Part shown: piece by piece, positions 1 through 64,000 of the stretch
Layout: every line of letters begins with the position of its first letter
How positions within the stretch are numbered: position 1 is the stretch's first letter
Assembly (NCBI RefSeq): GCF_038051985.1
Contig: NZ_CP150291.1
Span: forward strand, 744,001-808,000
DNA from: Solibacillus sp. FSL H8-0523
Lineage (GTDB): Bacteria; Bacillota; Bacilli; Bacillales_A; Planococcaceae
Direction of reading: 5' to 3'
Length of the DNA: 64,000 nucleotides
Notes under the pieces: model-generated
Databases searched by the model: none
The model's input: the letters and a program-made list of their open reading frames with translations, nothing else
What the model was told of the DNA's origin: nothing
Program-made: the position numbers and the translations under genes

Positions 1-507
1 TGCACCTAAATCGCGTGCAGCATCAATGAGAGAGGTATTCATTTCTAATAATTTTGGTAAAACCATTAACACAACAATCGGTACACTGAATGCTACGTGT
101 GAGACTAACACCGAAGCAAAGCCAAGTTTTACACCAATCATTGTAAATAAAATTAAGAAACTTGCACCGATCACAACGTCCGGTGAAACAATTAAAATAT
201 TATTTAATGATAATAAGGTATTACGCATTTTTTTGTCTTTTAGTGAGACAATCCCGATCGCGCCAAGCGTTCCGATAATCGTTGCGATTAAACCTGAAAG
301 CAGGGCAACGATGACTGTGTTTAATAAAATAACAATTAGGCGTGAATCCTCGAAGACAGCCGCATAGTGTTCCCATGTGAACGATTCGAAGCTATTCATG
401 GTACCGCCACTATTGAAAGAATAAAAGATTAAGTAAAGAATTGGCGCATAGAGAATCACAAATACGAATACTAAATACGCTTTAGAAGCAGCTGATAATT
501 TTTTCAT
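1..507 (-). CDS. potC: Spermidine/putrescine ABC transporter permease PotC (partial, N-terminal part)
   Basis: Inner-membrane permease of a polyamine importer, partner of the upstream permease and ATPase. The visible 169 residues start [16 protein letters not shown], contain several hydrophobic segments, and reach the EAA loop that docks on the ATPase (EMNTSLIDAARDLGA). The rest, and the expected substrate-binding protein PotD, lie beyond the left edge. Its start codon overlaps the potB stop by one base (TAATG), so the two are translationally coupled. Substrate choice between spermidine and putrescine cannot be read from this fragment. Confidence 0.9.
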   Translation of the reverse strand, partial: MKKLSAASKAYLVFVFVILYAPILYLIFYSFNSGGTMNSFESFTWEHYAAVFEDSRLIVILLNTVIVALLSGLIATIIGTLGAIGIVSLKDKKMRNTLLSLNNILIVSPDVVIGASFLILFTMIGVKLGFASVLVSHVAFSVPIVVLMVLPKLLEMNTSLIDAARDLGA

Positions 508-1313
508 TATGCGCGGCCTCCTTTAGATTTGTCTCGCGTTAATAACATCGTAATGAACATGAATAAAATTAAGAATACGGCAATTGTCGAACCCATGCCC
601 CAGTTTTGAGAAACTAAGAATTGCTGCTCAATTGCTGTACCTAACGTAATCACCTTGTTACCCGCAATTAAACGTGTAATCATGAATAGTGATAGAGCAG
701 GGATGAATGTTACTTGAATCCCTGATTTTACGCCGTCAATTGTCAGTGGGAAAATCACGCGGCGGAATGTCGTCCAAGCGCTAGCCCCAAGGTCGCGTGC
801 AGCGTACACAAGTGATGGGTTCATTTTATCTAATGAGTTGAAGATTGGAATAATCATAAACGGAATAAAGATGTAAACCGCTACGAAAATAAAACTAAAA
901 TCGGTAAATAAAATTTGCTGTGGATTAAAGCCGAATACTTCAACAAGGGCATTGATTGGACCATATAAACCGAAAATCCCAATGAATGCATATGTTTTTA
1001 ATAGTAAGTTAATCCAAGACGGAATAATGATTAACATTAACCATAACTGCTTGTGCTTTGTTTTTGTAAGTAAATAAGCAGTAGGGTAGGCAAATAATAA
1101 CGTAAATAACGTAATTAAAAACGCATACCAGAAACTACTTAGTGTCATTTTTAAATAAACTGGTGTGAAGAACTTCGCATAGTTGGCTAATGTGAAATTA
1201 CCATTTAAATCAAGTACTGAATAGTAAACGATTAATGCAATCGGCGCGATAACGAATAAAACGATCCAAAATAAATAAGGAATTAACGGTCCTTTTGCAG
1301 TTTTGTTATTCAT
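507..1313 (-). CDS. potB: Spermidine/putrescine ABC transporter permease PotB
   Basis: Membrane permease forming the translocation pore of the polyamine importer with PotC. About 268 residues with about six hydrophobic helices and the EAA loop near residue 180 ([17 protein letters not shown]). The frame is open up to 1328, but I prefer the ATG at 1313: GGGGA sits 8 bases upstream, and this start overlaps the potA stop by 8 bases as in coupled operons. ATGs at 1322 and 1328 are alternatives. Middle gene of the operon regulator-potA-potB-potC. Confidence 0.9.
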
Positions 1314-2406
1314 GGTCTTCATCCCCATAAGCTTCTAAACGTTTGTCGAAATCTTCTTCTGTCTCGTTTAAGCGCATTACGTGAATTGCTTCTGGATCAA
1401 AGTCCAAGCCAATTTCTTTGCCAACTTCTGCTTTTTTCAGTGAGTGTACTAACCATTCATTGCCGTCTTTATCGTATGTTGAAAGCTCATAGTGAACCCC
1501 GCGGAATAGCTGCGTATCGACCGTTACAATTAATTTACCTTTTTCAGGTGTCGTCATTTCTAAATCTTCTGGACGAATCACAATGTCAATTTTTTCGTTT
1601 GGTTTCATACCACCATCGACACACTCGAATTCTTTTCCTGCAAATTTCACTTTGTAGTCCTCAATCATAATACCGTCTACGATATTTGATTCCCCGATAA
1701 AGTCTGCTACGAAGCGGTTAATTGGCTCATCGTAAATATCTACCGGTGTACCAGATTGTTTAATTTCACCATGTGACAAGACGAAGATTTCATCACTCAT
1801 TGCTAGTGCTTCTTCTTGGTCATGTGTTACGAAGATGAATGTTTTACCAAGACGCTGTTGTAACTCGCGTAACTCGTATTGCATTTCTGTACGTAATTTT
1901 AAGTCTAAAGCCGATAATGGCTCATCAAGTAAAATCACGTCTGGATCATTGACAATGGCACGTGCGATTGCCACGCGCTGGCGTTGACCACCTGACATTT
2001 CAGAAATTTCACGATTACCATAGCCTGCTAAGTTAACGAATTTTAACGCTTCTTGTACACGTTCTTTTACTTCAGCTTCTTTAACTTTTTTAATACGTAA
2101 ACCGAATGCTACGTTTTCAAACACGTTTAAGTGTGGGAATAGGGCGTAATCTTGGAATACCGTATTGACGTGGCGTTCGTTGGCAGGTACGTCATTAATA
2201 CGTTTGCCGTTAAAGAAGACATCGCCTGTAGTGGCATCTGTAAAACCGGCAATAATGCGTAAAATCGTTGTTTTACCACACCCAGATGGTCCTAATAACG
2301 TGTAAAACTTACCACGCTCTAACTCTAAGTTAATATTTTTTAATACAACAGTACCGTCGTTGTATGATTTTGTGACATTTTCAAAGCGAATAATCGTGTT
2401 ATCCAT
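1306..2406 (-). CDS. potA: Spermidine/putrescine ABC transporter ATP-binding protein PotA
   Basis: Cytoplasmic ATPase driving polyamine uptake through PotB/PotC. 366 residues, typical for PotA. Walker [10 protein letters not shown] (about residues 38-46), Q-loop, signature [13 protein letters not shown], Walker [14 protein letters not shown] and switch histidine in THDQEEA are all intact. The C-terminal third (from about residue 240) matches the TOBE regulatory domain of the MalK/PotA group. AGGAGG precedes the ATG by 8 bases. The stop lies inside potB and the start is 17 bases after the regulator stop, so this is one operon. Polyamine specificity is inferred from sequence likeness and PotB/PotC. 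Confidence 0.93.
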
Positions 2407-2423
2407 GTGAGTAGCCTCCTAAA

Positions 2424-2966
2424 TTATAAGTATGATTGCGTCGCGACTAACAGTAATTTTGTTATGCCGTTATGCGCATTAAAGATTTGGTGATTGGAGG
2501 AAGCCTCATAGTAGACGGCATGTCCTTCGCTCGCAATATATTCGTCGCTGCCAAGCACAACACGAATTCGTCCATTTAATACGTAAATGAATGTCTCTGC
2601 TAATGATGGTTCGAATGATTTAAATTCTGCATCCTTTTGCAGTGTAATGAAAACAGGTTCCATTTCCTTTTCATTTGATGTCGGAATTAACCACTCAATT
2701 TCGTATTTCTTGTCGTGGTCAATAAAGCTTGTTTGGTCGTCCTTTGTAAAGACAATTTGTTCCTGGCCTAGTTCATCATCAAAGAAGTCCCGTGGCTTAG
2801 AGCCGAGTACTTCGAGTAAGTTGAAGAGTGTTTCAATCGAAGGGGAGTTTAAATCTCTCTCCAATTGAGAAATATAACCTTTCGTTAAATCCGTGCGCTC
2901 CCCAAGCTCTTCTTGGGTAAGACCCTTTTTTAAACGCAATGCCTTGATCTTCGCACCAATTTGCAT
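2424..2966 (-). CDS. XRE-family regulator with cupin domain, first gene of the pot operon
   Basis: Probable DNA-binding regulator of the polyamine operon, about 180 residues. An N-terminal helix-turn-helix (residues about 3-60, IGAKIKALRLKKGLTQEELGERTDLTKGYISQLER) is followed by a C-terminal cupin fold (from about residue 105, with SLAETFIYVLNGRIRVVLG). The same layout is seen in PuuR-type polyamine-responsive repressors, and the usual Firmicute pot operon has this gene first. I chose the ATG at 2966 because AAAAGGAG lies 9 bases upstream; a TTG at 2990 has no such site. It probably controls its own promoter. The effector is inferred, not seen. Confidence 0.88.
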   Translation of the reverse strand: MQIGAKIKALRLKKGLTQEELGERTDLTKGYISQLERDLNSPSIETLFNLLEVLGSKPRDFFDDELGQEQIVFTKDDQTSFIDHDKKYEIEWLIPTSNEKEMEPVFITLQKDAEFKSFEPSLAETFIYVLNGRIRVVLGSDEYIASEGHAVYYEASSNHQIFNAHNGITKLLLVATQSYL

Positions 2967-3008
2967 GTGGTCACGCTCCTTTTTGGGCAATAAAAAATCC
3001 TCCGTAAG

Positions 3009-3068
3009 AGTTTACTGTTGTTAAACCTTGAGTACGGAAGTTTACTTTTACAAAACTTTTAGTTTACC
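3009..3068 (-). promoter_or_regulatory. Three GTAAACT repeats in the pot operon leader (candidate operator)
   Basis: On the minus strand the word GTAAACT occurs three times between the promoter and the regulator gene, at about 3009-3016, 3039-3046 and 3061-3067. The middle copy lies in the near-palindrome AAGTAAACTT. The position just downstream of the promoter fits a repressor site for the XRE-cupin protein. That binding is inference. Confidence 0.45.
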
Positions 3069-3080
3069 AAAACAATAATA

Positions 3081-3108
3081 ATTATACCGAATTTAGACGG
3101 ATTTTCAA
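3081..3108 (-). promoter_or_regulatory. SigA-type promoter of the pot operon
   Basis: Minus strand: -35 TTGAAA (3103-3108), 16-base spacer, -10 TATAAT (3081-3086). It lies about 115 bases upstream of the regulator ATG and is the best sigA match in this intergenic stretch. Confidence 0.65.
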
Positions 3109-3234
3109 GTATATTTATGCTTTGTTTTGAAATAATTTTAGTTAAAATGTAGGAATACTTCTTTTGTGCCGTTGCCGCGAAATCCCGTACGTATTGAATC
3201 GTATGAACATATGCTATTTTTGAGGAGGGAATCG

Positions 3235-3663
3235 ATGAAATTATATACACCGATGCCAGCATTACAAGGTGCTTCTAAAATATTTAATGACCGACGTTTG
3301 CACAAGGGGGATACAGGGCCAATGCTGATCTATTTTTGGTCAATGAGCTGCGTACAATGTAAGCAGTCCATTGAAAAGTTAAAGGATATTCAAGCGCGCT
3401 TTGAAAATCGATTAAAGGTTAACGCGATTCACATGCCAAGAAACGACCAGGATTATTCAATGGAACAACTAAAAGACACAATTCAGCGCTTACAACTACC
3501 ATTCCCTGTTTATGCAGATCATGAACTAAAAATTAGCGATGCATTCCAAAATCTAATTGTTCCTGCTTATTATTTATTTGATGAAAAACAACAGTTACGC
3601 TTTTTAAAGTACGGCTTTGTATCAACGAAATCACTGCAGCAAAAAATTGAGCGCATAATATGA
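3235..3663 (+). CDS. Thioredoxin-like protein with CVQC motif
   Basis: 142-residue thioredoxin-fold protein, probably a thiol-disulfide oxidoreductase of the TlpA/AhpC-like group. Visible: a strand-turn leading into WSMSCVQCKQS (CxxC about residues 41-44) and a cis-proline-like VPAYYLF near residue 116. No signal peptide or anchor, so it is probably cytoplasmic. ATG at 3235 is preceded by GAGGAGG; the frame is open further upstream without a ribosome site. It stands alone between the pot operon and ktrC. The physiological partner is unknown. Confidence 0.8.
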   Translation: MKLYTPMPALQGASKIFNDRRLHKGDTGPMLIYFWSMSCVQCKQSIEKLKDIQARFENRLKVNAIHMPRNDQDYSMEQLKDTIQRLQLPFPVYADHELKISDAFQNLIVPAYYLFDEKQQLRFLKYGFVSTKSLQQKIERII

Positions 3664-3721
3664 TGGTAACTGTTTCCGAAGTACGATAAAATGTTGGCAA
3701 TGCAAAGTCGGAGGAAACGAG

Positions 3722-4381
3722 ATGAAAAAAGAATTCGTAGTAATTGGGTTAGGTCGTTTTGGAGGAAGTATCGTACGTGAGTTAGTGAAGCAAGGAGCGA
3801 ACGTAATGGCAATTGATACCGATAGTGAACGTGTCGATGAATTTGCCCGTATCGCTACACAAGCAGTTGTCGCAGATACGACAGAAGAGGAAACGGTAAA
3901 GTCTCTCGGTCTGTGGAATTTTGAACATGTCATTGTGGCAATTGGCGAAAATATTCAATCGAGTATTTTAACGACGCTGATTTTAAAGGAGCTCGGTGTG
4001 CAGCAAATTACCGTAAAGGCCCAAAATGACTATCATGAAAAAGTGTTACGTAAAATTGGTGCAGATTTTGTTGTGCATCCGGAACGAGACATGGGCATTC
4101 GTATTGCCAACAATATGTTATCAAACAGTGTGCTCGATTATTTAGAGTTATCAGCAGAGCATTCTTTAATGGAAATTCGGGCAAGTGAACAAATTGCAGG
4201 GAATTCGTTAATTGAGCTCGATATCCGTGCAAAATACGGGGTAAACATTGTCGGCATTACCCGTGGTGACGAAATTATGATTTCTCCACCGGCAACGGAG
4301 CGTATCCAACAAGGTGATATCTTACTTATTATTGGTGCCGATGTGGATATTAACCGTTTTGTGAAAAAGGAAATACAATAG
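3722..4381 (+). CDS. ktrC: Ktr potassium uptake regulatory subunit (RCK protein KtrC/KtrA)
   Basis: Cytosolic gating ring of a Ktr-type potassium channel. 219 residues: N-terminal RCK_N Rossmann domain with GLGRFGGSI (about residues 9-17), the acidic IDTD at the end of the second strand, and a C-terminal RCK_C (TrkA_C) domain from about residue 135. In this family the N-domain binds ATP/ADP and the C-domain can bind c-di-AMP. No membrane segments and no adjacent ktrB/ktrD channel gene, as for B. subtilis ktrC, which is also next to rnjA. GGAGG lies upstream of the ATG. Convergent with rnjA. Confidence 0.9.
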   Translation: MKKEFVVIGLGRFGGSIVRELVKQGANVMAIDTDSERVDEFARIATQAVVADTTEEETVKSLGLWNFEHVIVAIGENIQSSILTTLILKELGVQQITVKAQNDYHEKVLRKIGADFVVHPERDMGIRIANNMLSNSVLDYLELSAEHSLMEIRASEQIAGNSLIELDIRAKYGVNIVGITRGDEIMISPPATERIQQGDILLIIGADVDINRFVKKEIQ

Positions 4382-4384
4382 GAA

Positions 4385-4420
4385 AAAGGTGCTCCGAAAT
4401 TAATTCGGGGCACCTTTATT
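4385..4420. terminator. Shared terminator between ktrC and rnjA
   Basis: Inverted repeat AAAGGTGC(T)CCGAA / TTCGG(G)GCACCTTT with a 5-base loop, A/T-rich on both sides, placed between two convergent genes. Can act in both directions. Confidence 0.85.
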
Positions 4421-6088
4421 TTATACTTCCATAATAATCGGTAAGATCATTGGGCGACGTTTTGTTTTTTCGTATAAATACGGTCCTAAAGCGTCTGTAA
4501 TTTCATTTTTCAGATCGCTCCATTGTGTATCTTTTTCTTGGATTGTGCTGTTTAAATGTTGATTTAACATTTTTTGTGCTTCGTTAATCATTGTACCTGA
4601 TTCACGCATGTACACAAATCCGCGAGAGATAATGTCTGGACCTGATACGAGTTTGTTATTGGCCATATCAACACTTACTACGACAATAACTAAGCCTTCT
4701 TCAGAAAGAATACGGCGGTCACGTAGCACGATGTTGCCGATATCACCAATCCCATTACCATCGATATACACATCGCCAGAAGGGATGCGGCCTGCAACAT
4801 GTGCTTCATTCGCACTTAATGCAAGAACGTCACCGTTTTCCATAACGAACGAGTTATCAAGTGGTATATCACAAGCTTCTGCAAGTTCTGTGTGAATTTT
4901 TAACATACGATATTCACCGTGAATTGGCATGAAGAACTTCGGTTTCATTAGGCGCAGCATAAGTTTTTGCTCTTGCTGAGAACCATGACCTGAAGTATGG
5001 ATATTTTTTAATGTGCCGTGAATAACTTCTGCACCGGCACGGAATAATAAGTTGATGATTTTGTTGACGCTCATCGTGTTACCAGGAACTGGAGAAGATG
5101 AGAATACTACTGTGTCACCAGGTTGAATTTGAATTTGACGGTGAGTACCGTTTGCAATACGTGATAATGCAGCCATCGGTTCACCTTGAGAACCTGTACA
5201 TAAAATCATCACTTCGTTTGCAGGTAAGCGGTTTAAGCTTTGTACATCAACAAATGTTTCTTTTGGTGCTGTAATATAGCCTAATTCGCGACCAATCGTA
5301 ATGGCATTATCCATTGAACGACCGAATACAGCGATTTTACGACCATATTTAATTGCAGCATCTGTTGCTTGTTGTAATCGGTGGATATTCGATGCGAATG
5401 TCGCAAAAATAATACGGCCATCCACTTTACGGAAAATCTCATCGATACTTTTACCAACTGTACGCTCAGACATTGTAAATTCTGTTTTTTCAGCATTTGT
5501 ACTGTCAGAAAGTAGGCAAAGGACACCATCACGGCCGATTTCAGCCATTTTTGTTAAGTTTGCCGGTTCGCCTACAGGAGTGAAGTCGAATTTGAAGTCA
5601 CCAGTATGAACGATGTTGCCTGGTGGTGTTTTTACAACAACTCCGTATGCATCTGGAATACTATGCGTCGTACGGAAGAAACTCACAGACGTTTTACGGA
5701 ACTTAATAATATCGTCTTCTTTAAATTCGATTAATTTCGTTGTACGTAATAAGCCGTGCTCATCTAATTTGTTACGTAGTAAGCCTAATGCTAATTTACC
5801 ACCATAAACAGGCACGTTTACCTGACGTAATAAGTAAGGTATCCCGCCGATATGGTCTTCGTGACCGTGTGTAATAAATAAACCTTTAATTTTGTCTACG
5901 TTTCGAACTAAATACGTATAGTCCGGAATCACGTAGTCAATACCAAGTAGCTCGTCCTCAGGGAATTTAATACCTGCGTCAATTAAAATAATTTCATCTT
6001 GGAATTGTACTGCGTATGTGTTTTTGCCGATTTCGCCCAGTCCGCCGAGTGCGAAAACAGCTGCTTGATCATTCTTAACGAATTTCAT
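4421..6088 (-). CDS. rnjA: Ribonuclease J1
   Basis: 5'-to-3' exonuclease and endonuclease in mRNA decay and rRNA maturation. 555 residues, the usual RNase J1 length. Beta-lactamase fold with metal-binding HGHEDH (H74, H76, D78, H79), downstream HTGDFKFDF and SDSTNA, a beta-CASP domain (about 210-380) with GSQGEP, and a C-terminal part starting after PIHGEYR. It starts 5 bases downstream of rpoY, so both are in one operon, as in B. subtilis. This is the J1 rather than the J2 type by its rpoY and ktrC neighbours. Confidence 0.96.
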
Positions 6089-6093
6089 AAGAA

Positions 6094-6303
6094 TTAAGCG
6101 TTCTCCAGAATGAAGTTAGGGCTGTTTTGTTCATACTCTAGATAGTTGCCTTCTAAAAGTTGAACTAGCTCGATGTTGTAGTTACGGTCTTTTAAATAGT
6201 GACGTACTTCACGCTCAGATGCCGCCTCTAAATAAACTACTTTTGTGTTTTCGCGAACTGGAATGTCAGTAACTCTTTCTTGATAATAAACTTTGTAAAT
6301 CAT
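6094..6303 (-). CDS. rpoY: RNA polymerase epsilon subunit (RpoY/YkzG)
   Basis: 69-residue auxiliary subunit of Firmicute RNA polymerase, formerly DUF1447. The sequence [20 protein letters not shown] followed by [18 protein letters not shown] is typical of the family, and the position just ahead of rnjA is diagnostic. AAAGGAG precedes the ATG. A candidate extended -10 (TGATAATAT) lies about 80 bases upstream on the minus strand. Confidence 0.94.
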
Positions 6304-6442
6304 AGTGTCTCTCCTTTAATAACGAACATTATTATTGCATCCTCTTTCATAAAGAAAAACGCATTTCCTTTATATTATCATGGGACTCCTTTAAAATAAA
6401 GAAAAGCCCTTTAAAAATGATGGATAAACATATTAAATCAAT

Positions 6443-6482
6443 AAAAAAATGACACGTCCTAAAAAGGCGTGCCATTTTAAAA
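6443..6482 (-). terminator. Terminator of the 23-codon peptide gene
   Basis: On the minus strand an interrupted hairpin (arms AAAATGGCACGCC and GGACGTGTCATTTT) ends in a run of T. It starts about 14 bases after the small-peptide stop codon. Confidence 0.75.
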
Positions 6483-6491
6483 TGAAATCTG

Positions 6492-6563
6492 TTAGGCAAT
6501 TAATTTTTTCCCGAGGATGCCATTTAATTGTTTGAGCCACTTCTTTTTGAGACGCCTTAACAT
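6492..6563 (-). CDS. Candidate 23-residue cationic amphipathic peptide
   Basis: Unrecognised small open frame. The peptide starts MLRRLKKKWLKQLNG and ends ILGKKLIA: eight Lys/Arg and no acidic residues, with hydrophobics at positions 2, 5, 9, 10, 13, 16, 17, 21 and 22, which would line one face of a helix. Support for expression: GAGGAG 9 bases before the ATG, a near-consensus sigA promoter just upstream, and a terminator just after the stop. An overlapping 45-codon frame from 6570 has its ribosome site too close and runs through the terminator. Cationic helices of this kind occur in antimicrobial or membrane-active peptides and in nucleic-acid-binding peptides; no function is claimed. The transcript could also act as a small RNA. 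Confidence 0.55.
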   Translation of the reverse strand: MLRRLKKKWLKQLNGILGKKLIA

Positions 6564-6584
6564 AGGTCATCACTCCTCATTTCT

Positions 6585-6613
6585 ATTATACTGAATATTC
6601 AGTCTTTTGTAAA
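6585..6613 (-). promoter_or_regulatory. SigA promoter with a 14-bp palindrome in its spacer
   Basis: Minus strand: -35 TTTACA (6608-6613), 17-base spacer, -10 TATAAT (6585-6590). Positions 6590-6603 form the perfect palindrome ACTGAATATTCAGT, filling most of the spacer and touching the -10. A protein bound there would block RNA polymerase. The element lies between the small peptide gene and the divergent HAD gene, so it may affect both. Confidence 0.75.
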
Positions 6614-6642
6614 GGGTTACTATATATAAAGGAAGAAATTAA

Positions 6643-7413
6643 ATGAAAAAAATTTTATTTTTTGATGTAGACGGCACCTTATATAATTCTAACAAACAGC
6701 TTCCAAGCACTGCGAAGGAAGCGCTATTTAAAGCACGAGAAAATGGCTATGAGATTGCAATTGCTACAGGACGCGCACCGTTTATGATTGCGGATTTATT
6801 AGAAGAATTACAAATTGATAGCTATGTCACGTTTAACGGTCAATATGTTGTCTATAAAGGCAAAGTGATTTATACAAACCAGATTGCAAATGACTTGTTA
6901 GCTGATATTTTACAATTCGGCGCTGAGCGCAACCATCCATTTGTGTTTTTAAATGAGCGTGAAATGATTGCATCAAAAGAAGGCTCTTGTGAAATTGAAG
7001 AAAGTTTAGCGACGCTTCATTACCCGTATCCGGAGATTAATGCAGATTATTATTTACAAACGCCCGTTTATCAAACGCTTCTTTTTGCAAATGCAAACGA
7101 GCAAGCAACCTATGAGCACCAGTTTCCAGGTGTTGAATTTGTCCGTTGGCATCCATATTCTTGTGACATGTTGCCAAAAGGAGGTTCAAAAGCAGTAGGG
7201 ATTCAAAAATTAGTTGATCATATCGGAATAGATATGAGCGAAGTTATTGCATTTGGTGATGGATTAAATGACGTCGAAATGCTACGGGAAGTTGGTTTTG
7301 GTGTAGCGATGGGGAATGGGCACGAAGAAGCAAAGGAGTCTGCTTCAATCGTAGCGGGTCATGTAGATGAGGATGGGTTATTTAGAGTAATGAAACAGTT
7401 AAAAATTATTTAA
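6643..7413 (+). CDS. ykrA: HAD-superfamily (Cof-type, class IIB) phosphatase, YkrA-like
   Basis: 256-residue cytoplasmic phosphatase of the Cof/YkrA group, probably acting on sugar or nucleotide phosphates. Motif I FFDVDGTLYNS (about residues 6-16) carries both catalytic aspartates; motif II ATGRA; the class IIB cap spans about residues 85-185; motif III lysine about 188-190; motif IV GDGLNDVEM is intact. The next gene upstream of known type is rpoY, divergent, the same pairing as ykzG/ykrA in B. subtilis. AAGGAAG precedes the ATG. The substrate cannot be told from sequence. Confidence 0.88.
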   Translation: MKKILFFDVDGTLYNSNKQLPSTAKEALFKARENGYEIAIATGRAPFMIADLLEELQIDSYVTFNGQYVVYKGKVIYTNQIANDLLADILQFGAERNHPFVFLNEREMIASKEGSCEIEESLATLHYPYPEINADYYLQTPVYQTLLFANANEQATYEHQFPGVEFVRWHPYSCDMLPKGGSKAVGIQKLVDHIGIDMSEVIAFGDGLNDVEMLREVGFGVAMGNGHEEAKESASIVAGHVDEDGLFRVMKQLKII

Positions 7414-7522
7414 AAAATAGTAGAATAATAGTGAATCGTATTATTTTTTGTTATATAATGTAAGGAAGAGGAATTGAGAATGCAAAATGTGTTATTAGTT
7501 TACGAATTGAAGGTGATTTTAA

Positions 7523-8017
7523 ATGATAAAATTCGAAACAATGGTTGGGGGAATTTCTGTGGGGATGGAAAGTACCCAATCAAATAATGATGCGTTTTTC
7601 AACGTTACAGATAAAAAGCATGCTACAAAAGCGAACGAAATAGTGGCACAAGGGATTTACTATGGCTATATTAAAGTATTAATTGATGGTGAGGAACAAT
7701 TTGGACAGTATCAATTACAAATTGTTGCGGCGCAATGGTTACGGTATATTGAATTGTTTGAACAATTTTTTGAAAAAGGTTATGTTCAAGCGGAGGTTCC
7801 GTCCTATTTAGAAGTGAAACGGATTGATGATGAGACGTTATCTTTTCACATAAAAGATTCACTGTTTGTTTTTTCCTATGTCGAGTTTATTAAGCAATTT
7901 ATTCATGATGCCCTAGAATACTTCATATACCATCAACAGGTTACAAATGATGGTATGTATGAGGACGTCGTAGCGTATTTAAGGCAATGGCAATCAAAAC
8001 TTTATTTAGCAGAATAA
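7523..8017 (+). CDS. Conserved-looking protein of unknown function
   Basis: 164 residues, not recognised. The sequence is soluble-looking and slightly acidic, with long aromatic-rich helices (YIELFEQFFEKGY, YVEFIKQFIHDALEYFIYHQQ) and no signal peptide or cysteine motif. GAAGGTGA precedes the ATG and a TATAAT lies at 7454-7459. A short out-of-frame open frame starts at 7480 with an upstream GAGG and overlaps this start; it might be a leader peptide or chance. The gene is single and ends in a terminator shared with def. Confidence 0.65.
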   Translation: MIKFETMVGGISVGMESTQSNNDAFFNVTDKKHATKANEIVAQGIYYGYIKVLIDGEEQFGQYQLQIVAAQWLRYIELFEQFFEKGYVQAEVPSYLEVKRIDDETLSFHIKDSLFVFSYVEFIKQFIHDALEYFIYHQQVTNDGMYEDVVAYLRQWQSKLYLAE

Positions 8018-8052
8018 AAAAGCGTTGCGAATTCAATTTCGCAACGCTTTTT
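8016..8052. terminator. Bidirectional terminator between the 7.5-kb gene and def
   Basis: Perfect inverted repeat AAAAAGCGTTGCGAA / TTCGCAACGCTTTTT with a 5- to 6-base loop, placed between convergent genes. Confidence 0.9.
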
Positions 8053-8057
8053 ACTGT

Positions 8058-8615
8058 TTATTCTCTACCAAATGGGATGCTATTTTCAATCTCGTGGAAT
8101 GGATCTTGTTCGTTAATGCGATCATAGAACATGACGCCGTTTAAGTGATCTAACTCATGCTGGAACGCAATGGCAGGTAACCCTGTTAAGCGTAATTTCT
8201 TTTCTTCGCCGTCTACCGTCATAAATTTCACCGTAATACGAGCGTAACGCGGTACGTAGCCTGGCACAGCACGGTCAACTGATAAACAGCCTTCACCACT
8301 TGTAATGTATGTTTGTTCTACCGAATGACTAACGATTTTAGGATTTATAGCAACAAAGCTTAATAGTTCGCCTTGATCATCATCTAAATGAAGCGCGAAC
8401 ATACGCTTTAGGCTATTTACTTGGTTTGCAGCTAAGCCAATTCCACCACGTAAATTGTATTTTTCAGCAATTTCAGGGTCTTGACTATTAATTAAATATT
8501 GCAGCATATCATCAGCTAATTGACGATCTTCTTGGGTTAATGGGAAAGTAACCTCTTCTGCGCGTGTACGTAATGTTGGGTGACCTTCACGAATAATATG
8601 TTCCATTAAAATCAT
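8058..8615 (-). CDS. def: Peptide deformylase
   Basis: Removes the formyl group from the N-terminal methionine of nascent proteins. 185 residues with all three deformylase motifs: GIGLAANQV (motif 1, GxGLAAxQ), EGCLSVD (motif 2, metal-binding cysteine) and HELDHLNG (motif 3, two metal-binding histidines and the catalytic glutamate). The insertion around residues 60-75 fits the Gram-positive type 2 enzyme (B. subtilis DefB/YkrB), which lies in the same position before pdhA. GAAAGGAAG precedes the ATG, and TATAAT lies upstream at 8653-8658 on the minus strand. Confidence 0.96.
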   Translation of the reverse strand: MILMEHIIREGHPTLRTRAEEVTFPLTQEDRQLADDMLQYLINSQDPEIAEKYNLRGGIGLAANQVNSLKRMFALHLDDDQGELLSFVAINPKIVSHSVEQTYITSGEGCLSVDRAVPGYVPRYARITVKFMTVDGEEKKLRLTGLPAIAFQHELDHLNGVMFYDRINEQDPFHEIENSIPFGRE

Positions 8616-8805
8616 GTGAAACTTCCTTTCAGTTCTAACTTAATTATTTTTCATTATACACAACTCATGAATTGGGATGTAGAAAAAACTTTTGAATGGC
8701 GAAATAATTAGTAGAATGGATTGTTTAGGTGAAGATATGGGAATGAATGTCATGAGAACTGAGGTTATTTAGCAAATAATGATAAAACCGTAATCAGCAT
8801 TCTAT

Positions 8806-8957
8806 TATAGTACAGAATAGATTTGCGTATAGTACAGAAACTTGCGCTGTTATAATTTGAACAATCGAAAGAAATTTCTTTGATTTAGATGATAAACAAT
8901 GATTGACCGATAGAATTTTATTCATTATACTCGGGTTAGAACAATATTGTACTATAC
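8806..8957. repeat. TATAGTACA words flanking the pdh promoter (candidate operator sites)
   Basis: TATAGTACAGAA occurs at 8806-8817 and 8828-8839, 22 bases apart (about two helical turns), upstream of the pdhA promoter. The inverted form TGTACTATAC occurs at 8948-8957, just after the predicted start site. The layout suggests a regulator that could bind both sides of the promoter. Identity unknown. Confidence 0.5.
8903..8931 (+). promoter_or_regulatory. SigA promoter of pdhABCD
   Basis: -35 TTGACC (8903-8908), 17-base spacer, -10 TATACT (8926-8931). The predicted start near 8938 gives a leader of about 63 bases before pdhA. Confidence 0.75.
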
Positions 8958-8976
8958 AAATTTATAAATTTTTTAA

Positions 8977-10116
<1,140 letters not shown>

Positions 10117-10119
10117 GCC

Positions 10120-11097
10120 ATGGCACAAATGACGATGATTCAAGCAATTACAGATGCATTACGTTGCGAACTAAAAAACGACGAAAACGTATTAGTATTC
10201 GGTGAGGATGTTGGGGTAAACGGAGGGGTATTCCGTGCTACTGAAGGTCTTCAAAAAGAATTTGGTGACAATCGCGTTTTTGATACACCACTTGCTGAGT
10301 CGGGTATCGGTGGTTTAGCAATCGGTTTGGCGTTAACTGGCTACCGTCCAGTGCCTGAAATTCAATTTTTCGGCTTCGTTTTCGAAGTAATGGATTCAAT
10401 TAGCGGGCAATTAGCACGTTTAAAATACCGTTCTGGTGGTACTTACAATGCACCAGTAACAATCCGCTCTCCATTTGGTGGCGGCGTGCATACACCAGAA
10501 ATGCACTCAGATTCATTAGAAGGTTTAATGACACAATCACCAGGTTTAAAAGTAGTTGTGCCATCAACACCTTACGATGCAAAAGGCTTATTAATCGCAT
10601 CGATTCGTGATAACGATCCAGTTATTTTCTTAGAGCACTTAAAATTGTACCGTTCATTCCGTGAAGAGGTTCCTGAAGAAGCGTATACAATCGAAATTGG
10701 TAAAGCAGATGTGAAGCGTGAAGGAACAGATTTATCAATCATTACGTATGGTTTAATGGTGCATGAGTCTTTAAAAGCAGCAGAAGAGCTTGAAAAAGAA
10801 GGTCATTCTGTAGAAGTAATTGACTTACGTACAATTCAACCGCTTGATATTGAAACAATTATTGCCTCTGTTGAAAAAACAGGCCGTGCCATCGTTGTTC
10901 AAGAAGCGCAAAAACAAGCGGGTATTGCGGCAAACGTTGTAGCTGAAATTACAGAACGTGCGATTCTTTCATTAGAAGCACCGGTATTACGTGTAGCGGC
11001 ACCAGATACAATTTATCCATTCCCACAAGCTGAGGGTGTATGGTTACCAACGTACAAAGATGTAATCGAAACTGCAAAAAAAGTTTTAACATTCTAA
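10120..11097 (+). CDS. pdhB: Pyruvate dehydrogenase E1 component, beta subunit
   Basis: 325-residue partner of PdhA, completing the thiamine diphosphate site and binding the E2 core. Typical stretches: [15 protein letters not shown] (contains the conserved Glu), [33 protein letters not shown] and the C-terminal transketolase domain from about residue 200 ([13 protein letters not shown]). It starts 3 bases after pdhA, whose end carries the ribosome site GAAGGAG. Confidence 0.97.
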
Positions 11098-11115
11098 GAA
11101 TTGAGGGTGAGAGAA

Positions 11116-12456
11116 ATGGCATTTACGTTCCGTTTACCAGATATTGGAGAAGGTATTCATGAAGGCGAAATCGTGAAGTGGTTTGTGAAACCAGGCGATC
11201 AAGTAAAAGAAGATGATATTTTAGCTGAAGTACAAAATGATAAAGCGGTCGTAGAAATTCCTTCACCAGTAGATGGTACTGTAGAAGAAATTTTTGTCGA
11301 AGAAGGTACTGTCGCAATTGTAGGTGACGCCCTTATTCGCTTTGACGCACCAGGCTATGAAGATTTAAAACTAAAAGGTGACGATCACCACGACGCAAAC
11401 GAAGCAGCGAAAACAGAAGCCCAAGTACAAGCGACTGCAGAAGCGGGTCAAGATGTGAAAAAGCAAGAAGTTGCTAAAATTGACGCACCAAAAGCTGAAG
11501 CTCCTGCTGAAGTAGCGCAACCAACTTCAAACAAGCGCATCATTGCTATGCCATCTGTGCGTAAGTATGCACGTGAAAAAAGTGTCGATATTCAGCAGGT
11601 AACGGGCTCAGGTAAAAATGGACGTATCGTAAAAGAAGATATCGAAAGCTTCTTAAATGGTGGCGCACAAGCAGTTGAAGCTGAGGAAGTAACAACACAA
11701 GAAGTGACGGGAGCGGTTGAAACAACAACAGCACCAGTTGTTCTTGAAGGTGAATTCCCAGAAACACGCGAAAAAATGAGTGGGATCCGCAAAGCAATCG
11801 CAAAAGCAATGGTCCACTCGAAGCATACAGCACCACACGTTACATTAATGGATGAAGTGGATGTAACAGAACTTGTTGCACATCGTAAACAATTTAAGGA
11901 TATCGCGGCAGAGCAAGGTGTTAAATTAACGTATTTACCGTACGTTGTGAAAGCTTTAATCTCGACTTTACGTAAATTCCCTGAATTTAACCGTTCGTTA
12001 GATGACGCGACACAAGAAATTATTCAAAAACATTACTATAATATTGGTATCGCTGCCGATACTGAGAAAGGTTTATTAGTCCCTGTACTAAAGCATGCTG
12101 ATCGCAAATCAGTATTTGGCTTATCTGCAGAAATTAATGAGCTTGCTGTAAAGGCACGTGATGGTAAGCTAGCACCGCACGAAATGAAAGGTGCGTCTAT
12201 GTCGATTACAAACATCGGTTCGGCAGGTGGGCAATGGTTTACACCAGTGATTAACCACCCGGAAGTAGCCATTTTAGGAATTGGGCGTATTTCAGAGAAA
12301 CCCGTAATAAAAAATGGTGAAATTGTAGCAGCACATGTGTTAGCATTATCATTGAGCTTTGATCATCGTATGATCGATGGAGCGACTGCACAAAACGCTT
12401 TAAATCATTTAAAACGTTTATTAAGTGAGCCGCAACTTTTATTAATGGAGGCGTAA
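11116..12456 (+). CDS. pdhC: Dihydrolipoyl acetyltransferase, E2 of pyruvate dehydrogenase
   Basis: Core of the complex, passing acetyl from lipoamide to CoA. 446 residues: one lipoyl domain (1-80) with the lipoylated lysine in QNDKAVVE (K43), an Ala/Glu-rich linker, the peripheral subunit-binding domain (about 137-172, [15 protein letters not shown]), a second linker, and the catalytic domain from about 215 ending in SFDHRMIDG with active-site His and Asp. I chose ATG 11116, after GAGGGTGAGAGAA, over the TTG at 11101. Confidence 0.97.
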
Positions 12457-12460
12457 AAAA

Positions 12461-13873
12461 ATGGTAGTAGGAGATTTCCCAATCGAACTAGATACTCTTG
12501 TAGTAGGTTCAGGCCCTGGTGGTTATGTTGCTGCAATTCGCGCAGCACAAACAGGTCAAAAAGTTACAATCGTAGAGCGTGGAGCATTAGGTGGCGTTTG
12601 TTTAAACGTTGGCTGTATCCCATCAAAAGCTTTAATTTCTGTAGGTCACCGTTTTGAACATGCACAACACTCTGACGATATGGGTGTTGTAGCATCAGAC
12701 GTTAAATTAGACTGGTCTAAAGCACAAGCATTCAAAGACGGCGTTGTTAAAAAATTAGTAGGCGGCGTTGAAGGCTTATTAAAAGGAAATAAAGTAGACA
12801 TCTTAAAAGGTGAAGCTTATTTCGTAGATGGCAACACTGTACGTGTAATTGATGGCGATAAAGCACAAACTTACACATTCAAAAATGCAATCTTAGCAAC
12901 AGGATCTCGTCCAATCGAAATCCCAACGTTCAAATTCACAAACCGTGTAGTATCTTCTACAGGTGCGTTATCATTCCCTGAAGTACCAGGTAAATTAGTT
13001 GTAATCGGTGGCGGTTACATCGGTACTGAGCTAGGTTCTGCTTATGCTAACTTAGGTTCTCAAGTAACAATTATCGAAGGCGGCAAAGACATCTTAGCTG
13101 GTTTCGAAAAACAAATGACACAAATCGTTAAAAAAGGTCTTAAGAAAAAGGGCGTTGAAGTAGTAGTAGGCGCATCTGCTAAAGGCGTTGAAGAAAACGA
13201 AAATGGCGTTATCGTTACTTATGAGGCTGGTGGCGAAGAGAAAACAGTTGAAGCGGATTACGTATTAGTAACTGTAGGTCGTCGTCCAAACACGAACGAA
13301 ATCGGCTTAGAAGAAATCGGTATTAAATTTGCAGAGCGCGGTTTATTAGAAGTTGACAACCAAGGTCGTACTTCTGTACCAAACATCTATGCAATCGGTG
13401 ACATCGTTGCTGGTCCACAACTTGCACACAAAGCTTCTTACGAAGGTAAAGTTGCTGCAGAAGCAATCGCTGGTGAACCTTCAATCGTTGATTACTTAGC
13501 AATTCCAGCAGTATGCTTCACAGATCCTGAAATGGCAACTGTAGGTTACTCTGAAGAGCAAGCAAAACAAGAAGGTATCGAAGTAAAAGCTGCAAAATTC
13601 CCATTCGCTGCTAACGGTCGTGCACTAGCATTAAATGCTACTGACGGTTTCGTTAAATTAGTAGCGCGTAAAGAAGACGGCCTACTTATCGGTGCTCAAA
13701 TCGTTGGTGTTGGTGCTTCTGACATGATCGCTGAAATGGCAACTGCTATTGAAGCGGGTATGACTGCAGAAGATATCGCATTAACAATCCATGCTCACCC
13801 AACTTTAGGTGAAATTACGATGGAAGCTGCCGAAGTATTACTAGGCAACCCAATCCACATCGTAGCAAAATAA
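12461..13873 (+). CDS. pdhD: Dihydrolipoyl dehydrogenase, E3
   Basis: FAD-dependent reoxidation of dihydrolipoamide with NAD. 470 residues: FAD-binding [15 protein letters not shown], redox disulfide [13 protein letters not shown] (two cysteines four residues apart), NAD-binding [14 protein letters not shown], second FAD motif YAIGDI, and the C-terminal catalytic HAHPTLGE. Last gene of the operon, followed by a strong terminator. Probably also serves other 2-oxoacid dehydrogenases. Codon choice (many C-ending codons such as ATC and AAC) looks biased for high expression. Confidence 0.97.
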
Positions 13874-13886
13874 TTTTTAATTACTA

Positions 13887-13925
13887 AAGCTACTTAGCGC
13901 AATTTTGTGCTAAGTAGCTTTTTTT
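13887..13925 (+). terminator. Terminator of pdhABCD
   Basis: Stem AAGCTACTTAGC / GCTAAGTAGCTT with a T run, starting 13 bases after the pdhD stop. Confidence 0.92.
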
Positions 13926-14075
13926 GTGCAAAAATTTTACATACCAAGGAAACTTGAGTGATATTTAGAAGATAATAGTGCCTAACGAAGAGAATCTGAT
14001 TCACTTGTATAACAGAAAAATGATTATTTTTATAAATTTTAAATTTAATTTTAGGATGTTTTTAATTTATCGGTT

Positions 14076-14103
14076 TTGGTTATATATAACTGAATGATAA
14101 TAA
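14076..14103 (+). promoter_or_regulatory. Possible promoter of the 47-residue orphan gene
   Basis: TTGGTT (14076-14081), 16-base spacer, TAATAA (14098-14103). The perfect palindrome GTTATATATAAC (14079-14090) overlaps the -35 and spacer. A second weak option is TTTGTG / TAATAC nearer the gene. The stretch 13926-14159 otherwise holds nothing I can name. Confidence 0.35.
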
Positions 14104-14159
14104 TTTGATTTTTGTGATTCAGATATTTAGACGTAATACAAATAAAAGGGGATGTACAG

Positions 14160-14303
14160 ATGAACTATTCAAATGAAAATAAATCAACAAGACGAAAAAC
14201 GATTTTAACTTCTGCATCTACGGTTATTTGCGATCGCGCCCTACTAGACTGGGAGGCATCTGAAGACCTGCCTCAAATATTTCTCTCAACGATTTATAAG
14301 TAG
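14160..14303 (+). CDS. Orphan small protein, 47 residues
   Basis: Not recognised. Starts MNYSNENKSTRRKTIL and ends EDLPQIFLSTIYK, with one cysteine near residue 24 and a polar N-terminus; no membrane helix. Evidence that it is real: AAAAGGGG 9 bases before the ATG, and a stem-loop with a T run beginning 9 bases after the stop, so it has its own terminator. It could be a small regulatory or peptide-precursor gene, or the remnant of a longer one. Confidence 0.5.
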   Translation: MNYSNENKSTRRKTILTSASTVICDRALLDWEASEDLPQIFLSTIYK

Positions 14304-14311
14304 TCGAAAAG

Positions 14312-14351
14312 CCGATTTGTCAGGTGTAATGACAGATTGGTTCGTTTTTTG
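14312..14351 (+). terminator. Terminator after the 47-residue orphan gene
   Basis: Eleven-base stem CCGATTTGTCA / TGACAGATTGG, fully paired if two G-U pairs are allowed, followed by a T-rich tail. Confidence 0.75.
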
Positions 14352-14469
14352 TCTTTAAATGCAAATTTAAGTCGTAAGTTCATAAATTTTGTTGAGATGT
14401 TTTTGAAATGAAATAGACAGATAATTTGAATGAGCGTACAATAAAACTGTATATAAGGGGGTTTTTAAC

Positions 14470-14883
14470 ATGAATTTTGTAAGAACAATTGCTCAGATTG
14501 GTATTATCATCTTGTTTTACTTAGTTGGACAAGCAATTGTAGACTTTACGGGTATGATTATTCCAGGTAGTATCATCGGTTTAGTGTTATTGTGGCTAGC
14601 GTTATTTTTTAAGGTGTTGAATGTAAAATACATACAGAAAGGTGCTAGTTTTTTACTGGCTTTTTTAACATTATTTTTTATTCCGTCAACGGTAGCCGTC
14701 ATTAATTATCCAGAGCTGTTAACTGTATCAGGGGGACTTTTAATCGTGGCGGTTATTGTCAGTACGCTGATTTCGCTCGCAGTAACAGGTAAAGTGAGTC
14801 AGTTTATTGAAAAGAAGGAGCAGCAAAAAAAGGAGGAGAAGGACGGTGCAACAATTTCTACTAATTCTCTTTATCATAAGTAG
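14470..14883 (+). CDS. cidA: Holin-like protein of the CidA/LrgA family
   Basis: 137-residue membrane protein with about four hydrophobic segments. Family features: FYLVGQAIV, then IPGSIIGLVLLWLALFF and FFIPSTVAVINY. Members work with an LrgB/CidB partner; proposed roles are holin/antiholin control of autolysis and pyruvate or acetate-linked transport. It follows the pdh operon, and cid/lrg systems respond to pyruvate metabolism in other Firmicutes, so a metabolic link is plausible but inferred. Charged C-terminal tail. The lrgB start lies inside it. Confidence 0.88.
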   Translation: MNFVRTIAQIGIIILFYLVGQAIVDFTGMIIPGSIIGLVLLWLALFFKVLNVKYIQKGASFLLAFLTLFFIPSTVAVINYPELLTVSGGLLIVAVIVSTLISLAVTGKVSQFIEKKEQQKKEEKDGATISTNSLYHK

Positions 14884-15535
14884 CACGGTGCTGTTATTTA
14901 TACTGTTGAACAAATTGTATTTAAAAATAGGGAATCCATTTTTACTACCGATTTTAACGGTTACTTGTCTTACTGTAATCGTACTTTTAGTATTTAATAT
15001 CCCCTATGAAACGTATATGGAAGGTGGTGCGTGGATTTCTAAAATGCTTGGACCAGCTGTTGTTGCACTCGCATTTCCACTTTATAACCAACGACAAACC
15101 ATTTTTAACTATAAATACTCGATTGTAACGAGTATTTTCGTGTCGATGATTGCGGGGTTAGTTAGTGTTGTTGCATTACTGCTGTTATTTGGCGCAAGTA
15201 AGACGTTTTTATTAACATCCCTACCAAAATCACTGACAACACCTGTTGCCATGCAAGTGAGTGAGGGTATTGGAGGCATTGCACCACTGACTGTTGTCTT
15301 AGTAATGGTAGCAGGATTTACGGGCGCAATCGTAGGACCAGTTGTTTTTAAAGTTTGTAAAATTGATACAGCGATTAGTCGAGGTGTAGCGATGGGGAGT
15401 GCTTCTCATGGTGTTGGGTTAACAAAGCTAAAAGAATATAGCGAAGAAGATTTATCGATTGGCTCTTTATCGATGGGATTGAGCGCGGTTGTCGGGGCAT
15501 TTGTTATTCCATTTATCGCGATGTTTCTATTTTAA
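14846..15535 (+). CDS. lrgB: LrgB/CidB-family membrane protein
   Basis: 229-residue polytopic membrane protein, partner of the preceding CidA-like holin. Typical stretches: NPFLLPILTVTCLTVIVLL, GPAVVALAFPLYNQ, LPKSLTTPVAMQVSEGIGG and MGSASHGVGLTKL. I chose the GTG at 14846, preceded by AGGAGGAGAAG; the frame stays open to 14807, but that adds a run of Arg/Lys with no ribosome site. It overlaps cidA by 38 bases, so expression is coupled. Confidence 0.9.
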   Translation: MQQFLLILFIISSTVLLFILLNKLYLKIGNPFLLPILTVTCLTVIVLLVFNIPYETYMEGGAWISKMLGPAVVALAFPLYNQRQTIFNYKYSIVTSIFVSMIAGLVSVVALLLLFGASKTFLLTSLPKSLTTPVAMQVSEGIGGIAPLTVVLVMVAGFTGAIVGPVVFKVCKIDTAISRGVAMGSASHGVGLTKLKEYSEEDLSIGSLSMGLSAVVGAFVIPFIAMFLF

Positions 15536-15567
15536 AAAAAGACAGCACAGCAAGTTGCTGGCTGTCT
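15534..15567 (-). terminator. Terminator of speA
   Basis: Stem GACAGC(A)CAGC / GCTGGCTGTC between lrgB and speA. The run of seven A before it makes a T tract on the minus strand; on the plus strand the tail is weaker, so it mainly serves speA. Confidence 0.8.
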
Positions 15568-15572
15568 AATTC

Positions 15573-17042
15573 TTAGTAAATCGCTTTACGTTCTTTAATG
15601 ACACGAATATTTTTTAGTGTGCTATCTTCAGGTCCTTGAACCGGAAGACCGGCTTCGACATTCATTTGAATGAAATCGATATTAGATTGTGTAATTATTT
15701 CCCCGGGAATAAATAGTGGAATTCCTGGCGGGTATACCATGATAAATTCAGCACAAATATAACCTTCTGATTCTGCTAATGGCATACTTTCTGTTTGTGC
15801 ATAAAAAGCATCACGTGGTGTCATAGCTAAAGCGGGAATCTCAGGGATTTTAACATTTGTTTCTGTAATGGTAGCCTCTGAATCAAAAGCTAGTGACATA
15901 CGTGTTAGGGCATTAATGAGTAAATTGATTTCTTTTTTTGAATCACCAATGGTCACCAAGCATAAAATATTGTATAAATCCGATAACTCGACTTCTAAGT
16001 TGGCGTTTTTACGAAGCCATTCTTCTGCAATATGCCCGGTGATGCCTAAATCTTTAACACTAATTAATAGTTTTAACGGATCCATATCGTATGTAGCAGA
16101 CGTGCCTAATTTTTCACGTCCTACACAATGTAAATGCGCGATATGATTAATACGTTTTCGTGCATCTTTTGCTAAACGAATCGCATTGTCTAGTAAATCA
16201 TTGCCATGTACGGCAAGCTGACGACGTGCTGTGTCCAGTGAAGCAAGTAATGGATAAGATGTAGACGTTGTTGTCAGCATTGAAAATACGGACTGTGCAC
16301 GCTTGACTGAGACGAGTCCTTCTTTCACATTTAATACGGAGCTACCTGTCATAGAGCCGCCCAGTTTGTGAATGCTCGTTGCAGCCATATCTGCACCAGC
16401 TTGCATTGCTGAAAGAGGTAAGTCATCATGGAATTTAATATGAACACCATGTGCCTCATCTACGATAACAGGAATGTTACGAGCGTGTACGATATCGACA
16501 ATCCGTTTTAAATCGGCTACAAAGCCAAAATATGTCGGATTAATGACGAGTACTGCTTTTGCATCAGGGTAAGTCGTTAAAGCTCGTTCCACGGACTCTG
16601 GTGAGATACCGTGTGAAATACCAAGTTCTGTATCGACTTCAGGGTGAATGAAAATCGGAATAGCCCCTGAGAAAACAATAGCTGACATAATCGATTTATG
16701 TACATTCCGCGGTACTATGATTTTATCGCCTGGACCGACGACGGTCAGAATCATCGTCATAATGGCGCCACTAGTACCCTGCACGGAAAAGAATGTATGG
16801 TCAGCACCAAAGGCTTCAGCAGCAAGCTCTTGTGCTTGCGCGATTACACCTTTTGGAGCATGTAAATCATCTAGTGGAGCGATATTAATTAAATCTATTG
16901 ATAAAACGTTGTCGCCTACAAATTCTCGGTAAGCTGGATCCATGCCCTGGCCTTTCTTATGGCCTGGAATGTGGAACTGAATAGGATGTCTGTTGCGATG
17001 CGCGAGTAGCGCATCAAACAATGGAGTCTCTAACTGTGACAA
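15573..17042 (-). CDS. speA: Arginine decarboxylase, Orn/Lys/Arg decarboxylase family
   Basis: PLP enzyme, probably converting arginine to agmatine in polyamine synthesis. About 489 residues, like B. subtilis SpeA (about 490). The PLP-binding lysine is in TSIHKLGGSMTGS (about residue 226), preceded by the cofactor aspartate in VIVDEAHGVH. I chose the TTG at 17042 (protein begins MSQLETPLF) because GAGGTGG lies about 9 bases upstream; the GTG at 17054 sits inside that site. Same place as speA in B. subtilis. Lysine decarboxylation cannot be excluded by sequence alone. The window also encodes a polyamine importer. Confidence 0.9.
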   Translation of the reverse strand: MSQLETPLFDALLAHRNRHPIQFHIPGHKKGQGMDPAYREFVGDNVLSIDLINIAPLDDLHAPKGVIAQAQELAAEAFGADHTFFSVQGTSGAIMTMILTVVGPGDKIIVPRNVHKSIMSAIVFSGAIPIFIHPEVDTELGISHGISPESVERALTTYPDAKAVLVINPTYFGFVADLKRIVDIVHARNIPVIVDEAHGVHIKFHDDLPLSAMQAGADMAATSIHKLGGSMTGSSVLNVKEGLVSVKRAQSVFSMLTTTSTSYPLLASLDTARRQLAVHGNDLLDNAIRLAKDARKRINHIAHLHCVGREKLGTSATYDMDPLKLLISVKDLGITGHIAEEWLRKNANLEVELSDLYNILCLVTIGDSKKEINLLINALTRMSLAFDSEATITETNVKIPEIPALAMTPRDAFYAQTESMPLAESEGYICAEFIMVYPPGIPLFIPGEIITQSNIDFIQMNVEAGLPVQGPEDSTLKNIRVIKERKAIY

Positions 17043-17167
17043 CGCAGGTACCACCTCACATTAATGTAATTTTTAAAAACAAATGAATTATAGCACCGAT
17101 TAAACTTGCTGACTATATAAAAATTTCGAATTATTACAATAACTACAACTATTCAGGGGGAATTTAC

Positions 17168-18127
17168 ATGAAATGGGAAACGCGTGTTACTGAATTATTG
17201 CAAATTAATTATCCGATTATTCAGGGGGGACTTGCATATTTAGCGTATTCTGAACTGGCGGCCGCAGTGTCAAATGCTGGTGCTTTGGGTCAGATTACTG
17301 CGATGAGCTTACCGAGCCCCCAAGCGTTAAAAGAAGAAATTGAAAAAGTTCGGGCATTAACAGATAAACCATTCGGGGTGAACTTTGCAATCGGCATGCA
17401 TGGAACGGGTTATGAAAAAATGGTGGAGGTTGCTGCTGATATGGACGTACCAGTTGTCACGATAACTGGGGGTAATCCCGCTGCTATTTTTGATATTTTA
17501 AAGGATGCACGCTGTAAAAAGCTTGTCCTTGTGGCAGCGAAACGCCAAGCACAAAAGGCCGAGCAACTTGGTGCGGATGCTGTGATGGTCGTTGGACAAG
17601 AGGGTGGCGGTCATTTAGGACGTGACGATGTTGGAACGATGGTATTAGTGCCACAGGTTGTAGATAGTGTCTCTATTCCCGTCATCGCCTCAGGGGGGAT
17701 TGGTGACGGTCGTGGCTGGATGGCAGCGCATGCATTAGGTGCAGAGGGAATTGAAATGGGAACACGTTTTATCGCGACTAAAGAATGTGTACATGCATCA
17801 CAAGCCTATAAAGATGCGCTAATTGCGAGTGAAGAAACTGCCACAACAATCATCAAACGTTCAATCGGAGCCCCAGCGCGCGTAATTCGGAATGACTTTA
17901 CGGATCAAATTTTAGCAATCGAAGAAAAAAGCCCTTCCTATGAAGCATTAAAATTTCATATTAGCGGGGAGGCAAACAAGAAGTTTATTTACGAGGGGGA
18001 TGCCACGCAAGGCTTCGGCTGGGCCGGTCAGGTAACCGGAATGATTCAAGACGTGCCAACTGTAGAACAATTAATTCAACGTATGGTTGTACAAGCCGAA
18101 AGTTTCCGTTTAAAATGGGGACAGTAA
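17168..18127 (+). CDS. Nitronate monooxygenase / FabK-like FMN enzyme
   Basis: 319-residue TIM-barrel flavoprotein of the nitronate monooxygenase (2-nitropropane dioxygenase) family, which also contains the enoyl-ACP reductase FabK. Visible: N-terminal YPIIQGGLAYLAYSELAAAVS, FMN-binding QEGGGHLGRDDVGT and IASGGIGDGRG, then ALGAEGIEMGTRF. GGGGG precedes the ATG. Upstream of yktA, with 25 bases between. Whether it oxidises nitronates or reduces enoyl thioesters cannot be settled here. Confidence 0.85.
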   Translation: MKWETRVTELLQINYPIIQGGLAYLAYSELAAAVSNAGALGQITAMSLPSPQALKEEIEKVRALTDKPFGVNFAIGMHGTGYEKMVEVAADMDVPVVTITGGNPAAIFDILKDARCKKLVLVAAKRQAQKAEQLGADAVMVVGQEGGGHLGRDDVGTMVLVPQVVDSVSIPVIASGGIGDGRGWMAAHALGAEGIEMGTRFIATKECVHASQAYKDALIASEETATTIIKRSIGAPARVIRNDFTDQILAIEEKSPSYEALKFHISGEANKKFIYEGDATQGFGWAGQVTGMIQDVPTVEQLIQRMVVQAESFRLKWGQ

Positions 18128-18152
18128 GTAATTAAAGGTAGGGAAATCATAC

Positions 18153-18425
18153 ATGGAATATTCATATCCACTAAATACAGATTGGACAACGCAAGAAATG
18201 GTTGCGGTTGTACAATTTTTTGAAGTGATCGAGCTGGCATACGAAAAAGGCGTAAAGCGTGAAGTTGTGATGACGCGCTATAAACGCTTTAAAGAAATCG
18301 TTCCCTCACAGGCAGAAGAAAAAACAATATGCCGAGAGTTTGAAGAGGCAAGTAAATACGTACCATACCGTGTTGTGAAGCTAGCCAAAGAGTTAGCAGA
18401 CGGTCAAATCGTACGAATGAAATAA
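18153..18425 (+). CDS. yktA: UPF0223 family protein YktA
   Basis: 90-residue conserved small soluble protein of unknown function. MEYSYPLNTDWTTQEMVAVV and the C-terminal REFEEASKYVPYRVVKLAKE are typical of UPF0223. TAGGGAAA precedes the ATG. It is next to convergent yktB, as in B. subtilis, and ends in a terminator. Confidence 0.9.
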   Translation: MEYSYPLNTDWTTQEMVAVVQFFEVIELAYEKGVKREVVMTRYKRFKEIVPSQAEEKTICREFEEASKYVPYRVVKLAKELADGQIVRMK

Positions 18426-18426
18426 C

Positions 18427-18464
18427 AAAAAGAGCTTTGAACAACTTGTTCGAGGCTCTTTTTT
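18427..18464 (+). terminator. Terminator after yktA
   Basis: Stem AAAAAGAGC / GCTCTTTTTT with additional inner pairing, starting right after the stop. Confidence 0.85.
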
Positions 18465-18526
18465 GTATATTTACTAAAATTCATGGAATGTTTTACAGTC
18501 ATTTGTGCATAGTAATAATAAATGGA

Positions 18527-19156
18527 TTAGTTTTTACCAATGATGATGTTATAAATCGGCAGTAACTCATCGAAGGTTTGCTCAACTAATTGTAAAAATT
18601 CATCCGCAGATAATTTCACAGCATCCGTAGCTTGAATATGACGACCTACTAAAAATTCACCTTTTTTCACATCTCGTAAACGAATCACCATTTTTTCTAA
18701 TTGTTCCTCACGTGCTTCAGCTAGTGCAATAGCGCCTGGCTGCATATGATCACCTGAAATGACATAATCATCGCTTAAGCTTTTGACAGCCTCTATGTTT
18801 TGAAGTAAGCGTTCTGCCATCTGCTGTTTGTGCGGTGCTTCGTAAATTACGGCAACAACGATAAATAAATGCGTGCCCCAAAGACCAATTTGGAAGTGAG
18901 GTAATGATTTATAACCGCGTTTATAAGGTGCGAAGGCAACCCATGAGTCTTTAGGTGGGTTTACCGTACGACGTGCATGCTTTGCAACATGCGCGAAAAA
19001 TTCATCGCCCGTTTGAGCGCTGAAATAACTAGCAAATGTTTCACCTAGTTCATGAAACTTCGGACGAATCAAGGTTGTGAGTGCCTCCATTCGTGCATCT
19101 AAGCCTTCAATTTGAAAGACATGGAAATCTTCGTTTGACCAATTAACAATACTCAT
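18527..19156 (-). CDS. yktB: UPF0637 family protein YktB
   Basis: 209-residue conserved soluble protein of unknown function. Characteristic stretches: WSNEDFHVFQIEGLDARM near the start and FAPYKRGYKSLPHFQIGLWGTHLF in the middle. It is convergent with yktA. GAAAGGAAT precedes the ATG. No catalytic motif seen. Confidence 0.9.
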   Translation of the reverse strand: MSIVNWSNEDFHVFQIEGLDARMEALTTLIRPKFHELGETFASYFSAQTGDEFFAHVAKHARRTVNPPKDSWVAFAPYKRGYKSLPHFQIGLWGTHLFIVVAVIYEAPHKQQMAERLLQNIEAVKSLSDDYVISGDHMQPGAIALAEAREEQLEKMVIRLRDVKKGEFLVGRHIQATDAVKLSADEFLQLVEQTFDELLPIYNIIIGKN

Positions 19157-19349
19157 ATTTATAAATTCCTTTCGAAGAAATGTTTATTTTATTATTTTTT
19201 TGGGAAAAAATCTGTTAATAGAAACTATTTACCATAAGGTTAGACTTTTGAAGGGTATTTTAGTCGCGATTGACTAATATTGTCTGTCGAAAAGTACTGA
19301 ATCCATCGGACTGGTAAAGTTTTACACTAAAAATGAGGAAGTGATTATT

Positions 19350-19547
19350 ATGAAACAGATGATTAAAATTATACGCAAAGTGGACATTGAAAAGCAATAC
19401 GAAGAGATTTTAATGCTTGAAATGGATTATGAATTAGCTACATTATTCGCAGCAATGAATGATAATGATCAACCCGAAATTGAGAAAGCGAAAAAACGTT
19501 TGGTTGAAATTCAAGAGGAATTAAATGGTCTACATGCATATGCGTAA
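19350..19547 (+). CDS. Small charged protein of unknown function (position of ykzI)
   Basis: 65 residues, mostly helical and highly charged (IRKVDIEKQYEEILMLEMDYELATLFAAMND), no membrane segment. ATG 19350 is used with GAGGA 10 bases before; the GTG at 19341 is too close to that site. It lies between yktB and yktC, where B. subtilis has the small gene ykzI; I cannot confirm homology by eye, so no symbol is given. Confidence 0.7.
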   Translation: MKQMIKIIRKVDIEKQYEEILMLEMDYELATLFAAMNDNDQPEIEKAKKRLVEIQEELNGLHAYA

Positions 19548-19684
19548 CAAAAAAAGGCATCCGAAATAAAAAAGTCACTTGCAGAAGAAAGATTGCAGGT
19601 GATTTTTTGTTATAATGGAAATATTTAAAGAATTGTTTGTTTAAAACAAATGATGAGCTTCGTAGTCGGAGGGTGGATGCAAAG

Positions 19685-20479
19685 ATGGATATAAATCAAC
19701 TAGATGTATTTGCAAAAGAGATTATTTTTGAAGCAGGGCGAAGAATTCGTGATGCCTTTTCCTATGATATTGAAATCGAAACAAAATCAAATGCCAATGA
19801 TTTAGTAACGAATATTGACCGTGAAACGGAGGCGTTCTTTATTGAAAAAATAAAGACGTTTGATCCGACACACCGTATTTTAGGTGAGGAAGGGATGGGC
19901 GAAAGGGTTGAAAGTTTAGAAGGCGTTGTGTGGATTATTGATCCGATCGATGGCACGATGAATTTTGTGAAGCAGCACCGTCATTTTATGATTACAATGG
20001 GAATCTATGTTGATGGTATTGGAAAGATTGGGTACATATTTGATGTCATGCGTGAAGATTTATTTTATGCAATTGCTGGAGTAGGGGCATGGTATAACGA
20101 TTCACCGATGCGCAAATTACAGCCAGTAAAAATTGAAGAAGCCGTCATTGGTATTAATGCAAATTGGGTAACGCCAAATAACCGTATTCACCATGAAAAA
20201 ATTATTGACCTTGTACGCACTGTACGTGGAACGCGCTCCTATGGTTCTGCTGCGATGGAAATTGCGTTTGTTGTCAGTGGTAAGCTGGATGCTTATATTT
20301 CAATGCGGTTGGCACCATGGGATATTGGAGGCGGTGTGATCATAGCAACGGAAGTAGGCGCGGTTGCAACGAACTTTAATGGGGAAGGGTTTGATTTTTT
20401 AACGACGGACACGTTTTTAATTGCCAATCCTTCAATTCACCAATTAATACTAGAAAAGTATATAGAAGAAAAAAAATAA
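19685..20479 (+). CDS. yktC: Inositol monophosphatase family protein (YktC/SuhB-like)
   Basis: 264-residue Mg-dependent, Li-sensitive phosphatase family member. Metal site: GEEGMG (about 69-74), WIIDPIDGTMNF (about 86-97), and PWDIGGGVIIATEVG near residue 210. The substrate may be inositol phosphates, but family members also hydrolyse fructose bisphosphate, NADP or PAP. I chose ATG 19685 after GGAGGGTGG; the longer frame adds residues without a ribosome site. An extended -10 (TGTTATAAT, 19608-19616) lies about 70 bases upstream. Terminator at 20480. Confidence 0.9.
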   Translation: MDINQLDVFAKEIIFEAGRRIRDAFSYDIEIETKSNANDLVTNIDRETEAFFIEKIKTFDPTHRILGEEGMGERVESLEGVVWIIDPIDGTMNFVKQHRHFMITMGIYVDGIGKIGYIFDVMREDLFYAIAGVGAWYNDSPMRKLQPVKIEEAVIGINANWVTPNNRIHHEKIIDLVRTVRGTRSYGSAAMEIAFVVSGKLDAYISMRLAPWDIGGGVIIATEVGAVATNFNGEGFDFLTTDTFLIANPSIHQLILEKYIEEKK

Positions 20480-20515
20480 AAAAAACTTCGGTGCTATGTA
20501 AGCATCGAAGTTTTA
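20480..20515. terminator. Terminator between yktC and ylaF
   Basis: Stem AAAACTTCGGTGCT / AGCATCGAAGTTTT between convergent genes, A-rich before and T-rich after. Confidence 0.88.
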
Positions 20516-20541
20516 TGCATGTTTTGTGAAAAAAAAACAGC

Positions 20542-20757
20542 TTATAATAATCCTTGGTCACGGAATTTACGTTTTTGTTTGAACGCCATTCCGAAAATTG
20601 CGCACATTGCAATAAGACCAACAATAACGCCAATCCAGCCGATTGTTTGATACTTATCACCTATCATAAAAACAAGTGAAAATGCGAATCCTATGCCTAA
20701 CATAGACAGAATTGCGGCAAGCGCATAAATAAACATAACGAATTTTGCTTTATTCAT
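20542..20757 (-). CDS. ylaF: Small membrane protein YlaF (DUF5325)
   Basis: 71-residue protein with two transmembrane helices (about 5-30 and 38-60) and a basic C-terminus KQKRKFRDQGLL. The place divergent from typA is that of ylaF in B. subtilis. GGGAGG precedes the ATG. Function unknown. Confidence 0.85.
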   Translation of the reverse strand: MNKAKFVMFIYALAAILSMLGIGFAFSLVFMIGDKYQTIGWIGVIVGLIAMCAIFGMAFKQKRKFRDQGLL

Positions 20758-20834
20758 AAAATTTACCTCCCAGTACCTTTAAATATGTGAAAAAAATGAT
20801 CTTGTATTTTTCTGAAAAGACATTTAATCTTTCA

Positions 20835-20845
20835 TGTGCTATAAT
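20835..20845 (+). promoter_or_regulatory. Extended -10 promoter of typA
   Basis: TGCTATAAT (20837-20845) is a perfect -10 with the TGn extension; AAGACA lies at -35 distance (17-base spacer). Start site about 35 bases before typA. Confidence 0.6.
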
Positions 20846-20886
20846 ATCACAGTTAAACATTTGAAAAAAGAATATGGAGTGGAATA

Positions 20887-22734
20887 ATGACAAATTTACG
20901 TCAAGATTTACGCAATATCGCAATTATCGCCCACGTTGACCACGGTAAAACGACACTAGTTGACGAATTATTAAAACAATCAGGTACTTTCCGTTCAAAC
21001 GAACGCGTTGAAGAACGTGCAATGGATTCAAACGACATCGAGCGTGAGCGCGGGATTACAATCCTTGCCAAAACGACTGCTGTTAACTATAAAGATACTC
21101 GTATCAACATCTTAGATACGCCTGGACATGCCGATTTCGGTGGTGAAGTAGAGCGTATTCTTAAAATGGTAGACGGTGTTTGTTTAGTAGTAGATGCATA
21201 TGAAGGTTGTATGCCACAAACTCGTTTCGTATTAAAGAAAGCTTTAGAACAACGCTTAACACCAATCGTTGTTGTTAACAAAGTAGATAAAGATTCAGCT
21301 CGTCCACTAGAAGTAGTAGATGAAGTATTAGAATTATTTATCGAATTAGGTGCAGATGAAGACCAATTAGACTTCCCAGTAGTTTACGCTTCAGGTGTAA
21401 ATGGTACATCTTCATTAGATTCAGACCCAGCTAAACAAGAAGAAAACATGGAAAGCTTATTTGAAACAATCCTTTCTTCAATTCCAGCACCAGTAGATAA
21501 CTCAGAGGACCCTTTACAATTCCAAGTAGCATTACTTGACTATAATGACTTCGTTGGTCGTATTGGTATCGGTCGCGTATTCCGCGGTACGATTTCTGTA
21601 GGACAACAAGTTTCTCTTATGAAATTAGACGGTACAGTGAAAAACTACCGTGTTACTAAATTATTTGGTTTCTTAGGTCTTAAACGTGTAGAAATTGAAT
21701 CAGCTAAAGCTGGTGATTTAATTGCCGTTTCAGGTATGGAAGACATCAACGTTGGTGAAACAGTTTGTCCAACTGACCATCAAGAAGCGTTAACACCATT
21801 ACGTATTGATGAGCCAACTTTACAAATGCGTTTCTTAGTAAACAACTCACCATTCGCAGGTCGCGAAGGGAAATGGATTACTTCTCGTAAAATCGAAGAG
21901 CGTTTACGTGCACAATTACAAACAGACGTATCTCTACGTGTAGAAGATACAAACTCTCCTGATGCTTGGACTGTTTCTGGTCGTGGTGAGCTTCACTTAT
22001 CGATCTTAATCGAAAACATGCGTCGTGAAGGATATGAATTACAAGTTTCTAAACCAGAAGTAATCGTTCGTTTAATTGATGGCGTACGTTGTGAGCCAAT
22101 TGAACGCGTTCAAATCGACGTTCCTGAAGATGCTGTAGGTTCTATTATTGAATCGATTGGTACTCGTAAAGGTGAAATGTTAGATATGGTAAACAACGGT
22201 TCTGGACAAGTACGTTTAATCTTTAACGTACCAGCACGTGGTTTAATCGGTTATTCAACTGAATTCATGTCTTTAACAAAAGGTTTCGGTATCATCAACC
22301 ATACATTCGATTCTTACCAACCAGAAGTTGCTGGTAAAGTCGGTGGACGTCACCAAGGTGTATTAGTATCTATGGAAAACGGTAAGTCAACAACTTACGG
22401 TATGATGGGTATTGAGGACCGTGGTACATTATTCATCGAGCCAGGTACAGAAGTTTATGAAGGTATGATCGTTGGGGAAAACAACCGTGACGGCGATATC
22501 ACAGTAAACGTTGTTAAAATGAAACAAAAAACAAACATCCGTTCAGCTAACAAAGACCAAACGAATGTTATCAAAAAACCTCGTATCTTAACTCTTGAAG
22601 AAGCGTTAGAATATTTAGGTGACGATGAGTACCTAGAGGTAACTCCAGAATCTATTCGTTTACGTAAACAAATTTTAGACAAAAACGAACGTGAGCGTAT
22701 GGCTAAAAAGAAAAAAACTGCTGAAAACGAATAA
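20887..22734 (+). CDS. typA: Ribosome-associated GTPase TypA/BipA
   Basis: Translational GTPase of the EF-G class involved in ribosome assembly and stress or cold growth. 615 residues. G1 [10 protein letters not shown]2 region RERGITI, G3 [12 protein letters not shown]4 NKVDK; then domain II, EF-G-like domains III and V, and the TypA-specific C-terminal part ([20 protein letters not shown] onwards). Codon use is biased as in highly expressed genes. Followed 28 bases later by ylaH. Confidence 0.97.
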
Positions 22735-22762
22735 TATATTCGTGTGAATAGGGAAAGGTTGA

Positions 22763-23155
22763 ATGATGTTGAATATGATGGCTTTGACTAGCTATTTTAA
22801 TTTAGTATTACTAGCAACTGTATCTACAAATGAAACTGATTATGTAATGAATCGTATGTCAGGGATTACAAGATATTTATACGAAAATTTACCAAACTAC
22901 GATGTAGCCGGGTATGCAACATTCGTTCTCGTATTCCTTTTATCGGCACTTGTGTTTAAATTGGGCTTTGCACATAAATTACCTTTAGGTAAAAATATTA
23001 TTATTTATACGTTCTTATTTTTAGGGTGTATTGTACTAACGTTTTTAGCGTTATTTTTACCAATGATTGAAGGTTTAATTGTTGCAGCGCTAATTTTAAT
23101 CGTTTATAAATCGCGTATGTGGCGTGATAAACGACAACAAGCAAAACAAGCTTAA
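22763..23155 (+). CDS. ylaH: YlaH-like membrane protein
   Basis: 130 residues with about three hydrophobic helices (about 50-70, 80-98, 100-118) and a charged C-terminus KSRMWRDKRQQAKQA. It follows typA as in B. subtilis. AAAGG lies before the ATG; several near ATGs make the exact start uncertain (22763, 22766 or 22775). Function unknown. A terminator hairpin follows. Confidence 0.85.
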   Translation: MMLNMMALTSYFNLVLLATVSTNETDYVMNRMSGITRYLYENLPNYDVAGYATFVLVFLLSALVFKLGFAHKLPLGKNIIIYTFLFLGCIVLTFLALFLPMIEGLIVAALILIVYKSRMWRDKRQQAKQA

Positions 23156-23161
23156 TAGTTA

Positions 23162-23199
23162 GGGGTGGGAGAACAATACTGTTTTCCTGCCTCTTTTTT
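23162..23199 (+). terminator. Terminator of typA-ylaH
   Basis: Stem GGTGGGAGAACA / TGTTTTCCTGCC followed by CTCTTTTTT. Confidence 0.82.
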
Positions 23200-23210
23200 G
23201 TAAGATAAAG

Positions 23211-23266
23211 TATAAAATTTTAGCGTTAAAACAGTGTCTAGGCTAAAGCGCCAGCTGCTCGAGGTA
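23211..23266 (+). repeat. Intergenic repeat, copy A (truncated)
   Basis: TATAAAATTTTAGCG followed by GTGTCTAGGCTAAAGCGCC matches the left end of the copies at 50085-50234 (same strand) and 29912-29994 (opposite strand). Likeness stops after about 23266 and the right arm is absent. Confidence 0.7.
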
Positions 23267-23363
23267 CTTCCTTTTCTTCTAAGGGTCTTTAATTGCGTAG
23301 GTTTAGTTGATAGCAGTATAATTTGTAATTGGGGATAATAAACTATAAATGGAGTAGAGAACA

Positions 23364-24002
23364 ATGACTTTTACAAAAAAACAAGTGATTATTAGTGTCT
23401 TTATAGCGCTAGTTATTATTTCATGTATTATTTTCGTGCCAGCGGTTTTATCAGCAAAAAATGAAGACAATGCAGCAGCAGCATTAAGTGAAATTTACAA
23501 CGACCAGTTTGTTGTTACAAAATCAACAGCGGGTGCGTTTAAAAAAGAATTTGAAGTAACAGTCCAATCAGAAAAGACAAAAATCGTTTATGATTTTGAT
23601 GTGAAAGACGGCGCGTATTCAGGTGAATATTACGCAGAAAATGTCAATGTGAAAGTAAATGAGCTGATTCAACCAATCGTTGGCGAAAGAAGCTTTGTGA
23701 TGTCAAATGTATTCCAAGAAGGCTTACAGCAAGAGTCTACACTAGATGAAGTGAATGTGGAAAAAGCAGCCGTGCATATTTTATTGGAAGAAAATTTGTC
23801 AGATGAAACAGCTAAGCAAGTAGCAGATGCATTAAAAGCACAGTTTGGTGAGATTCCAGTATCAATTGAAGCGTATGTAGTAGATGAAGAGCGTGTATTT
23901 GAAGGTGTAAAAACGGAAGTAGGTCAATTCTTCCAACTAAGCCAAATCAATGCGGATAGCTTCATTGACTTCCAATTCCATAAACAAACATTTGATTTCT
24001 AA
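23364..24002 (+). CDS. Membrane-anchored protein of unknown function
   Basis: 212 residues: a single N-terminal hydrophobic segment (about 8-30, ending in VPAVLSAKNE) as signal peptide or anchor, then an extracytoplasmic domain rich in acidic residues. I do not recognise a family. The pattern (short anchor, beta-rich middle YDFDVKDGAYSGEYYAENV, helical region NLSDETAKQVADALKAQFG) suggests a small secreted or surface domain. Single gene between the repeat and convergent ylaI. Start ATG 23364 has a weak GGAGTAGAG upstream. Confidence 0.6.
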   Translation: MTFTKKQVIISVFIALVIISCIIFVPAVLSAKNEDNAAAALSEIYNDQFVVTKSTAGAFKKEFEVTVQSEKTKIVYDFDVKDGAYSGEYYAENVNVKVNELIQPIVGERSFVMSNVFQEGLQQESTLDEVNVEKAAVHILLEENLSDETAKQVADALKAQFGEIPVSIEAYVVDEERVFEGVKTEVGQFFQLSQINADSFIDFQFHKQTFDF

Positions 24003-24004
24003 AT

Positions 24005-24047
24005 AAAAAGGCGGTGAGCTCTCAAGTTGAGGGCTCATCGCCTTTTA
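24005..24047. terminator. Bidirectional terminator
   Basis: Stem AAAAGGCGGTGAGCTCTCAA / TTGAGGGCTCATCGCCTTTT between the 23.4-kb gene and ylaI. Confidence 0.92.
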
Positions 24048-24248
24048 AAATTCTTCATCAAATTTGGATGATGTTCTAAAGAAACGGAAATTTCCTGTTT
24101 CGATCCGTTTTTTTGTATTGCCCGCAATGCGATCGCCACACGATTCACACATAAATGTATGAATTGGACGATTACGTAACTTTTTTGCTAAAGGTAAATC
24201 ATTAGGTAATTCATGTATTGTATCGCAAATGACACATTTTACACGCAT
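24045..24248 (-). CDS. ylaI: Small zinc-ribbon-like protein YlaI (DUF2197)
   Basis: 67 residues with two CxxC pairs (VKCVICD and FMCESCGD), a probable zinc-binding knuckle. AGGAGG precedes the ATG. It lies 11 bases behind the 24.3-kb gene, so the two are cotranscribed. Function unknown; size and position match B. subtilis ylaI. Confidence 0.88.
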   Translation of the reverse strand: MRVKCVICDTIHELPNDLPLAKKLRNRPIHTFMCESCGDRIAGNTKKRIETGNFRFFRTSSKFDEEF

Positions 24249-24259
24249 TGTTGTACCTC

Positions 24260-24760
24260 CTATTGAATACGAATCGAGCGAACAAATTTAATTGGATTGT
24301 CTACATTTGAACCGTCTGCAAATAATACATATACAGGGCCATCTTCTAGTAATGGTTTGCCGTCTTGGCTAAATTTGAAAATGAAGTTTTGTGCTTCTTC
24401 AATTGAAAAAGTGTGTTCTTCATCGTTTGCACATTCGAACACAACCTCTTTTGCATCTGCATGCATTTCGGCGTTGTTTAAGAAAGGTTTAAGTTCCATG
24501 CCGAATGTACCTGTCAGCATACCTTTACGGTCAAATTTACGCTCCGTTTTTAATGTTGGTGGGAATACCGCACCTTCCATAATTTCACGTGACCAGTGTG
24601 CACCCATTTCACGTAAGTATTTTTCGTTATCTTCTGTCGCTTTTTCTGTTACGAAATATGTAGTCAGATCCAGCTTACGATCATCGAAAATCCATACTGT
24701 TGGGTCAAGTGTCAGTTGAAATTTGACTGCACCTTTAATCGGAATGATTGTTTCGACCAT
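24260..24760 (-). CDS. YlaL-like conserved protein of unknown function
   Basis: 166-residue soluble, acidic protein beginning MVETIIPIKGAVKFQLTLDP. Contains WIFDDRKLDLTTYF and a C-terminal beta-rich part. By place (before ylaI, near ylaN) it could be the counterpart of ylaL, but I recognise no domain. I recall similar Bacillales proteins being labelled peptidyl-prolyl isomerases; I see no motif to support that. AAGGGGG precedes the ATG. Confidence 0.7.
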   Translation of the reverse strand: MVETIIPIKGAVKFQLTLDPTVWIFDDRKLDLTTYFVTEKATEDNEKYLREMGAHWSREIMEGAVFPPTLKTERKFDRKGMLTGTFGMELKPFLNNAEMHADAKEVVFECANDEEHTFSIEEAQNFIFKFSQDGKPLLEDGPVYVLFADGSNVDNPIKFVRSIRIQ

Positions 24761-24856
24761 TTGTAAGTCCCCCTTAACTATTTTCCTCCATTATTATAAC
24801 GTTATTTCACATAGAAAGAAATATAATTGAATTGGGGTTAAAACATACAAAGACGC

Positions 24857-24885
24857 TTGCAATTTCTGTAGTAAAAAGATACACT
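24857..24885 (+). promoter_or_regulatory. SigA promoter of ylaN
   Basis: TTGCAA (24857-24862), 17-base spacer, TACACT (24880-24885), about 45 bases before the ylaN ATG. Confidence 0.65.
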
Positions 24886-24930
24886 TTATTAAGATAGAAT
24901 CGAAGAAATATCATAGATGGGGGCGTCCTC

Positions 24931-25212
24931 ATGGATACGAAAGCACAAGCTTCCTTTCAGGAAAAAGCATTAGCGCAATTAACTGTGGATGCAGCAAAAA
25001 TTGCTCAATTAATTCACGTACAAATGGATAATTTGACAATGCCATCTTGTCCATTATATGAAGAAGTATTAGATACACAAATGTTTGGTTTGTCGCGTGA
25101 AATCGAGTTCGCTACAAAACTTGGTTTAATTGAGCGTGAACAAGGAAAGCAAATTCTAGATTCTCTAGAAAAAAAGCTTTCTTTATTACATGATGCGTAT
25201 ACAGACAAATAA
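24931..25212 (+). CDS. ylaN: UPF0358 family protein YlaN
   Basis: 93-residue helical protein. In B. subtilis YlaN is needed for normal growth and has been linked to iron homeostasis through Fur. The stretch [21 protein letters not shown] and the following ATLGLIE-like helix fit UPF0358. GGGGGCG precedes the ATG. It lies just ahead of ftsW, with a terminator between, as in B. subtilis. Confidence 0.92.
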
Positions 25213-25216
25213 AAGA

Positions 25217-25251
25217 AAACTCAAACGCGTTCGCGGTTTGAGTTTTTTTTT
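25217..25251 (+). terminator. Terminator after ylaN
   Basis: Perfect stem AACTCAAACGCG / CGCGGTTTGAGTT with a short loop and T8. Confidence 0.92.
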
Positions 25252-25273
25252 CAAAGAATGAGGTTTTGAAAAC

Positions 25274-26443
25274 ATGAAGCATTACTTTAAAAATTATTTC
25301 CGTAATTTTGATTACGGACTGCTATTTGTCTATATTTTACTCATGCTCTTTGGACTTGTGATGATTTATAGTGCAAGTATTTGGGTATCGATCGTACGAT
25401 ATGAAGCAGACCCAGATCATTATTACACAAGACAGTTAATCAACATTTGTCTGGCGTTTTGCCTATTTTTAGTAGCGGTTATTTTTCCATACAAGCAGTT
25501 TGCAAACAAAAAAATATTAGGCTTTTTATTTGGTATCATGTTTGTTTTAGAAATGGTATTAATTGCAGTTGGAACAGAAGTAAATGGTGCGAAAAGTTGG
25601 ATTGACCTGGGCGTTATGAATTTCCAGCCTTCTGAATTTGCGAAGCTCTTTATTATTATTTATTTTGCAGGGACATTTTATCGTAAAAGTATACATAAAG
25701 GTTCTATGCAAAAGTTATCGTTTGAGGATGTAACACCACCGCTTGGTATGTGGCTATTTATCGTGCTTGTTGTCGGATTCGAAACGGATTTAGGGGCATT
25801 AGCTGTCATTATTGCCATTGCATTAGCTGTTGTTATTTCGAGTGGTTTTAGGGGTAAAACACTTGTTAAAATTTTCGGGTTACTTTCAGCACTTGGTGTT
25901 GTTGGGGCCATTGGTATATTAATCTTTAAATGGGATACGATATTCAATGCGAGTCGTCGAGGCCGTATTACCTCGTATTTAGATCCATTTAGTGATCCAC
26001 TCGACACAGGGTATCATGTAGTCAACGGCTATTATGCAATTGGTGCAGGAGGCTTAGAAGGACGCGGACTTGGGCAATCGATTCAAAAGCTGGGCTATGT
26101 TCCTGAGCCACAAACCGACTTTATTATGGCGATTATCGCCGAAGAACTAGGGGTAGTTGGTGTTTCCGTTGTTATTTTTGGACTGGGCTATATTGTGATG
26201 CGTGGTTTATATATTGCAATGAAAACAAAAGACCCGCTTTCGCGTATGCTTGCGGCGGGCATCTCGACTTGGATTGGAACACAAACGTTTATTAACTTAG
26301 GGGGTTTATCGGGACTTATCCCGTTAACCGGAGTAACGCTTCCTTTTATTAGTTATGGCGGTACTTCTATATTATTGCTATCTTTGGCAATGGGGATTTT
26401 AATCAATGTTTCGACGCATTACAAACTAGAAAAAAGAAAGTAA
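25274..26443 (+). CDS. ftsW: Peptidoglycan glycosyltransferase FtsW (SEDS family)
   Basis: Septal peptidoglycan polymerase working with a class B penicillin-binding protein (here PBP2B). 389 residues with about ten membrane helices. SEDS landmarks: VMIYSAS near the N-terminus, WIDLGVMNFQPSEFAKL, the loop with DPLDTGYHVVNGYYAIGAGGLEGRGLGQS, the QTDFIMAIIAEELG segment, and C-terminal GLIPLTGVTLPFISYGGTS. The position between ylaN and pycA favours FtsW over RodA. A GAGG lies before the ATG. Confidence 0.93.
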   Translation: MKHYFKNYFRNFDYGLLFVYILLMLFGLVMIYSASIWVSIVRYEADPDHYYTRQLINICLAFCLFLVAVIFPYKQFANKKILGFLFGIMFVLEMVLIAVGTEVNGAKSWIDLGVMNFQPSEFAKLFIIIYFAGTFYRKSIHKGSMQKLSFEDVTPPLGMWLFIVLVVGFETDLGALAVIIAIALAVVISSGFRGKTLVKIFGLLSALGVVGAIGILIFKWDTIFNASRRGRITSYLDPFSDPLDTGYHVVNGYYAIGAGGLEGRGLGQSIQKLGYVPEPQTDFIMAIIAEELGVVGVSVVIFGLGYIVMRGLYIAMKTKDPLSRMLAAGISTWIGTQTFINLGGLSGLIPLTGVTLPFISYGGTSILLLSLAMGILINVSTHYKLEKRK

Positions 26444-26464
26444 TGAATGAGGGGTTGAGGAGAA

Positions 26465-29400
26465 ATGACAGCGATCAAAAAGATTTTAGTAGCAAACCGA
26501 GGGGAAATTGCGATACGTATTTTACGTGCATGTAACGAATTGCATATTAAAACAGTAGCGATTTATTCACGTGAGGATAGTGGTTCGTATCACCGTTATA
26601 AAGCAGACGAGGCCTACCTGATTGGGGTAGGTAAAAAGCCGATTGATGCGTATTTAGACATTGAAGGTATCATTGTAATCGCAAAAGATGCAAATGTGGA
26701 TGCGATTCATCCGGGCTATGGTTTTTTAGCAGAAAATGTACAGTTTGCACGGCGCTGTGAAGAAGAAGGCATTCAATTTATTGGTCCGACTTCACGTCAT
26801 TTAGATATGTTCGGTGACAAGGTAAAAGCACGTGAGCAGGCTATTGTTGCAAATATTCCAGTCATTCCAGGTACAGATGGTCCGGTTACTAGTTTGCAAG
26901 AAGTACAAGCATTTAGTGAAACGCACGGCTTTCCGGTTATGATCAAAGCCGCACTAGGTGGCGGTGGGCGTGGGATGCGTCTTGTTCATAGAGTGGAAGA
27001 TTTACAGGATTCCTATGACCGCGCTAAATCGGAAGCAAAAGCGGCATTTGGCTCAGATGAAGTGTATGTAGAAAAGGCCATAATCAAACCAAAACATATC
27101 GAAGTACAAATCTTAGGGGATACGCACGGCAATATTGTGCATTTATATGAACGAGATTGTTCGATTCAGCGCCGTCATCAAAAGGTTGTTGAAATTGCAC
27201 CATCTAATTCGATTTCAAAGGACTTGCGTGACCGTATTTGTGATGCCGCAGTAAAACTAATGAAAAATGTCGGCTACATAAACGCCGGAACCGTGGAATT
27301 TTTAGTAGCGGACGATGAATTTTATTTCATCGAAGTAAATCCACGTATCCAAGTAGAACATACGATTACAGAAATGATTACCGGCATTGATATTGTGCAT
27401 GCACAAATAAAAGTGGCAGAAGGACTTAATCTTCACTCTGAAGAAGTAGGGATCCCAGCGCAGGACGCGATTCCTCTATTCGGCTTTGCAATTCAGTCAC
27501 GTGTGACAACAGAAGATCCTGCGAATGACTTTATGCCAGATACAGGGAAATTAATGGTATACCGCTCAAGCGGCGGCTTCGGTGTGCGTCTAGATGCTGG
27601 AAATGGTTTCCAAGGTGCTGTTGTAACACCGTTCTATGATTCATTACTTGTGAAAATTTCAACATGGGGTATGACATTCGCTGAAGCGGCGGCAAAAATG
27701 GACCGTAACTTACGTGAGTTCCGTATTCGTGGTGTAAAAACGAATATTCCGTTTTTAGGTAATGTTGTAATACATGAAAAATTTTTAACAGGTGCATTTG
27801 ATACGAGCTTTATCGATACCACACCTGAACTATTTGAGTTCCCAGAGCGTAAAGACCGTGGGACAAAGCTACTTAACTATATCGGTAATGTGACATTAAA
27901 CGGCTTCCCAGGAGTAGAAAAGCGTGCGAAACCAATATTTGTGCAGCCAGAACAGCCAAAAGTGGACCTAGTAGCACCACCACAAAGCGGTACGAAGCAA
28001 ATCTTAGATGAGCGCGGTGCAGATGGCTTAGTAAAATGGGTGAAAGAGCAGCAAGATGTGCTACTGACAGATACAACATTCCGTGATGCGCATCAATCAC
28101 TGTTAGCAACGCGTATGCGCTCGCAAGATATGTTCCAAATTGCAGATGAAACAGCGCGCCTGATGCATAATTACTTCTCATTAGAAATGTGGGGCGGGGC
28201 AACGTTTGATGTGGCCTACCGTTTCTTAAAGGAAGATCCATGGGCACGTTTAGAAAAACTACGTGAGCAAGTACCAAATGTGTTATTCCAAATGCTACTG
28301 CGTGGTGCCAATGCGGTGGGTTATACGAACTATCCAGATAATTTAATTCGTGAATTTATTCAACAATCGGCCGCATCAGGTGTCGATGTCTTCCGCATTT
28401 TCGATTCATTAAACTGGATTAAGGGAATGGAAGTTGCAATTGATGAAGCACGTAACACAGGAAAAATCGCAGAAGCCGCGATTTGCTATACCGGCGATAT
28501 TTTAGATGATAGCCGCGGAAAATACACAGTGCAATACTATAAAGACATGGCACGTGAATTAGAAGCAACAGGTGCGCATATTTTAGCGATTAAAGATATG
28601 GCCGGGTTACTAAAACCACAAGCGGCCTATCGCTTAATTTCAGAGCTAAAAGATGCGACAGACTTACCAATTCATTTGCATACGCATGATACGAGTGGCA
28701 ACGGGATTTACTTATACGCAAAAGCCATTGAAGCCGGTGTTGATATTATCGATACGGCACTTGGCTCAATGGCGGGCTTAACTTCACAACCAAGCGCCAA
28801 TTCATTGCATTACGCAATGAAAGGCTCAGAGCGCAATGTTCGTGCCGATGTCGAAAGTTTAGAAAAGCTCTCGTACTATTGGGGCGATGTGCGTAAATAT
28901 TATGTAGACTTTGAAAGCGGGATGAACGCGCCACATTCTGAAATTTATGTTCACGAAATGCCGGGTGGTCAGTATAGTAACCTACAGCAACAGGCAAAAG
29001 CAGTCGGACTAGGTGACCGCTGGGACGAAGTGAAAACGATGTATTCAACAGTCAATATGATGTTTGGTGATATCGTTAAAGTAACGCCTTCTTCAAAAGT
29101 TGTTGGCGATATGGCGCTCTTTATGGTGCAAAATAATTTAACAGAAGACAATGTACTTGATCGCGGACGAGGCATTGACTTCCCAGAGTCTGTGATTGAG
29201 TTCTTCCAGGGCTATCTGGGACAGCCACATGGTGGATTCCCGCAAGAACTTCAGGCAGTTGTACTAAAAGAGCGTGAAGCGATTACAGTGCGTCCTGGTG
29301 AGTTATTAGAGCCTGTAAACTTTGATGAGCTTGCAAAAGATCTAGAAGAGAAAACGGGTCGCATACCAACGAAGAAAGATTTGTTAGCCTATGCGCTCTA

Positions 29401-29899
29401 TCCAAAAGTATTTGAACAATATATGCAAGCAATGGATCAGTTTGGTGATATTTCCGTACTCGATACACCGACATTCCTTTACGGCTTAAAGCTCGGTGAA
29501 GAAATTGAAGTGGAAATCGAAAAAGGGAAGACGCTAATTATTAAGCTTGTATCAATTGGTGAGCCGCAGCACGATGGTACGCGTGTCCTTTACTTTGAGA
29601 TGAATGGTCAATCGCGTGAGCTTGTTATTCAAGATTTAACAGTTGAGGTAGATGGCAGTATCGCATTAAAGGCTGACCCGTCAGATCCAAACCAAATTGG
29701 TGCAACAATGCCAGGTACGGTATTAAAGGTTGTTGTCAACAAAGGCAGCTCAGTGAAGCGCGGCGATCATTTACTCATTACAGAATCAATGAAAATGGAA
29801 ACGACTGTACAAGCACCAAAAGATGGAATCGTTAAAGAAGTGTACGCTTCAGCAGGCGATGCGATTTCAACAGGTGATTTGTTAATCGAACTACAATAA
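26465..29899 (+). CDS. pyc: Pyruvate carboxylase
   Basis: Biotin enzyme converting pyruvate, bicarbonate and ATP to oxaloacetate, refilling the TCA cycle. 1144 residues, the standard single-chain length. Order: biotin carboxylase domain (1-450; GGGGRGMR ATP loop, EVNPRIQVEHTITE), carboxyltransferase barrel (about 530-830; TTFRDAHQSLLATRMR, metal ligands in HLHTHDTSGNG), allosteric/PYC region, and the C-terminal biotinyl domain with ESMKMET. GAGGAG precedes the ATG. Next to ftsW and the cta genes as in B. subtilis. Confidence 0.97.
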   Translation: MTAIKKILVANRGEIAIRILRACNELHIKTVAIYSREDSGSYHRYKADEAYLIGVGKKPIDAYLDIEGIIVIAKDANVDAIHPGYGFLAENVQFARRCEEEGIQFIGPTSRHLDMFGDKVKAREQAIVANIPVIPGTDGPVTSLQEVQAFSETHGFPVMIKAALGGGGRGMRLVHRVEDLQDSYDRAKSEAKAAFGSDEVYVEKAIIKPKHIEVQILGDTHGNIVHLYERDCSIQRRHQKVVEIAPSNSISKDLRDRICDAAVKLMKNVGYINAGTVEFLVADDEFYFIEVNPRIQVEHTITEMITGIDIVHAQIKVAEGLNLHSEEVGIPAQDAIPLFGFAIQSRVTTEDPANDFMPDTGKLMVYRSSGGFGVRLDAGNGFQGAVVTPFYDSLLVKISTWGMTFAEAAAKMDRNLREFRIRGVKTNIPFLGNVVIHEKFLTGAFDTSFIDTTPELFEFPERKDRGTKLLNYIGNVTLNGFPGVEKRAKPIFVQPEQPKVDLVAPPQSGTKQILDERGADGLVKWVKEQQDVLLTDTTFRDAHQSLLATRMRSQDMFQIADETARLMHNYFSLEMWGGATFDVAYRFLKEDPWARLEKLREQVPNVLFQMLLRGANAVGYTNYPDNLIREFIQQSAASGVDVFRIFDSLNWIKGMEVAIDEARNTGKIAEAAICYTGDILDDSRGKYTVQYYKDMARELEATGAHILAIKDMAGLLKPQAAYRLISELKDATDLPIHLHTHDTSGNGIYLYAKAIEAGVDIIDTALGSMAGLTSQPSANSLHYAMKGSERNVRADVESLEKLSYYWGDVRKYYVDFESGMNAPHSEIYVHEMPGGQYSNLQQQAKAVGLGDRWDEVKTMYSTVNMMFGDIVKVTPSSKVVGDMALFMVQNNLTEDNVLDRGRGIDFPESVIEFFQGYLGQPHGGFPQELQAVVLKEREAITVRPGELLEPVNFDELAKDLEEKTGRIPTKKDLLAYALYPKVFEQYMQAMDQFGDISVLDTPTFLYGLKLGEEIEVEIEKGKTLIIKLVSIGEPQHDGTRVLYFEMNGQSRELVIQDLTVEVDGSIALKADPSDPNQIGATMPGTVLKVVVNKGSSVKRGDHLLITESMKMETTVQAPKDGIVKEVYASAGDAISTGDLLIELQ

Positions 29900-29911
29900 G
29901 TAAAAACAAAC

Positions 29912-29994
29912 GTGCTAAAGCGCCCGTTCAGCCTCGACAGACATTAGCGGGACCGAAATGTCCGAAGGGCTGGCGCTTTAGCCTAGACGTAGAC
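29912..29994 (-). repeat. Intergenic repeat, copy B (opposite orientation)
   Basis: Read on the minus strand: GTCTAGGCTAAAGCGCC AGCCCTTCGGACATTTCG ... TGTCTGTCGAGGCTGAACG GGCGCTTTAGC. The 11-base arms GCTAAAGCGCC / GGCGCTTTAGC are perfect inverted repeats. It lies directly behind the pyc stop, so the pyc transcript would carry it as a large hairpin. Confidence 0.8.
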
Positions 29995-30045
29995 AAAACT
30001 TTATGTAAAGTTATCTACAATGCGATCCTCTTTAATTTGGTAAAC

Positions 30046-30089
30046 AAAAAATCCGATTTCTCTTAGTCTAAGAGAAATCGGATTTTTTA
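30046..30089. terminator. Terminator between pyc and ctaA
   Basis: Perfect stem AAAAATCCGATTTCTCTTA / TAAGAGAAATCGGATTTTT with a very short loop; serves both convergent genes. Confidence 0.95.
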
Positions 30090-30998
30090 TTTAGAACGAG
30101 ATACTAACAAAATTAAATAGCATAATAACCCGAACAGTAATGTAATGAGTAAAGAATGTAGTAATGAAACAAGTAATTGTAACTTAAATAAGACAACAAG
30201 CATACCTGCTAACACTTGCCCAACGACAAGTGACATTGCAATGACCCAACCCCAATAAATAACACGTTGCCCTTTATAGTTACGAACAACATAAATTGTA
30301 ATATAAACCATCCAAATAAAGAAGATTAACACCGCGAATCGGTGCCCCATCTGTACCCATTCATACAGGTTATAAGGAATAGCGAACGGTTCTTCGTTAC
30401 GACAGAACGGCCAATCCGGACAGACTAAACTTGCATCTGTATGACGAACAAGTGCCCCTGAATATACCACAACGTATGAATAAAGTGTTACTGCAATTGT
30501 ATGTATTTTTAACTTTTTACTCATCGAAATACGATTGGTATCGAATTTTTTATCGGCCTCAAAAACAATGAGCGTCAGCAGCAGTACAGATGCAAAGGAA
30601 ATTAATGAAATCCCAAAGTGCAATGCTAAAATGTAGTCGCCTTGTCCCCAAAGTACTTGTGCAGCACCAATTAGTGCTTGAAGAACTAAGAAAAACATGG
30701 CTAAAAAGCCTAAAAATTTAACTTCACGAATATGTCCAAGTGAGCGCCACGTCCAAACGACTAAAATAAGAATGAAAATGGAAACCGAACCTGTCACTAC
30801 TCGATGAGAAAATTCAATTAAAACTTCTGTTGTAATTTCTTTCGGGATTAAGGAGCCGTTACAATCAGGCCAATTTCGACCACAACCTAAACCACTATCT
30901 GTTTTTGTAACGAGCGCACCACCTTGAAGAATTAACAACATGCCAAGCGTCGATAAAACACCAAACCATTTTAAAAATTTATTGTATTTTTGTTGCAT
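30087..30998 (-). CDS. ctaA: Heme A synthase CtaA
   Basis: Membrane enzyme oxidising heme O to heme A for the caa3 oxidase. 303 residues, eight hydrophobic helices in two repeated halves. Heme-ligand histidines: EFSHRVV (first half), LHFGISL, MGHRFAV (second half) and LLHSLLI. The cysteine pair in ASLVCPDWPFC and the GLGCGRNWPDC loop are both present, as in the Firmicute type. Divergent from ctaC, as ctaA is from ctaB in B. subtilis; ctaB itself is absent here. Confidence 0.95.
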   Translation of the reverse strand: MQQKYNKFLKWFGVLSTLGMLLILQGGALVTKTDSGLGCGRNWPDCNGSLIPKEITTEVLIEFSHRVVTGSVSIFILILVVWTWRSLGHIREVKFLGFLAMFFLVLQALIGAAQVLWGQGDYILALHFGISLISFASVLLLTLIVFEADKKFDTNRISMSKKLKIHTIAVTLYSYVVVYSGALVRHTDASLVCPDWPFCRNEEPFAIPYNLYEWVQMGHRFAVLIFFIWMVYITIYVVRNYKGQRVIYWGWVIAMSLVVGQVLAGMLVVLFKLQLLVSLLHSLLITLLFGLLCYLILLVSRSK

Positions 30999-31893
30999 GA
31001 AGTTAAGCCCACCTACTTTAATATTAAACGTCGCTTATAAAAGCGTCTCTAGTTTAAGATAATAGCGAAAAAATGGTAGAAATACAACTTATAACAAGGT
31101 TCGACTTGGAATAGCAACCAGTTTTTCACAAATTGTTCATAAATTCGTCTCCTATCCTTCACAAATATTGGCAGAAAATGCATTACTATATATATGTTGT
31201 TCTAGATTTCTAAGCGCTTTTTGAATTTTGAATTACAGATATTTGAAATTTAACGAAACGTCTAGAAATCCGATGCAAATTTAGATATAGTTATGGTAGC
31301 GGAATATGCTTACAAATTTGAAAGGAAAAGTAATTATTAGCGCGTAGCCTTTGTAAGAACGAGCAATGTTCCTTACATAACGAGCGTTTTCTTGTCGGTT
31401 TTCTTGCACTTATTGAATGGAATTGGTAATTCAAACAGGATGAAAACAAACAAGCGAAGCGAAAGTTAGACAATCTTTTTCATGAATTGCGTTTTACATT
31501 CGTGTTGAAATGCATTTGCCAAGAAGAGAGTCGAAGGTGAAGAGGCGCAAAAATAACAGCATCCTTCCTCATTAGTGGGCGAAAATTTGTAAACAATGGC
31601 ATCGTTCGCGGCCAAACATGTGGGGACTGGCAGTAGGGTTAGCGTATAGCGTAGAGCATGCCAAAATTATGGAGAATAGTGACATTAATTTCTAGCACTG
31701 ATTATCTTTCTGTACGTTCACGATTCTCTAAAATTGATAACAGCATGACTCAAGTGTTGTAGCGTACATAAACATGAGCTAATCATTTTGGTTTACACAT
31801 TGGAATTCTTTCTTAACTAAGAATTCACATAGACAGAACCGCAGTCCTGGTAACACATGAAAATACAACAAAGAAAGAGGGGTTTATTAAGCT
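30999..31893. other. 895 bases without a gene where ctaB would be expected
   Basis: In B. subtilis the gene for heme O synthase (ctaB) lies between ctaA and ctaC. Here I find no frame of useful length on either strand and no CtaB motifs (no NxxxDxxxD or prenyltransferase pattern). One plus-strand frame from about 31418 to 31695, broken by three stops, reads in part RRESKVKRRKNNSILPH and MWGLAVGLAYSVEHAKIM; this may be a decayed gene or chance. A weak promoter-like TTGGCA (31168) with TATATA (15-base spacer) is present. Nothing else recognisable. Confidence 0.6.
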
Positions 31894-32964
31894 ATGATGA
31901 AAGGGCTTAAAAAGTGGCGTTTATTCTCGCTATTAACAGTAATGACAGTTTTCCTTTCAGCATGTGGTGAAGATTATCTTTCGACGCTTCGCCCAGCAGG
32001 TCCGGTAGGTCAAGAGCAATTAAATATTTTAATTTTATCTATTGTGATTATGGCATTAGTCGTAGTCGTAGTATCTACAATTTATTTAGTTGCGTTCTTT
32101 AAATTCCGCCGTGCTAAAGTAGGCGAAAACCATATGCCGAAGCAAGTGGAAGGAAGCCACACATTAGAAGTTATTTGGACAGTTATTCCGATTATCTTAC
32201 TATTAATCTTAGCTGTACCAACGCTAAACTCTACTTATAAATTTGCAGATGTTGCTGCAATGGATGAAGTAGATGAAGAAGGCAACAAAACAGCTCTTAC
32301 AGTGAATGTAACAGCAAAATTATACTGGTGGGAGTTTGAGTATCCAGACTTAGGGATTATTACGGCACAAGATTTAGTCGTACCAACTGGTGAAAAAGTA
32401 TACTTCAACCTAATCGCTGCAGACGTTAAGCACTCATTCTGGATCCCAGCAGTGGGCGGTAAGATGGATACAAACGTTGATGGTATTAACAAATTCTACT
32501 TACAGTTCGACAAAGAGTCAGCTGGATTAAATGAAGGAGAAGGCGTGTTCTATGGTAAATGTGCTGAGTTATGTGGTCCTTCTCACGCATTAATGGACTT
32601 CAAAGTAAAAACGCTTGAACCAGCAGCATTTGATGCTTGGGTTGCGGCAATGAAAGCAACAGAAGGCAATACTGCAAGTGCAGATTCAACAGATGTTGGT
32701 GAAGCAGCATTCGCAAACTCTTGCCTAGGATGTCACGCTGTATCAGCAGTAGCTGGTAATGGTATGGGTCCAAACTTAACAACATTCGGTGACCGTAACC
32801 GCTTAGCTGGTTTCATGGAGCATAATGTTGAAAACACGACTGAATGGATTCTTGATCCTGAAACGTACAAACCAGGTAATACAATGACTGGTAAATATAA
32901 TGTTACTCCGGAAGAAGCAAAAGCAATTTCAGAGTACTTAATGACATTAACAGTTGAAAAGTAA
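31894..32964 (+). CDS. ctaC: Cytochrome c oxidase subunit II with fused cytochrome c (caa3 type)
   Basis: Receives electrons and passes them through CuA to subunit I. 356 residues: lipoprotein signal with lipobox LSAC (Cys about 24), two membrane helices (about 45-67 and 90-110), the CuA cupredoxin domain with KCAELCGPSHALM (about residues 212-225), and a C-terminal c-type domain with heme motif CLGCH (about 273-277) and axial Met in NTMTGK. AGAGGGG precedes the ATG. First gene of ctaCDEF. Confidence 0.96.
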   Translation: MMKGLKKWRLFSLLTVMTVFLSACGEDYLSTLRPAGPVGQEQLNILILSIVIMALVVVVVSTIYLVAFFKFRRAKVGENHMPKQVEGSHTLEVIWTVIPIILLLILAVPTLNSTYKFADVAAMDEVDEEGNKTALTVNVTAKLYWWEFEYPDLGIITAQDLVVPTGEKVYFNLIAADVKHSFWIPAVGGKMDTNVDGINKFYLQFDKESAGLNEGEGVFYGKCAELCGPSHALMDFKVKTLEPAAFDAWVAAMKATEGNTASADSTDVGEAAFANSCLGCHAVSAVAGNGMGPNLTTFGDRNRLAGFMEHNVENTTEWILDPETYKPGNTMTGKYNVTPEEAKAISEYLMTLTVEK

Positions 32965-33002
32965 TTTAAAACGAGAGAGAAACTTTGAAGGAGGTTAAAG
33001 TT

Positions 33003-34943
33003 GTGAGCTCTGTTACACAGAAAAAGGGCTTCGGGGCACATGTATGGGACTATTTAACAACGGTCGATCATAAAAAGATCGCCATTATGTATTTAGCTGC
33101 CGGTACACTGTTCTTCGCAATTGCAGGATTTGAAGCGTTACTTATGCGTATTCAATTAATGTTCCCAGAAAGTACGTTCATTTCTGCTGGCCTATTTAAC
33201 GAATTATTAACAATGCACGGTACAACGATGCTATTCTTAGCAGCGACACCGATTATCTTTGCCTTTATGAATGCCATCGTGCCACTACAAATTGGTGCAC
33301 GTGACGTAGCATTCCCATTTTTAAACTCACTAGGGTTCTGGTTATTCTTCCTTGGTGCGGTATTCCTTCACCTTTCATTCTTCTTAGGTGGAGCGCCTGA
33401 TGCAGGTTGGACTTCATATGCATCATTATCTTTATATTCACCAGGACATGGTATCGACTTCTATATCCTAGGTTTACAAATTTCTGGTGCGGGTACATTA
33501 ATTTCTGGTATCAACTTTATCGTAACGATTATTACAATGCGTGCACCTGGTATGACGTTCATGCGTATGCCACTATTTACTTGGACTACTTTAGTATCAA
33601 GTTCATTAATTTTATTCGCGTTCCCTCCACTTACTGGTGGTTTATTCTTAATGTTAGTTGACCGTATGTTCGGAGCAAACTTCTTCGATCATACAATGGG
33701 TGGTAACACAATTATTTGGGAGCACTTATTCTGGATCTTTGGTCACCCGGAAGTGTATATCTTAGTATTACCTGCGTTTGGATTATTCTCAGAGATTATT
33801 CCAGTATTCGCTCGTAAACGTTTATTCGGATACTCTTCAATGGTATTCGCAACAATCTTAATCGGTTTCTTAGGATTCATGGTATGGGCCCACCACATGT
33901 TCACAGTTGGTATGGGTGCTACTGCCAACGCAATCTTCGCTGTTGCAACAATGGCAATCGCCGTTCCAACAGGTATGAAAGTATTCAACTGGATTCTGAC
34001 AATCTGGGGCGGTTCAATTAAAGTTACAGTACCAATGCTTTATGCACTTGGTTTCATCCCGTCATTCGTTGCGGGTGGTGTTACAGGGGTTATGCAGGCA
34101 ACTGCACCACTTGACTACCAATTACACGATTCTTATTTCATCGTAGCTCACTTCCACTACGTAATCGTAGGTGGTATCGTAACTGCGTTATTCGGTTCAG
34201 CTCACTTCTACTGGCCGATTATGTTTAACCGTGCGTTAAATCCGAAACTTGGAGTACTTACTTTCTGGGTATTCTTCATTGGTTTCCACTTAACGTTCTT
34301 CGTACAACATTTCTTAGGTTTAATGGGTATGCCACGTCGTGTATTCACATACATGGGCGGCCAAGGCTGGGATCTATTCAACTTAATCTCAACAGTCGGT
34401 GCCATGATGATGGGTGTCGGGGTAGTATTATTAGTAGTCGATGTATTATTATCGATTAAATCTGAACCAGTTAACAAGCGCGATTACTGGGGCGATGGTC
34501 GTTCACTTGAGTGGGCAATCGAAACGCCACTACCATTCTATAACTTTAAACAAACGCCACTAGTGCGTGGATTCGATCCATATTGGATTGAAAAAGAAGA
34601 AGGTAACAAAGAAGGTATGGTATATGCTGAGCCACTAGGCGAAATTCACATGCCAAATAACTCAATCTTACCTTTAGTTATGTCAATTGGTGTATTCATC
34701 GCTGCATTTGGTGCGTTATATAGCCCATGGGGTGATCAAGTTCAAGCAGGTACAGCTACAGGTGCATCACCAGCAGTATCATTAGCGTTACTTATCGGAG
34801 GTTTAGGCTTAACGGTTGGTTCTATGATCGCTCGTTCAGTAAAAGACGATTTAGGATTCCATGTAACAGTTGCTGAAGTTGAAGCAATTGAGACAGATTT
34901 AGCAAACTACCGTGCAAAAGGAAACAAAGGGGGTAACAAGTAA
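33003..34943 (+). CDS. ctaD: Cytochrome c oxidase subunit I
   Basis: Catalytic subunit with heme A and the a3-CuB site. 646 residues, about 14 helices. Heme/CuB ligands: TMHGTTMLF (heme a His), HPEVYI (CuB His with cross-linked Tyr), WAHHMFTVG (CuB histidine pair) and HFHYVIVGG (a3 and a His). I chose the GTG at 33003, 8 bases behind AAGGAGG; the TTG at 32985 would start inside that region. Stop overlaps the ctaE start (TAATG). Confidence 0.96.
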   Translation: MSSVTQKKGFGAHVWDYLTTVDHKKIAIMYLAAGTLFFAIAGFEALLMRIQLMFPESTFISAGLFNELLTMHGTTMLFLAATPIIFAFMNAIVPLQIGARDVAFPFLNSLGFWLFFLGAVFLHLSFFLGGAPDAGWTSYASLSLYSPGHGIDFYILGLQISGAGTLISGINFIVTIITMRAPGMTFMRMPLFTWTTLVSSSLILFAFPPLTGGLFLMLVDRMFGANFFDHTMGGNTIIWEHLFWIFGHPEVYILVLPAFGLFSEIIPVFARKRLFGYSSMVFATILIGFLGFMVWAHHMFTVGMGATANAIFAVATMAIAVPTGMKVFNWILTIWGGSIKVTVPMLYALGFIPSFVAGGVTGVMQATAPLDYQLHDSYFIVAHFHYVIVGGIVTALFGSAHFYWPIMFNRALNPKLGVLTFWVFFIGFHLTFFVQHFLGLMGMPRRVFTYMGGQGWDLFNLISTVGAMMMGVGVVLLVVDVLLSIKSEPVNKRDYWGDGRSLEWAIETPLPFYNFKQTPLVRGFDPYWIEKEEGNKEGMVYAEPLGEIHMPNNSILPLVMSIGVFIAAFGALYSPWGDQVQAGTATGASPAVSLALLIGGLGLTVGSMIARSVKDDLGFHVTVAEVEAIETDLANYRAKGNKGGNK

Positions 34944-35569
34944 TGGATATTAATCAAAAATTTACTCCACAAACTTGGCCAAAACACCCTGAACAGGCTA
35001 CACAAGAAGGGAAAAACAAGTTAGTTGGTCTTTGGATTTTCCTAGCGTCAGATACAGTTTTATTCGCGAGTGTGTTTGCTACATACATCGCTTTAAAAGA
35101 CCATGGTCCAGCAGGTATGGAATTTGCTGCAAAGGATCTTTATGAATTACCATTAGCATTTATTATGACGATGTTATTATTAACATCTTCATTAACATCT
35201 GTATACGCAATGTACCATATGAAGAACTACAACTGGAATGGCGTTCGTACATGGATGGGTATTACTGTATTATTAGGGTTAGCATTCTTAGGTTTAGAAA
35301 TCTACGAATTTAATCACTATGTACACATTGGCTTTGGTTACACACAATCGGCATTCTCATCTGCATTCTTTACGCTTGTAGGGATGCACGGTTTACACGT
35401 AATCATTGGTTTGGTTTGGATTACAGGCTTAATCGTCCGTAACGGTGGTCGCGGACTGAATCTTTACAACGCGCCGAAGTTCTATGCCGCTTCATTATAC
35501 TGGCACTTTATCGACGTTGTATGGGTATTCATCTTCACAGTAGTATATCTGATGGGAGTGTTGGGATAA
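34943..35569 (+). CDS. ctaE: Cytochrome c oxidase subunit III
   Basis: 208-residue membrane subunit with five helices, supporting proton delivery and stability of subunit I. Family stretches: KLVGLWIFLASDTVLFASVFATYI, FLGLEIYEFNHYVHIG, GMHGLHVIIGLVWI and LYWHFIDVVWVFIFTVVYL. One-base overlaps with both neighbours (TAATG twice) show tight coupling. Confidence 0.96.
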   Translation: MDINQKFTPQTWPKHPEQATQEGKNKLVGLWIFLASDTVLFASVFATYIALKDHGPAGMEFAAKDLYELPLAFIMTMLLLTSSLTSVYAMYHMKNYNWNGVRTWMGITVLLGLAFLGLEIYEFNHYVHIGFGYTQSAFSSAFFTLVGMHGLHVIIGLVWITGLIVRNGGRGLNLYNAPKFYAASLYWHFIDVVWVFIFTVVYLMGVLG

Positions 35570-35913
35570 TGGCACACGGAACTCATGTAGAAGTACGTAC
35601 TCCAGCTCAATATGAATATGATAAAGCTCAGTCTAAAGCGCATATGCGTAAACAAGTAGTAAACTTTGCGATTATGATTTTCTTAACTTTTATCGCGTTT
35701 GCTGCAGTGTTAGCTGAATTTGCACCTACCTTTATCATTCCAGTCATTTTATTATTAGCTGGAATCCAAGTAGTATTACAACTTTATGCTTTCATGCACT
35801 TAGAAGACCGTTCTACACACATGGTTGGTGTAATCGAATTCTTCATTTGGAGTGCTGCCTTCATCGCGTTTACGTTCTTTATCGCGTTCACAACAATTAT
35901 TTGGTGGGGTTAA
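35569..35913 (+). CDS. ctaF: Cytochrome c oxidase subunit IV (CtaF)
   Basis: 114-residue small subunit of the caa3 oxidase with three membrane helices (about 34-52, 57-78, 88-110) and the typical LQLYAFMHLEDRS. The ATG at 35569 overlaps the ctaE stop by one base; the frame also stays open upstream but inside ctaE. Last gene of the operon, followed by a terminator. Confidence 0.95.
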   Translation: MAHGTHVEVRTPAQYEYDKAQSKAHMRKQVVNFAIMIFLTFIAFAAVLAEFAPTFIIPVILLLAGIQVVLQLYAFMHLEDRSTHMVGVIEFFIWSAAFIAFTFFIAFTTIIWWG

Positions 35914-35917
35914 TAAG

Positions 35918-35962
35918 CAAAACAAACACGTCCTTAGCATCTTGCTAAGGGCGTTTTGTTTG
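35918..35962 (+). terminator. Terminator of ctaCDEF
   Basis: Stem with CCTTAGCA / TGCTAAGG core and further A/T pairing, ending GTTTTGTTTG. Confidence 0.85.
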
Positions 35963-36034
35963 TGGAAGCAATCAATTTTTTAACAAATATCAAAAATACA
36001 TGTTTGAATTCAATCAATTGTCATAGATATTCCA

Positions 36035-36063
36035 TTGAAGTTATAAATTTCCCATTTTATAAT
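36035..36063 (+). promoter_or_regulatory. SigA promoter of ctaG
   Basis: TTGAAG (36035-36040), 17-base spacer, TATAAT (36058-36063), about 33 bases before the ctaG ATG. Confidence 0.75.
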
Positions 36064-36095
36064 GAACTTACTGATGTTTAAAGGAGCATGGTTAT

Positions 36096-37010
36096 ATGCC
36101 AATAAGTATTTTTGGTTTTCAAGCGTTATGGAGTCCATACTTAGTAGGGACGCTTTTACTCGTGACGGTGATCTATTTTTTAGTAACAGTAAAATGGCAA
36201 CACAAATTCGCAACAAGTGAACCATTAAAGAAAAGTGAAGCAATTAATTTTATCCTTTTTATCATTTCGTACTATATTATAAAAGGCTCGCCAATTGATT
36301 TATTAGGTCATATTATGTTCACGCTGCATATGACACAGATGGCCTTTTTATTATTGTTAGTACCGATTTTCTTTATTAAAGGGATTCCAGCTTGGATTTG
36401 GAAGATTGTTGTGGAAGCGCCGGTCGCACGTACAATTTTTAAAATTTTTACGAAGCCTTTAGTAGCGATTATTTTATTTACAGGATTATTTTCTGTTTAC
36501 CATTTACCGCTTGTATTCGATACGATTAAACTAAATGAAGCGTTACATATGCTGTATACGATGATTTTATTCCTTTCTGCAGTATTCATGTACTGGCCAC
36601 TATTGAACCAGGTAGAAAATCAGACTGAAATGAATAACATGAGTAAGCTGGCATATATTGCGGGCAATGCGGTTTTAATTACACCGGCTTGTGCGTTAAT
36701 CATTTTCGCATCTGGCCCGATGTATGGTACATATAGTGATGGTGACATGTGGATGAAAGCGATGGCGCTTTGTGTGCCTTCTGATACATTATCAAGTCTT
36801 AGCTTATCAGGACCAGAGCTGTTTTCGAATATGGATTTAGTGAGTGATCAGCAAGTTGGTGGCGTACTAATGAAAATTATTCAAGAAATTATTTTTGGGA
36901 TCATTTTATTCCGTATTTTCCGTAAATGGTGGAATACCGAGCGAGCAAATCCGGAAGAAATTACAGAAAATGCGTTAAAAGAGTTTCAAAATAGAACTCG
37001 CTATCAATAA
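36096..37010 (+). CDS. ctaG: Cytochrome c oxidase assembly factor CtaG (caa3 type)
   Basis: 304-residue polytopic membrane protein of the caa3_CtaG family, needed for active caa3 oxidase in B. subtilis. Typical: GSPIDLLGHIMFTLHMTQMAFLLLLVPIFFIKGIP, FSVYHLPLVFD, MLYTMILFLSAVFMYWPLL and LITPACALIIF. The conserved histidines lie in membrane segments and may bind metal. AAAGGAG precedes the ATG. It has its own promoter, separate from ctaCDEF. Confidence 0.93.
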   Translation: MPISIFGFQALWSPYLVGTLLLVTVIYFLVTVKWQHKFATSEPLKKSEAINFILFIISYYIIKGSPIDLLGHIMFTLHMTQMAFLLLLVPIFFIKGIPAWIWKIVVEAPVARTIFKIFTKPLVAIILFTGLFSVYHLPLVFDTIKLNEALHMLYTMILFLSAVFMYWPLLNQVENQTEMNNMSKLAYIAGNAVLITPACALIIFASGPMYGTYSDGDMWMKAMALCVPSDTLSSLSLSGPELFSNMDLVSDQQVGGVLMKIIQEIIFGIILFRIFRKWWNTERANPEEITENALKEFQNRTRYQ

Positions 37011-37087
37011 AATGATAAGATAGAATACAGCATGAGGTATCATGTTTGTAAAAAATGAGACATAATTTTAGATTGGGGATTTGAAAA

Positions 37088-37549
37088 ATGGGCGTACCTA
37101 TTTTACCTACAATCAGCACGGCATTTATTGTCATTAGTGCTGTTTTAGTAGCAATTGGCTGGGTGCTAATTGCGCAAAGAAAAGTTGAAGCACATAAAAA
37201 AGTGATGTTCGCAGCTGGTGTATCAGCGCTAATCTTCTTTATTATTTATGCGTCACGTACAGTGTTTATCGGAAACACGGCTTTTGGTGGTCCAGATGAT
37301 TTAAAGGGCTATTATACGTTCTTCTTAGTTTTCCATATAACATTAGCGACAGTTGGTGCAGTATTTGGTTTAACAAGTTTATTCTCGGGTTATAAAAATA
37401 ACATGAAATTACACCGTCGTATCGGTGCGATTACAAGTATTATTTGGTTCTTCGTAGCGATTACAGGGGTTTTAGTTTACTTATTACTTTATGTATTTTA
37501 TGAAGGCGGAGAAACAACGTCGGTATTTAAAGCAATTTTAGGCTTCTAA
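37088..37549 (+). CDS. DUF420 membrane protein (YozB-like)
   Basis: 153-residue protein with four hydrophobic helices. DUF420 members are often found with cytochrome oxidase genes; the conserved histidines in KVEAHKKVM, FLVFHITLATVG and KLHRRIGAIT suggest heme or metal contact, by inference. GGGGA precedes the ATG. It follows ctaG, where B. subtilis has ylbA. Role in oxidase assembly is a guess from context. Confidence 0.85.
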   Translation: MGVPILPTISTAFIVISAVLVAIGWVLIAQRKVEAHKKVMFAAGVSALIFFIIYASRTVFIGNTAFGGPDDLKGYYTFFLVFHITLATVGAVFGLTSLFSGYKNNMKLHRRIGAITSIIWFFVAITGVLVYLLLYVFYEGGETTSVFKAILGF

Positions 37550-37550
37550 T

Positions 37551-37592
37551 AAAGAGCTTCTCATACATTGTGTGAGAGGCTTTTCTTTTTTT
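37551..37592 (+). terminator. Terminator after the DUF420 gene
   Basis: Stem AAAGAGCTTCTCATACA / TGTGTGAGAGGCTTTT plus T tract. Confidence 0.88.
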
Positions 37593-37656
37593 CGATTAAA
37601 TATAACCCATTTTATTTTAAACTTTGTCATCCTGAATTGTGGGGATAGGCCAAAAA

Positions 37657-37689
37657 TAAAAAAGCTGGATAGTAGAGACCAGCTTTTTA
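37657..37689 (-). terminator. Terminator of the YugN-like gene
   Basis: Stem AAAAAGCTGG / CCAGCTTTTT with a 10-base loop; on the minus strand it ends in T's right after the gene. Confidence 0.88.
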
Positions 37690-37696
37690 GCGTGTA

Positions 37697-38053
37697 TTAA
37701 ATCCCGTATGCAGATAATTCTTTGCGAACGTTAATTAATACTTTTTCACATTCTTTTAGTAAATGCGAAGGGAATACTTCGTCTGTGTATTCAACACCAT
37801 GTGGATAGTAGTATTTACCAAGTGCTGGTTTTTGAATGTTTAAAGTTGCATTGTGTCCACCAACATCACCTGATACAGCGTCACAGAAAACACGTAAGTA
37901 GAAACGGCCTTCTTTCACGTCGTATTTACGGTCAAATGTCATACGGTCATAATCCCATGCACCATGACATTCTAAACCAAATTTACCCATTACTGTTGTT
38001 AAAATTTCTTGATCCACTTTAACATTTTCCAGTTGTGTATTTTCAATATACAT
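37697..38053 (-). CDS. YugN-like family protein
   Basis: 118-residue soluble protein resembling the YugN-like family (unknown function). Stretch FGLECHGAWDYDRMTFDRKYD and FYLRVFCDAVSGDVG are the family-like parts. The frame is open to 38191, but AAAGGAGG lies 8 bases before the ATG at 38053, which I take as the start. Single gene, divergent from ylbC, with its own terminator. Confidence 0.78.
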   Translation of the reverse strand: MYIENTQLENVKVDQEILTTVMGKFGLECHGAWDYDRMTFDRKYDVKEGRFYLRVFCDAVSGDVGGHNATLNIQKPALGKYYYPHGVEYTDEVFPSHLLKECEKVLINVRKELSAYGI

Positions 38054-38202
38054 TTCATTATCCTCCTTTTTCCTATCGTACATAACTATACGGTCAAATT
38101 TAATAATAGAACAAAATGGTAAATGTTTCAATGACAACATTGTGTCATCGTGACCAAAATTGGTATAATTAAACTTAACAAAATACGACAATGGAGGGTT
38201 TT

Positions 38203-39246
38203 ATGAAGGCCTTATTTCAAATCTTGATTATCGCTACATGTATTGGGATTGTTGTATATTATACAAATGTGGAGCCTTCGAAAACAGAATTATTAGAAGG
38301 GCCAACAGCGATTACCAAACCAGTATTAGAAACAGCATCCGTACAAAATGATATCGGTGGCTTGCCTAGGCCTGATACAGGTATTTCCATTTTTATTGGT
38401 GATAAAGAGAAAGAGATTTTGGATAATTACGGTAAGCCTTTGCGTGTGGATCCATCTGAGTTTGGCTATGAATGGTGGGTGTATGAAAAGAATGCAGCAC
38501 TATTAATGGTTGGAGTTATGAACGGGGAAGTTGTACAAATTTATACAAATGACGTGAATGTTAATACAGCGCCTTATCTGATTGGCGAGTCGATTGATGA
38601 TATTTACCGGCATACCATTTTGGAGCAAGAAGTAACCGTTGAAATTGGGGATAATCTCTATATCGTTGCAATGAGTGAGCAGGATATGAAAAATCGTTTG
38701 TTAGTAAAATATGAGGATCTATACATACAGCTTTATATCGATCGTGATCACAATACGTTATATGCGATACGCTTTATTGATGGTGCAACGTTAGTATTAC
38801 ATAAAACCTATGAAATGCAGTTTGTTGGGGAGCTTGTTGAAGCAAGTACACCATCAAGCTATGCACAAGTTGCTATTAATGCAGCAGTTGGTCGCCAATT
38901 AACGGAATTAACAAATGCTTTTCGTGTAAAGCAGCAATTACCAAAACTAGATGAATCCACTCTATTAGCAGAGCTAGCGCGTGAACACAGTGAGCAAATG
39001 GTTTTAGCGTCAATGGAATCACAAACAATCGAATCAGATTTTGATTTGAGTGCTCGGCTACAGGAACGAACTATAAGCTATGAGCATTTAGGTGAAAATG
39101 TAGCGGCCAATTATAAGGATTCCATTGAAGTTTTACATGGCTGGATAAATTCTAAAGAACACCGAGCGCTTTTATTAAGCGAAGATTATACACAAATCGG
39201 GTCCGGTACCTATGTGAATTACCATACGCAATTTTATATGCACTAA
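38203..39246 (+). CDS. ylbC: CAP-domain protein with N-terminal CAP-associated domain (YlbC)
   Basis: 347 residues: N-terminal hydrophobic anchor (about 5-20), a CAP-associated domain (about 60-200; IFIGDKEKEILDNYGKPLRVDPSEFGYEWWVY) and a C-terminal CAP/SCP domain (about 230-345; LTELTNAFRVKQQLPKL, LAREHSEQM, HLGENVAAN, HGWINSKEHRALLL). Secreted or surface protein; other spore formers use CAP proteins in coat or sporulation, but no role is proven here. ATG 38203 follows GGAGG. Confidence 0.9.
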   Translation: MKALFQILIIATCIGIVVYYTNVEPSKTELLEGPTAITKPVLETASVQNDIGGLPRPDTGISIFIGDKEKEILDNYGKPLRVDPSEFGYEWWVYEKNAALLMVGVMNGEVVQIYTNDVNVNTAPYLIGESIDDIYRHTILEQEVTVEIGDNLYIVAMSEQDMKNRLLVKYEDLYIQLYIDRDHNTLYAIRFIDGATLVLHKTYEMQFVGELVEASTPSSYAQVAINAAVGRQLTELTNAFRVKQQLPKLDESTLLAELAREHSEQMVLASMESQTIESDFDLSARLQERTISYEHLGENVAANYKDSIEVLHGWINSKEHRALLLSEDYTQIGSGTYVNYHTQFYMH

Positions 39247-39251
39247 CTAGT

Positions 39252-39284
39252 AAAAAAACGTTACGTCTTAGTAGCGTTTTTTTA
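39252..39284 (+). terminator. Terminator between ylbC and the murE homologue
   Basis: Stem AAAAAAACGTTAC / GTAGCGTTTTTTT with one G-U pair and a 6-base loop. It separates ylbC from the next gene, whose start lies only 34 bases later. Confidence 0.88.
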
Positions 39285-39291
39285 TTTGGTT

Positions 39292-39299
39292 CATACAGT
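39292..39299 (+). promoter_or_regulatory. SigE-like -10 element ahead of the murE homologue
   Basis: CATACAGT equals the sigma-E -10 consensus (CATACAnT) and also fits the sigma-K pattern CATAnnnTA. No convincing -35 is found 13-16 bases upstream (GTAGCGT at 14), and the start site would fall in the ribosome binding site. Suggestive only. Confidence 0.3.
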
Positions 39300-39318
39300 A
39301 AGGTAAGGAGTGTGAGCG

Positions 39319-40788
39319 GTGCAATTAGCAGAGCTATTAAATGATTGGCCTTGTACGGTAAAGGGCTCTGTGCGGTGTGAAGTGAACAGCATAGAAGATT
39401 ACGCTAGTCATGTAACGGCTGGTACGCTTTTTGTTGCAAGGAAGGGCCAGGTTTCGAATGGACTTCATTATATTGCGCAAGCGATTTCCAATGGTGCAGT
39501 CGCCATTGTCGTTGATGACGAGCATTATTTTAATATGACCAAGTTAGCCGTGCCACTTATTTGGGTGCCGAATGTATTAAGTTTTTTAGCCTATAGCTGT
39601 GCAAAAATAAATCGTTTCCCTGCAGAAGCGTTAACGGTTATTGCGGTGACTGGAACGAATGGGAAAACGACAGTTACACATTTTATCGGGCAATTATTGC
39701 AAAGGCAAAAGCAACAAGTGATGGTGATTGGTACGAATGGCGTTTATATTAACGGAGAACGCTGTGAAGAGCATAAGGTATCGTTAACAACGCTACAGCC
39801 AAAACAAATGCAAGCGTTATTTCAAGAAGCGGTGAGCAAAGAAATTGGCTACGTCGTACTAGAAGCTTCATCGATTGGCTTACAAAAGCACCGCTTAGAT
39901 TATTGCGATATTGACGTGGGTGTATTTTTAAATGTAACGGAAGATCATTTAGATGAACATGGTAGCTTTGAAAATTATAAATTAGCCAAACAAATCTTAG
40001 TGACATTGGCCAAACAAGTAATCGTCAACGGGGACGATGCGATTTGTCGGTCAATTGGCTTTACGAAAAAAGGCAAGAGAAACTTTTTTGGGAAAGGGCA
40101 GCATGTCGATTATTTTTACCAAGCAATCTACGAAGGGAATGCGAACACGACATGTCTTGTACAACATAAGGATGAAAAGTATGTTGTACACATTCCGTTT
40201 GTCGGGGATTATCAATGTGCCAATGTATTAGCAGCAATCAGTACATTAGCACAATTAGGTTTTTCACTTGAACAATTATGTCGTTATAGCGAAACACTTA
40301 ACCTGCCTGAAGGACGATTTGAGCGAATTGAGAACGCGAGAGGCATTGATATTATTATTGATTATGCCCATACACCCGATGCAATGAAACAAATACTGCA
40401 GGCAGTCAAAAAACAAACGCGGCAAAAGGTAATTGTTGTTTTTAGTTGTGGTGGTAACAGGGACCGGGAGAAGCGCCCGAAAATGGGGATGATTGCATCA
40501 ATTTATGCCAATAGCATTGTGTTAACAACTGACAATGCGCGAAATGAAAGTCCGCAAGCTATAAATGCACAAATTCAGCAGGGCTTTTCGTCTACGCAAA
40601 TTTTTAAGGAAGTACTGGACAGGAAGCAAGCTATTTTTACAGCATTAAATGAAGCGGATGAAGGCGATAGTGTAGTTATTTTAGGGAAGGGGCATGAAAA
40701 GACACAACAAATTGGTGATGTACAAAGCAACTTTTCAGATAAGGAATGCGTACTTGAATTTTTAAAAGTAAACAACACGAGTAGATAA
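39319..40788 (+). CDS. murE: MurE-type UDP-MurNAc-tripeptide synthetase, outside the dcw cluster
   Basis: ATP-dependent ligase adding the third residue to UDP-MurNAc-L-Ala-D-Glu. 489 residues. UDP-binding N-domain (1-100), ATP loop TGTNGKTT (111-118), HRLDYCDIDVGVFLNVTEDHLD with YKLAK (carbamylated-lysine region), and the C-domain. Residues that select the amino acid: DNAR (405-408; DAP enzymes have DNPR, Lys enzymes typically lack this Arg) and GKGHE (456-460, with the Glu used by DAP enzymes). This favours meso-diaminopimelate. GTG start with AAGGAG 8 bases upstream. Single gene behind a terminator. Symbol by family; it may be a second, special-purpose copy. Confidence 0.85.
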   Translation: MQLAELLNDWPCTVKGSVRCEVNSIEDYASHVTAGTLFVARKGQVSNGLHYIAQAISNGAVAIVVDDEHYFNMTKLAVPLIWVPNVLSFLAYSCAKINRFPAEALTVIAVTGTNGKTTVTHFIGQLLQRQKQQVMVIGTNGVYINGERCEEHKVSLTTLQPKQMQALFQEAVSKEIGYVVLEASSIGLQKHRLDYCDIDVGVFLNVTEDHLDEHGSFENYKLAKQILVTLAKQVIVNGDDAICRSIGFTKKGKRNFFGKGQHVDYFYQAIYEGNANTTCLVQHKDEKYVVHIPFVGDYQCANVLAAISTLAQLGFSLEQLCRYSETLNLPEGRFERIENARGIDIIIDYAHTPDAMKQILQAVKKQTRQKVIVVFSCGGNRDREKRPKMGMIASIYANSIVLTTDNARNESPQAINAQIQQGFSSTQIFKEVLDRKQAIFTALNEADEGDSVVILGKGHEKTQQIGDVQSNFSDKECVLEFLKVNNTSR

Positions 40789-40795
40789 ACGATAA

Positions 40796-40823
40796 TTGAT
40801 TTTCGAAGTGTTTCTGTTATGAT
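40796..40823 (+). promoter_or_regulatory. SigA promoter of ylbF
   Basis: TTGATT (40796-40801), 16-base spacer, TATGAT (40818-40823), 24 bases before the ylbF start. Confidence 0.55.
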
Positions 40824-40847
40824 TAAAGAAGATTGGAGGAATTAACA

Positions 40848-41294
40848 ATGCTCATGACTTCAGATTGGATAATGATTTTAGATGAGGTCGATGAATTAAG
40901 CGCCATGATTCTTTCTTCTACACAAGCACAAACCTATCGTAGTGCGCATAAGGCAGTGTATGAGGATGAAGCATTGAGTGCTCAAATTAAGGCCTTTCAA
41001 CGATTAAAAGATCACTATGAGGATGTCCAACGTTTTGGAAAATATCATCCTGATTACCATACAATTATGAAACAAATTCGAACAGAAAAACGTGCACTTG
41101 ACCTAAATGAACAGGTGGCTATGCTGAAGATAGCGGAAAATGAATATCAAGATTTACTTGATGAGATTAGCTTCATTATTGGCCGCTCTGTTTCAGAGGC
41201 CGTAAAAATTCCAGCAAGCAACCCATTTTTCGCGAGTACTTCGTCTTGCGGTACGAGCTGTGGTACAGGTGGCGGCTGTTCTTGTTCGGCATAA
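40848..41294 (+). CDS. ylbF: YlbF, RNase Y regulatory (Y-complex) subunit
   Basis: 148-residue helical protein of the YlbF/YmcA family. In B. subtilis YlbF, YmcA and YaaT form a complex carrying iron-sulfur clusters that directs RNase Y and affects sporulation, competence and biofilms. The cysteine-rich end (SSCGTSCGTGGGCSCSA) fits cluster binding. ATG 40848 lies 8 bases behind GGAGG; the TTG at 40833 is inside that site. Terminator at 41314. Confidence 0.93.
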   Translation: MLMTSDWIMILDEVDELSAMILSSTQAQTYRSAHKAVYEDEALSAQIKAFQRLKDHYEDVQRFGKYHPDYHTIMKQIRTEKRALDLNEQVAMLKIAENEYQDLLDEISFIIGRSVSEAVKIPASNPFFASTSSCGTSCGTGGGCSCSA

Positions 41295-41313
41295 TTTGTT
41301 CCTGTTTCATTAC

Positions 41314-41351
41314 AAAAAGTGTCCCTAAAAATTATTTAGGGCACTTTTTTG
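41314..41351 (+). terminator. Terminator of ylbF
   Basis: Stem AAAGTGTCCCTAAA / TTTAGGGCACTTT plus T6. Confidence 0.92.
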
Positions 41352-41364
41352 TTTGTTCAACAAG

Positions 41365-41398
41365 AAAAGGCTGCTCCAAATGAATTGTGCAGCCTTTA
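41365..41398 (-). terminator. Terminator of the GDPD-like gene
   Basis: Stem AAAGGCTGC / GCAGCCTTT with a 14-base loop, just after the minus-strand stop. Confidence 0.8.
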
Positions 41399-41407
41399 GC
41401 TTATTTC

Positions 41408-42310
41408 TTAGTTTGTTTCTTCGATTAGCGCGGCAATATCAGGGCGGTTTGTGATGATGCCCATTGCCCCTTGTCGTAATAGACGATTCATTGCCATAAG
41501 ATCGTCAATATTGCTATAAATTGTTGGAATGTTTAAGTCTTCTAAAAACTTCACAAAGCGCGGTGAATCGTAGTTGAATACACCTGATTTTAACGGTAAG
41601 ACAAATAAATCTACCTTAGGGTGATACAGATGTCCAAATTGACTTGTGAACGCCGTCATCGCCTTTTTGATATCGCCTTCACCAGCGCCTAAAGCGATGC
41701 GGTTTTGTGCATATAAATTAAAGCGATCAATTTGTTCGCTATATGGACTTGTTACGAGAATTTGATATTGAATATCTAATTCTTCGATTAAGCGCCATAG
41801 TTTTGAAGGCATTAAACTCCCTTCATACGTGTCAGGGCTATCTTGAATCGAGACGATAAATAGCTTGTCTGGATAAGCCTCAAACAGTTCTCGTAATGTG
41901 ACAACCGATACCGTTTCCTCTTCATAAGGGCGTGTTCCGTCGATTGTTTCGAAATAATAACCAATATTTAATTGTTGTAGTTCTTCTAATGTTAAATCTT
42001 TAACTGCGCCAGCACCGTTTGTGATGTGGTCAACCGTTGCGTCGTGGAAGGCGATAATTTCTTCGTCCTTTGTTAGGCGTACACTAACTGCAAATCCGTC
42101 GACGTTGTGCTTGCTTGCTTGTTCAAATGCAAGTCGTGAGTGTGCAGGAGCTAATGCAGCGCCCCCGTGCTGTGCGATAATAATTGGACGTTCAAATTGC
42201 AATGCTTCTTTAGATTCGCGTTTTTGTGGCTTCGAAATAGCTTTGGACCCTGCCCATGCCGCAGCACTCGCTGCAGCGATTGCTAAAGCAACTTTTGTTT
42301 TCTTACCCAT
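41408..42310 (-). CDS. Glycerophosphodiester phosphodiesterase-like protein with altered active site
   Basis: 300 residues: N-terminal hydrophobic stretch (about 6-22), then a GDPD-type barrel. The usual motif HRG...PENT reads HGG...PAHS here (H48-G49-G50, P55-A56-H57-S58), so the arginine, the metal-binding glutamate and the asparagine are changed. AFHDATVDHITNGAG retains the HD pair. The usual EIK strand reads SIQD, losing a second metal glutamate. It may be a binding protein, a hydrolase with other chemistry, or anchored at the membrane surface. GAGGAGG precedes the ATG. Confidence 0.82.
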   Translation of the reverse strand: MGKKTKVALAIAAASAAAWAGSKAISKPQKRESKEALQFERPIIIAQHGGAALAPAHSRLAFEQASKHNVDGFAVSVRLTKDEEIIAFHDATVDHITNGAGAVKDLTLEELQQLNIGYYFETIDGTRPYEEETVSVVTLRELFEAYPDKLFIVSIQDSPDTYEGSLMPSKLWRLIEELDIQYQILVTSPYSEQIDRFNLYAQNRIALGAGEGDIKKAMTAFTSQFGHLYHPKVDLFVLPLKSGVFNYDSPRFVKFLEDLNIPTIYSNIDDLMAMNRLLRQGAMGIITNRPDIAALIEETN

Positions 42311-42585
42311 TAAATTCGTCCTCCTCTAACCGTACATTCCTATTATTTAAAGTTTTAAAAATAGAGTGGTAAACGTGCATGAACGCATGGAGTATGAATC
42401 GGCACTCTACTAGCTCTTATTATAACGGATAACGGGGCATACTGTCTAAACTCTGTTGCTATCAATTTGCACATTTGGTATTCTTTTAATGGATAATGAA
42501 GTAAAAATTTTGCTTAAATGCACAGGGAAACCGGGTCGTTTTTTTTATAAATGTGGAAATGTCCATAAGAAAAGAGGGATTTTAT

Positions 42586-42858
42586 ATGAATGAAAGACAA
42601 GGCTTAATTGTTTACGTCCATCAATTGAAGCATGCGAAATCATTAAGAAAGTACGGGCATGTGAATTTTATTTCGCGTAAATTGAAATATGTCGTGATCT
42701 ATTGTAATCAAGAGGACTTGGAAGCGCTGAAAACAAAAATACAACGCCTTCCATTTGTGAAAGACGTTGTAGAGTCATACCGACCATTTGTTAAAACGGA
42801 GTTCGAAAATGCAAAGCCGGATAAGGCAAAGGAATACGATTATAAAGTAGGCCTATAG
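42586..42858 (+). CDS. ylbG: UPF0298 family protein YlbG
   Basis: 90-residue conserved small protein (MNERQGLIVYVHQLKHAKSL...) with the family stretch KYVVIYCNQEDLE and RLPFVKDVVES. Function unknown. ATG 42586 has AGAGGG upstream; the longer frame from 42553 lacks one. Usual neighbour of ylbF, here split from it by the GDPD-like gene. Confidence 0.9.
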   Translation: MNERQGLIVYVHQLKHAKSLRKYGHVNFISRKLKYVVIYCNQEDLEALKTKIQRLPFVKDVVESYRPFVKTEFENAKPDKAKEYDYKVGL

Positions 42859-42869
42859 CTTTTTGGGTA

Positions 42870-43259
42870 TTAGTGCATAGGTGGAATATAATGATTTAAT
42901 CGTAAAATACCAATTAAGTATTGATAATATTGATTTGTTTCCGAAAAAATAGATGAGTGCTTCACTTCGAAAATATTTTCAAGTTGTCCAGCGTCTTTAA
43001 CGGTTTGCTTGAAAATGTCGATGCGCTTCGAAGGTTTTTCGGCACTATATGGGATACCTTCACGGCAAATATAAATAGGCATGAATTTACTTTCACCAGC
43101 TGGTTTAAATGCTACAGCAAGAGAAGCAACTAGTTGGCCGTTATGATTAGCAGTGAAGATGAACGCGTTATGGAAACGGTTTTCGTTTGATTTAACAAGC
43201 TCACAAAGCTCATAAATGTCACCATAGCCTTGACCAAGTTCGATAAATTGTTGAATCAT
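42870..43259 (-). CDS. Conserved small protein of unknown function
   Basis: 129 residues: MIQQFIELGQGYGDIYELCELVK, then HNAFIFTANHNGQLVASLAVAFKP and a C-terminal YYQYLIGILRLNHYIPPMH. I recognise it only loosely as a Bacillales protein of a DUF family, sometimes mislabelled as a kinase; no catalytic motif is seen. ATG 43259 follows AAAGGATG; the frame continues to 43364 without support. Divergent from the next gene. Confidence 0.72.
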   Translation of the reverse strand: MIQQFIELGQGYGDIYELCELVKSNENRFHNAFIFTANHNGQLVASLAVAFKPAGESKFMPIYICREGIPYSAEKPSKRIDIFKQTVKDAGQLENIFEVKHSSIFSETNQYYQYLIGILRLNHYIPPMH

Positions 43260-43311
43260 TATGACACATCCTTTCTTTACAATAGTATCATGATGCAGGA
43301 GGGAAGAGCAC

Positions 43312-44733
43312 ATGAAAATTGCAGTAAGTATTTTTTCGTTTTTAGCAATTTTAATTGGAACCATGCTTTTTATGCAGTTCCAAGTATATTCGGATGAAGT
43401 GGGCTCGATTGAAAAAGGCTACAATTACTCACAGGAAATCGAAATTGTGTATCATGGCGATAGTTTAGATATTCGTCAGCACTTTAAAAATTTACCGACA
43501 GAGGAAATTAGCATTCAGTGGCCAAAAAATTCAGTGAATCCGAATTGTTTTATTGAAAATGAGCATAGCTGTGCGCGCTTAAGTGAAGACTCTTTGAAGT
43601 TTAAAGAAGGCGAAACACGTGCGCAATCGATTTCGTATGTCATTCCGTTAGAAAAAGGCTTACAATCCGGTAAGCTGATGAAAGATGTGTTTGCGACATT
43701 AAAAAATGGCGATGTCCAATTTTCAACGGTACATATTTCCGCGCAGCCGGATGTTTTGGGTGAGTGGGTAACAGGCTTACCGTTAATTGGCGAACAAAAG
43801 TTAACATTGGTAAATTACACAATGTTTAGCGGTCGCGGTGCGGTAAAAGATTTGTTCTGGCAAGATGGTCTCTTAGATTTACAACAACAGACAGATGTGT
43901 TGTCGATTTATTCAAAAACAGCATTAAAGCCAGCGTTTTATGAAAAACTTAAAAATGTAAATTTTTTAAGTGATGATTATTTCGCAATCATTAATGGGAC
44001 GAATATTGATGGATTAGATGGTTATCGCATGCTATTCTTACCAAACATTACAGTATCGAAATTACAACAAACGGTTATTATTTCACAGCTTGACTCGATG
44101 TATAATTTCGGAGATAGCCCGCATTGGGTAAAAGAATTAGTGGCCTCGTATTTAACGGGCACGGTGTTTGGTAGCGATAAAACAAAAGAAGTGGCAGCGG
44201 GGATTACAAATCAATTAACGGATGCCCAATTAGCAGATTGGGTAGTACGACTTCAGGAATTAGAAGGGGAAGCGATGAACCCGAAAGTACTAGATGAACA
44301 GCTATCAGACATTCTTGGTGCATCGACAATGTATGTGTCAATGAATGCAACGACTGAAGGTTCGTATCCGTTCTTATTCAATGACCCACGTGATATTTTT
44401 GTAAACTTGCATAAACAAGAAACGATTCAAGTGGTCTTAAAAGACGGTGAAGTATTATATTCTGCGGATTCTTTATTAAATGCGTTAGGATATGATGTGA
44501 AGACGGGCGAAAACGGGTATTATGTAACAAGTGAAACACGTGCGTTCCGATTCCCGCATGAGCCAGGCTTCTATGTATTTAACCAACGTCGTTATAATAC
44601 GGTATCGATGCCGATTAAAACGGTTGCGGGTCAGTACTTTATCGAAGAGGCGTGGCTACAACGTCTATTTTTAGTCGAGCTAACGAAATCGGGTAAACGC
44701 ATTACGATTACAGCACCTCAAGAGCAACAATAG
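43312..44733 (+). CDS. Membrane-anchored extracytoplasmic protein of unknown function
   Basis: 473 residues. N-terminal hydrophobic helix (about 3-22), then a long outside domain. The middle part has IEIVYHGDSLDIRQHFKNLP and HWVKELVASYLTGTVFGS, and the C-terminal third (about 370-470: QETIQVVLKDGEVLYSADSL, LLNALGYDVKTGENGYYV) resembles the stalk/copper-amine-oxidase-N type repeat used by cell-wall proteins. No enzyme motif seen. GGAGGG precedes the ATG. It lies 22 bases ahead of rsmD, so probably cotranscribed. Confidence 0.7.
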   Translation: MKIAVSIFSFLAILIGTMLFMQFQVYSDEVGSIEKGYNYSQEIEIVYHGDSLDIRQHFKNLPTEEISIQWPKNSVNPNCFIENEHSCARLSEDSLKFKEGETRAQSISYVIPLEKGLQSGKLMKDVFATLKNGDVQFSTVHISAQPDVLGEWVTGLPLIGEQKLTLVNYTMFSGRGAVKDLFWQDGLLDLQQQTDVLSIYSKTALKPAFYEKLKNVNFLSDDYFAIINGTNIDGLDGYRMLFLPNITVSKLQQTVIISQLDSMYNFGDSPHWVKELVASYLTGTVFGSDKTKEVAAGITNQLTDAQLADWVVRLQELEGEAMNPKVLDEQLSDILGASTMYVSMNATTEGSYPFLFNDPRDIFVNLHKQETIQVVLKDGEVLYSADSLLNALGYDVKTGENGYYVTSETRAFRFPHEPGFYVFNQRRYNTVSMPIKTVAGQYFIEEAWLQRLFLVELTKSGKRITITAPQEQQ

Positions 44734-44755
44734 ACGAAGAAAGATTGGTGAAAAC

Positions 44756-45811
<1,056 letters not shown>

Positions 45812-45813
<2 letters not shown>

Positions 45814-45863
45814 GCTTTTGCGTAAGAAGGGGTTGTTTCCTTTTTGCGCAAAAGCTTTTTTAC
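45812..45863. terminator. Terminator between coaD and ylbJ
   Basis: Stem AAGCTTTTGCG / CGCAAAAGCTT with a long loop and T6; between convergent genes. Confidence 0.85.
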
Positions 45864-46684
45864 ATAAAAAAGAGTAGATATAACAGTGGAATGCAGAGGC
45901 TATAAAGGGCGCGTAATGCAATATAAGGACGAATCGAGAGCCCGGCTGTTCGTGCAATGACAATTACCTGCAAGTGAATGCTGAGGCCCTGTGTCGTTAA
46001 AAGGACAACACAACAAAAAAGCAATAAATCTCCAGACAGATGCTGCTGAACTGTTGCAAGTCCATTCGTCATTTCAAGTAAGCTCGCTGTGAATAATTTG
46101 AATGCGAGAGGGACATTCGTGAATTGTTCAAGGCTGTAAATGACGACATGATAAATCGTTGTAAAAAAAATAAGTGTAATGGCAACAGTTAGGATAGTAG
46201 GGGCGCTATCGCGAATACTATTTGTGAAAGGTGTCGCTTCTTTTTTTAACGGAATGAGCTGAGAAGAATCGCTACGGATGACAGGGTAAACGATAGTTAA
46301 TAAGCAAAGGGAAAAACTATGTATTAACAGTAAGTAGTACCAACTAAATGTAGTGGACTGCAGTAAATCTTGTCCGACAAATCCAAATAAAAACAAAGGG
46401 CTAGGACTATGGCAAATGCCGAGCAAATAAGCTGCCTGATGCTTTGTGATTGCCTGTTGTTTCGTCAGTTGTACAATTGTTGCAGCACCCGTAGGAAAGC
46501 CACCAATCGCGCTAATAAAGTACGTTTGTAAAAACGTGAAATAGGAAACAGTAGAAGAAGTTGCGCTTATACGAATGAGCCAGCTCGTCAAAATTAAATA
46601 CGGTAGCAAATAAGGGAATAGGGCTTCCATGAAAAGTGTATAGCCCAAATCTGCACCTGCATGTGTGACTTCTGGAAATAGCAA
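45860..46684 (-). CDS. ylbJ: YlbJ-like sporulation membrane protein (compact form, unusual start)
   Basis: Polytopic membrane protein related to the nucleoside-transporter (GATE) group; YlbJ is a sigma-E gene needed for heat-resistant spores in B. subtilis. 274 residues from the TTG at 46684, against about 408 in B. subtilis. Kept: FPYLLPYLILTSWL, GGFPTGAATIVQL, CHSPSPLFLFGFVG and the C-terminal end. The homologous hydrophobic N-terminus extends upstream (TILLCLLLISLL) to a TGA at 46733-46735 with no ATG, GTG or TTG before 46684; an ATT at 46729 would fit the AAAGGATG ribosome site. ylbK, usually next, is absent. Confidence 0.75.
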   Translation of the reverse strand: MLFPEVTHAGADLGYTLFMEALFPYLLPYLILTSWLIRISATSSTVSYFTFLQTYFISAIGGFPTGAATIVQLTKQQAITKHQAAYLLGICHSPSPLFLFGFVGQDLLQSTTFSWYYLLLIHSFSLCLLTIVYPVIRSDSSQLIPLKKEATPFTNSIRDSAPTILTVAITLIFFTTIYHVVIYSLEQFTNVPLAFKLFTASLLEMTNGLATVQQHLSGDLLLFCCVVLLTTQGLSIHLQVIVIARTAGLSIRPYIALRALYSLCIPLLYLLFFM

Positions 46685-46749
46685 AAGTAAGCTAATGAGT
46701 AGTAAGCATAAAAGGATTGTCCAAATAATTATTCATCCTTTACAAAATT

Positions 46750-46778
46750 TTGTCATTCTTTCGTTCAGATGCTACACT
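46750..46778 (+). promoter_or_regulatory. SigA promoter of ylbL
   Basis: TTGTCA (46750-46755), 17-base spacer, TACACT (46773-46778). Confidence 0.5.
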
Positions 46779-46779
46779 A

Positions 46780-46787
46780 ATTGTATG
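46780..46787 (-). promoter_or_regulatory. SigE-type -10 upstream of ylbJ
   Basis: Minus strand CATACAAT, an exact match to the sigma-E -10 consensus, about 50 bases before the ylbJ ribosome site. The -35 region at 14 bases (GACTAAA) is poor. B. subtilis ylbJ is sigma-E dependent. Confidence 0.4.
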
Positions 46788-46838
46788 CAATTAGATGTTT
46801 ATTTAGTCTTTCACTGATTTTGGAGGCGTTTATATAGA

Positions 46839-47888
46839 ATGAATAATAAAGCGAAAATATCATTAGGAATCTTTTTTATTGTGTTAATGGCATTATCATT
46901 TTATCGATTGGATTATTATATTACCAAACCGGGTGGTACATATGACGTCAGCGATTTTTTAGCCGTTCAGCAAGGTGACGAGGACGATGAGGGTGCCTTT
47001 TATATGACAACGGTTGCGATGGGTCAGGCAACACCGATTACGTACGCGATGGCTAATTTTACGGACTTTTACGATGTGGTGAAAATTGCTGATGTGCGTC
47101 AAGAAGAAGAAGACGACGAAGAATACAATATACGTCAATTAAAGTACATGACTGATTCACAGTTTAATGCCACATATGTTGCGTTTAACCGTGCTGGATT
47201 GGATTATCAAATTACGTATAAAGGGCTTTATGTATTAAATGTACTCGCAAAAGGGGCCGCAGATGGTGTATTAAAGCCAGGCGATGAGATTGTCGAGGCA
47301 GACGGACAGCGCATTATGAGTTTGGAAACCTTCCACGACATCATTACCCCGAAAACAAAAGGGGACCAAATACGCCTTGTCGTGAAGCGTAATGACAAAT
47401 TAATCGACGAAACGTTAGCGATTAAAGAAATTCCAGGTGGAGATGGCCGTTACGGGATTGGCATTACGTATTCGGAAAGTAAATCGATTAAAACCGATCC
47501 AAAGGTAACAGTGAAAACTGAAGACATCGGTGGGCCTTCAGCGGGCCTAATGTTTACGTTAGAGCTGTTGAACCAGTTAATTGATCAGGATATTACAAAA
47601 GGTTACGAAATTGCGGGTACCGGAGAAATGCTAGAAGATGGTACAGTAGGACGCATTGGTGGGATTGAGAAAAAAATCGTCTCTGCCGATAAAGAGGGGA
47701 TTGCTATTTTCTTCGCGCCAGATGATGAAATAACAGAAGCGATGCTTGAGTATAACCCAAACATCGAATCTAATTACCAAACAGCGAAAAAAACCGCTGA
47801 AAAAATCAAGACGGATATGAAAGTCGTGCCGGTCAAAACCATTGACGATGCACTCGACTATTTAGAAACGTTACAACCGAAAAATTAA
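46839..47888 (+). CDS. ylbL: YlbL, PDZ and Lon-type serine protease
   Basis: Membrane-anchored protease (349 residues); in B. subtilis YlbL degrades the checkpoint protein YneA after DNA damage, and the related SepM processes a pheromone in streptococci. N-terminal anchor (about 7-24), PDZ domain (about 125-200; ADGVLKPGDEIVEADGQ), then a Lon-type domain with the Ser/Lys dyad: GGPSAG (S234) and GIEKK (K279). Ribosome site GGAGG is 12 bases before the ATG, slightly far. Stop codon overlaps that of ylbM. Confidence 0.93.
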   Translation: MNNKAKISLGIFFIVLMALSFYRLDYYITKPGGTYDVSDFLAVQQGDEDDEGAFYMTTVAMGQATPITYAMANFTDFYDVVKIADVRQEEEDDEEYNIRQLKYMTDSQFNATYVAFNRAGLDYQITYKGLYVLNVLAKGAADGVLKPGDEIVEADGQRIMSLETFHDIITPKTKGDQIRLVVKRNDKLIDETLAIKEIPGGDGRYGIGITYSESKSIKTDPKVTVKTEDIGGPSAGLMFTLELLNQLIDQDITKGYEIAGTGEMLEDGTVGRIGGIEKKIVSADKEGIAIFFAPDDEITEAMLEYNPNIESNYQTAKKTAEKIKTDMKVVPVKTIDDALDYLETLQPKN

Positions 47889-49093
47889 ACGCGAATAGGC
47901 GGAGATTTATAATCCTCGTCTATTTTTATGCGTGAAAATTGCGCCATCCCTTGTTGGTACATTTGCGTAGCATGTAAATCAAGCGAGAGTACCGGGTCGC
48001 TAACAGCACCGACACGACTAATCAGCGGTAAGGTAAGTGACTTTTTAATGCTTGAAATATATGCCTGCCCTTCTTTGGTCATCCCTAAAATACGGATGTA
48101 GCTCGGTGTTGTCGTTTGGTGAAGCTGCTCTTTTGTTATACCGGTAAAAATATGTGTGATCATGCGTTGAAGCCTTGTCCACGTATAGCGTTTTGATTTT
48201 AATGCATTCATAAACTCAGCGTAAGAATTACTGGCAGCTGCATGTTTAATAAGTGAATTTTCAAGTCCTTCGGTAACATCAGCATATGCTTTTAGTTGCT
48301 GTGGTATATGGCGTAAAATCGCATATTTTAACAGTGGCCAAAAATTTTCCCAACTCGCGAATTGCCCGTGCGTTTGTTGCCAAATCGCAAGCTGTTCTAC
48401 ACTGGATTTCGGTAAAAATTGTGTGACTTGTTGCAAGTTTTGTCCGCCAAATAATGCTTGTCGAATACCGGTCGCACTTGCAATCGAACTAGCTGCATCG
48501 ATCGCATCATGATAACCAGCCGCAATGCGCTGAATCGTAGCGGGCTGCATCTTGCACTTGTGTGCTTTTATTGCCTCCACATAATGAAATCCTAAAATGT
48601 TATTCGGCTGCGCTAAATCGATGTATGTGTTTTTATAAAGTTGTGTAAGCTGTTCGTAAGCAATAAATAATGCTTGCGGATAGCTTTTGCCTTGCTGAAC
48701 ATGTTCTTTAATAATGGCATTGTAATCGTCGCGATTTTTTTCAATCACTTCATACGTATTTAAAAAAGGTGTAATTGTTCCTTGTTCACTACCAAAGGCA
48801 AGATGCGTGCATTTCATCGCTTCTAAAAGCTGGACGGCGCCGGATGCAAACAGGCTTGCTTGCGCGGTACTGAAAATGTAAGGAAGCTCAATTACGATGT
48901 CTACACCGCTAGCTAGCGCCATTTTTGTGCGATGCCACTTGTCAACGAGTGCGGGTTCGCCTCGCTGTAAAAATTGCCCGCTCATGACGGCAATCGCAAC
49001 CTCTGAATGGGTTGTTTTTTTTGCCTCCGTTACATGGTGTAAATGGCCATTATGAAAAGGATTGTATTCAACAACGATACCTACAGCTTGCAT
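47885..49093 (-). CDS. tmcAL: tRNA(Met) cytidine acetate ligase TmcAL (YlbM)
   Basis: Makes N4-acetylcytidine at the wobble position of elongator tRNA-Met from acetate and ATP. 402 residues. Nucleotidyltransferase motif GIVVEYNPFHNGHLHHV at the start and VAVMSGQFLQRGEPALVDKWHR (about 36-57) are typical. ATG 49093 follows AAGGAGG; the longer frame upstream lacks a ribosome site. Its last four bases overlap the end of convergent ylbL. Confidence 0.94.
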   Translation of the reverse strand: MQAVGIVVEYNPFHNGHLHHVTEAKKTTHSEVAIAVMSGQFLQRGEPALVDKWHRTKMALASGVDIVIELPYIFSTAQASLFASGAVQLLEAMKCTHLAFGSEQGTITPFLNTYEVIEKNRDDYNAIIKEHVQQGKSYPQALFIAYEQLTQLYKNTYIDLAQPNNILGFHYVEAIKAHKCKMQPATIQRIAAGYHDAIDAASSIASATGIRQALFGGQNLQQVTQFLPKSSVEQLAIWQQTHGQFASWENFWPLLKYAILRHIPQQLKAYADVTEGLENSLIKHAAASNSYAEFMNALKSKRYTWTRLQRMITHIFTGITKEQLHQTTTPSYIRILGMTKEGQAYISSIKKSLTLPLISRVGAVSDPVLSLDLHATQMYQQGMAQFSRIKIDEDYKSPPIRV

Positions 49094-49219
49094 AAAATTC
49101 CTCCTTACGTTAGAATAGTTTCTTATTGAATTCATGATATTTTAGTGAATGTTGTGCGTCAATATGATAGAATGTAACTTGATTATAAGCACCTTTTTAA
49201 AGAGTGACAAGAAATTATC

Positions 49220-49248
49220 TTGACATCTATTTTTGTAAGCTATATAAT
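49220..49248 (+). promoter_or_regulatory. Consensus sigA promoter of ylbN-rpmF
   Basis: TTGACA (49220-49225), 17-base spacer, TATAAT (49243-49248): a perfect consensus, fitting high ribosomal-protein demand. About 30 bases before ylbN. Confidence 0.92.
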
Positions 49249-49277
49249 CAACAGTGTTGTCTCGAGGTGATAAACGA

Positions 49278-49811
49278 ATGAAATGGTCAATTCATCAATT
49301 ATCGAAGTATCGAAAAGACGGAATGCCACTTGATACTTATGTCGAGTTGCAGGAAGTAATGACTCGTAACGGAGATATTCGCAACGTTTCACCCGTTCAT
49401 GTAAAAGGGCTATGTACTTTTGGTGCATCGCAAATGACTTGTCAATTAACGATTAGCGCTACATTGACGCTTCCATGTGCTCGCACGTGGGAAGATGTTG
49501 AATATCCTGTGGAAATCGAAACAGTTGAAATTTTCAGCTGGGTTGATGCAGAAAACCGTGGGGATGTTGAAGGCGATATCCATTTTATTGATGGAGACGT
49601 GATTGACATGAAACCAGTTCTTGAAGAATTAATTCTTCTCGAAGTGCCGATGCAAGTATTCAAAGAGAATACCGAAGGACAAGTGCTAGGTGGTAAAGAC
49701 TGGTCCTATTCAACGGATGAAGATGTAGAAAAAGCTAAGGAAGTTGACGAACCAAAACTGGATCCAAGACTGGCTGCTTTAGCTAAGTATTTTGATCAAA
49801 CAGATGAATAA
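49278..49811 (+). CDS. ylbN: YceD/DUF177 family protein (YlbN)
   Basis: 177-residue protein of the YceD (23S rRNA accumulation) family. Contains [40 protein letters not shown] and an acidic second half ending [11 protein letters not shown]. Always next to rpmF and cotranscribed. ATG 49278 follows GAGGTG by 8 bases; the frame is open to 49254. Confidence 0.93.
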
Positions 49812-49834
49812 CTATCTGTAAGGAGGTGCCAATA

Positions 49835-50008
49835 ATGGCTGTACCAGCTAGAAGAACTTCTAAAACTGCAAAAAGAAAGCGTCGTACGCATTTCAAATTA
49901 GCTTTACCAGGTATGGTAGCTTGCCCAAACTGTGGAGAAGCTAAATTATCACACCACGTTTGCAAAGCTTGCGGACAATACAAAGGTAAAGAAGTAGTAG
50001 CAAAATAA
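49835..50008 (+). CDS. rpmF: Ribosomal protein L32 (bL32)
   Basis: 57-residue large-subunit protein. [20 protein letters not shown] start and a C-terminal zinc site with two CxxC pairs (CPNCGE and CKACGQ), so the zinc-binding form. AAGGAGG precedes the ATG. 23 bases after ylbN and ends in a strong terminator. Confidence 0.98.
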
Positions 50009-50029
50009 TTCAGTATTTTGCTCAGATAA

Positions 50030-50068
50030 GACTAGTGAAGAGACCATGGCTCTTCACTAGTCTTTTTT
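50030..50068 (+). terminator. Terminator of ylbN-rpmF
   Basis: Thirteen-base perfect stem GACTAGTGAAGAG / CTCTTCACTAGTC, then T6. Confidence 0.95.
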
Positions 50069-50084
50069 CTGTTGGGTAAGAATA

Positions 50085-50234
50085 TATAAAATTTTACCGT
50101 TATAGCAGTGTCTAGGTATTCGCGCCAGCCCCTCGGACATTTCGAACCCACCTGCAAAAGTGGAGGAGTGTTTACTTTTGCGTCGGGTCCTCCAATGCCT
50201 GTCGGGGCTTAAAGGGCGCGAATGCGCTTTTCTT
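50085..50234 (+). repeat. Intergenic repeat, copy C (longest)
   Basis: Left end TATAAAATTTTACCG, then GTGTCTAGGTATTCGCGCCAG, CCCCTCGGACATTTCG, an inner inverted repeat GCAAAAGT / ACTTTTGC, CTGTCGGGGCT and the right arm GGCGCGAAT. Outer arms ATTCGCGCC (50117-50125) and GGCGCGAAT (50215-50223) pair, though their bases differ from copy B. Fills the gap between rpmF and the enoyl-CoA hydratase gene. Confidence 0.8.
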
Positions 50235-50353
50235 ATAAGTTATTGTAAAATCATTTCTTCTCGCGTACTATTAATATTATTAGAAAATTTCATTATTTAG
50301 TCGAACAATGAATAGCCTAATGAATGTTGATCATAATTTTGGGGGATGATGGA

Positions 50354-51118
50354 ATGGATTACTTAATTCAACAAGAAGATGGGATTTTAACGTTTACGAT
50401 TAATCGAGAAGAAAAACGAAATGCTATAAACTATGCCGTAATGGATGGTTTAAAAGAAGTGATTACATACATAAAACAACATGATGACGTGCGCTTTTTA
50501 GTTATTACTGGTGCTGGTGACAAGTCATTTTGTTCGGGTGGGGACTTATCGGAGTTTCATAATTTAGAAACAGAAGATGAGGCGTTCGGGATGCTGAGCA
50601 AAATGGCGGAAATTTTATATGAAGTGGCGACATTACCCGTACCAACAATCGCGCTCATTAATGGAACGGCGGTAGGTGGGGGCTGTGAAATTGCGACTGC
50701 CTGTGATTTCCGTATAATGGCTTCTCACGCAAAAGCAGGCTTTATTCAAGGGACGCTTGCGATTACATCTGGCTGGGGTGGCGGAACGTACCTATTTGAG
50801 CGCGGACTACGTCATGACCGTGCGTTAAAAATGCTTGTGGATGCAAAACCGTATGACGCAAAAACACTTTATGATATTGGTTGGGCGATGCGTGTCTACA
50901 TTGAAGGTACAAAAGAGCAAGCATTGGCGGATTTTATTGAACATATGGCGAAAATTCACCCATCGGTTCATCAAGCGTATAAAGAAATTGAACTACGTAA
51001 ATGGCGTGAACGCAATATGTATGAGCGGGTCATGGAGGAAGTACGCTTATGTGCAAAGCTTTGGGAATCAGAAGCGCATCATGAGGCGGTTCAAAACTTT
51101 TTAAATAAAAAAAAATAA
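50354..51118 (+). CDS. Enoyl-CoA hydratase/isomerase family protein
   Basis: 254-residue crotonase-fold enzyme. Oxyanion-hole stretches FCSGGDLSEF (about 60-69) and INGTAVGGGCEIATACDFRI (about 101-120) are present; the usual second catalytic glutamate region reads TLAITSGWGGGTYL, so hydratase activity is not certain and the reaction could be an isomerase or decarboxylase type. ATG 50354 is in frame; the ribosome site GGGGGATGATGGA is broad. It ends in a strong terminator. Acyl-CoA context shared with the carboxylase genes downstream. Confidence 0.85.
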   Translation: MDYLIQQEDGILTFTINREEKRNAINYAVMDGLKEVITYIKQHDDVRFLVITGAGDKSFCSGGDLSEFHNLETEDEAFGMLSKMAEILYEVATLPVPTIALINGTAVGGGCEIATACDFRIMASHAKAGFIQGTLAITSGWGGGTYLFERGLRHDRALKMLVDAKPYDAKTLYDIGWAMRVYIEGTKEQALADFIEHMAKIHPSVHQAYKEIELRKWRERNMYERVMEEVRLCAKLWESEAHHEAVQNFLNKKK

Positions 51119-51127
51119 CATCATCCA

Positions 51128-51162
51128 GTTACGACGAAAACTATTTTTGTCGTAACTTTTTT
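51128..51162 (+). terminator. Terminator after the enoyl-CoA hydratase gene
   Basis: Stem GTTACGAC / GTCGTAAC extended by A/T pairs, ending in T6. Confidence 0.9.
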
Positions 51163-51171
51163 CATTTCAAA

Positions 51172-51199
51172 GTCTATTTTAATGCGCGCGGCATATAGT
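51172..51199 (+). promoter_or_regulatory. Possible sigma-E-type promoter of the gerR-like gene
   Basis: GTCTATT (51172-51178), 13-base spacer, CATATAGT (51192-51199; one base from CATACAnT). B. subtilis gerR is sigma-E dependent. Confidence 0.3.
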
Positions 51200-51226
51200 A
51201 GTAAAAAATATGAGGTGGTGCATGAG

Positions 51227-51610
51227 GTGGAGTCGAAAAGAAGAAAAGATCAATGGACGATTGAAGATGATGAAAAACTTGCGGAAATTGTCATTCATAA
51301 TGTACAAAATGGACGCACGCAGTTAGAGGCATTCGAACAAGCAGCTGGGGCGTTAAATAGGACGAAGCAGGCCTGTGGTTTTCGCTGGAATAAAACACTA
51401 CGTACGCAATACGGACAGGTGCTAAATAGTGTGCGCAAACGTCCAAAGCAATTAATGCGCAGTCATTTGAAATTAGCATTAACCAGCTTTGAGGAGTTGA
51501 CAGAAGCGTACAATGATTTAGAGATGAAATACTCTGAATTACAATCGGAGTACGATAAAATGCAAAAATGGTTGCAACAAGGAAGCACTTTGATAAAAGA
51601 AAAGGGTTAA
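51227..51610 (+). CDS. gerR: RsfA/GerR-family sporulation regulator (YlbO)
   Basis: 127-residue Myb/SANT-like DNA-binding protein: RRKDQWTIEDDEKLAEIVI ... FEQAAGALNRTKQACGFRWNK (about 4-55), then a C-terminal coiled coil (about 85-118; LTEAYNDLEMKYSELQSEYDKM). YlbO/GerR is a mother-cell regulator in B. subtilis; RsfA is its prespore paralogue. The place after rpmF favours GerR. GTG 51227 lies 9 bases behind GAGGTG; the ATG at 51182 lacks a ribosome site. Confidence 0.85.
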   Translation: MESKRRKDQWTIEDDEKLAEIVIHNVQNGRTQLEAFEQAAGALNRTKQACGFRWNKTLRTQYGQVLNSVRKRPKQLMRSHLKLALTSFEELTEAYNDLEMKYSELQSEYDKMQKWLQQGSTLIKEKG

Positions 51611-51728
51611 AGATAGAAAATATTATATTATACGAGAAAATATTTGTAATTAAATTTGAAGCTAGCTTACAATAGAACTAGAAACAGTGCGCGACTTTGC
51701 GCAAATATCTTTCTAAGGGGGAAATTTT

Positions 51729-51941
51729 ATGACACAGGTAAAAGCACAAATGGCAGGAACAGTTTTCGAAGTGAGTGTAAAAGAGGGAGATAGCGTAACG
51801 AAGGGGCAAACATTAATTATTTTAGAATCAATGAAAATGGAAATCGCGCATGACTCAGAAACGGATGGCACAGTAGAGAAAGTGGTTGTTGCTGAAGGGG
51901 ATTTTGTAGAAGAAAATGATGTGTTAGTTGAACTAGCTTAA
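51729..51941 (+). CDS. Small biotin carboxyl carrier protein
   Basis: 70-residue biotinyl domain standing alone: MTQVKAQMAGTVFEV, then LIILESMKMEI with the biotinylated lysine (about 37). Like YngHB of B. subtilis it would serve a separate carboxyltransferase. AAGGGGGAAA precedes the ATG. Only 18 bases before the carboxyltransferase gene, so an operon. Lipoylation is unlikely because the modified lysine sits in MKM. Confidence 0.92.
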   Translation: MTQVKAQMAGTVFEVSVKEGDSVTKGQTLIILESMKMEIAHDSETDGTVEKVVVAEGDFVEENDVLVELA

Positions 51942-51959
51942 GTGACGGGGGAAACGACA

Positions 51960-53495
51960 ATGCAACCAACTTACAATGAGTACTTACAGCAAAAAATTGA
52001 CACAATTTATGCAGGTGGCGCTCCGAAATATCATGAAAAGCTAAAAGAAACAAATAAATTATTTGTGCGTGATCGCTTAACTTTATTATTTGATGAAGGT
52101 GTATATGAAGAAGACGCTCGCTTTGCAAACTGTGAAGCAGGGGACTTACCAGCAGATGGTGTTATTACTGCAATCGGGCAAATCGATGGGCAAACGGTGT
52201 GCGTCATGGCGAATGATTCAACAATTAAGGCAGGCTCTTGGGGCTCGCGTACGGTTGAAAAAATTATTCGTATCCAAGAAACGGCAGAAAAACTACAAGT
52301 ACCAATGCTGTATTTAGTCGACTCGGCAGGTGCGCGTATTACCGATCAATTAGATATGTTCCCAGGGCGTCGTGGGGCTGGGCGTATTTTTCATAACCAA
52401 GTGCGAATGAGTGGGATGATTCCGCAAATTTGTATTTTATTTGGCCCGTCTGCTGCGGGTGGTGCTTATATTCCAGCGTTTTGCGATATTGTCATTATGG
52501 TTGATGGCAATGCGTCGATGTATTTAGGCTCACCACGTATGGCGGAAAAGGTAATCGGTGAAAAGGTATCGCTTGAGGAGATGGGGGGTGCGCGTATGCA
52601 CTGTACGGTTAGCGGCTGTGGGGATGTGCTTGCCGAAACAGAACAACAAGCCATTGCTGAGGCGCGTCGATACATGAGCTACTTCCCGGCGAATTTTGCT
52701 GAGTTTCCGCCAATGAGTGAAATAAAAGCCCCAATTAAAGGGCGAACATTAGAAGAAATTATTCCGGAAAATCAAAATTCACCGTTTGATATGTATGAAG
52801 CAGTTGACCAATTGATTGATGAAGGAAGCTTCTTTGAAATCAAAAAGCTATTTGCACCAGAGTTGATTACAGGGTTAGCACATATTGACGGAGCGGTCGT
52901 AGGGATTATTGCGAATCAGCCGAAAGTAAAAGGTGGCGTGCTATTCGTTGATTCCGCAGATAAAGCAGCGAAGTTTATTACGCTCTGTGATGCCTTTTCA
53001 ATCCCATTATTATTTTTAGCGGACGTGCCAGGTTTTATGATTGGTACAAAAGTCGAAAAGCAAGGGATTATTCGTCACGGTGCAAAATTTATTTCAGCAA
53101 TGAGTTCAGCGACTGTACCAAAAATTTCGGTTATTGTGCGTAAAGCGTACGGCGCGGGGTTATATGCGATGTGTGGCCCAGCATTTGAACCAGATGCAGT
53201 CATTGCCTTACCAACAGCGCAAATTGCTGTAATGGGCCCTGAAGCAGCTGTAAATGCAGTGTATTCAAATAAAATCGAAGCCATTGAAGATCCGAAAGAA
53301 CGCATGCAATTTGTGAAACAAAAAATCGAAGAGTATAAACAAGAGATTGATTTATACAAATTAGCGTCGGAAATGGTAATTGATGATATTGTGGCACCAA
53401 AAGAGCTACGCGATGTATTAATTCAACGCTTTGGGTACTATAATTCAAAGCAAATTACATTGTCGTATCGAAAACATCCAGTCTATCCAGTATAA
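51960..53495 (+). CDS. Acyl-CoA carboxylase carboxyltransferase subunit
   Basis: 511-residue carboxyltransferase of the propionyl/methylcrotonyl-CoA carboxylase group (PccB/MccB; B. subtilis YngE). N-terminal crotonase-like half with LVDSAGARITDQ and FGPSAAGGAYIPAFCD; C-terminal half with DVPGFMIGTKVEKQGIIRHGAK and RKAYGAGLYAMCGPAF. It needs a biotin carboxylase, which is not encoded here. ATG 51960 lies 8 bases behind GGGGG; the GTG at 51942 is less likely. The acyl substrate is unproven. Terminator follows. Confidence 0.9.
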   Translation: MQPTYNEYLQQKIDTIYAGGAPKYHEKLKETNKLFVRDRLTLLFDEGVYEEDARFANCEAGDLPADGVITAIGQIDGQTVCVMANDSTIKAGSWGSRTVEKIIRIQETAEKLQVPMLYLVDSAGARITDQLDMFPGRRGAGRIFHNQVRMSGMIPQICILFGPSAAGGAYIPAFCDIVIMVDGNASMYLGSPRMAEKVIGEKVSLEEMGGARMHCTVSGCGDVLAETEQQAIAEARRYMSYFPANFAEFPPMSEIKAPIKGRTLEEIIPENQNSPFDMYEAVDQLIDEGSFFEIKKLFAPELITGLAHIDGAVVGIIANQPKVKGGVLFVDSADKAAKFITLCDAFSIPLLFLADVPGFMIGTKVEKQGIIRHGAKFISAMSSATVPKISVIVRKAYGAGLYAMCGPAFEPDAVIALPTAQIAVMGPEAAVNAVYSNKIEAIEDPKERMQFVKQKIEEYKQEIDLYKLASEMVIDDIVAPKELRDVLIQRFGYYNSKQITLSYRKHPVYPV

Positions 53496-53506
53496 TAATG
53501 TTAGCT

Positions 53507-53537
53507 AAAGGTCTGTCTTGAAGGCAGACCTTTTTAA
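53507..53537 (+). terminator. Terminator of the carboxylase operon
   Basis: Stem AAAGGTCTG / CAGACCTTT with T5. Confidence 0.88.
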
Positions 53538-53563
53538 TTCGAAATAAATTTGAGGTATAATAC

Positions 53564-54451
53564 ATGCGAATTGAAATTATCGGAGCAGGTGCGGTAGGGT
53601 TATTAATGGCGAGCTTTTTTATTGAGCAACAAGCGGATGTCACATTCGTGCTACGACGTCAGCTGCCTAAAGAACAAAAAATCACGCGAACAAATAGCGA
53701 TGGCACCGTGACGGACAATTTACGAGTCTCGGTAGCGACAGAACTTTCGGGCAAAGCGGATCTAATTATTGTAGCGGTTAAATATGGCGACTTGCAAAAT
53801 GTGTATGCACAGCTAAGAACTAGTGATGTGACAATACCGGTGCTGTTTGTACAGAATGGATTAGCGCATTATGAGGAGGCGTTGCAATTACCGCAGCTCC
53901 ATCTGGCGTTTAGCTCAGTCCAATTTGGTGCACAAAGGCTAGAAATGTTCCATGTAGCGCATAAGGGGATTGGTGTGATGAAGCTAGCTGTAGGTCGCGG
54001 GGATGAAGTGTTATTTCTACCGCTGCTAAATTACGCGCAACATCAGCTGCCCGTTGTGTTTGAGGTAGATGCAGAGGCGATGCTACTAGAAAAAACGCTG
54101 TTGAATTGCTTTATCAACCCATTAACGGCTATTTTACAGGTGAAGAATGGTCAATTAATTACTGAAAACAATGCTTTTCAATTGTTGAAAAATTTATATA
54201 ATGAAATAACAACTGTCTTTCCACAATATGGGCAAGTATTTCAATTCGAACAAGTTGTCGCACTTTGTGAAAAAACAGCAACGAACACCTCTTCTATGCT
54301 TGCGGACCGTTTAGCAGGAAGGGTAACGGAAATTGATACAATCGTAGCGCCTATTTTAAGAAAAGCAACACAGCAAAATCAGTCAATGCCCGTGTTGCAA
54401 ACATTCTATTTGCTTGTTAAAGCTTTGGAGGAGAGCGGTGAAAAAATGTGA
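53564..54451 (+). CDS. panE: 2-dehydropantoate 2-reductase
   Basis: NADPH-dependent reduction of ketopantoate to pantoate (pantothenate/CoA route). 295 residues: Rossmann IIGAGAVGLLMASFF (about 4-18), VKYGDLQNVY, the FVQNGLAH loop and the catalytic-lysine region LEKTLLNCFINPLTAIL in the C-terminal helical domain. Counterpart of ylbQ in B. subtilis. It overlaps the next gene (ATGTGA). Confidence 0.9.
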   Translation: MRIEIIGAGAVGLLMASFFIEQQADVTFVLRRQLPKEQKITRTNSDGTVTDNLRVSVATELSGKADLIIVAVKYGDLQNVYAQLRTSDVTIPVLFVQNGLAHYEEALQLPQLHLAFSSVQFGAQRLEMFHVAHKGIGVMKLAVGRGDEVLFLPLLNYAQHQLPVVFEVDAEAMLLEKTLLNCFINPLTAILQVKNGQLITENNAFQLLKNLYNEITTVFPQYGQVFQFEQVVALCEKTATNTSSMLADRLAGRVTEIDTIVAPILRKATQQNQSMPVLQTFYLLVKALEESGEKM

Positions 54452-54843
54452 TATTATTTCTTCAGTTCATATTAGCAACCATAATCATCTTTCCGATAAT
54501 CGCTTTTATTTTGACGCTTATTATTTGTCGGAAGTTCAAGTTGAAAAAACATAAAGCTATCGGATTAGCATCAGATGTGACGACGGTCATTTTACTATTC
54601 TCGGTTCCTGTAGCAATTCGTAGTTTATGGGGACAGTCTATTTGGATTTTAATGCTCGTGGTCCTGTTAATCCTCGCGATTATCTTTACATACCTAGATT
54701 GGCGAACGAAAAAGGAAATTGAAGTGCAGCCGCTATTAAAAAAGATTTGGCGCGTTTATTTTTTACTACTAAGCATTGCATATTTCACGGTATGGATTAT
54801 AGGGATGACGCATTCAGTCATGATTTTTATGATGATCGATTAA
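54448..54843 (+). CDS. DUF3397 membrane protein
   Basis: 131 residues with four hydrophobic helices (about 5-27, 45-62, 65-83, 105-128) and the basic loop RKFKLKKHKAIGLASD. GTG start inside the panE stop; AGGAGAG lies before it. DUF3397 genes are commonly found between panE and bshC in Bacillales. Function unknown. Confidence 0.85.
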   Translation: MILFLQFILATIIIFPIIAFILTLIICRKFKLKKHKAIGLASDVTTVILLFSVPVAIRSLWGQSIWILMLVVLLILAIIFTYLDWRTKKEIEVQPLLKKIWRVYFLLLSIAYFTVWIIGMTHSVMIFMMID

Positions 54844-54948
54844 GAGCATATTCTTTTTGTTGTGGCTAATTTATCGATACAATAATGAGAAAGAGTTAAA
54901 AAGTAAAATACATTACAACTGAGTAGAGTGAAGCAGAGGAGAATTTTA

Positions 54949-56562
54949 ATGGAACTGGAACAAATTCAAGCCCCAGTCAACAATCAATTATTAGCAGATT
55001 ATTGGTCGAAGGATACGGCGATTCATACGTTCTTTGATTATGCATACAATAACGAAGCATTTGTTGCACGTGCAGCGTATTTAAAAAATCGCCACTATCG
55101 AACAAAGGAATTAGCGCATATTATTCGTGATTATATGCAGCCTTTCGGGATTTCAACGCAAACCGAAAATCATTTACAACAGTTGGAGCGAGGGGCGCTT
55201 GTTGTCGTTGGTGGGCAACAGGCTGGGCTATTAACAGGACCATTATATTCTGTGCATAAAGCGATTTCGGTCATTTTATTGGCAAATGAAAAGCGCACAC
55301 AGCTAAGTACAGACGTGGTACCAATGTTCTGGATTGCTGGGGAAGATCACGATATCGAAGAAATTAACCATACGTATACGATTGTCGATGCACAAGTGAA
55401 AAAACGAGGCTATAGTGAGCGTTCAAAATTTAAAACGATGGCTTCTACTACAGCGTTCAATCAAGAAGCACTAACACAGGTGATTAAAACGACTTTTAAA
55501 GATTTCGGTGAAACGGAATATACAGAAAGTTTGCTAGAAAGTGTGTTAGTCCATGCAAGTGAAAGTACAACATTTACAGATTTCTTTAGCCGCTTAATGA
55601 ATGATTTATTTGAAAATCATGGCTTATTGATGCTTGATGCTACATTCGCACCGTTTCGTGACTATGAAAAGGCCTATTTTACCGCACTTATAGAATGCAA
55701 CGAAGAGATTGCGCATCAAGTAGTCGCGCAAGAACAAAAGTTAGCTGATGCGGGTTACGCAAAACCGATTGAAGCAACACAAAATAATGCGAATTTATTT
55801 TACGTAAAAGAAGGCGAACGCTTTTTATTAGAGCGTAAAGAGCAGCATTTTAAAAATGTGTCGGCGCATGTGAACTTTACAAAGGACGAGCTACTAAAAT
55901 TAGCAAATGACAATCCACAAGCACTAAGTAATAATGTGGTGACACGTCCGTTAATGCAGGAGATGACGATTCCGGTGCTTGCCTTTGTTGGTGGACCTGG
56001 TGAGTTAGCGTACTGGGCAACATTAAAACCTGCATTTCACGCGTTACAGCTGCAAATGCCTATTTTTGCACCACGCTTAAATATTACACTTGTGACACGA
56101 CAAGTGCAGGCGTTATTAAAAGAAACAGAACTAACGGTAGCTGAAGCGCTTGCGAATAAAGTTGAACAGAAATTAGCAGACTATATCGAACAAATTCGTG
56201 ATGATGAGTCCGAGCAATTTATTGAAACGATGCAACACCAACTACAGACGCAATATGAGCAATTCGAAATGCAATTAAAAGGCCGTTACCAATTGAATGG
56301 TCTACTTGAAAAGAATATGGATTATCACAAACGTCAATTTGATTATTTACAAGCAAAAATCGAACAGCAAAATATCGAACAACATGCTGTGGCGATTCGT
56401 CAGTACAATACAGTAACGGCACATCTAAATCCAAATAAAGGATATCAAGAACGTGTTTATAGTCCTTACGTCTACCTAAATGAACACGGTAAGACATTGA
56501 TTGACGAATTGTTAGCATTACCAATGGGTATTTCTAACCAACACAAAGTCGTCTATCTTTAA
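54949..56562 (+). CDS. bshC: Bacillithiol synthase BshC
   Basis: Last step of bacillithiol synthesis, joining cysteine to glucosaminyl-malate. 537 residues, the usual size. Typical: RGALVVVGGQQAGLLTGPLY (about 82-101), PMFWIAGEDHDIEEIN, and FVGGPGELAYWATLKPAF. A coiled coil follows about residue 380. ATG 54949 follows GAGGAG. In B. subtilis yllA lies in the same place before mraZ. The cell therefore probably makes bacillithiol. Confidence 0.95.
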   Translation: MELEQIQAPVNNQLLADYWSKDTAIHTFFDYAYNNEAFVARAAYLKNRHYRTKELAHIIRDYMQPFGISTQTENHLQQLERGALVVVGGQQAGLLTGPLYSVHKAISVILLANEKRTQLSTDVVPMFWIAGEDHDIEEINHTYTIVDAQVKKRGYSERSKFKTMASTTAFNQEALTQVIKTTFKDFGETEYTESLLESVLVHASESTTFTDFFSRLMNDLFENHGLLMLDATFAPFRDYEKAYFTALIECNEEIAHQVVAQEQKLADAGYAKPIEATQNNANLFYVKEGERFLLERKEQHFKNVSAHVNFTKDELLKLANDNPQALSNNVVTRPLMQEMTIPVLAFVGGPGELAYWATLKPAFHALQLQMPIFAPRLNITLVTRQVQALLKETELTVAEALANKVEQKLADYIEQIRDDESEQFIETMQHQLQTQYEQFEMQLKGRYQLNGLLEKNMDYHKRQFDYLQAKIEQQNIEQHAVAIRQYNTVTAHLNPNKGYQERVYSPYVYLNEHGKTLIDELLALPMGISNQHKVVYL

Positions 56563-56568
56563 TTAATT

Positions 56569-56602
56569 AAGAGTTATCTCATATAGAGGTAACTCTTTTT
56601 TG
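56569..56602 (+). terminator. Terminator of bshC
   Basis: Stem AAGAGTTATCTC / GAGGTAACTCTT with T6. Confidence 0.88.
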
Positions 56603-56738
56603 TGTCTTTTGACACCAAACTAATGTACTGTTTTGTGCGCATTTTCGTGATTTCTTTTTATTGGTAGTTGAATTCGTGAAATCAGTGGTGGAAAGTGGGG
56701 GGATGTGGTACATTATTTATTAAAGTGGGGTGAGTAGC

Positions 56739-57170
56739 ATGTTCATGGGTGAATATCAACATTCAATCGATGCAAAAGGCCGTATGATTGTACCAGCAAA
56801 ATTTCGGGAAATACTTGGCGAAACGTTTGTACTGACACGCGGGCTAGATCATTGTATTTTTGGATACCCTATGGATGAATGGCGAAAACTCGAACAAAAA
56901 TTAAAAGGTTTACCGATGACGAATAAAGATGCTCGTGCATTTGCCCGCTTTTTCTTTTCAGGGGCAACCGAGGTAGAACTGGACAAGCAAGGCCGAATCA
57001 ACATTCCATCTACCCTAATCAACCATGCTAATCTTGAAAAGGAGTGCATTGTATTAGGTGTATCGAGTAAGATTGAAATTTGGGCTAAAGATGCTTGGAG
57101 TTCGTATTTTGAAGAATCGTCGGAATCATTTAATGAGATTGCAGAAAATTTAATTGGAATTGATTTTTAA
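56739..57170 (+). CDS. mraZ: Transcriptional regulator MraZ
   Basis: 143 residues, the standard length. Two SpoVT/AbrB-like halves: [20 protein letters not shown] (about 3-22) and [17 protein letters not shown] (about 78-94). MraZ forms a ring and binds repeats upstream of its own operon (dcw). ATG 56739 with GGGGTGA upstream. A clear GTGGG-type pattern (GTGGTGGAAAGTGGGGGG, then AAAGTGGGG) lies just before the gene and resembles MraZ-binding repeats. Confidence 0.95.
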
Positions 57171-57184
57171 GAGGTGCTTTAACT

Positions 57185-58135
57185 ATGTTTGATCATACAA
57201 CCGTATTATTGAAAGAAACTGTTGATGGATTGAACATCAACCCAGATGGTATTTATGTAGACTGTACTTTAGGTGGTGCAGGACACAGTGAATACCTAGT
57301 GAAACAATTGTCAGAAAAAGGTCGTCTCATTTGTTTCGACCAAGATACCATTGCAATTGACAATGCAAAAGTACGATTAGCGGATTATTTAGACCGCGTT
57401 ACGTTCGTGCATTCTAATTTCCGTTATTTAAAAGAAGAATTACACAATTTAGATATTCATCAGGTCGATGGAATTTTATATGATTTAGGTGTTTCATCGC
57501 CGCAGCTAGATACACCAGAGCGTGGTTTTAGCTATCATCATGATGCACCGCTTGATATGCGAATGGATCAAACAGCTGAATTATCAGCTTATCATGTTGT
57601 CAATGAATGGACTTATGAGAATTTAGTTCGTATATTCTTCCGCTACGGCGAAGAAAAATTTTCTAAGCAAGTTGCACGTAAAATTGAACAAGCTCGCGAA
57701 ATCGCACCTGTTGAAACAACAGGTCAATTAGTAGAGCTGATTAAAGATGGTATTCCAGCTCCTGCACGTCGTAAAGGTGGACACCCTGCGAAGCGCATTT
57801 TCCAAGCAATCCGTATTGCTGTAAATGATGAGCTAGGTTCAGCAGAGGATTCGTTAGTTGATGCGATTGATTTATTAAAGATTGGTGGTCGCATTAGTGT
57901 GATTACGTTCCACTCTTTAGAAGACCGCTTAACGAAAACGATATTCAAAGAAGCTGCATCACTTCCTGATTTACCACCAGGGTTACCAGTCATCCCAGAA
58001 CATATGAAACCGGTGTTAAAGCTAGTGACAAGAAAGCCTATTTTACCATCAGACGAGGAGTTAGCTGCGAATAATCGTTCACGTTCAGCAAAGTTACGTG
58101 TTGCTGAAAAAATTAACGACAAAGGGCGTGGGTAA
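57185..58135 (+). CDS. rsmH: 16S rRNA (cytosine(1402)-N4)-methyltransferase RsmH
   Basis: 316 residues (MraW family). SAM site [17 protein letters not shown] (about 19-36), [15 protein letters not shown] (about 97-112), [16 protein letters not shown] and [12 protein letters not shown]. Adds N4-methyl to C1402 at the P site. Second gene of the dcw cluster, 14 bases after mraZ; GAGGTG precedes the ATG. Confidence 0.97.
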
Positions 58136-58138
58136 GAA

Positions 58139-58519
58139 ATGGCAGTAAGAGTAAGACAAACATACATCCAACACCAGCCAGAACTACCTGAACAGCAGCA
58201 TGAGCAAATCCAAGAACATAAACCCCAGCCTAAAAAAGCGGCTAAGTTTTTTACGCCGGGGGAAAAGTTTTTATTCATAATTTTGGCGGTAGTTGTAGCA
58301 TCTTTCGCAATTTCCATATTACACACGCAAGGAGAAATCCAAACGGTAAGTATGGAAATCCAATCGATTGAACGAGAAATTACAGAAGTTAATAATAACA
58401 ACGTTGACTTAAAGGTACGCGTAAGTGAGCTATCGACTCACGAGCGTATTTGGGAAAAAGCGAAAGAACTCGGTTTAACACTAAATGAGAAAAATGTGAA
58501 GGTAGTGCCGGGGGAATGA
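58139..58519 (+). CDS. ftsL: Cell division protein FtsL
   Basis: 126 residues: proline/glutamine-rich cytoplasmic tail (1-35), one membrane helix (about 43-62) and an outside coiled coil with leucine-type repeats (about 65-110). Bridges DivIB/DivIC to PBP2B at the septum. Little sequence conservation; called from topology, coiled coil and place between rsmH and pbpB. Starts 3 bases after rsmH; its stop overlaps the pbpB start (ATGA). Confidence 0.92.
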   Translation: MAVRVRQTYIQHQPELPEQQHEQIQEHKPQPKKAAKFFTPGEKFLFIILAVVVASFAISILHTQGEIQTVSMEIQSIEREITEVNNNNVDLKVRVSELSTHERIWEKAKELGLTLNEKNVKVVPGE

Positions 58520-60732
58520 AAAAGAGAAAATTTCGTTACCAGTTTGGAGCCTTTCTAATGTTTTTATTATTTGGAGGGCTCTTTTTACTGTTATATTGGC
58601 GTTTTGTATCGATCCAGGCAACTGGTGTTGTTAAAGGACACGAGCTAGCAACAGAAGCTCTGTCAAAGTATGAATCGGGCTATGCGTTGTCAGCGGATCG
58701 TGGCAAAATTTTAGATCGCAATGAACATATTATTGCAGAAGATACGCTAAGTTATCGTTTAGTCGTGGTCATTTCAGAAAAGGCCACGGAAAAAGAGAGT
58801 AACCCAAGACATGTAGTAAATCCAGCAGAAACCGCAGAGCAATTAGCAAACTATATTCCAATGGATGAAGAGAAAATATATGAACGACTTACTATTTCAA
58901 AAGATAAGTATCAAGTTGAATTCGGTCTTGCCGGACGTGGTATTAGCCATGATGTGAAAAAGCAAATTGAAGCACTCAATTTACCAGGAGTCATTTTCTT
59001 TAGCGATAAAAAACGCTATTATCCAAATGGCGCATTTGCCTCATACTTAATTGGTTTTGCATTACGTGAAACAGATGATGAGGGCAAAACGGCAGTCGTA
59101 GGAAAAATGGGGCTAGAATCAATCTATGATAAACAATTAACGGGGATAGATGGTCGATTATCCTATCAACGAGATGCGCGAAACTATTTATTACCGAATA
59201 GTAATAATATTGTAGAAGAGGCACAGCACGGGAATGATATTTACCTAACGCTTGATAAAACGATTCAAAACTTTTTAGAAGATGCAATGAGTCGTGTGAA
59301 TACAAAATATAGCCCACAGTCGATGATTGGTGTCGTGGCCAATCCAAAGACGGGTGAAATTTTAGCTATGAGTCAGCGCCCGACATTTAACCCAGATACA
59401 CGTGAAGGATTAGACGGGAACTGGTTAAACGATGTTGTTGAAAATACGATTGAGCCAGGTTCCACTTTAAAAACATTCACGGTAGCAGCTGCGGTGGATT
59501 CCGGTAACTGGTATCCCAATGCCAAGTATAAATCAGGACAATATAAGGTTTATGGAGACACTGTTCGAGACCATAATGAGGTTGGTTGGGGAACAATTTC
59601 TTATTTAGAAGGTTTCCAGCGTTCATCCAACACGGCGATGACGAACTTACTAGATGTCATGGGCTGGGACACGTTTGAAGGGTATTTAAATGATTTTGGT
59701 TTTGGTCAAAAAACAGGGATTGATTTACCGAATGAGGCGAGTGGTATCCTTAATGCACGTTACCCAATTGATAAATATACAACGACATTCGGACAAGGGA
59801 CGACGGTTACACCAATTCAGCTTATTCAGGGCTTAACGGCAATTGCCAATGATGGGGAAATGATGCAACCATATGTGATTGATAAAATTGTTAATCCGAA
59901 TACTGGTGAAATTGTATTAGATTCAGAGCCGACTGAAAAAGGACGACCGATTTCAGCGGAAACAGCCAAAAAAATGCGCGAATTACTTGCTTCAACGATT
60001 TATGGTGAGGCGGGGAACGCGAAACGCTTCCAACTTGACGGCTATGAGGTGGCTGGTAAAACAGGGACTGCCCAAATGCCAAAAGCAAACGGTCGTGGTT
60101 ATGACTGGGGTAAAAATGAATTCCTTTACTCGTTTTTAGGTATGGTACCCGCAGATGACCCACAATTAGTTGTCTATATTGCGGTTGCAAAACCAAAACT
60201 TGGGGCAGAGGCCGGCTCAGATCCTGTATCACAAGTATTTAATTCAGTTGCACAAAATAGTTTAAAATACTTAAACATTAATCCGACAGACGTAGCTGAA
60301 GTACAAAAGAAAGAAGTTGCGAACTATGTTGGTGCGCATTCAGATTCAATTGTAACAGAGCTTGAAGCAGATGGATTGCATCCAGTCCTAATTGGCGAGG
60401 GTGGCGAAATTACGGAACAATTCCCGGTAGCAGGGAAAATCTTAACAAAGGGTGGCATCGTGTTCTTAAAAACAGAAGGAACGATTACCGTACCATCATT
60501 TGAAAATTGGTCATTACGTAATTTACTTGTGTATAAATCACTGTCGAATTTACCAATCGAAATTTTTGGTGAAGGCTTTGTCGAAAGTCAAAGTGTATCC
60601 CAAGGAACAATCATTGCAGATGGTTCTCCAATTGTCGTGAAATTAAAAACACCAGAAGAAAAGCATCTAACGCCTCCTGCTAAGGATATGGAGCTTGAAG
60701 AGGGTGAAGAAGAACAAACCGTACAAGATTAA
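58516..60732 (+). CDS. pbpB: Penicillin-binding protein 2B (class B, septal)
   Basis: Septal transpeptidase, partner of FtsW. 738 residues: short cytoplasmic part, membrane helix (about 10-30), PBP dimer domain (about 55-240; SADRGKILDRNEHIIAED), transpeptidase domain with active serine in EPGSTLKTF (S316), SSN motif (RSSNTAM) and KTGTAQ, then two PASTA-like repeats (about 600-715). Acidic tail. It follows ftsL with overlap. The presence of both PBP2B and SpoVD in tandem is typical of spore formers. Confidence 0.96.
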   Translation: MKKRKFRYQFGAFLMFLLFGGLFLLLYWRFVSIQATGVVKGHELATEALSKYESGYALSADRGKILDRNEHIIAEDTLSYRLVVVISEKATEKESNPRHVVNPAETAEQLANYIPMDEEKIYERLTISKDKYQVEFGLAGRGISHDVKKQIEALNLPGVIFFSDKKRYYPNGAFASYLIGFALRETDDEGKTAVVGKMGLESIYDKQLTGIDGRLSYQRDARNYLLPNSNNIVEEAQHGNDIYLTLDKTIQNFLEDAMSRVNTKYSPQSMIGVVANPKTGEILAMSQRPTFNPDTREGLDGNWLNDVVENTIEPGSTLKTFTVAAAVDSGNWYPNAKYKSGQYKVYGDTVRDHNEVGWGTISYLEGFQRSSNTAMTNLLDVMGWDTFEGYLNDFGFGQKTGIDLPNEASGILNARYPIDKYTTTFGQGTTVTPIQLIQGLTAIANDGEMMQPYVIDKIVNPNTGEIVLDSEPTEKGRPISAETAKKMRELLASTIYGEAGNAKRFQLDGYEVAGKTGTAQMPKANGRGYDWGKNEFLYSFLGMVPADDPQLVVYIAVAKPKLGAEAGSDPVSQVFNSVAQNSLKYLNINPTDVAEVQKKEVANYVGAHSDSIVTELEADGLHPVLIGEGGEITEQFPVAGKILTKGGIVFLKTEGTITVPSFENWSLRNLLVYKSLSNLPIEIFGEGFVESQSVSQGTIIADGSPIVVKLKTPEEKHLTPPAKDMELEEGEEEQTVQD

Positions 60733-60740
60733 AACGCTTT

Positions 60741-60769
60741 GAATACAACCTTTCATTAAGACATACGTT
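60741..60769 (+). promoter_or_regulatory. Sigma-E-type promoter of spoVD
   Basis: -35 GAATACA (60741-60747), 14-base spacer, -10 CATACGTT (60762-60769), against the consensus kmATAtt-N14-CATACAnT. Start site near 60776, 14 bases before the ATG. In B. subtilis spoVD is sigma-E dependent. Confidence 0.6.
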
Positions 60770-60789
60770 GATATTAGTGAGGTGTCTTA

Positions 60790-62706
60790 ATGAAATGGGT
60801 ACAAAAAAGTGCTAAACAACGATTAACATGGATCGCCATCGCATTTGTTCTATACGGCGTGGCGATTTTTGTTAAATTGCTTTATGTGCAAGTCGTGCAA
60901 TACGACGAATTGTCGACATTAGCAAAGGAAAACTGGGACCGAGAAATTCCTTTTGCTGCTCAGCGAGGGGAAATTGTTGATCGAAATGGTGAAGTGATTG
61001 TCACGAATGAACTTGCGCCAACGATGTATTTCATGCCTGCACAAAATGAAAATAAAGAGCAGGTTGCCGATGCGCTTAGTCAAGTATTAAACAAAGATAA
61101 AACGAAACTTTTAGAGAAGCTTCAACAACGACTGAATCTGGTCAAAATTGCACCTGAGGCAAAAAATATTTCCTATGACCAGGCCATCGCGCTCCAACAG
61201 ATGCAAATTCCAGGGCTTTATAGTGGCATTGATTATGTACGAGCGTATCCACATGGCAATTTGTTAGCACGTTTTCTAGGTTTTACAGGGGTAGATAATC
61301 AAGGTTTAGCAGGAATTGAATACGAATACAATAAAATTTTAACGAGCTCGAGCGAGGCAGTACGTCTATTTACCGATGCTAAAGGAACGCCACTTGAACA
61401 TGTAGATGACGAATGGAAAGATGGCAAAGATGGGGCAACCTTGCAGCTGACAATCGATGTTGACGTCCAAAAAATAGTCGAACGTGAGCTATCGCAGGCA
61501 ATGCTTCAATACGATGCAGATCAAGCGCTCGCCATTGCTATGAATCCGAATAGCGGAGAAATATTAGCACTCGCATCCTTTCCGTCGTATGACCCGACAA
61601 ACTTTTCAGAAGTAGACTCCGGTATTTACAATCGCAACTTACCGGTATTTATGTCGTATGAACCAGGCTCAACCTTTAAAATCATTACGCTGAGTGCAGC
61701 GATTGAAGAAGGGGTTGTGGATATGGAGAACGATGAGTTTTACGATGCAGGTTATACGCTCGTTGAAGGCGCGCGTCTACGCTGTTGGAATCGCGCAGGT
61801 CATAAGCATCAAACATTTTGGGAAGTTGTGCAAAACTCCTGCAATCCAGGCTTTGTAGAGCTTGGTCAACGTGTTGGTTCAGAAAAATTACTTGATTATA
61901 TTCATCGCTTCGGCTTTGGGCAAAAAACAGGCTCGAATATTGCAGGAGAGTCTTCAGGTATTTTGTTTAAGAAAGAAGCGTTTGGGCCAGTAGAGCATGC
62001 AACAACCTCTTTTGGGCAAGGTATTTCTGTGACACCGATTCAGCAAATGCAAGCCGTTGCCGCAGCGATTAATGGGGGGACATTGTATCAGCCTTATGTC
62101 GTGTCGAAAATAGTAGATGCCAAGACGAAGGACGTTTTACTTGAGCAACAGCCGGTCGTGAAGTCACAAGTTGTAAGTGAACAAACATCCGAGCAAGTGC
62201 GTCATGCATTAGAGCTCGTAGTAGCAAATGGTTCAGGACGTCAAGCGTATCGCGACGGCTTACGAATCGCTGGGAAAACAGGAACAGCGCAAAAGGTGGA
62301 GAACAATCGTTATAAGGAAGGCGATTACATCGTATCCTTTATCGGTTTTGCACCCGCAAATGACCCTGAAATCTTAGTGTATGTAGCCGTGGATCATCCG
62401 AAAAGCGCATTGCAGTTTGGTAGTGTTATCGCGGCACCAATCGTCGGCCAAATTATTGAGGATGCCGCGCCACTTCTTTCGATTGAAAAACAACAGCAAC
62501 AATTGGAGCGCCGTTATGTATGGGGCGATGAATTAACAGAACGCATCCCCAATTTAGTCGGATTAACTAAAGAAGAAATCGTTGAAAAATACTATCCATA
62601 TAAAATTGTCTGGCACGGTGAGGGCAGCAAGGTCATTCAACAAATTCCGGTTGAAAATAGTCGGATTTTGCAAAATGATACGGTTCATTTATATTTAGGA
62701 GATTAA
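60790..62706 (+). CDS. spoVD: Stage V sporulation protein D (class B PBP)
   Basis: Sporulation transpeptidase needed for spore cortex synthesis. 638 residues: membrane helix (about 12-32), dimer domain (about 55-220), transpeptidase domain with EPGSTFKII (S294), QNSCNPGF (SxN motif) and KTGTAQKV, and one C-terminal PASTA domain (about 575-638). It differs from PBP2B by the single PASTA and short tail. GAGGTG is 5 bases before the ATG. Next in B. subtilis would be murE, missing here. Confidence 0.95.
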   Translation: MKWVQKSAKQRLTWIAIAFVLYGVAIFVKLLYVQVVQYDELSTLAKENWDREIPFAAQRGEIVDRNGEVIVTNELAPTMYFMPAQNENKEQVADALSQVLNKDKTKLLEKLQQRLNLVKIAPEAKNISYDQAIALQQMQIPGLYSGIDYVRAYPHGNLLARFLGFTGVDNQGLAGIEYEYNKILTSSSEAVRLFTDAKGTPLEHVDDEWKDGKDGATLQLTIDVDVQKIVERELSQAMLQYDADQALAIAMNPNSGEILALASFPSYDPTNFSEVDSGIYNRNLPVFMSYEPGSTFKIITLSAAIEEGVVDMENDEFYDAGYTLVEGARLRCWNRAGHKHQTFWEVVQNSCNPGFVELGQRVGSEKLLDYIHRFGFGQKTGSNIAGESSGILFKKEAFGPVEHATTSFGQGISVTPIQQMQAVAAAINGGTLYQPYVVSKIVDAKTKDVLLEQQPVVKSQVVSEQTSEQVRHALELVVANGSGRQAYRDGLRIAGKTGTAQKVENNRYKEGDYIVSFIGFAPANDPEILVYVAVDHPKSALQFGSVIAAPIVGQIIEDAAPLLSIEKQQQQLERRYVWGDELTERIPNLVGLTKEEIVEKYYPYKIVWHGEGSKVIQQIPVENSRILQNDTVHLYLGD

Positions 62707-62846
62707 ATTGTATTTCAGCCTTTAAAAATCCAACTAAAAGAACTATTATAGTGAATGACGTTTTTTGTAAAGATATTGTAGAAAAACGATTTATCGAAGC
62801 AAGAACGCCACCGCATTTTAAACAGAAGTTTTAAAGGAGATTTATT
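62707..62846 (+). other. 140-base gap at the usual murE position
   Basis: Between spoVD and mraY, where B. subtilis has murE. It contains no MurE remnant I can see. One frame stays open for about 40 codons (reads NPTKRTIIVNDVFCKDIVE in part) but has no start with a ribosome site. Confidence 0.6.
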
Positions 62847-63821
62847 ATGACATTATCAACAACATTGACCATACTTGTTTCATCATTTTTATTAACGGTC
62901 ATTTTAGCACCAATCGGAATTCCGGTGTTGCGCCGTTTGAAGTTTGGGCAAAGTATTCGTGAGGAAGGTCCTCAATCGCATATGAAAAAAGCGGGCACAC
63001 CGACAATGGGTGGCTTAATTTTCTTACTAGCAATCATTGTCTCGACAGTTGTTGTGGCGATGATTTTTGATTTATTTACGACACAAACCGTCGTGCTCTT
63101 ACTTGTTTTAATTGGATTTGGGGTTATTGGCTTTTTAGATGATGGATTAAAAGTTATTTTTAAACGAAATTTAGGGTTAACGTCATTACAAAAGTTAATC
63201 GGACAAATCGTTATTGCCATTGCTGCATTCTTATTATTACGTTTAGGTTCGTTTGATACATCGGTTGGCATTCCTTATACGGACATTTCAATTGACTTAG
63301 GTGTATTTTATGTTGCATTTTTAATTTTCTGGCTCGTTGGGTTCTCAAATGCTGTGAACTTAACAGACGGATTAGACGGACTTGTTTCAGGGACAGCATC
63401 CATTGCCTTTGCTGCATTTGGTGTGATCGCCCTATTTAATGAGCAAGCAGATATTGCATTATTTGCTTTTGCCGTAACAGGTGCGCTACTTGGGTTCTTA
63501 ATATTCAATGCTAACCCAGCGAAAGTATTTATGGGTGATACCGGCTCATTAGCGCTTGGTGGAGCTTTAGCCATGGTATCGGTTCTTGTGAAGCAGGAAT
63601 TATTACTATTGTTAGTTGGTTTAGTGTTTGTTATTGAAACACTATCGGTTATTTTGCAAGTAGGTAGCTTTAAACTACGAAAAAAACGTATTTTCAAAAT
63701 GAGTCCCATTCATCACCACTTTGAATTATCAGGCTGGTCTGAATGGAAAGTAGTCATTGTATTTTGGTCAACAGGTTGTATCGTAGCACTTATTGCAGTA
63801 TTAGCGGAGGCGTTATTATGA
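62847..63821 (+). CDS. mraY: Phospho-MurNAc-pentapeptide transferase MraY
   Basis: Makes lipid I from UDP-MurNAc-pentapeptide and undecaprenyl phosphate. 324 residues, ten helices. Key parts: [11 protein letters not shown] (about 50-60), FLDDGLKV (Asp pair, about 95-102), [12 protein letters not shown] (about 170-181), [11 protein letters not shown] and the HHHFELSGW loop (about 290). AAAGGAG precedes the ATG. Overlaps the murD start by four bases. Confidence 0.97.
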
Positions 63822-64000
63822 TTCAGTATGAAGGATTACAGTCTAAAAAAGTTTTGGTATTAGGGTTAGCCAAAAGTGGTGTCGCAGCAGCGGAGCTATT
63901 ACATAAGCTAGGCGCGTTTGTCACAGTAAATGATGCCAAACCATTTGATGCAAACCCGGAAGCACAGGAACTACTTTCAAAAGGGATTACGGTCATTTGT
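63818..64000 (+). CDS. murD: UDP-MurNAc-L-alanine:D-glutamate ligase MurD (partial, N-terminal)
   Basis: 61 codons up to the window edge: [21 protein letters not shown] then [22 protein letters not shown], the UDP-binding Rossmann-like N-domain of MurD. GGAGG lies before the ATG; starts inside the mraY stop (ATGA). Adds D-glutamate to UDP-MurNAc-L-Ala. The rest lies beyond the right edge. Confidence 0.93.

Follow-up and report, generated by a model that had tools for sequence, protein, structure and literature searches.

The window, that is, the whole 64,000-nucleotide stretch of Solibacillus sp. FSL H8-0523 DNA analysed here, carries a murE gene, designated murE class B, which lies between a ylbC-like and a ylbF-like gene instead of in the dcw cluster. 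Further along the same window, the position between the spoVD-like gene and mraY is empty. The features referred to below are listed by position within the window, with all of them on the forward strand.

38191..39246, + strand: ylbC-like CAP-domain gene, the upstream neighbour, kept in 11 of the 12 non-spore loci examined
39252..39283, + strand: hairpin and T-run between ylbC and murE class B, a probable ylbC terminator, read by eye
39271..39276, + strand: GTAGCG, a weak match to a -35 region and a putative one, located where other genera have GTGACA or GTGTCA; it overlaps the probable terminator
39292..39300, + strand: CATACAGTA, candidate -10 element, matching CATANNNTA of the B. subtilis SigK consensus and fitting CATANANTN of SigE too
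39319..40788, + strand: murE class B, a sporulation-linked MurE and predicted UDP-MurNAc-L-Ala-D-Glu:meso-DAP ligase
40531..40542, + strand: codons of DNAR, residues 405-408, the DNPR-type DAP motif
40684..40698, + strand: codons of GKGHE, residues 456-460
40833..41294, + strand: ylbF-like gene, the downstream neighbour, present in 16/16 of the non-spore and genus g2 genomes examined
62707..62846, + strand: empty dcw slot from the spoVD-like gene to mraY (genes named by recognition)

The class B protein of the window is a full-length MurE, scoring 436 bits against TIGR01085 (curated cut-off 257), with the MurE fold spanning its whole length and all three Mur domains (PF01225, PF08245, and PF02875) present. 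It carries DNAR and GKGHE at the positions of DNPR and GKGHE in enzymes that add DAP. The preliminary description, which had read the gene as a displaced MurE with DAP-type motifs, is confirmed. Across the family, DN[PAS]R and GKGHE occur in 22/22 aligned class B rows, which also keep the carbamylated-lysine position, and TGTNGKT is invariant in the 16 rows of another alignment. Among 50 class B loci, the arginine and GKGHE are kept in all 50 and the asparagine in 49, the sole exception being L197 (genome G060, genus g11) with DSPR. According to PMC3829189, mDAP is held through its second carboxyl group by the Asn and Arg of DNPR, the exchange A409R in S. aureus MurE brought no mDAP activity, P408A of the S. 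aureus DNPA motif left the lysine-adding phenotype in place, and a DNPR-type motif is not sufficient to predict the substrate. The mDAP-adding MurE enzymes of E. coli (1e8c) and the Bacillaceae have the fold, DNxR, and GKGHE in common with class B, which differs from them in forming a separate clade, in lying outside the dcw cluster, in its apparent tie to sporulation, and in the replacement of the proline of DNPR in genera g1, g18, and g19. Among solved sequences, class B is matched best by the T. maritima MurE 4bub (245 bits), an LD-lysine ligase which has DDPR rather than DNxR and shares no supported joint clade with class B; the list of solved structures matched by fold does not tell DAP and Lys enzymes apart.

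The genome, a single contig of 4.14 Mb, contains two MurE matches over the family cut-off, class B and a second enzyme, class A, which is located outside the window at C1:711386-712762. One frame separates class A from what is presumably a prfC-like gene, named by recognition. The closest solved relative of class A is the S. aureus L-Lys MurE 4c12 (461 bits, the next best match reaching 295), and the two form a 100/100 clade adjoining the Bacillaceae MurEs at 91/94 in the same tree in which class B is a separate clade at 99/99. A smaller tree agrees, placing class B at 100/100 and class A with Bacillaceae and dcw-context MurEs at 99/95. Row L109 gave a useless branch in the larger tree and was omitted from the motif alignment and the smaller tree, while L150 and L162 yielded no usable frame for the larger one; a Sporosarcina falls among the g3 rows, among the matches listed, and branches within class B are long. 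The class A motif is DDPR in 21/21 rows, as in the T. maritima lysine enzyme, and does not match the DNPA of the S. aureus L-Lys MurE; class A is therefore a sister type to the latter, not an enzyme with the same motif. A separate Lys-type MurE elsewhere in the genome had been proposed from the window alone and has been found in class A by its grouping with the S. aureus enzyme, but the accompanying expectation that it would lack the DNPR arginine was mistaken, as class A keeps this residue. Class A is present in sampled genomes of all genera but g2 and g5, whether spore-forming or not, and we infer from its relationships that it probably uses lysine in Solibacillus sp. FSL H8-0523. The NCBIfam DAP-ligase model fits both proteins, class A with 519 bits even better than class B with 436, and such annotation therefore cannot separate them.

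Several other observations concern the Mur ligases of the family. The DSR motif of the UDP-binding N-terminal domain is missing from class B (about residues 24-34 of the window protein); class A and most aligned MurEs keep it, and the T. maritima MurE is also without it. The sampled g2 and g5 genomes are without class A and have a class D MurE (L065, L066, L087-L091), in which KDVV or KDIV stands at the place of DNPR and CQGMD at that of GKGHE. Some genomes, of spore formers and of other members alike, hold additional MurE paralogues whose motifs are DDLN-like or DHPG, namely class C (L060, L061, L064, L076-L078, L080, L082, L092-L094) and class E (L084-L086). A cluster of three MurF-like genes is located at C1:3038298-3045596 (L004, L006, L007), one of them within a 724-aa frame, and the only MurF over the cut-off in the genome is at C1:3853319-3854587.

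In three other Bacilli examined (L227-L229), murE directly follows the spoVD-like gene; among the MurEs compared, the dcw position was read for these three. An origin of class B by relocation of the dcw murE was considered and rejected, since class B falls outside the group of Bacillaceae and dcw-context MurEs in both trees. Class B comes out as a single clade with a long stem branch, apart from the Bacillota reference sequences, and support for the deep forks is weak. When 299 genomes of the class, those of the family included, were searched, the best class B match outside the family reached 438 bits, and the three best such matches are DNPR MurEs in dcw context.

The distribution of class B was followed through 250 genomes of the family from 19 genera with SpoIVA as the sole sporulation marker, the counts being read from two search tables and the class B loci themselves in about 50 genomes; these are related genomes and do not amount to 250 independent tests. 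SpoIVA was matched in 186/250, of which four belong to g2 and the other 182 to 12 genera, including G099, whose match is merely partial (6.6e-34). Outside g2, class B is present in all 182 SpoIVA-matching genomes, and none of the 64 without SpoIVA (g7, g8, g9, g10, g13, and g16) has it, class B being called by E-value, with 180 of the 182 at 3e-84 or better and the other 70 genomes at 1e-67 or worse, or without a match. The matches in G228 and G232 are split; reading of their loci (L081 and L096) revealed class B with DNPR in both, by which their candidacy as sporulators without class B was rejected. The preliminary description had pointed to non-sporulating relatives keeping the gene as evidence that would speak against a sporulation role, and the 0/64 without SpoIVA, set against the 182/182 with a match outside g2, bear the role out. 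At the 12 non-spore loci examined, no class B match lies beside ylbF (found in 12) and ylbC (found in 11), and with the g2 loci included ylbC is present in 14/16 and ylbF in 16/16, so the loss concerns murE class B and not the whole locus. In a class A protein tree, where the placement of the S. aureus row is poor, the six non-spore genera require five changes, at least four of them forced by well-supported branches, and joint loss therefore occurred several times. The g2 genomes appear to have been caught in this process: in three of the four, SpoIVA is decaying (best E-values 5.6e-10, 1.3e-37, and 1.5e-50), and between ylbC and ylbF these three hold only C-terminal class B fragments, two of them together with fragments of an aspartokinase. 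The fourth, G020, has a strong SpoIVA match (5.4e-141), a class B frame with DNPR and GKGNE that is still open though drifted, and the aspartokinase gene. That class B is tied to sporulation is, on these grounds, close to certain.

The region upstream of class B carries a conserved promoter-like sequence. The box CATAnnnTA lies within 100 bp upstream of class B in 42/44 loci and in 6/6 further ones, giving 48/50, compared with a mean of 1.4 of 44 in dinucleotide-shuffled class B upstreams, 0/22 class A upstreams within the same distance, and 0/49 other window ORFs (ATG starts only, a set to which the window class B does not belong). The two misses are L071, with the box at -162, and L073, with a one-base variant at -71; L079 is counted through a site at -49, unlike the -71 site of its neighbours. 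The exact box is thereby found in 11 of the 12 sporulating genera, with g12 (L073) showing the variant. Table 4 of PMC3416734 gives the B. subtilis consensus sequences as KCACM / GCATANNNTA for SigK and TYATATTT / KCATANANTN for SigE, and the -10 sequence CATANNNTA of the SigK regulon occurs in the 48/50 loci and in the window. Box positions 5-6 vary, while in 25 rows selected for CATAnnnT plus A or G, T8 is kept in 25/25 and A9 in 24/25; the fit is therefore to mother-cell sigma factors, best to SigK. About 16 nt upstream of the box, most of the 25 rows have GTGACA or GTGTCA, to be compared with the SigK -35 sequence KCACM, the window having the weak GTAGCG. In the window, the -10 element CATACAGTA is located behind the probable ylbC terminator, which suggests that murE class B may have a promoter of its own. 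A SigK-like gene is present in the genome with 290 bits, just below the cut-off of 298.65, which B. subtilis misses too, and the second match of the sigma factor search was taken as SigE. Judged by the box, class B would be transcribed in the mother cell.

In six sporulating genera (g3, g4, g5, g6, g12, and g17), class B is divergent to a gene of about 245 aa; examples of the aspartokinase back to back with class B are L095 6510-7238, L072 6555-7322, and L099 4083-4814. The four partner proteins scanned match the amino acid kinase domain, and in a scan of three such proteins the best family is the monofunctional aspartokinase NF006068, which we take to be linked to B. subtilis DapG, at 240-267 bits and thus below its cut-off of 474. 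Measured against this family, the partner has only the catalytic domain, covering profile positions 3-248 of 405, and the regulatory (ACT) part is absent. KFGG and GRGGSD are conserved in the one partner that was compared with solved structures, though its residues after KFGG differ. SigK-like sequence is present on the aspartokinase side of the intergenic region too: [CA]ATAnnnTA is found in 10/10 loci compared with 1.8 in shuffles, and the strict CATAnnnTA in 4/10 compared with 0.6. Because aspartokinase feeds the DAP pathway, a putatively feedback-free copy beside a DAP ligase would make sense for DAP supply. A survey of 20 genomes, two from g2 and one from each of the other genera, recovered the short aspartokinase in the six genera and in G020, with two matches carrying one stop at or near the end, and did not find it in the other 13/20. 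No short copy is seen in the window's own genome, where the search gave a single weak match, lying within a 457-aa frame, and nothing when the stricter limit was applied; the short aspartokinase was consequently dropped as a part of the window's own system.

Taken together, class B is very probably a sporulation-specific DAP ligase of the cortex with a role in the mother cell, and the assignment of DAP as its substrate merits slightly greater confidence still. The earlier proposal of a sporulation cortex DAP ligase is thereby largely supported, through the second MurE, the SpoIVA distribution, the SigK-type sequence, and the decay in g2. An ordinary vegetative DAP MurE that has moved out of the dcw cluster, with class A as an extra enzyme, would account for the empty dcw slot and for the fit of the NCBIfam DAP-ligase model to both proteins. 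However, a growth-essential enzyme would not track sporulation to the point of missing from 64/64 genomes without SpoIVA while class A persists in all sampled genera except g2 and g5, and it is class A, not class B, that is sister to the Bacillaceae and three dcw-context MurEs, which makes this explanation very improbable. The role could also be sporulation-specific with lysine or another amino acid being added, or with another layer such as the germ cell wall being served. The insufficiency of the motif as a predictor, as stated in PMC3829189, the T. maritima Lys enzyme as nearest solved sequence, and the loss of the proline in three genera and of the asparagine in L197 favour another substrate, against which stand the arginine and GKGHE in every one of the 50 loci, the asparagine in all but one, and a paired aspartokinase that fits DAP supply. 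As to the other layer, the promoter type is that of the mother cell, whereas synthesis of the germ cell wall is generally attributed to the forespore. This explanation as a whole is unlikely. Least credible is a MurE homologue retained in sporulation for a non-enzymatic or regulatory role: the lost DSR motif of the N-domain and the long class B branches would agree with it, but the invariant TGTNGKT and the carbamylated-lysine position, DNxR, and GKGHE kept throughout the aligned rows speak against it.

In the preferred explanation, a cortex DAP ligase, class B would act in the mother cell, adding meso-diaminopimelate to UDP-MurNAc-L-Ala-D-Glu and thereby supplying the precursor of the spore cortex, into which its product presumably goes, while class A, of the lysine-adding S. 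aureus type, would build the vegetative wall. We lean, with rather less assurance, towards a wider arrangement, in which sporulating members of the family would possess a gene set reserved for DAP use in the mother cell that switches the wall from lysine to DAP for the cortex only. Its more complete version would pair a DAP-adding MurE with an aspartokinase catalytic domain free of feedback control, the two having divergent SigK-type promoters. On this view, several lineages have given up the kinase but still have the ligase, and every sampled lineage that lost sporulation has lost both genes or is in the course of losing them.

Biochemical work on B. (Lysinibacillus) sphaericus from 1974-76 reportedly distinguished a DAP-adding activity that appears in sporulation from the one adding Lys in vegetative growth, and found DAP in the cortex only. 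What was an activity there is here a candidate gene with a likely regulation and a distribution. The genus Lysinibacillus, according to PMC6971209, owes its name to a wall of the Lys-Asp type, and spore formers as well as non-spore formers occur in the family. No paper naming the murE class B gene was found by title, abstract, or passages among the open-licence papers listed. The analysis also carries a warning, as the automatic annotation model calls both MurEs DAP ligases. For the activity described in the 1970s biochemistry, it offers a candidate gene and a testable regulatory logic, and it points to two MurEs of different specificity in one organism, one of which would serve spores alone; that class B disappeared repeatedly along with sporulation argues that the need for it exists only there. 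Why the cortex would need DAP thus becomes open to direct genetic test.
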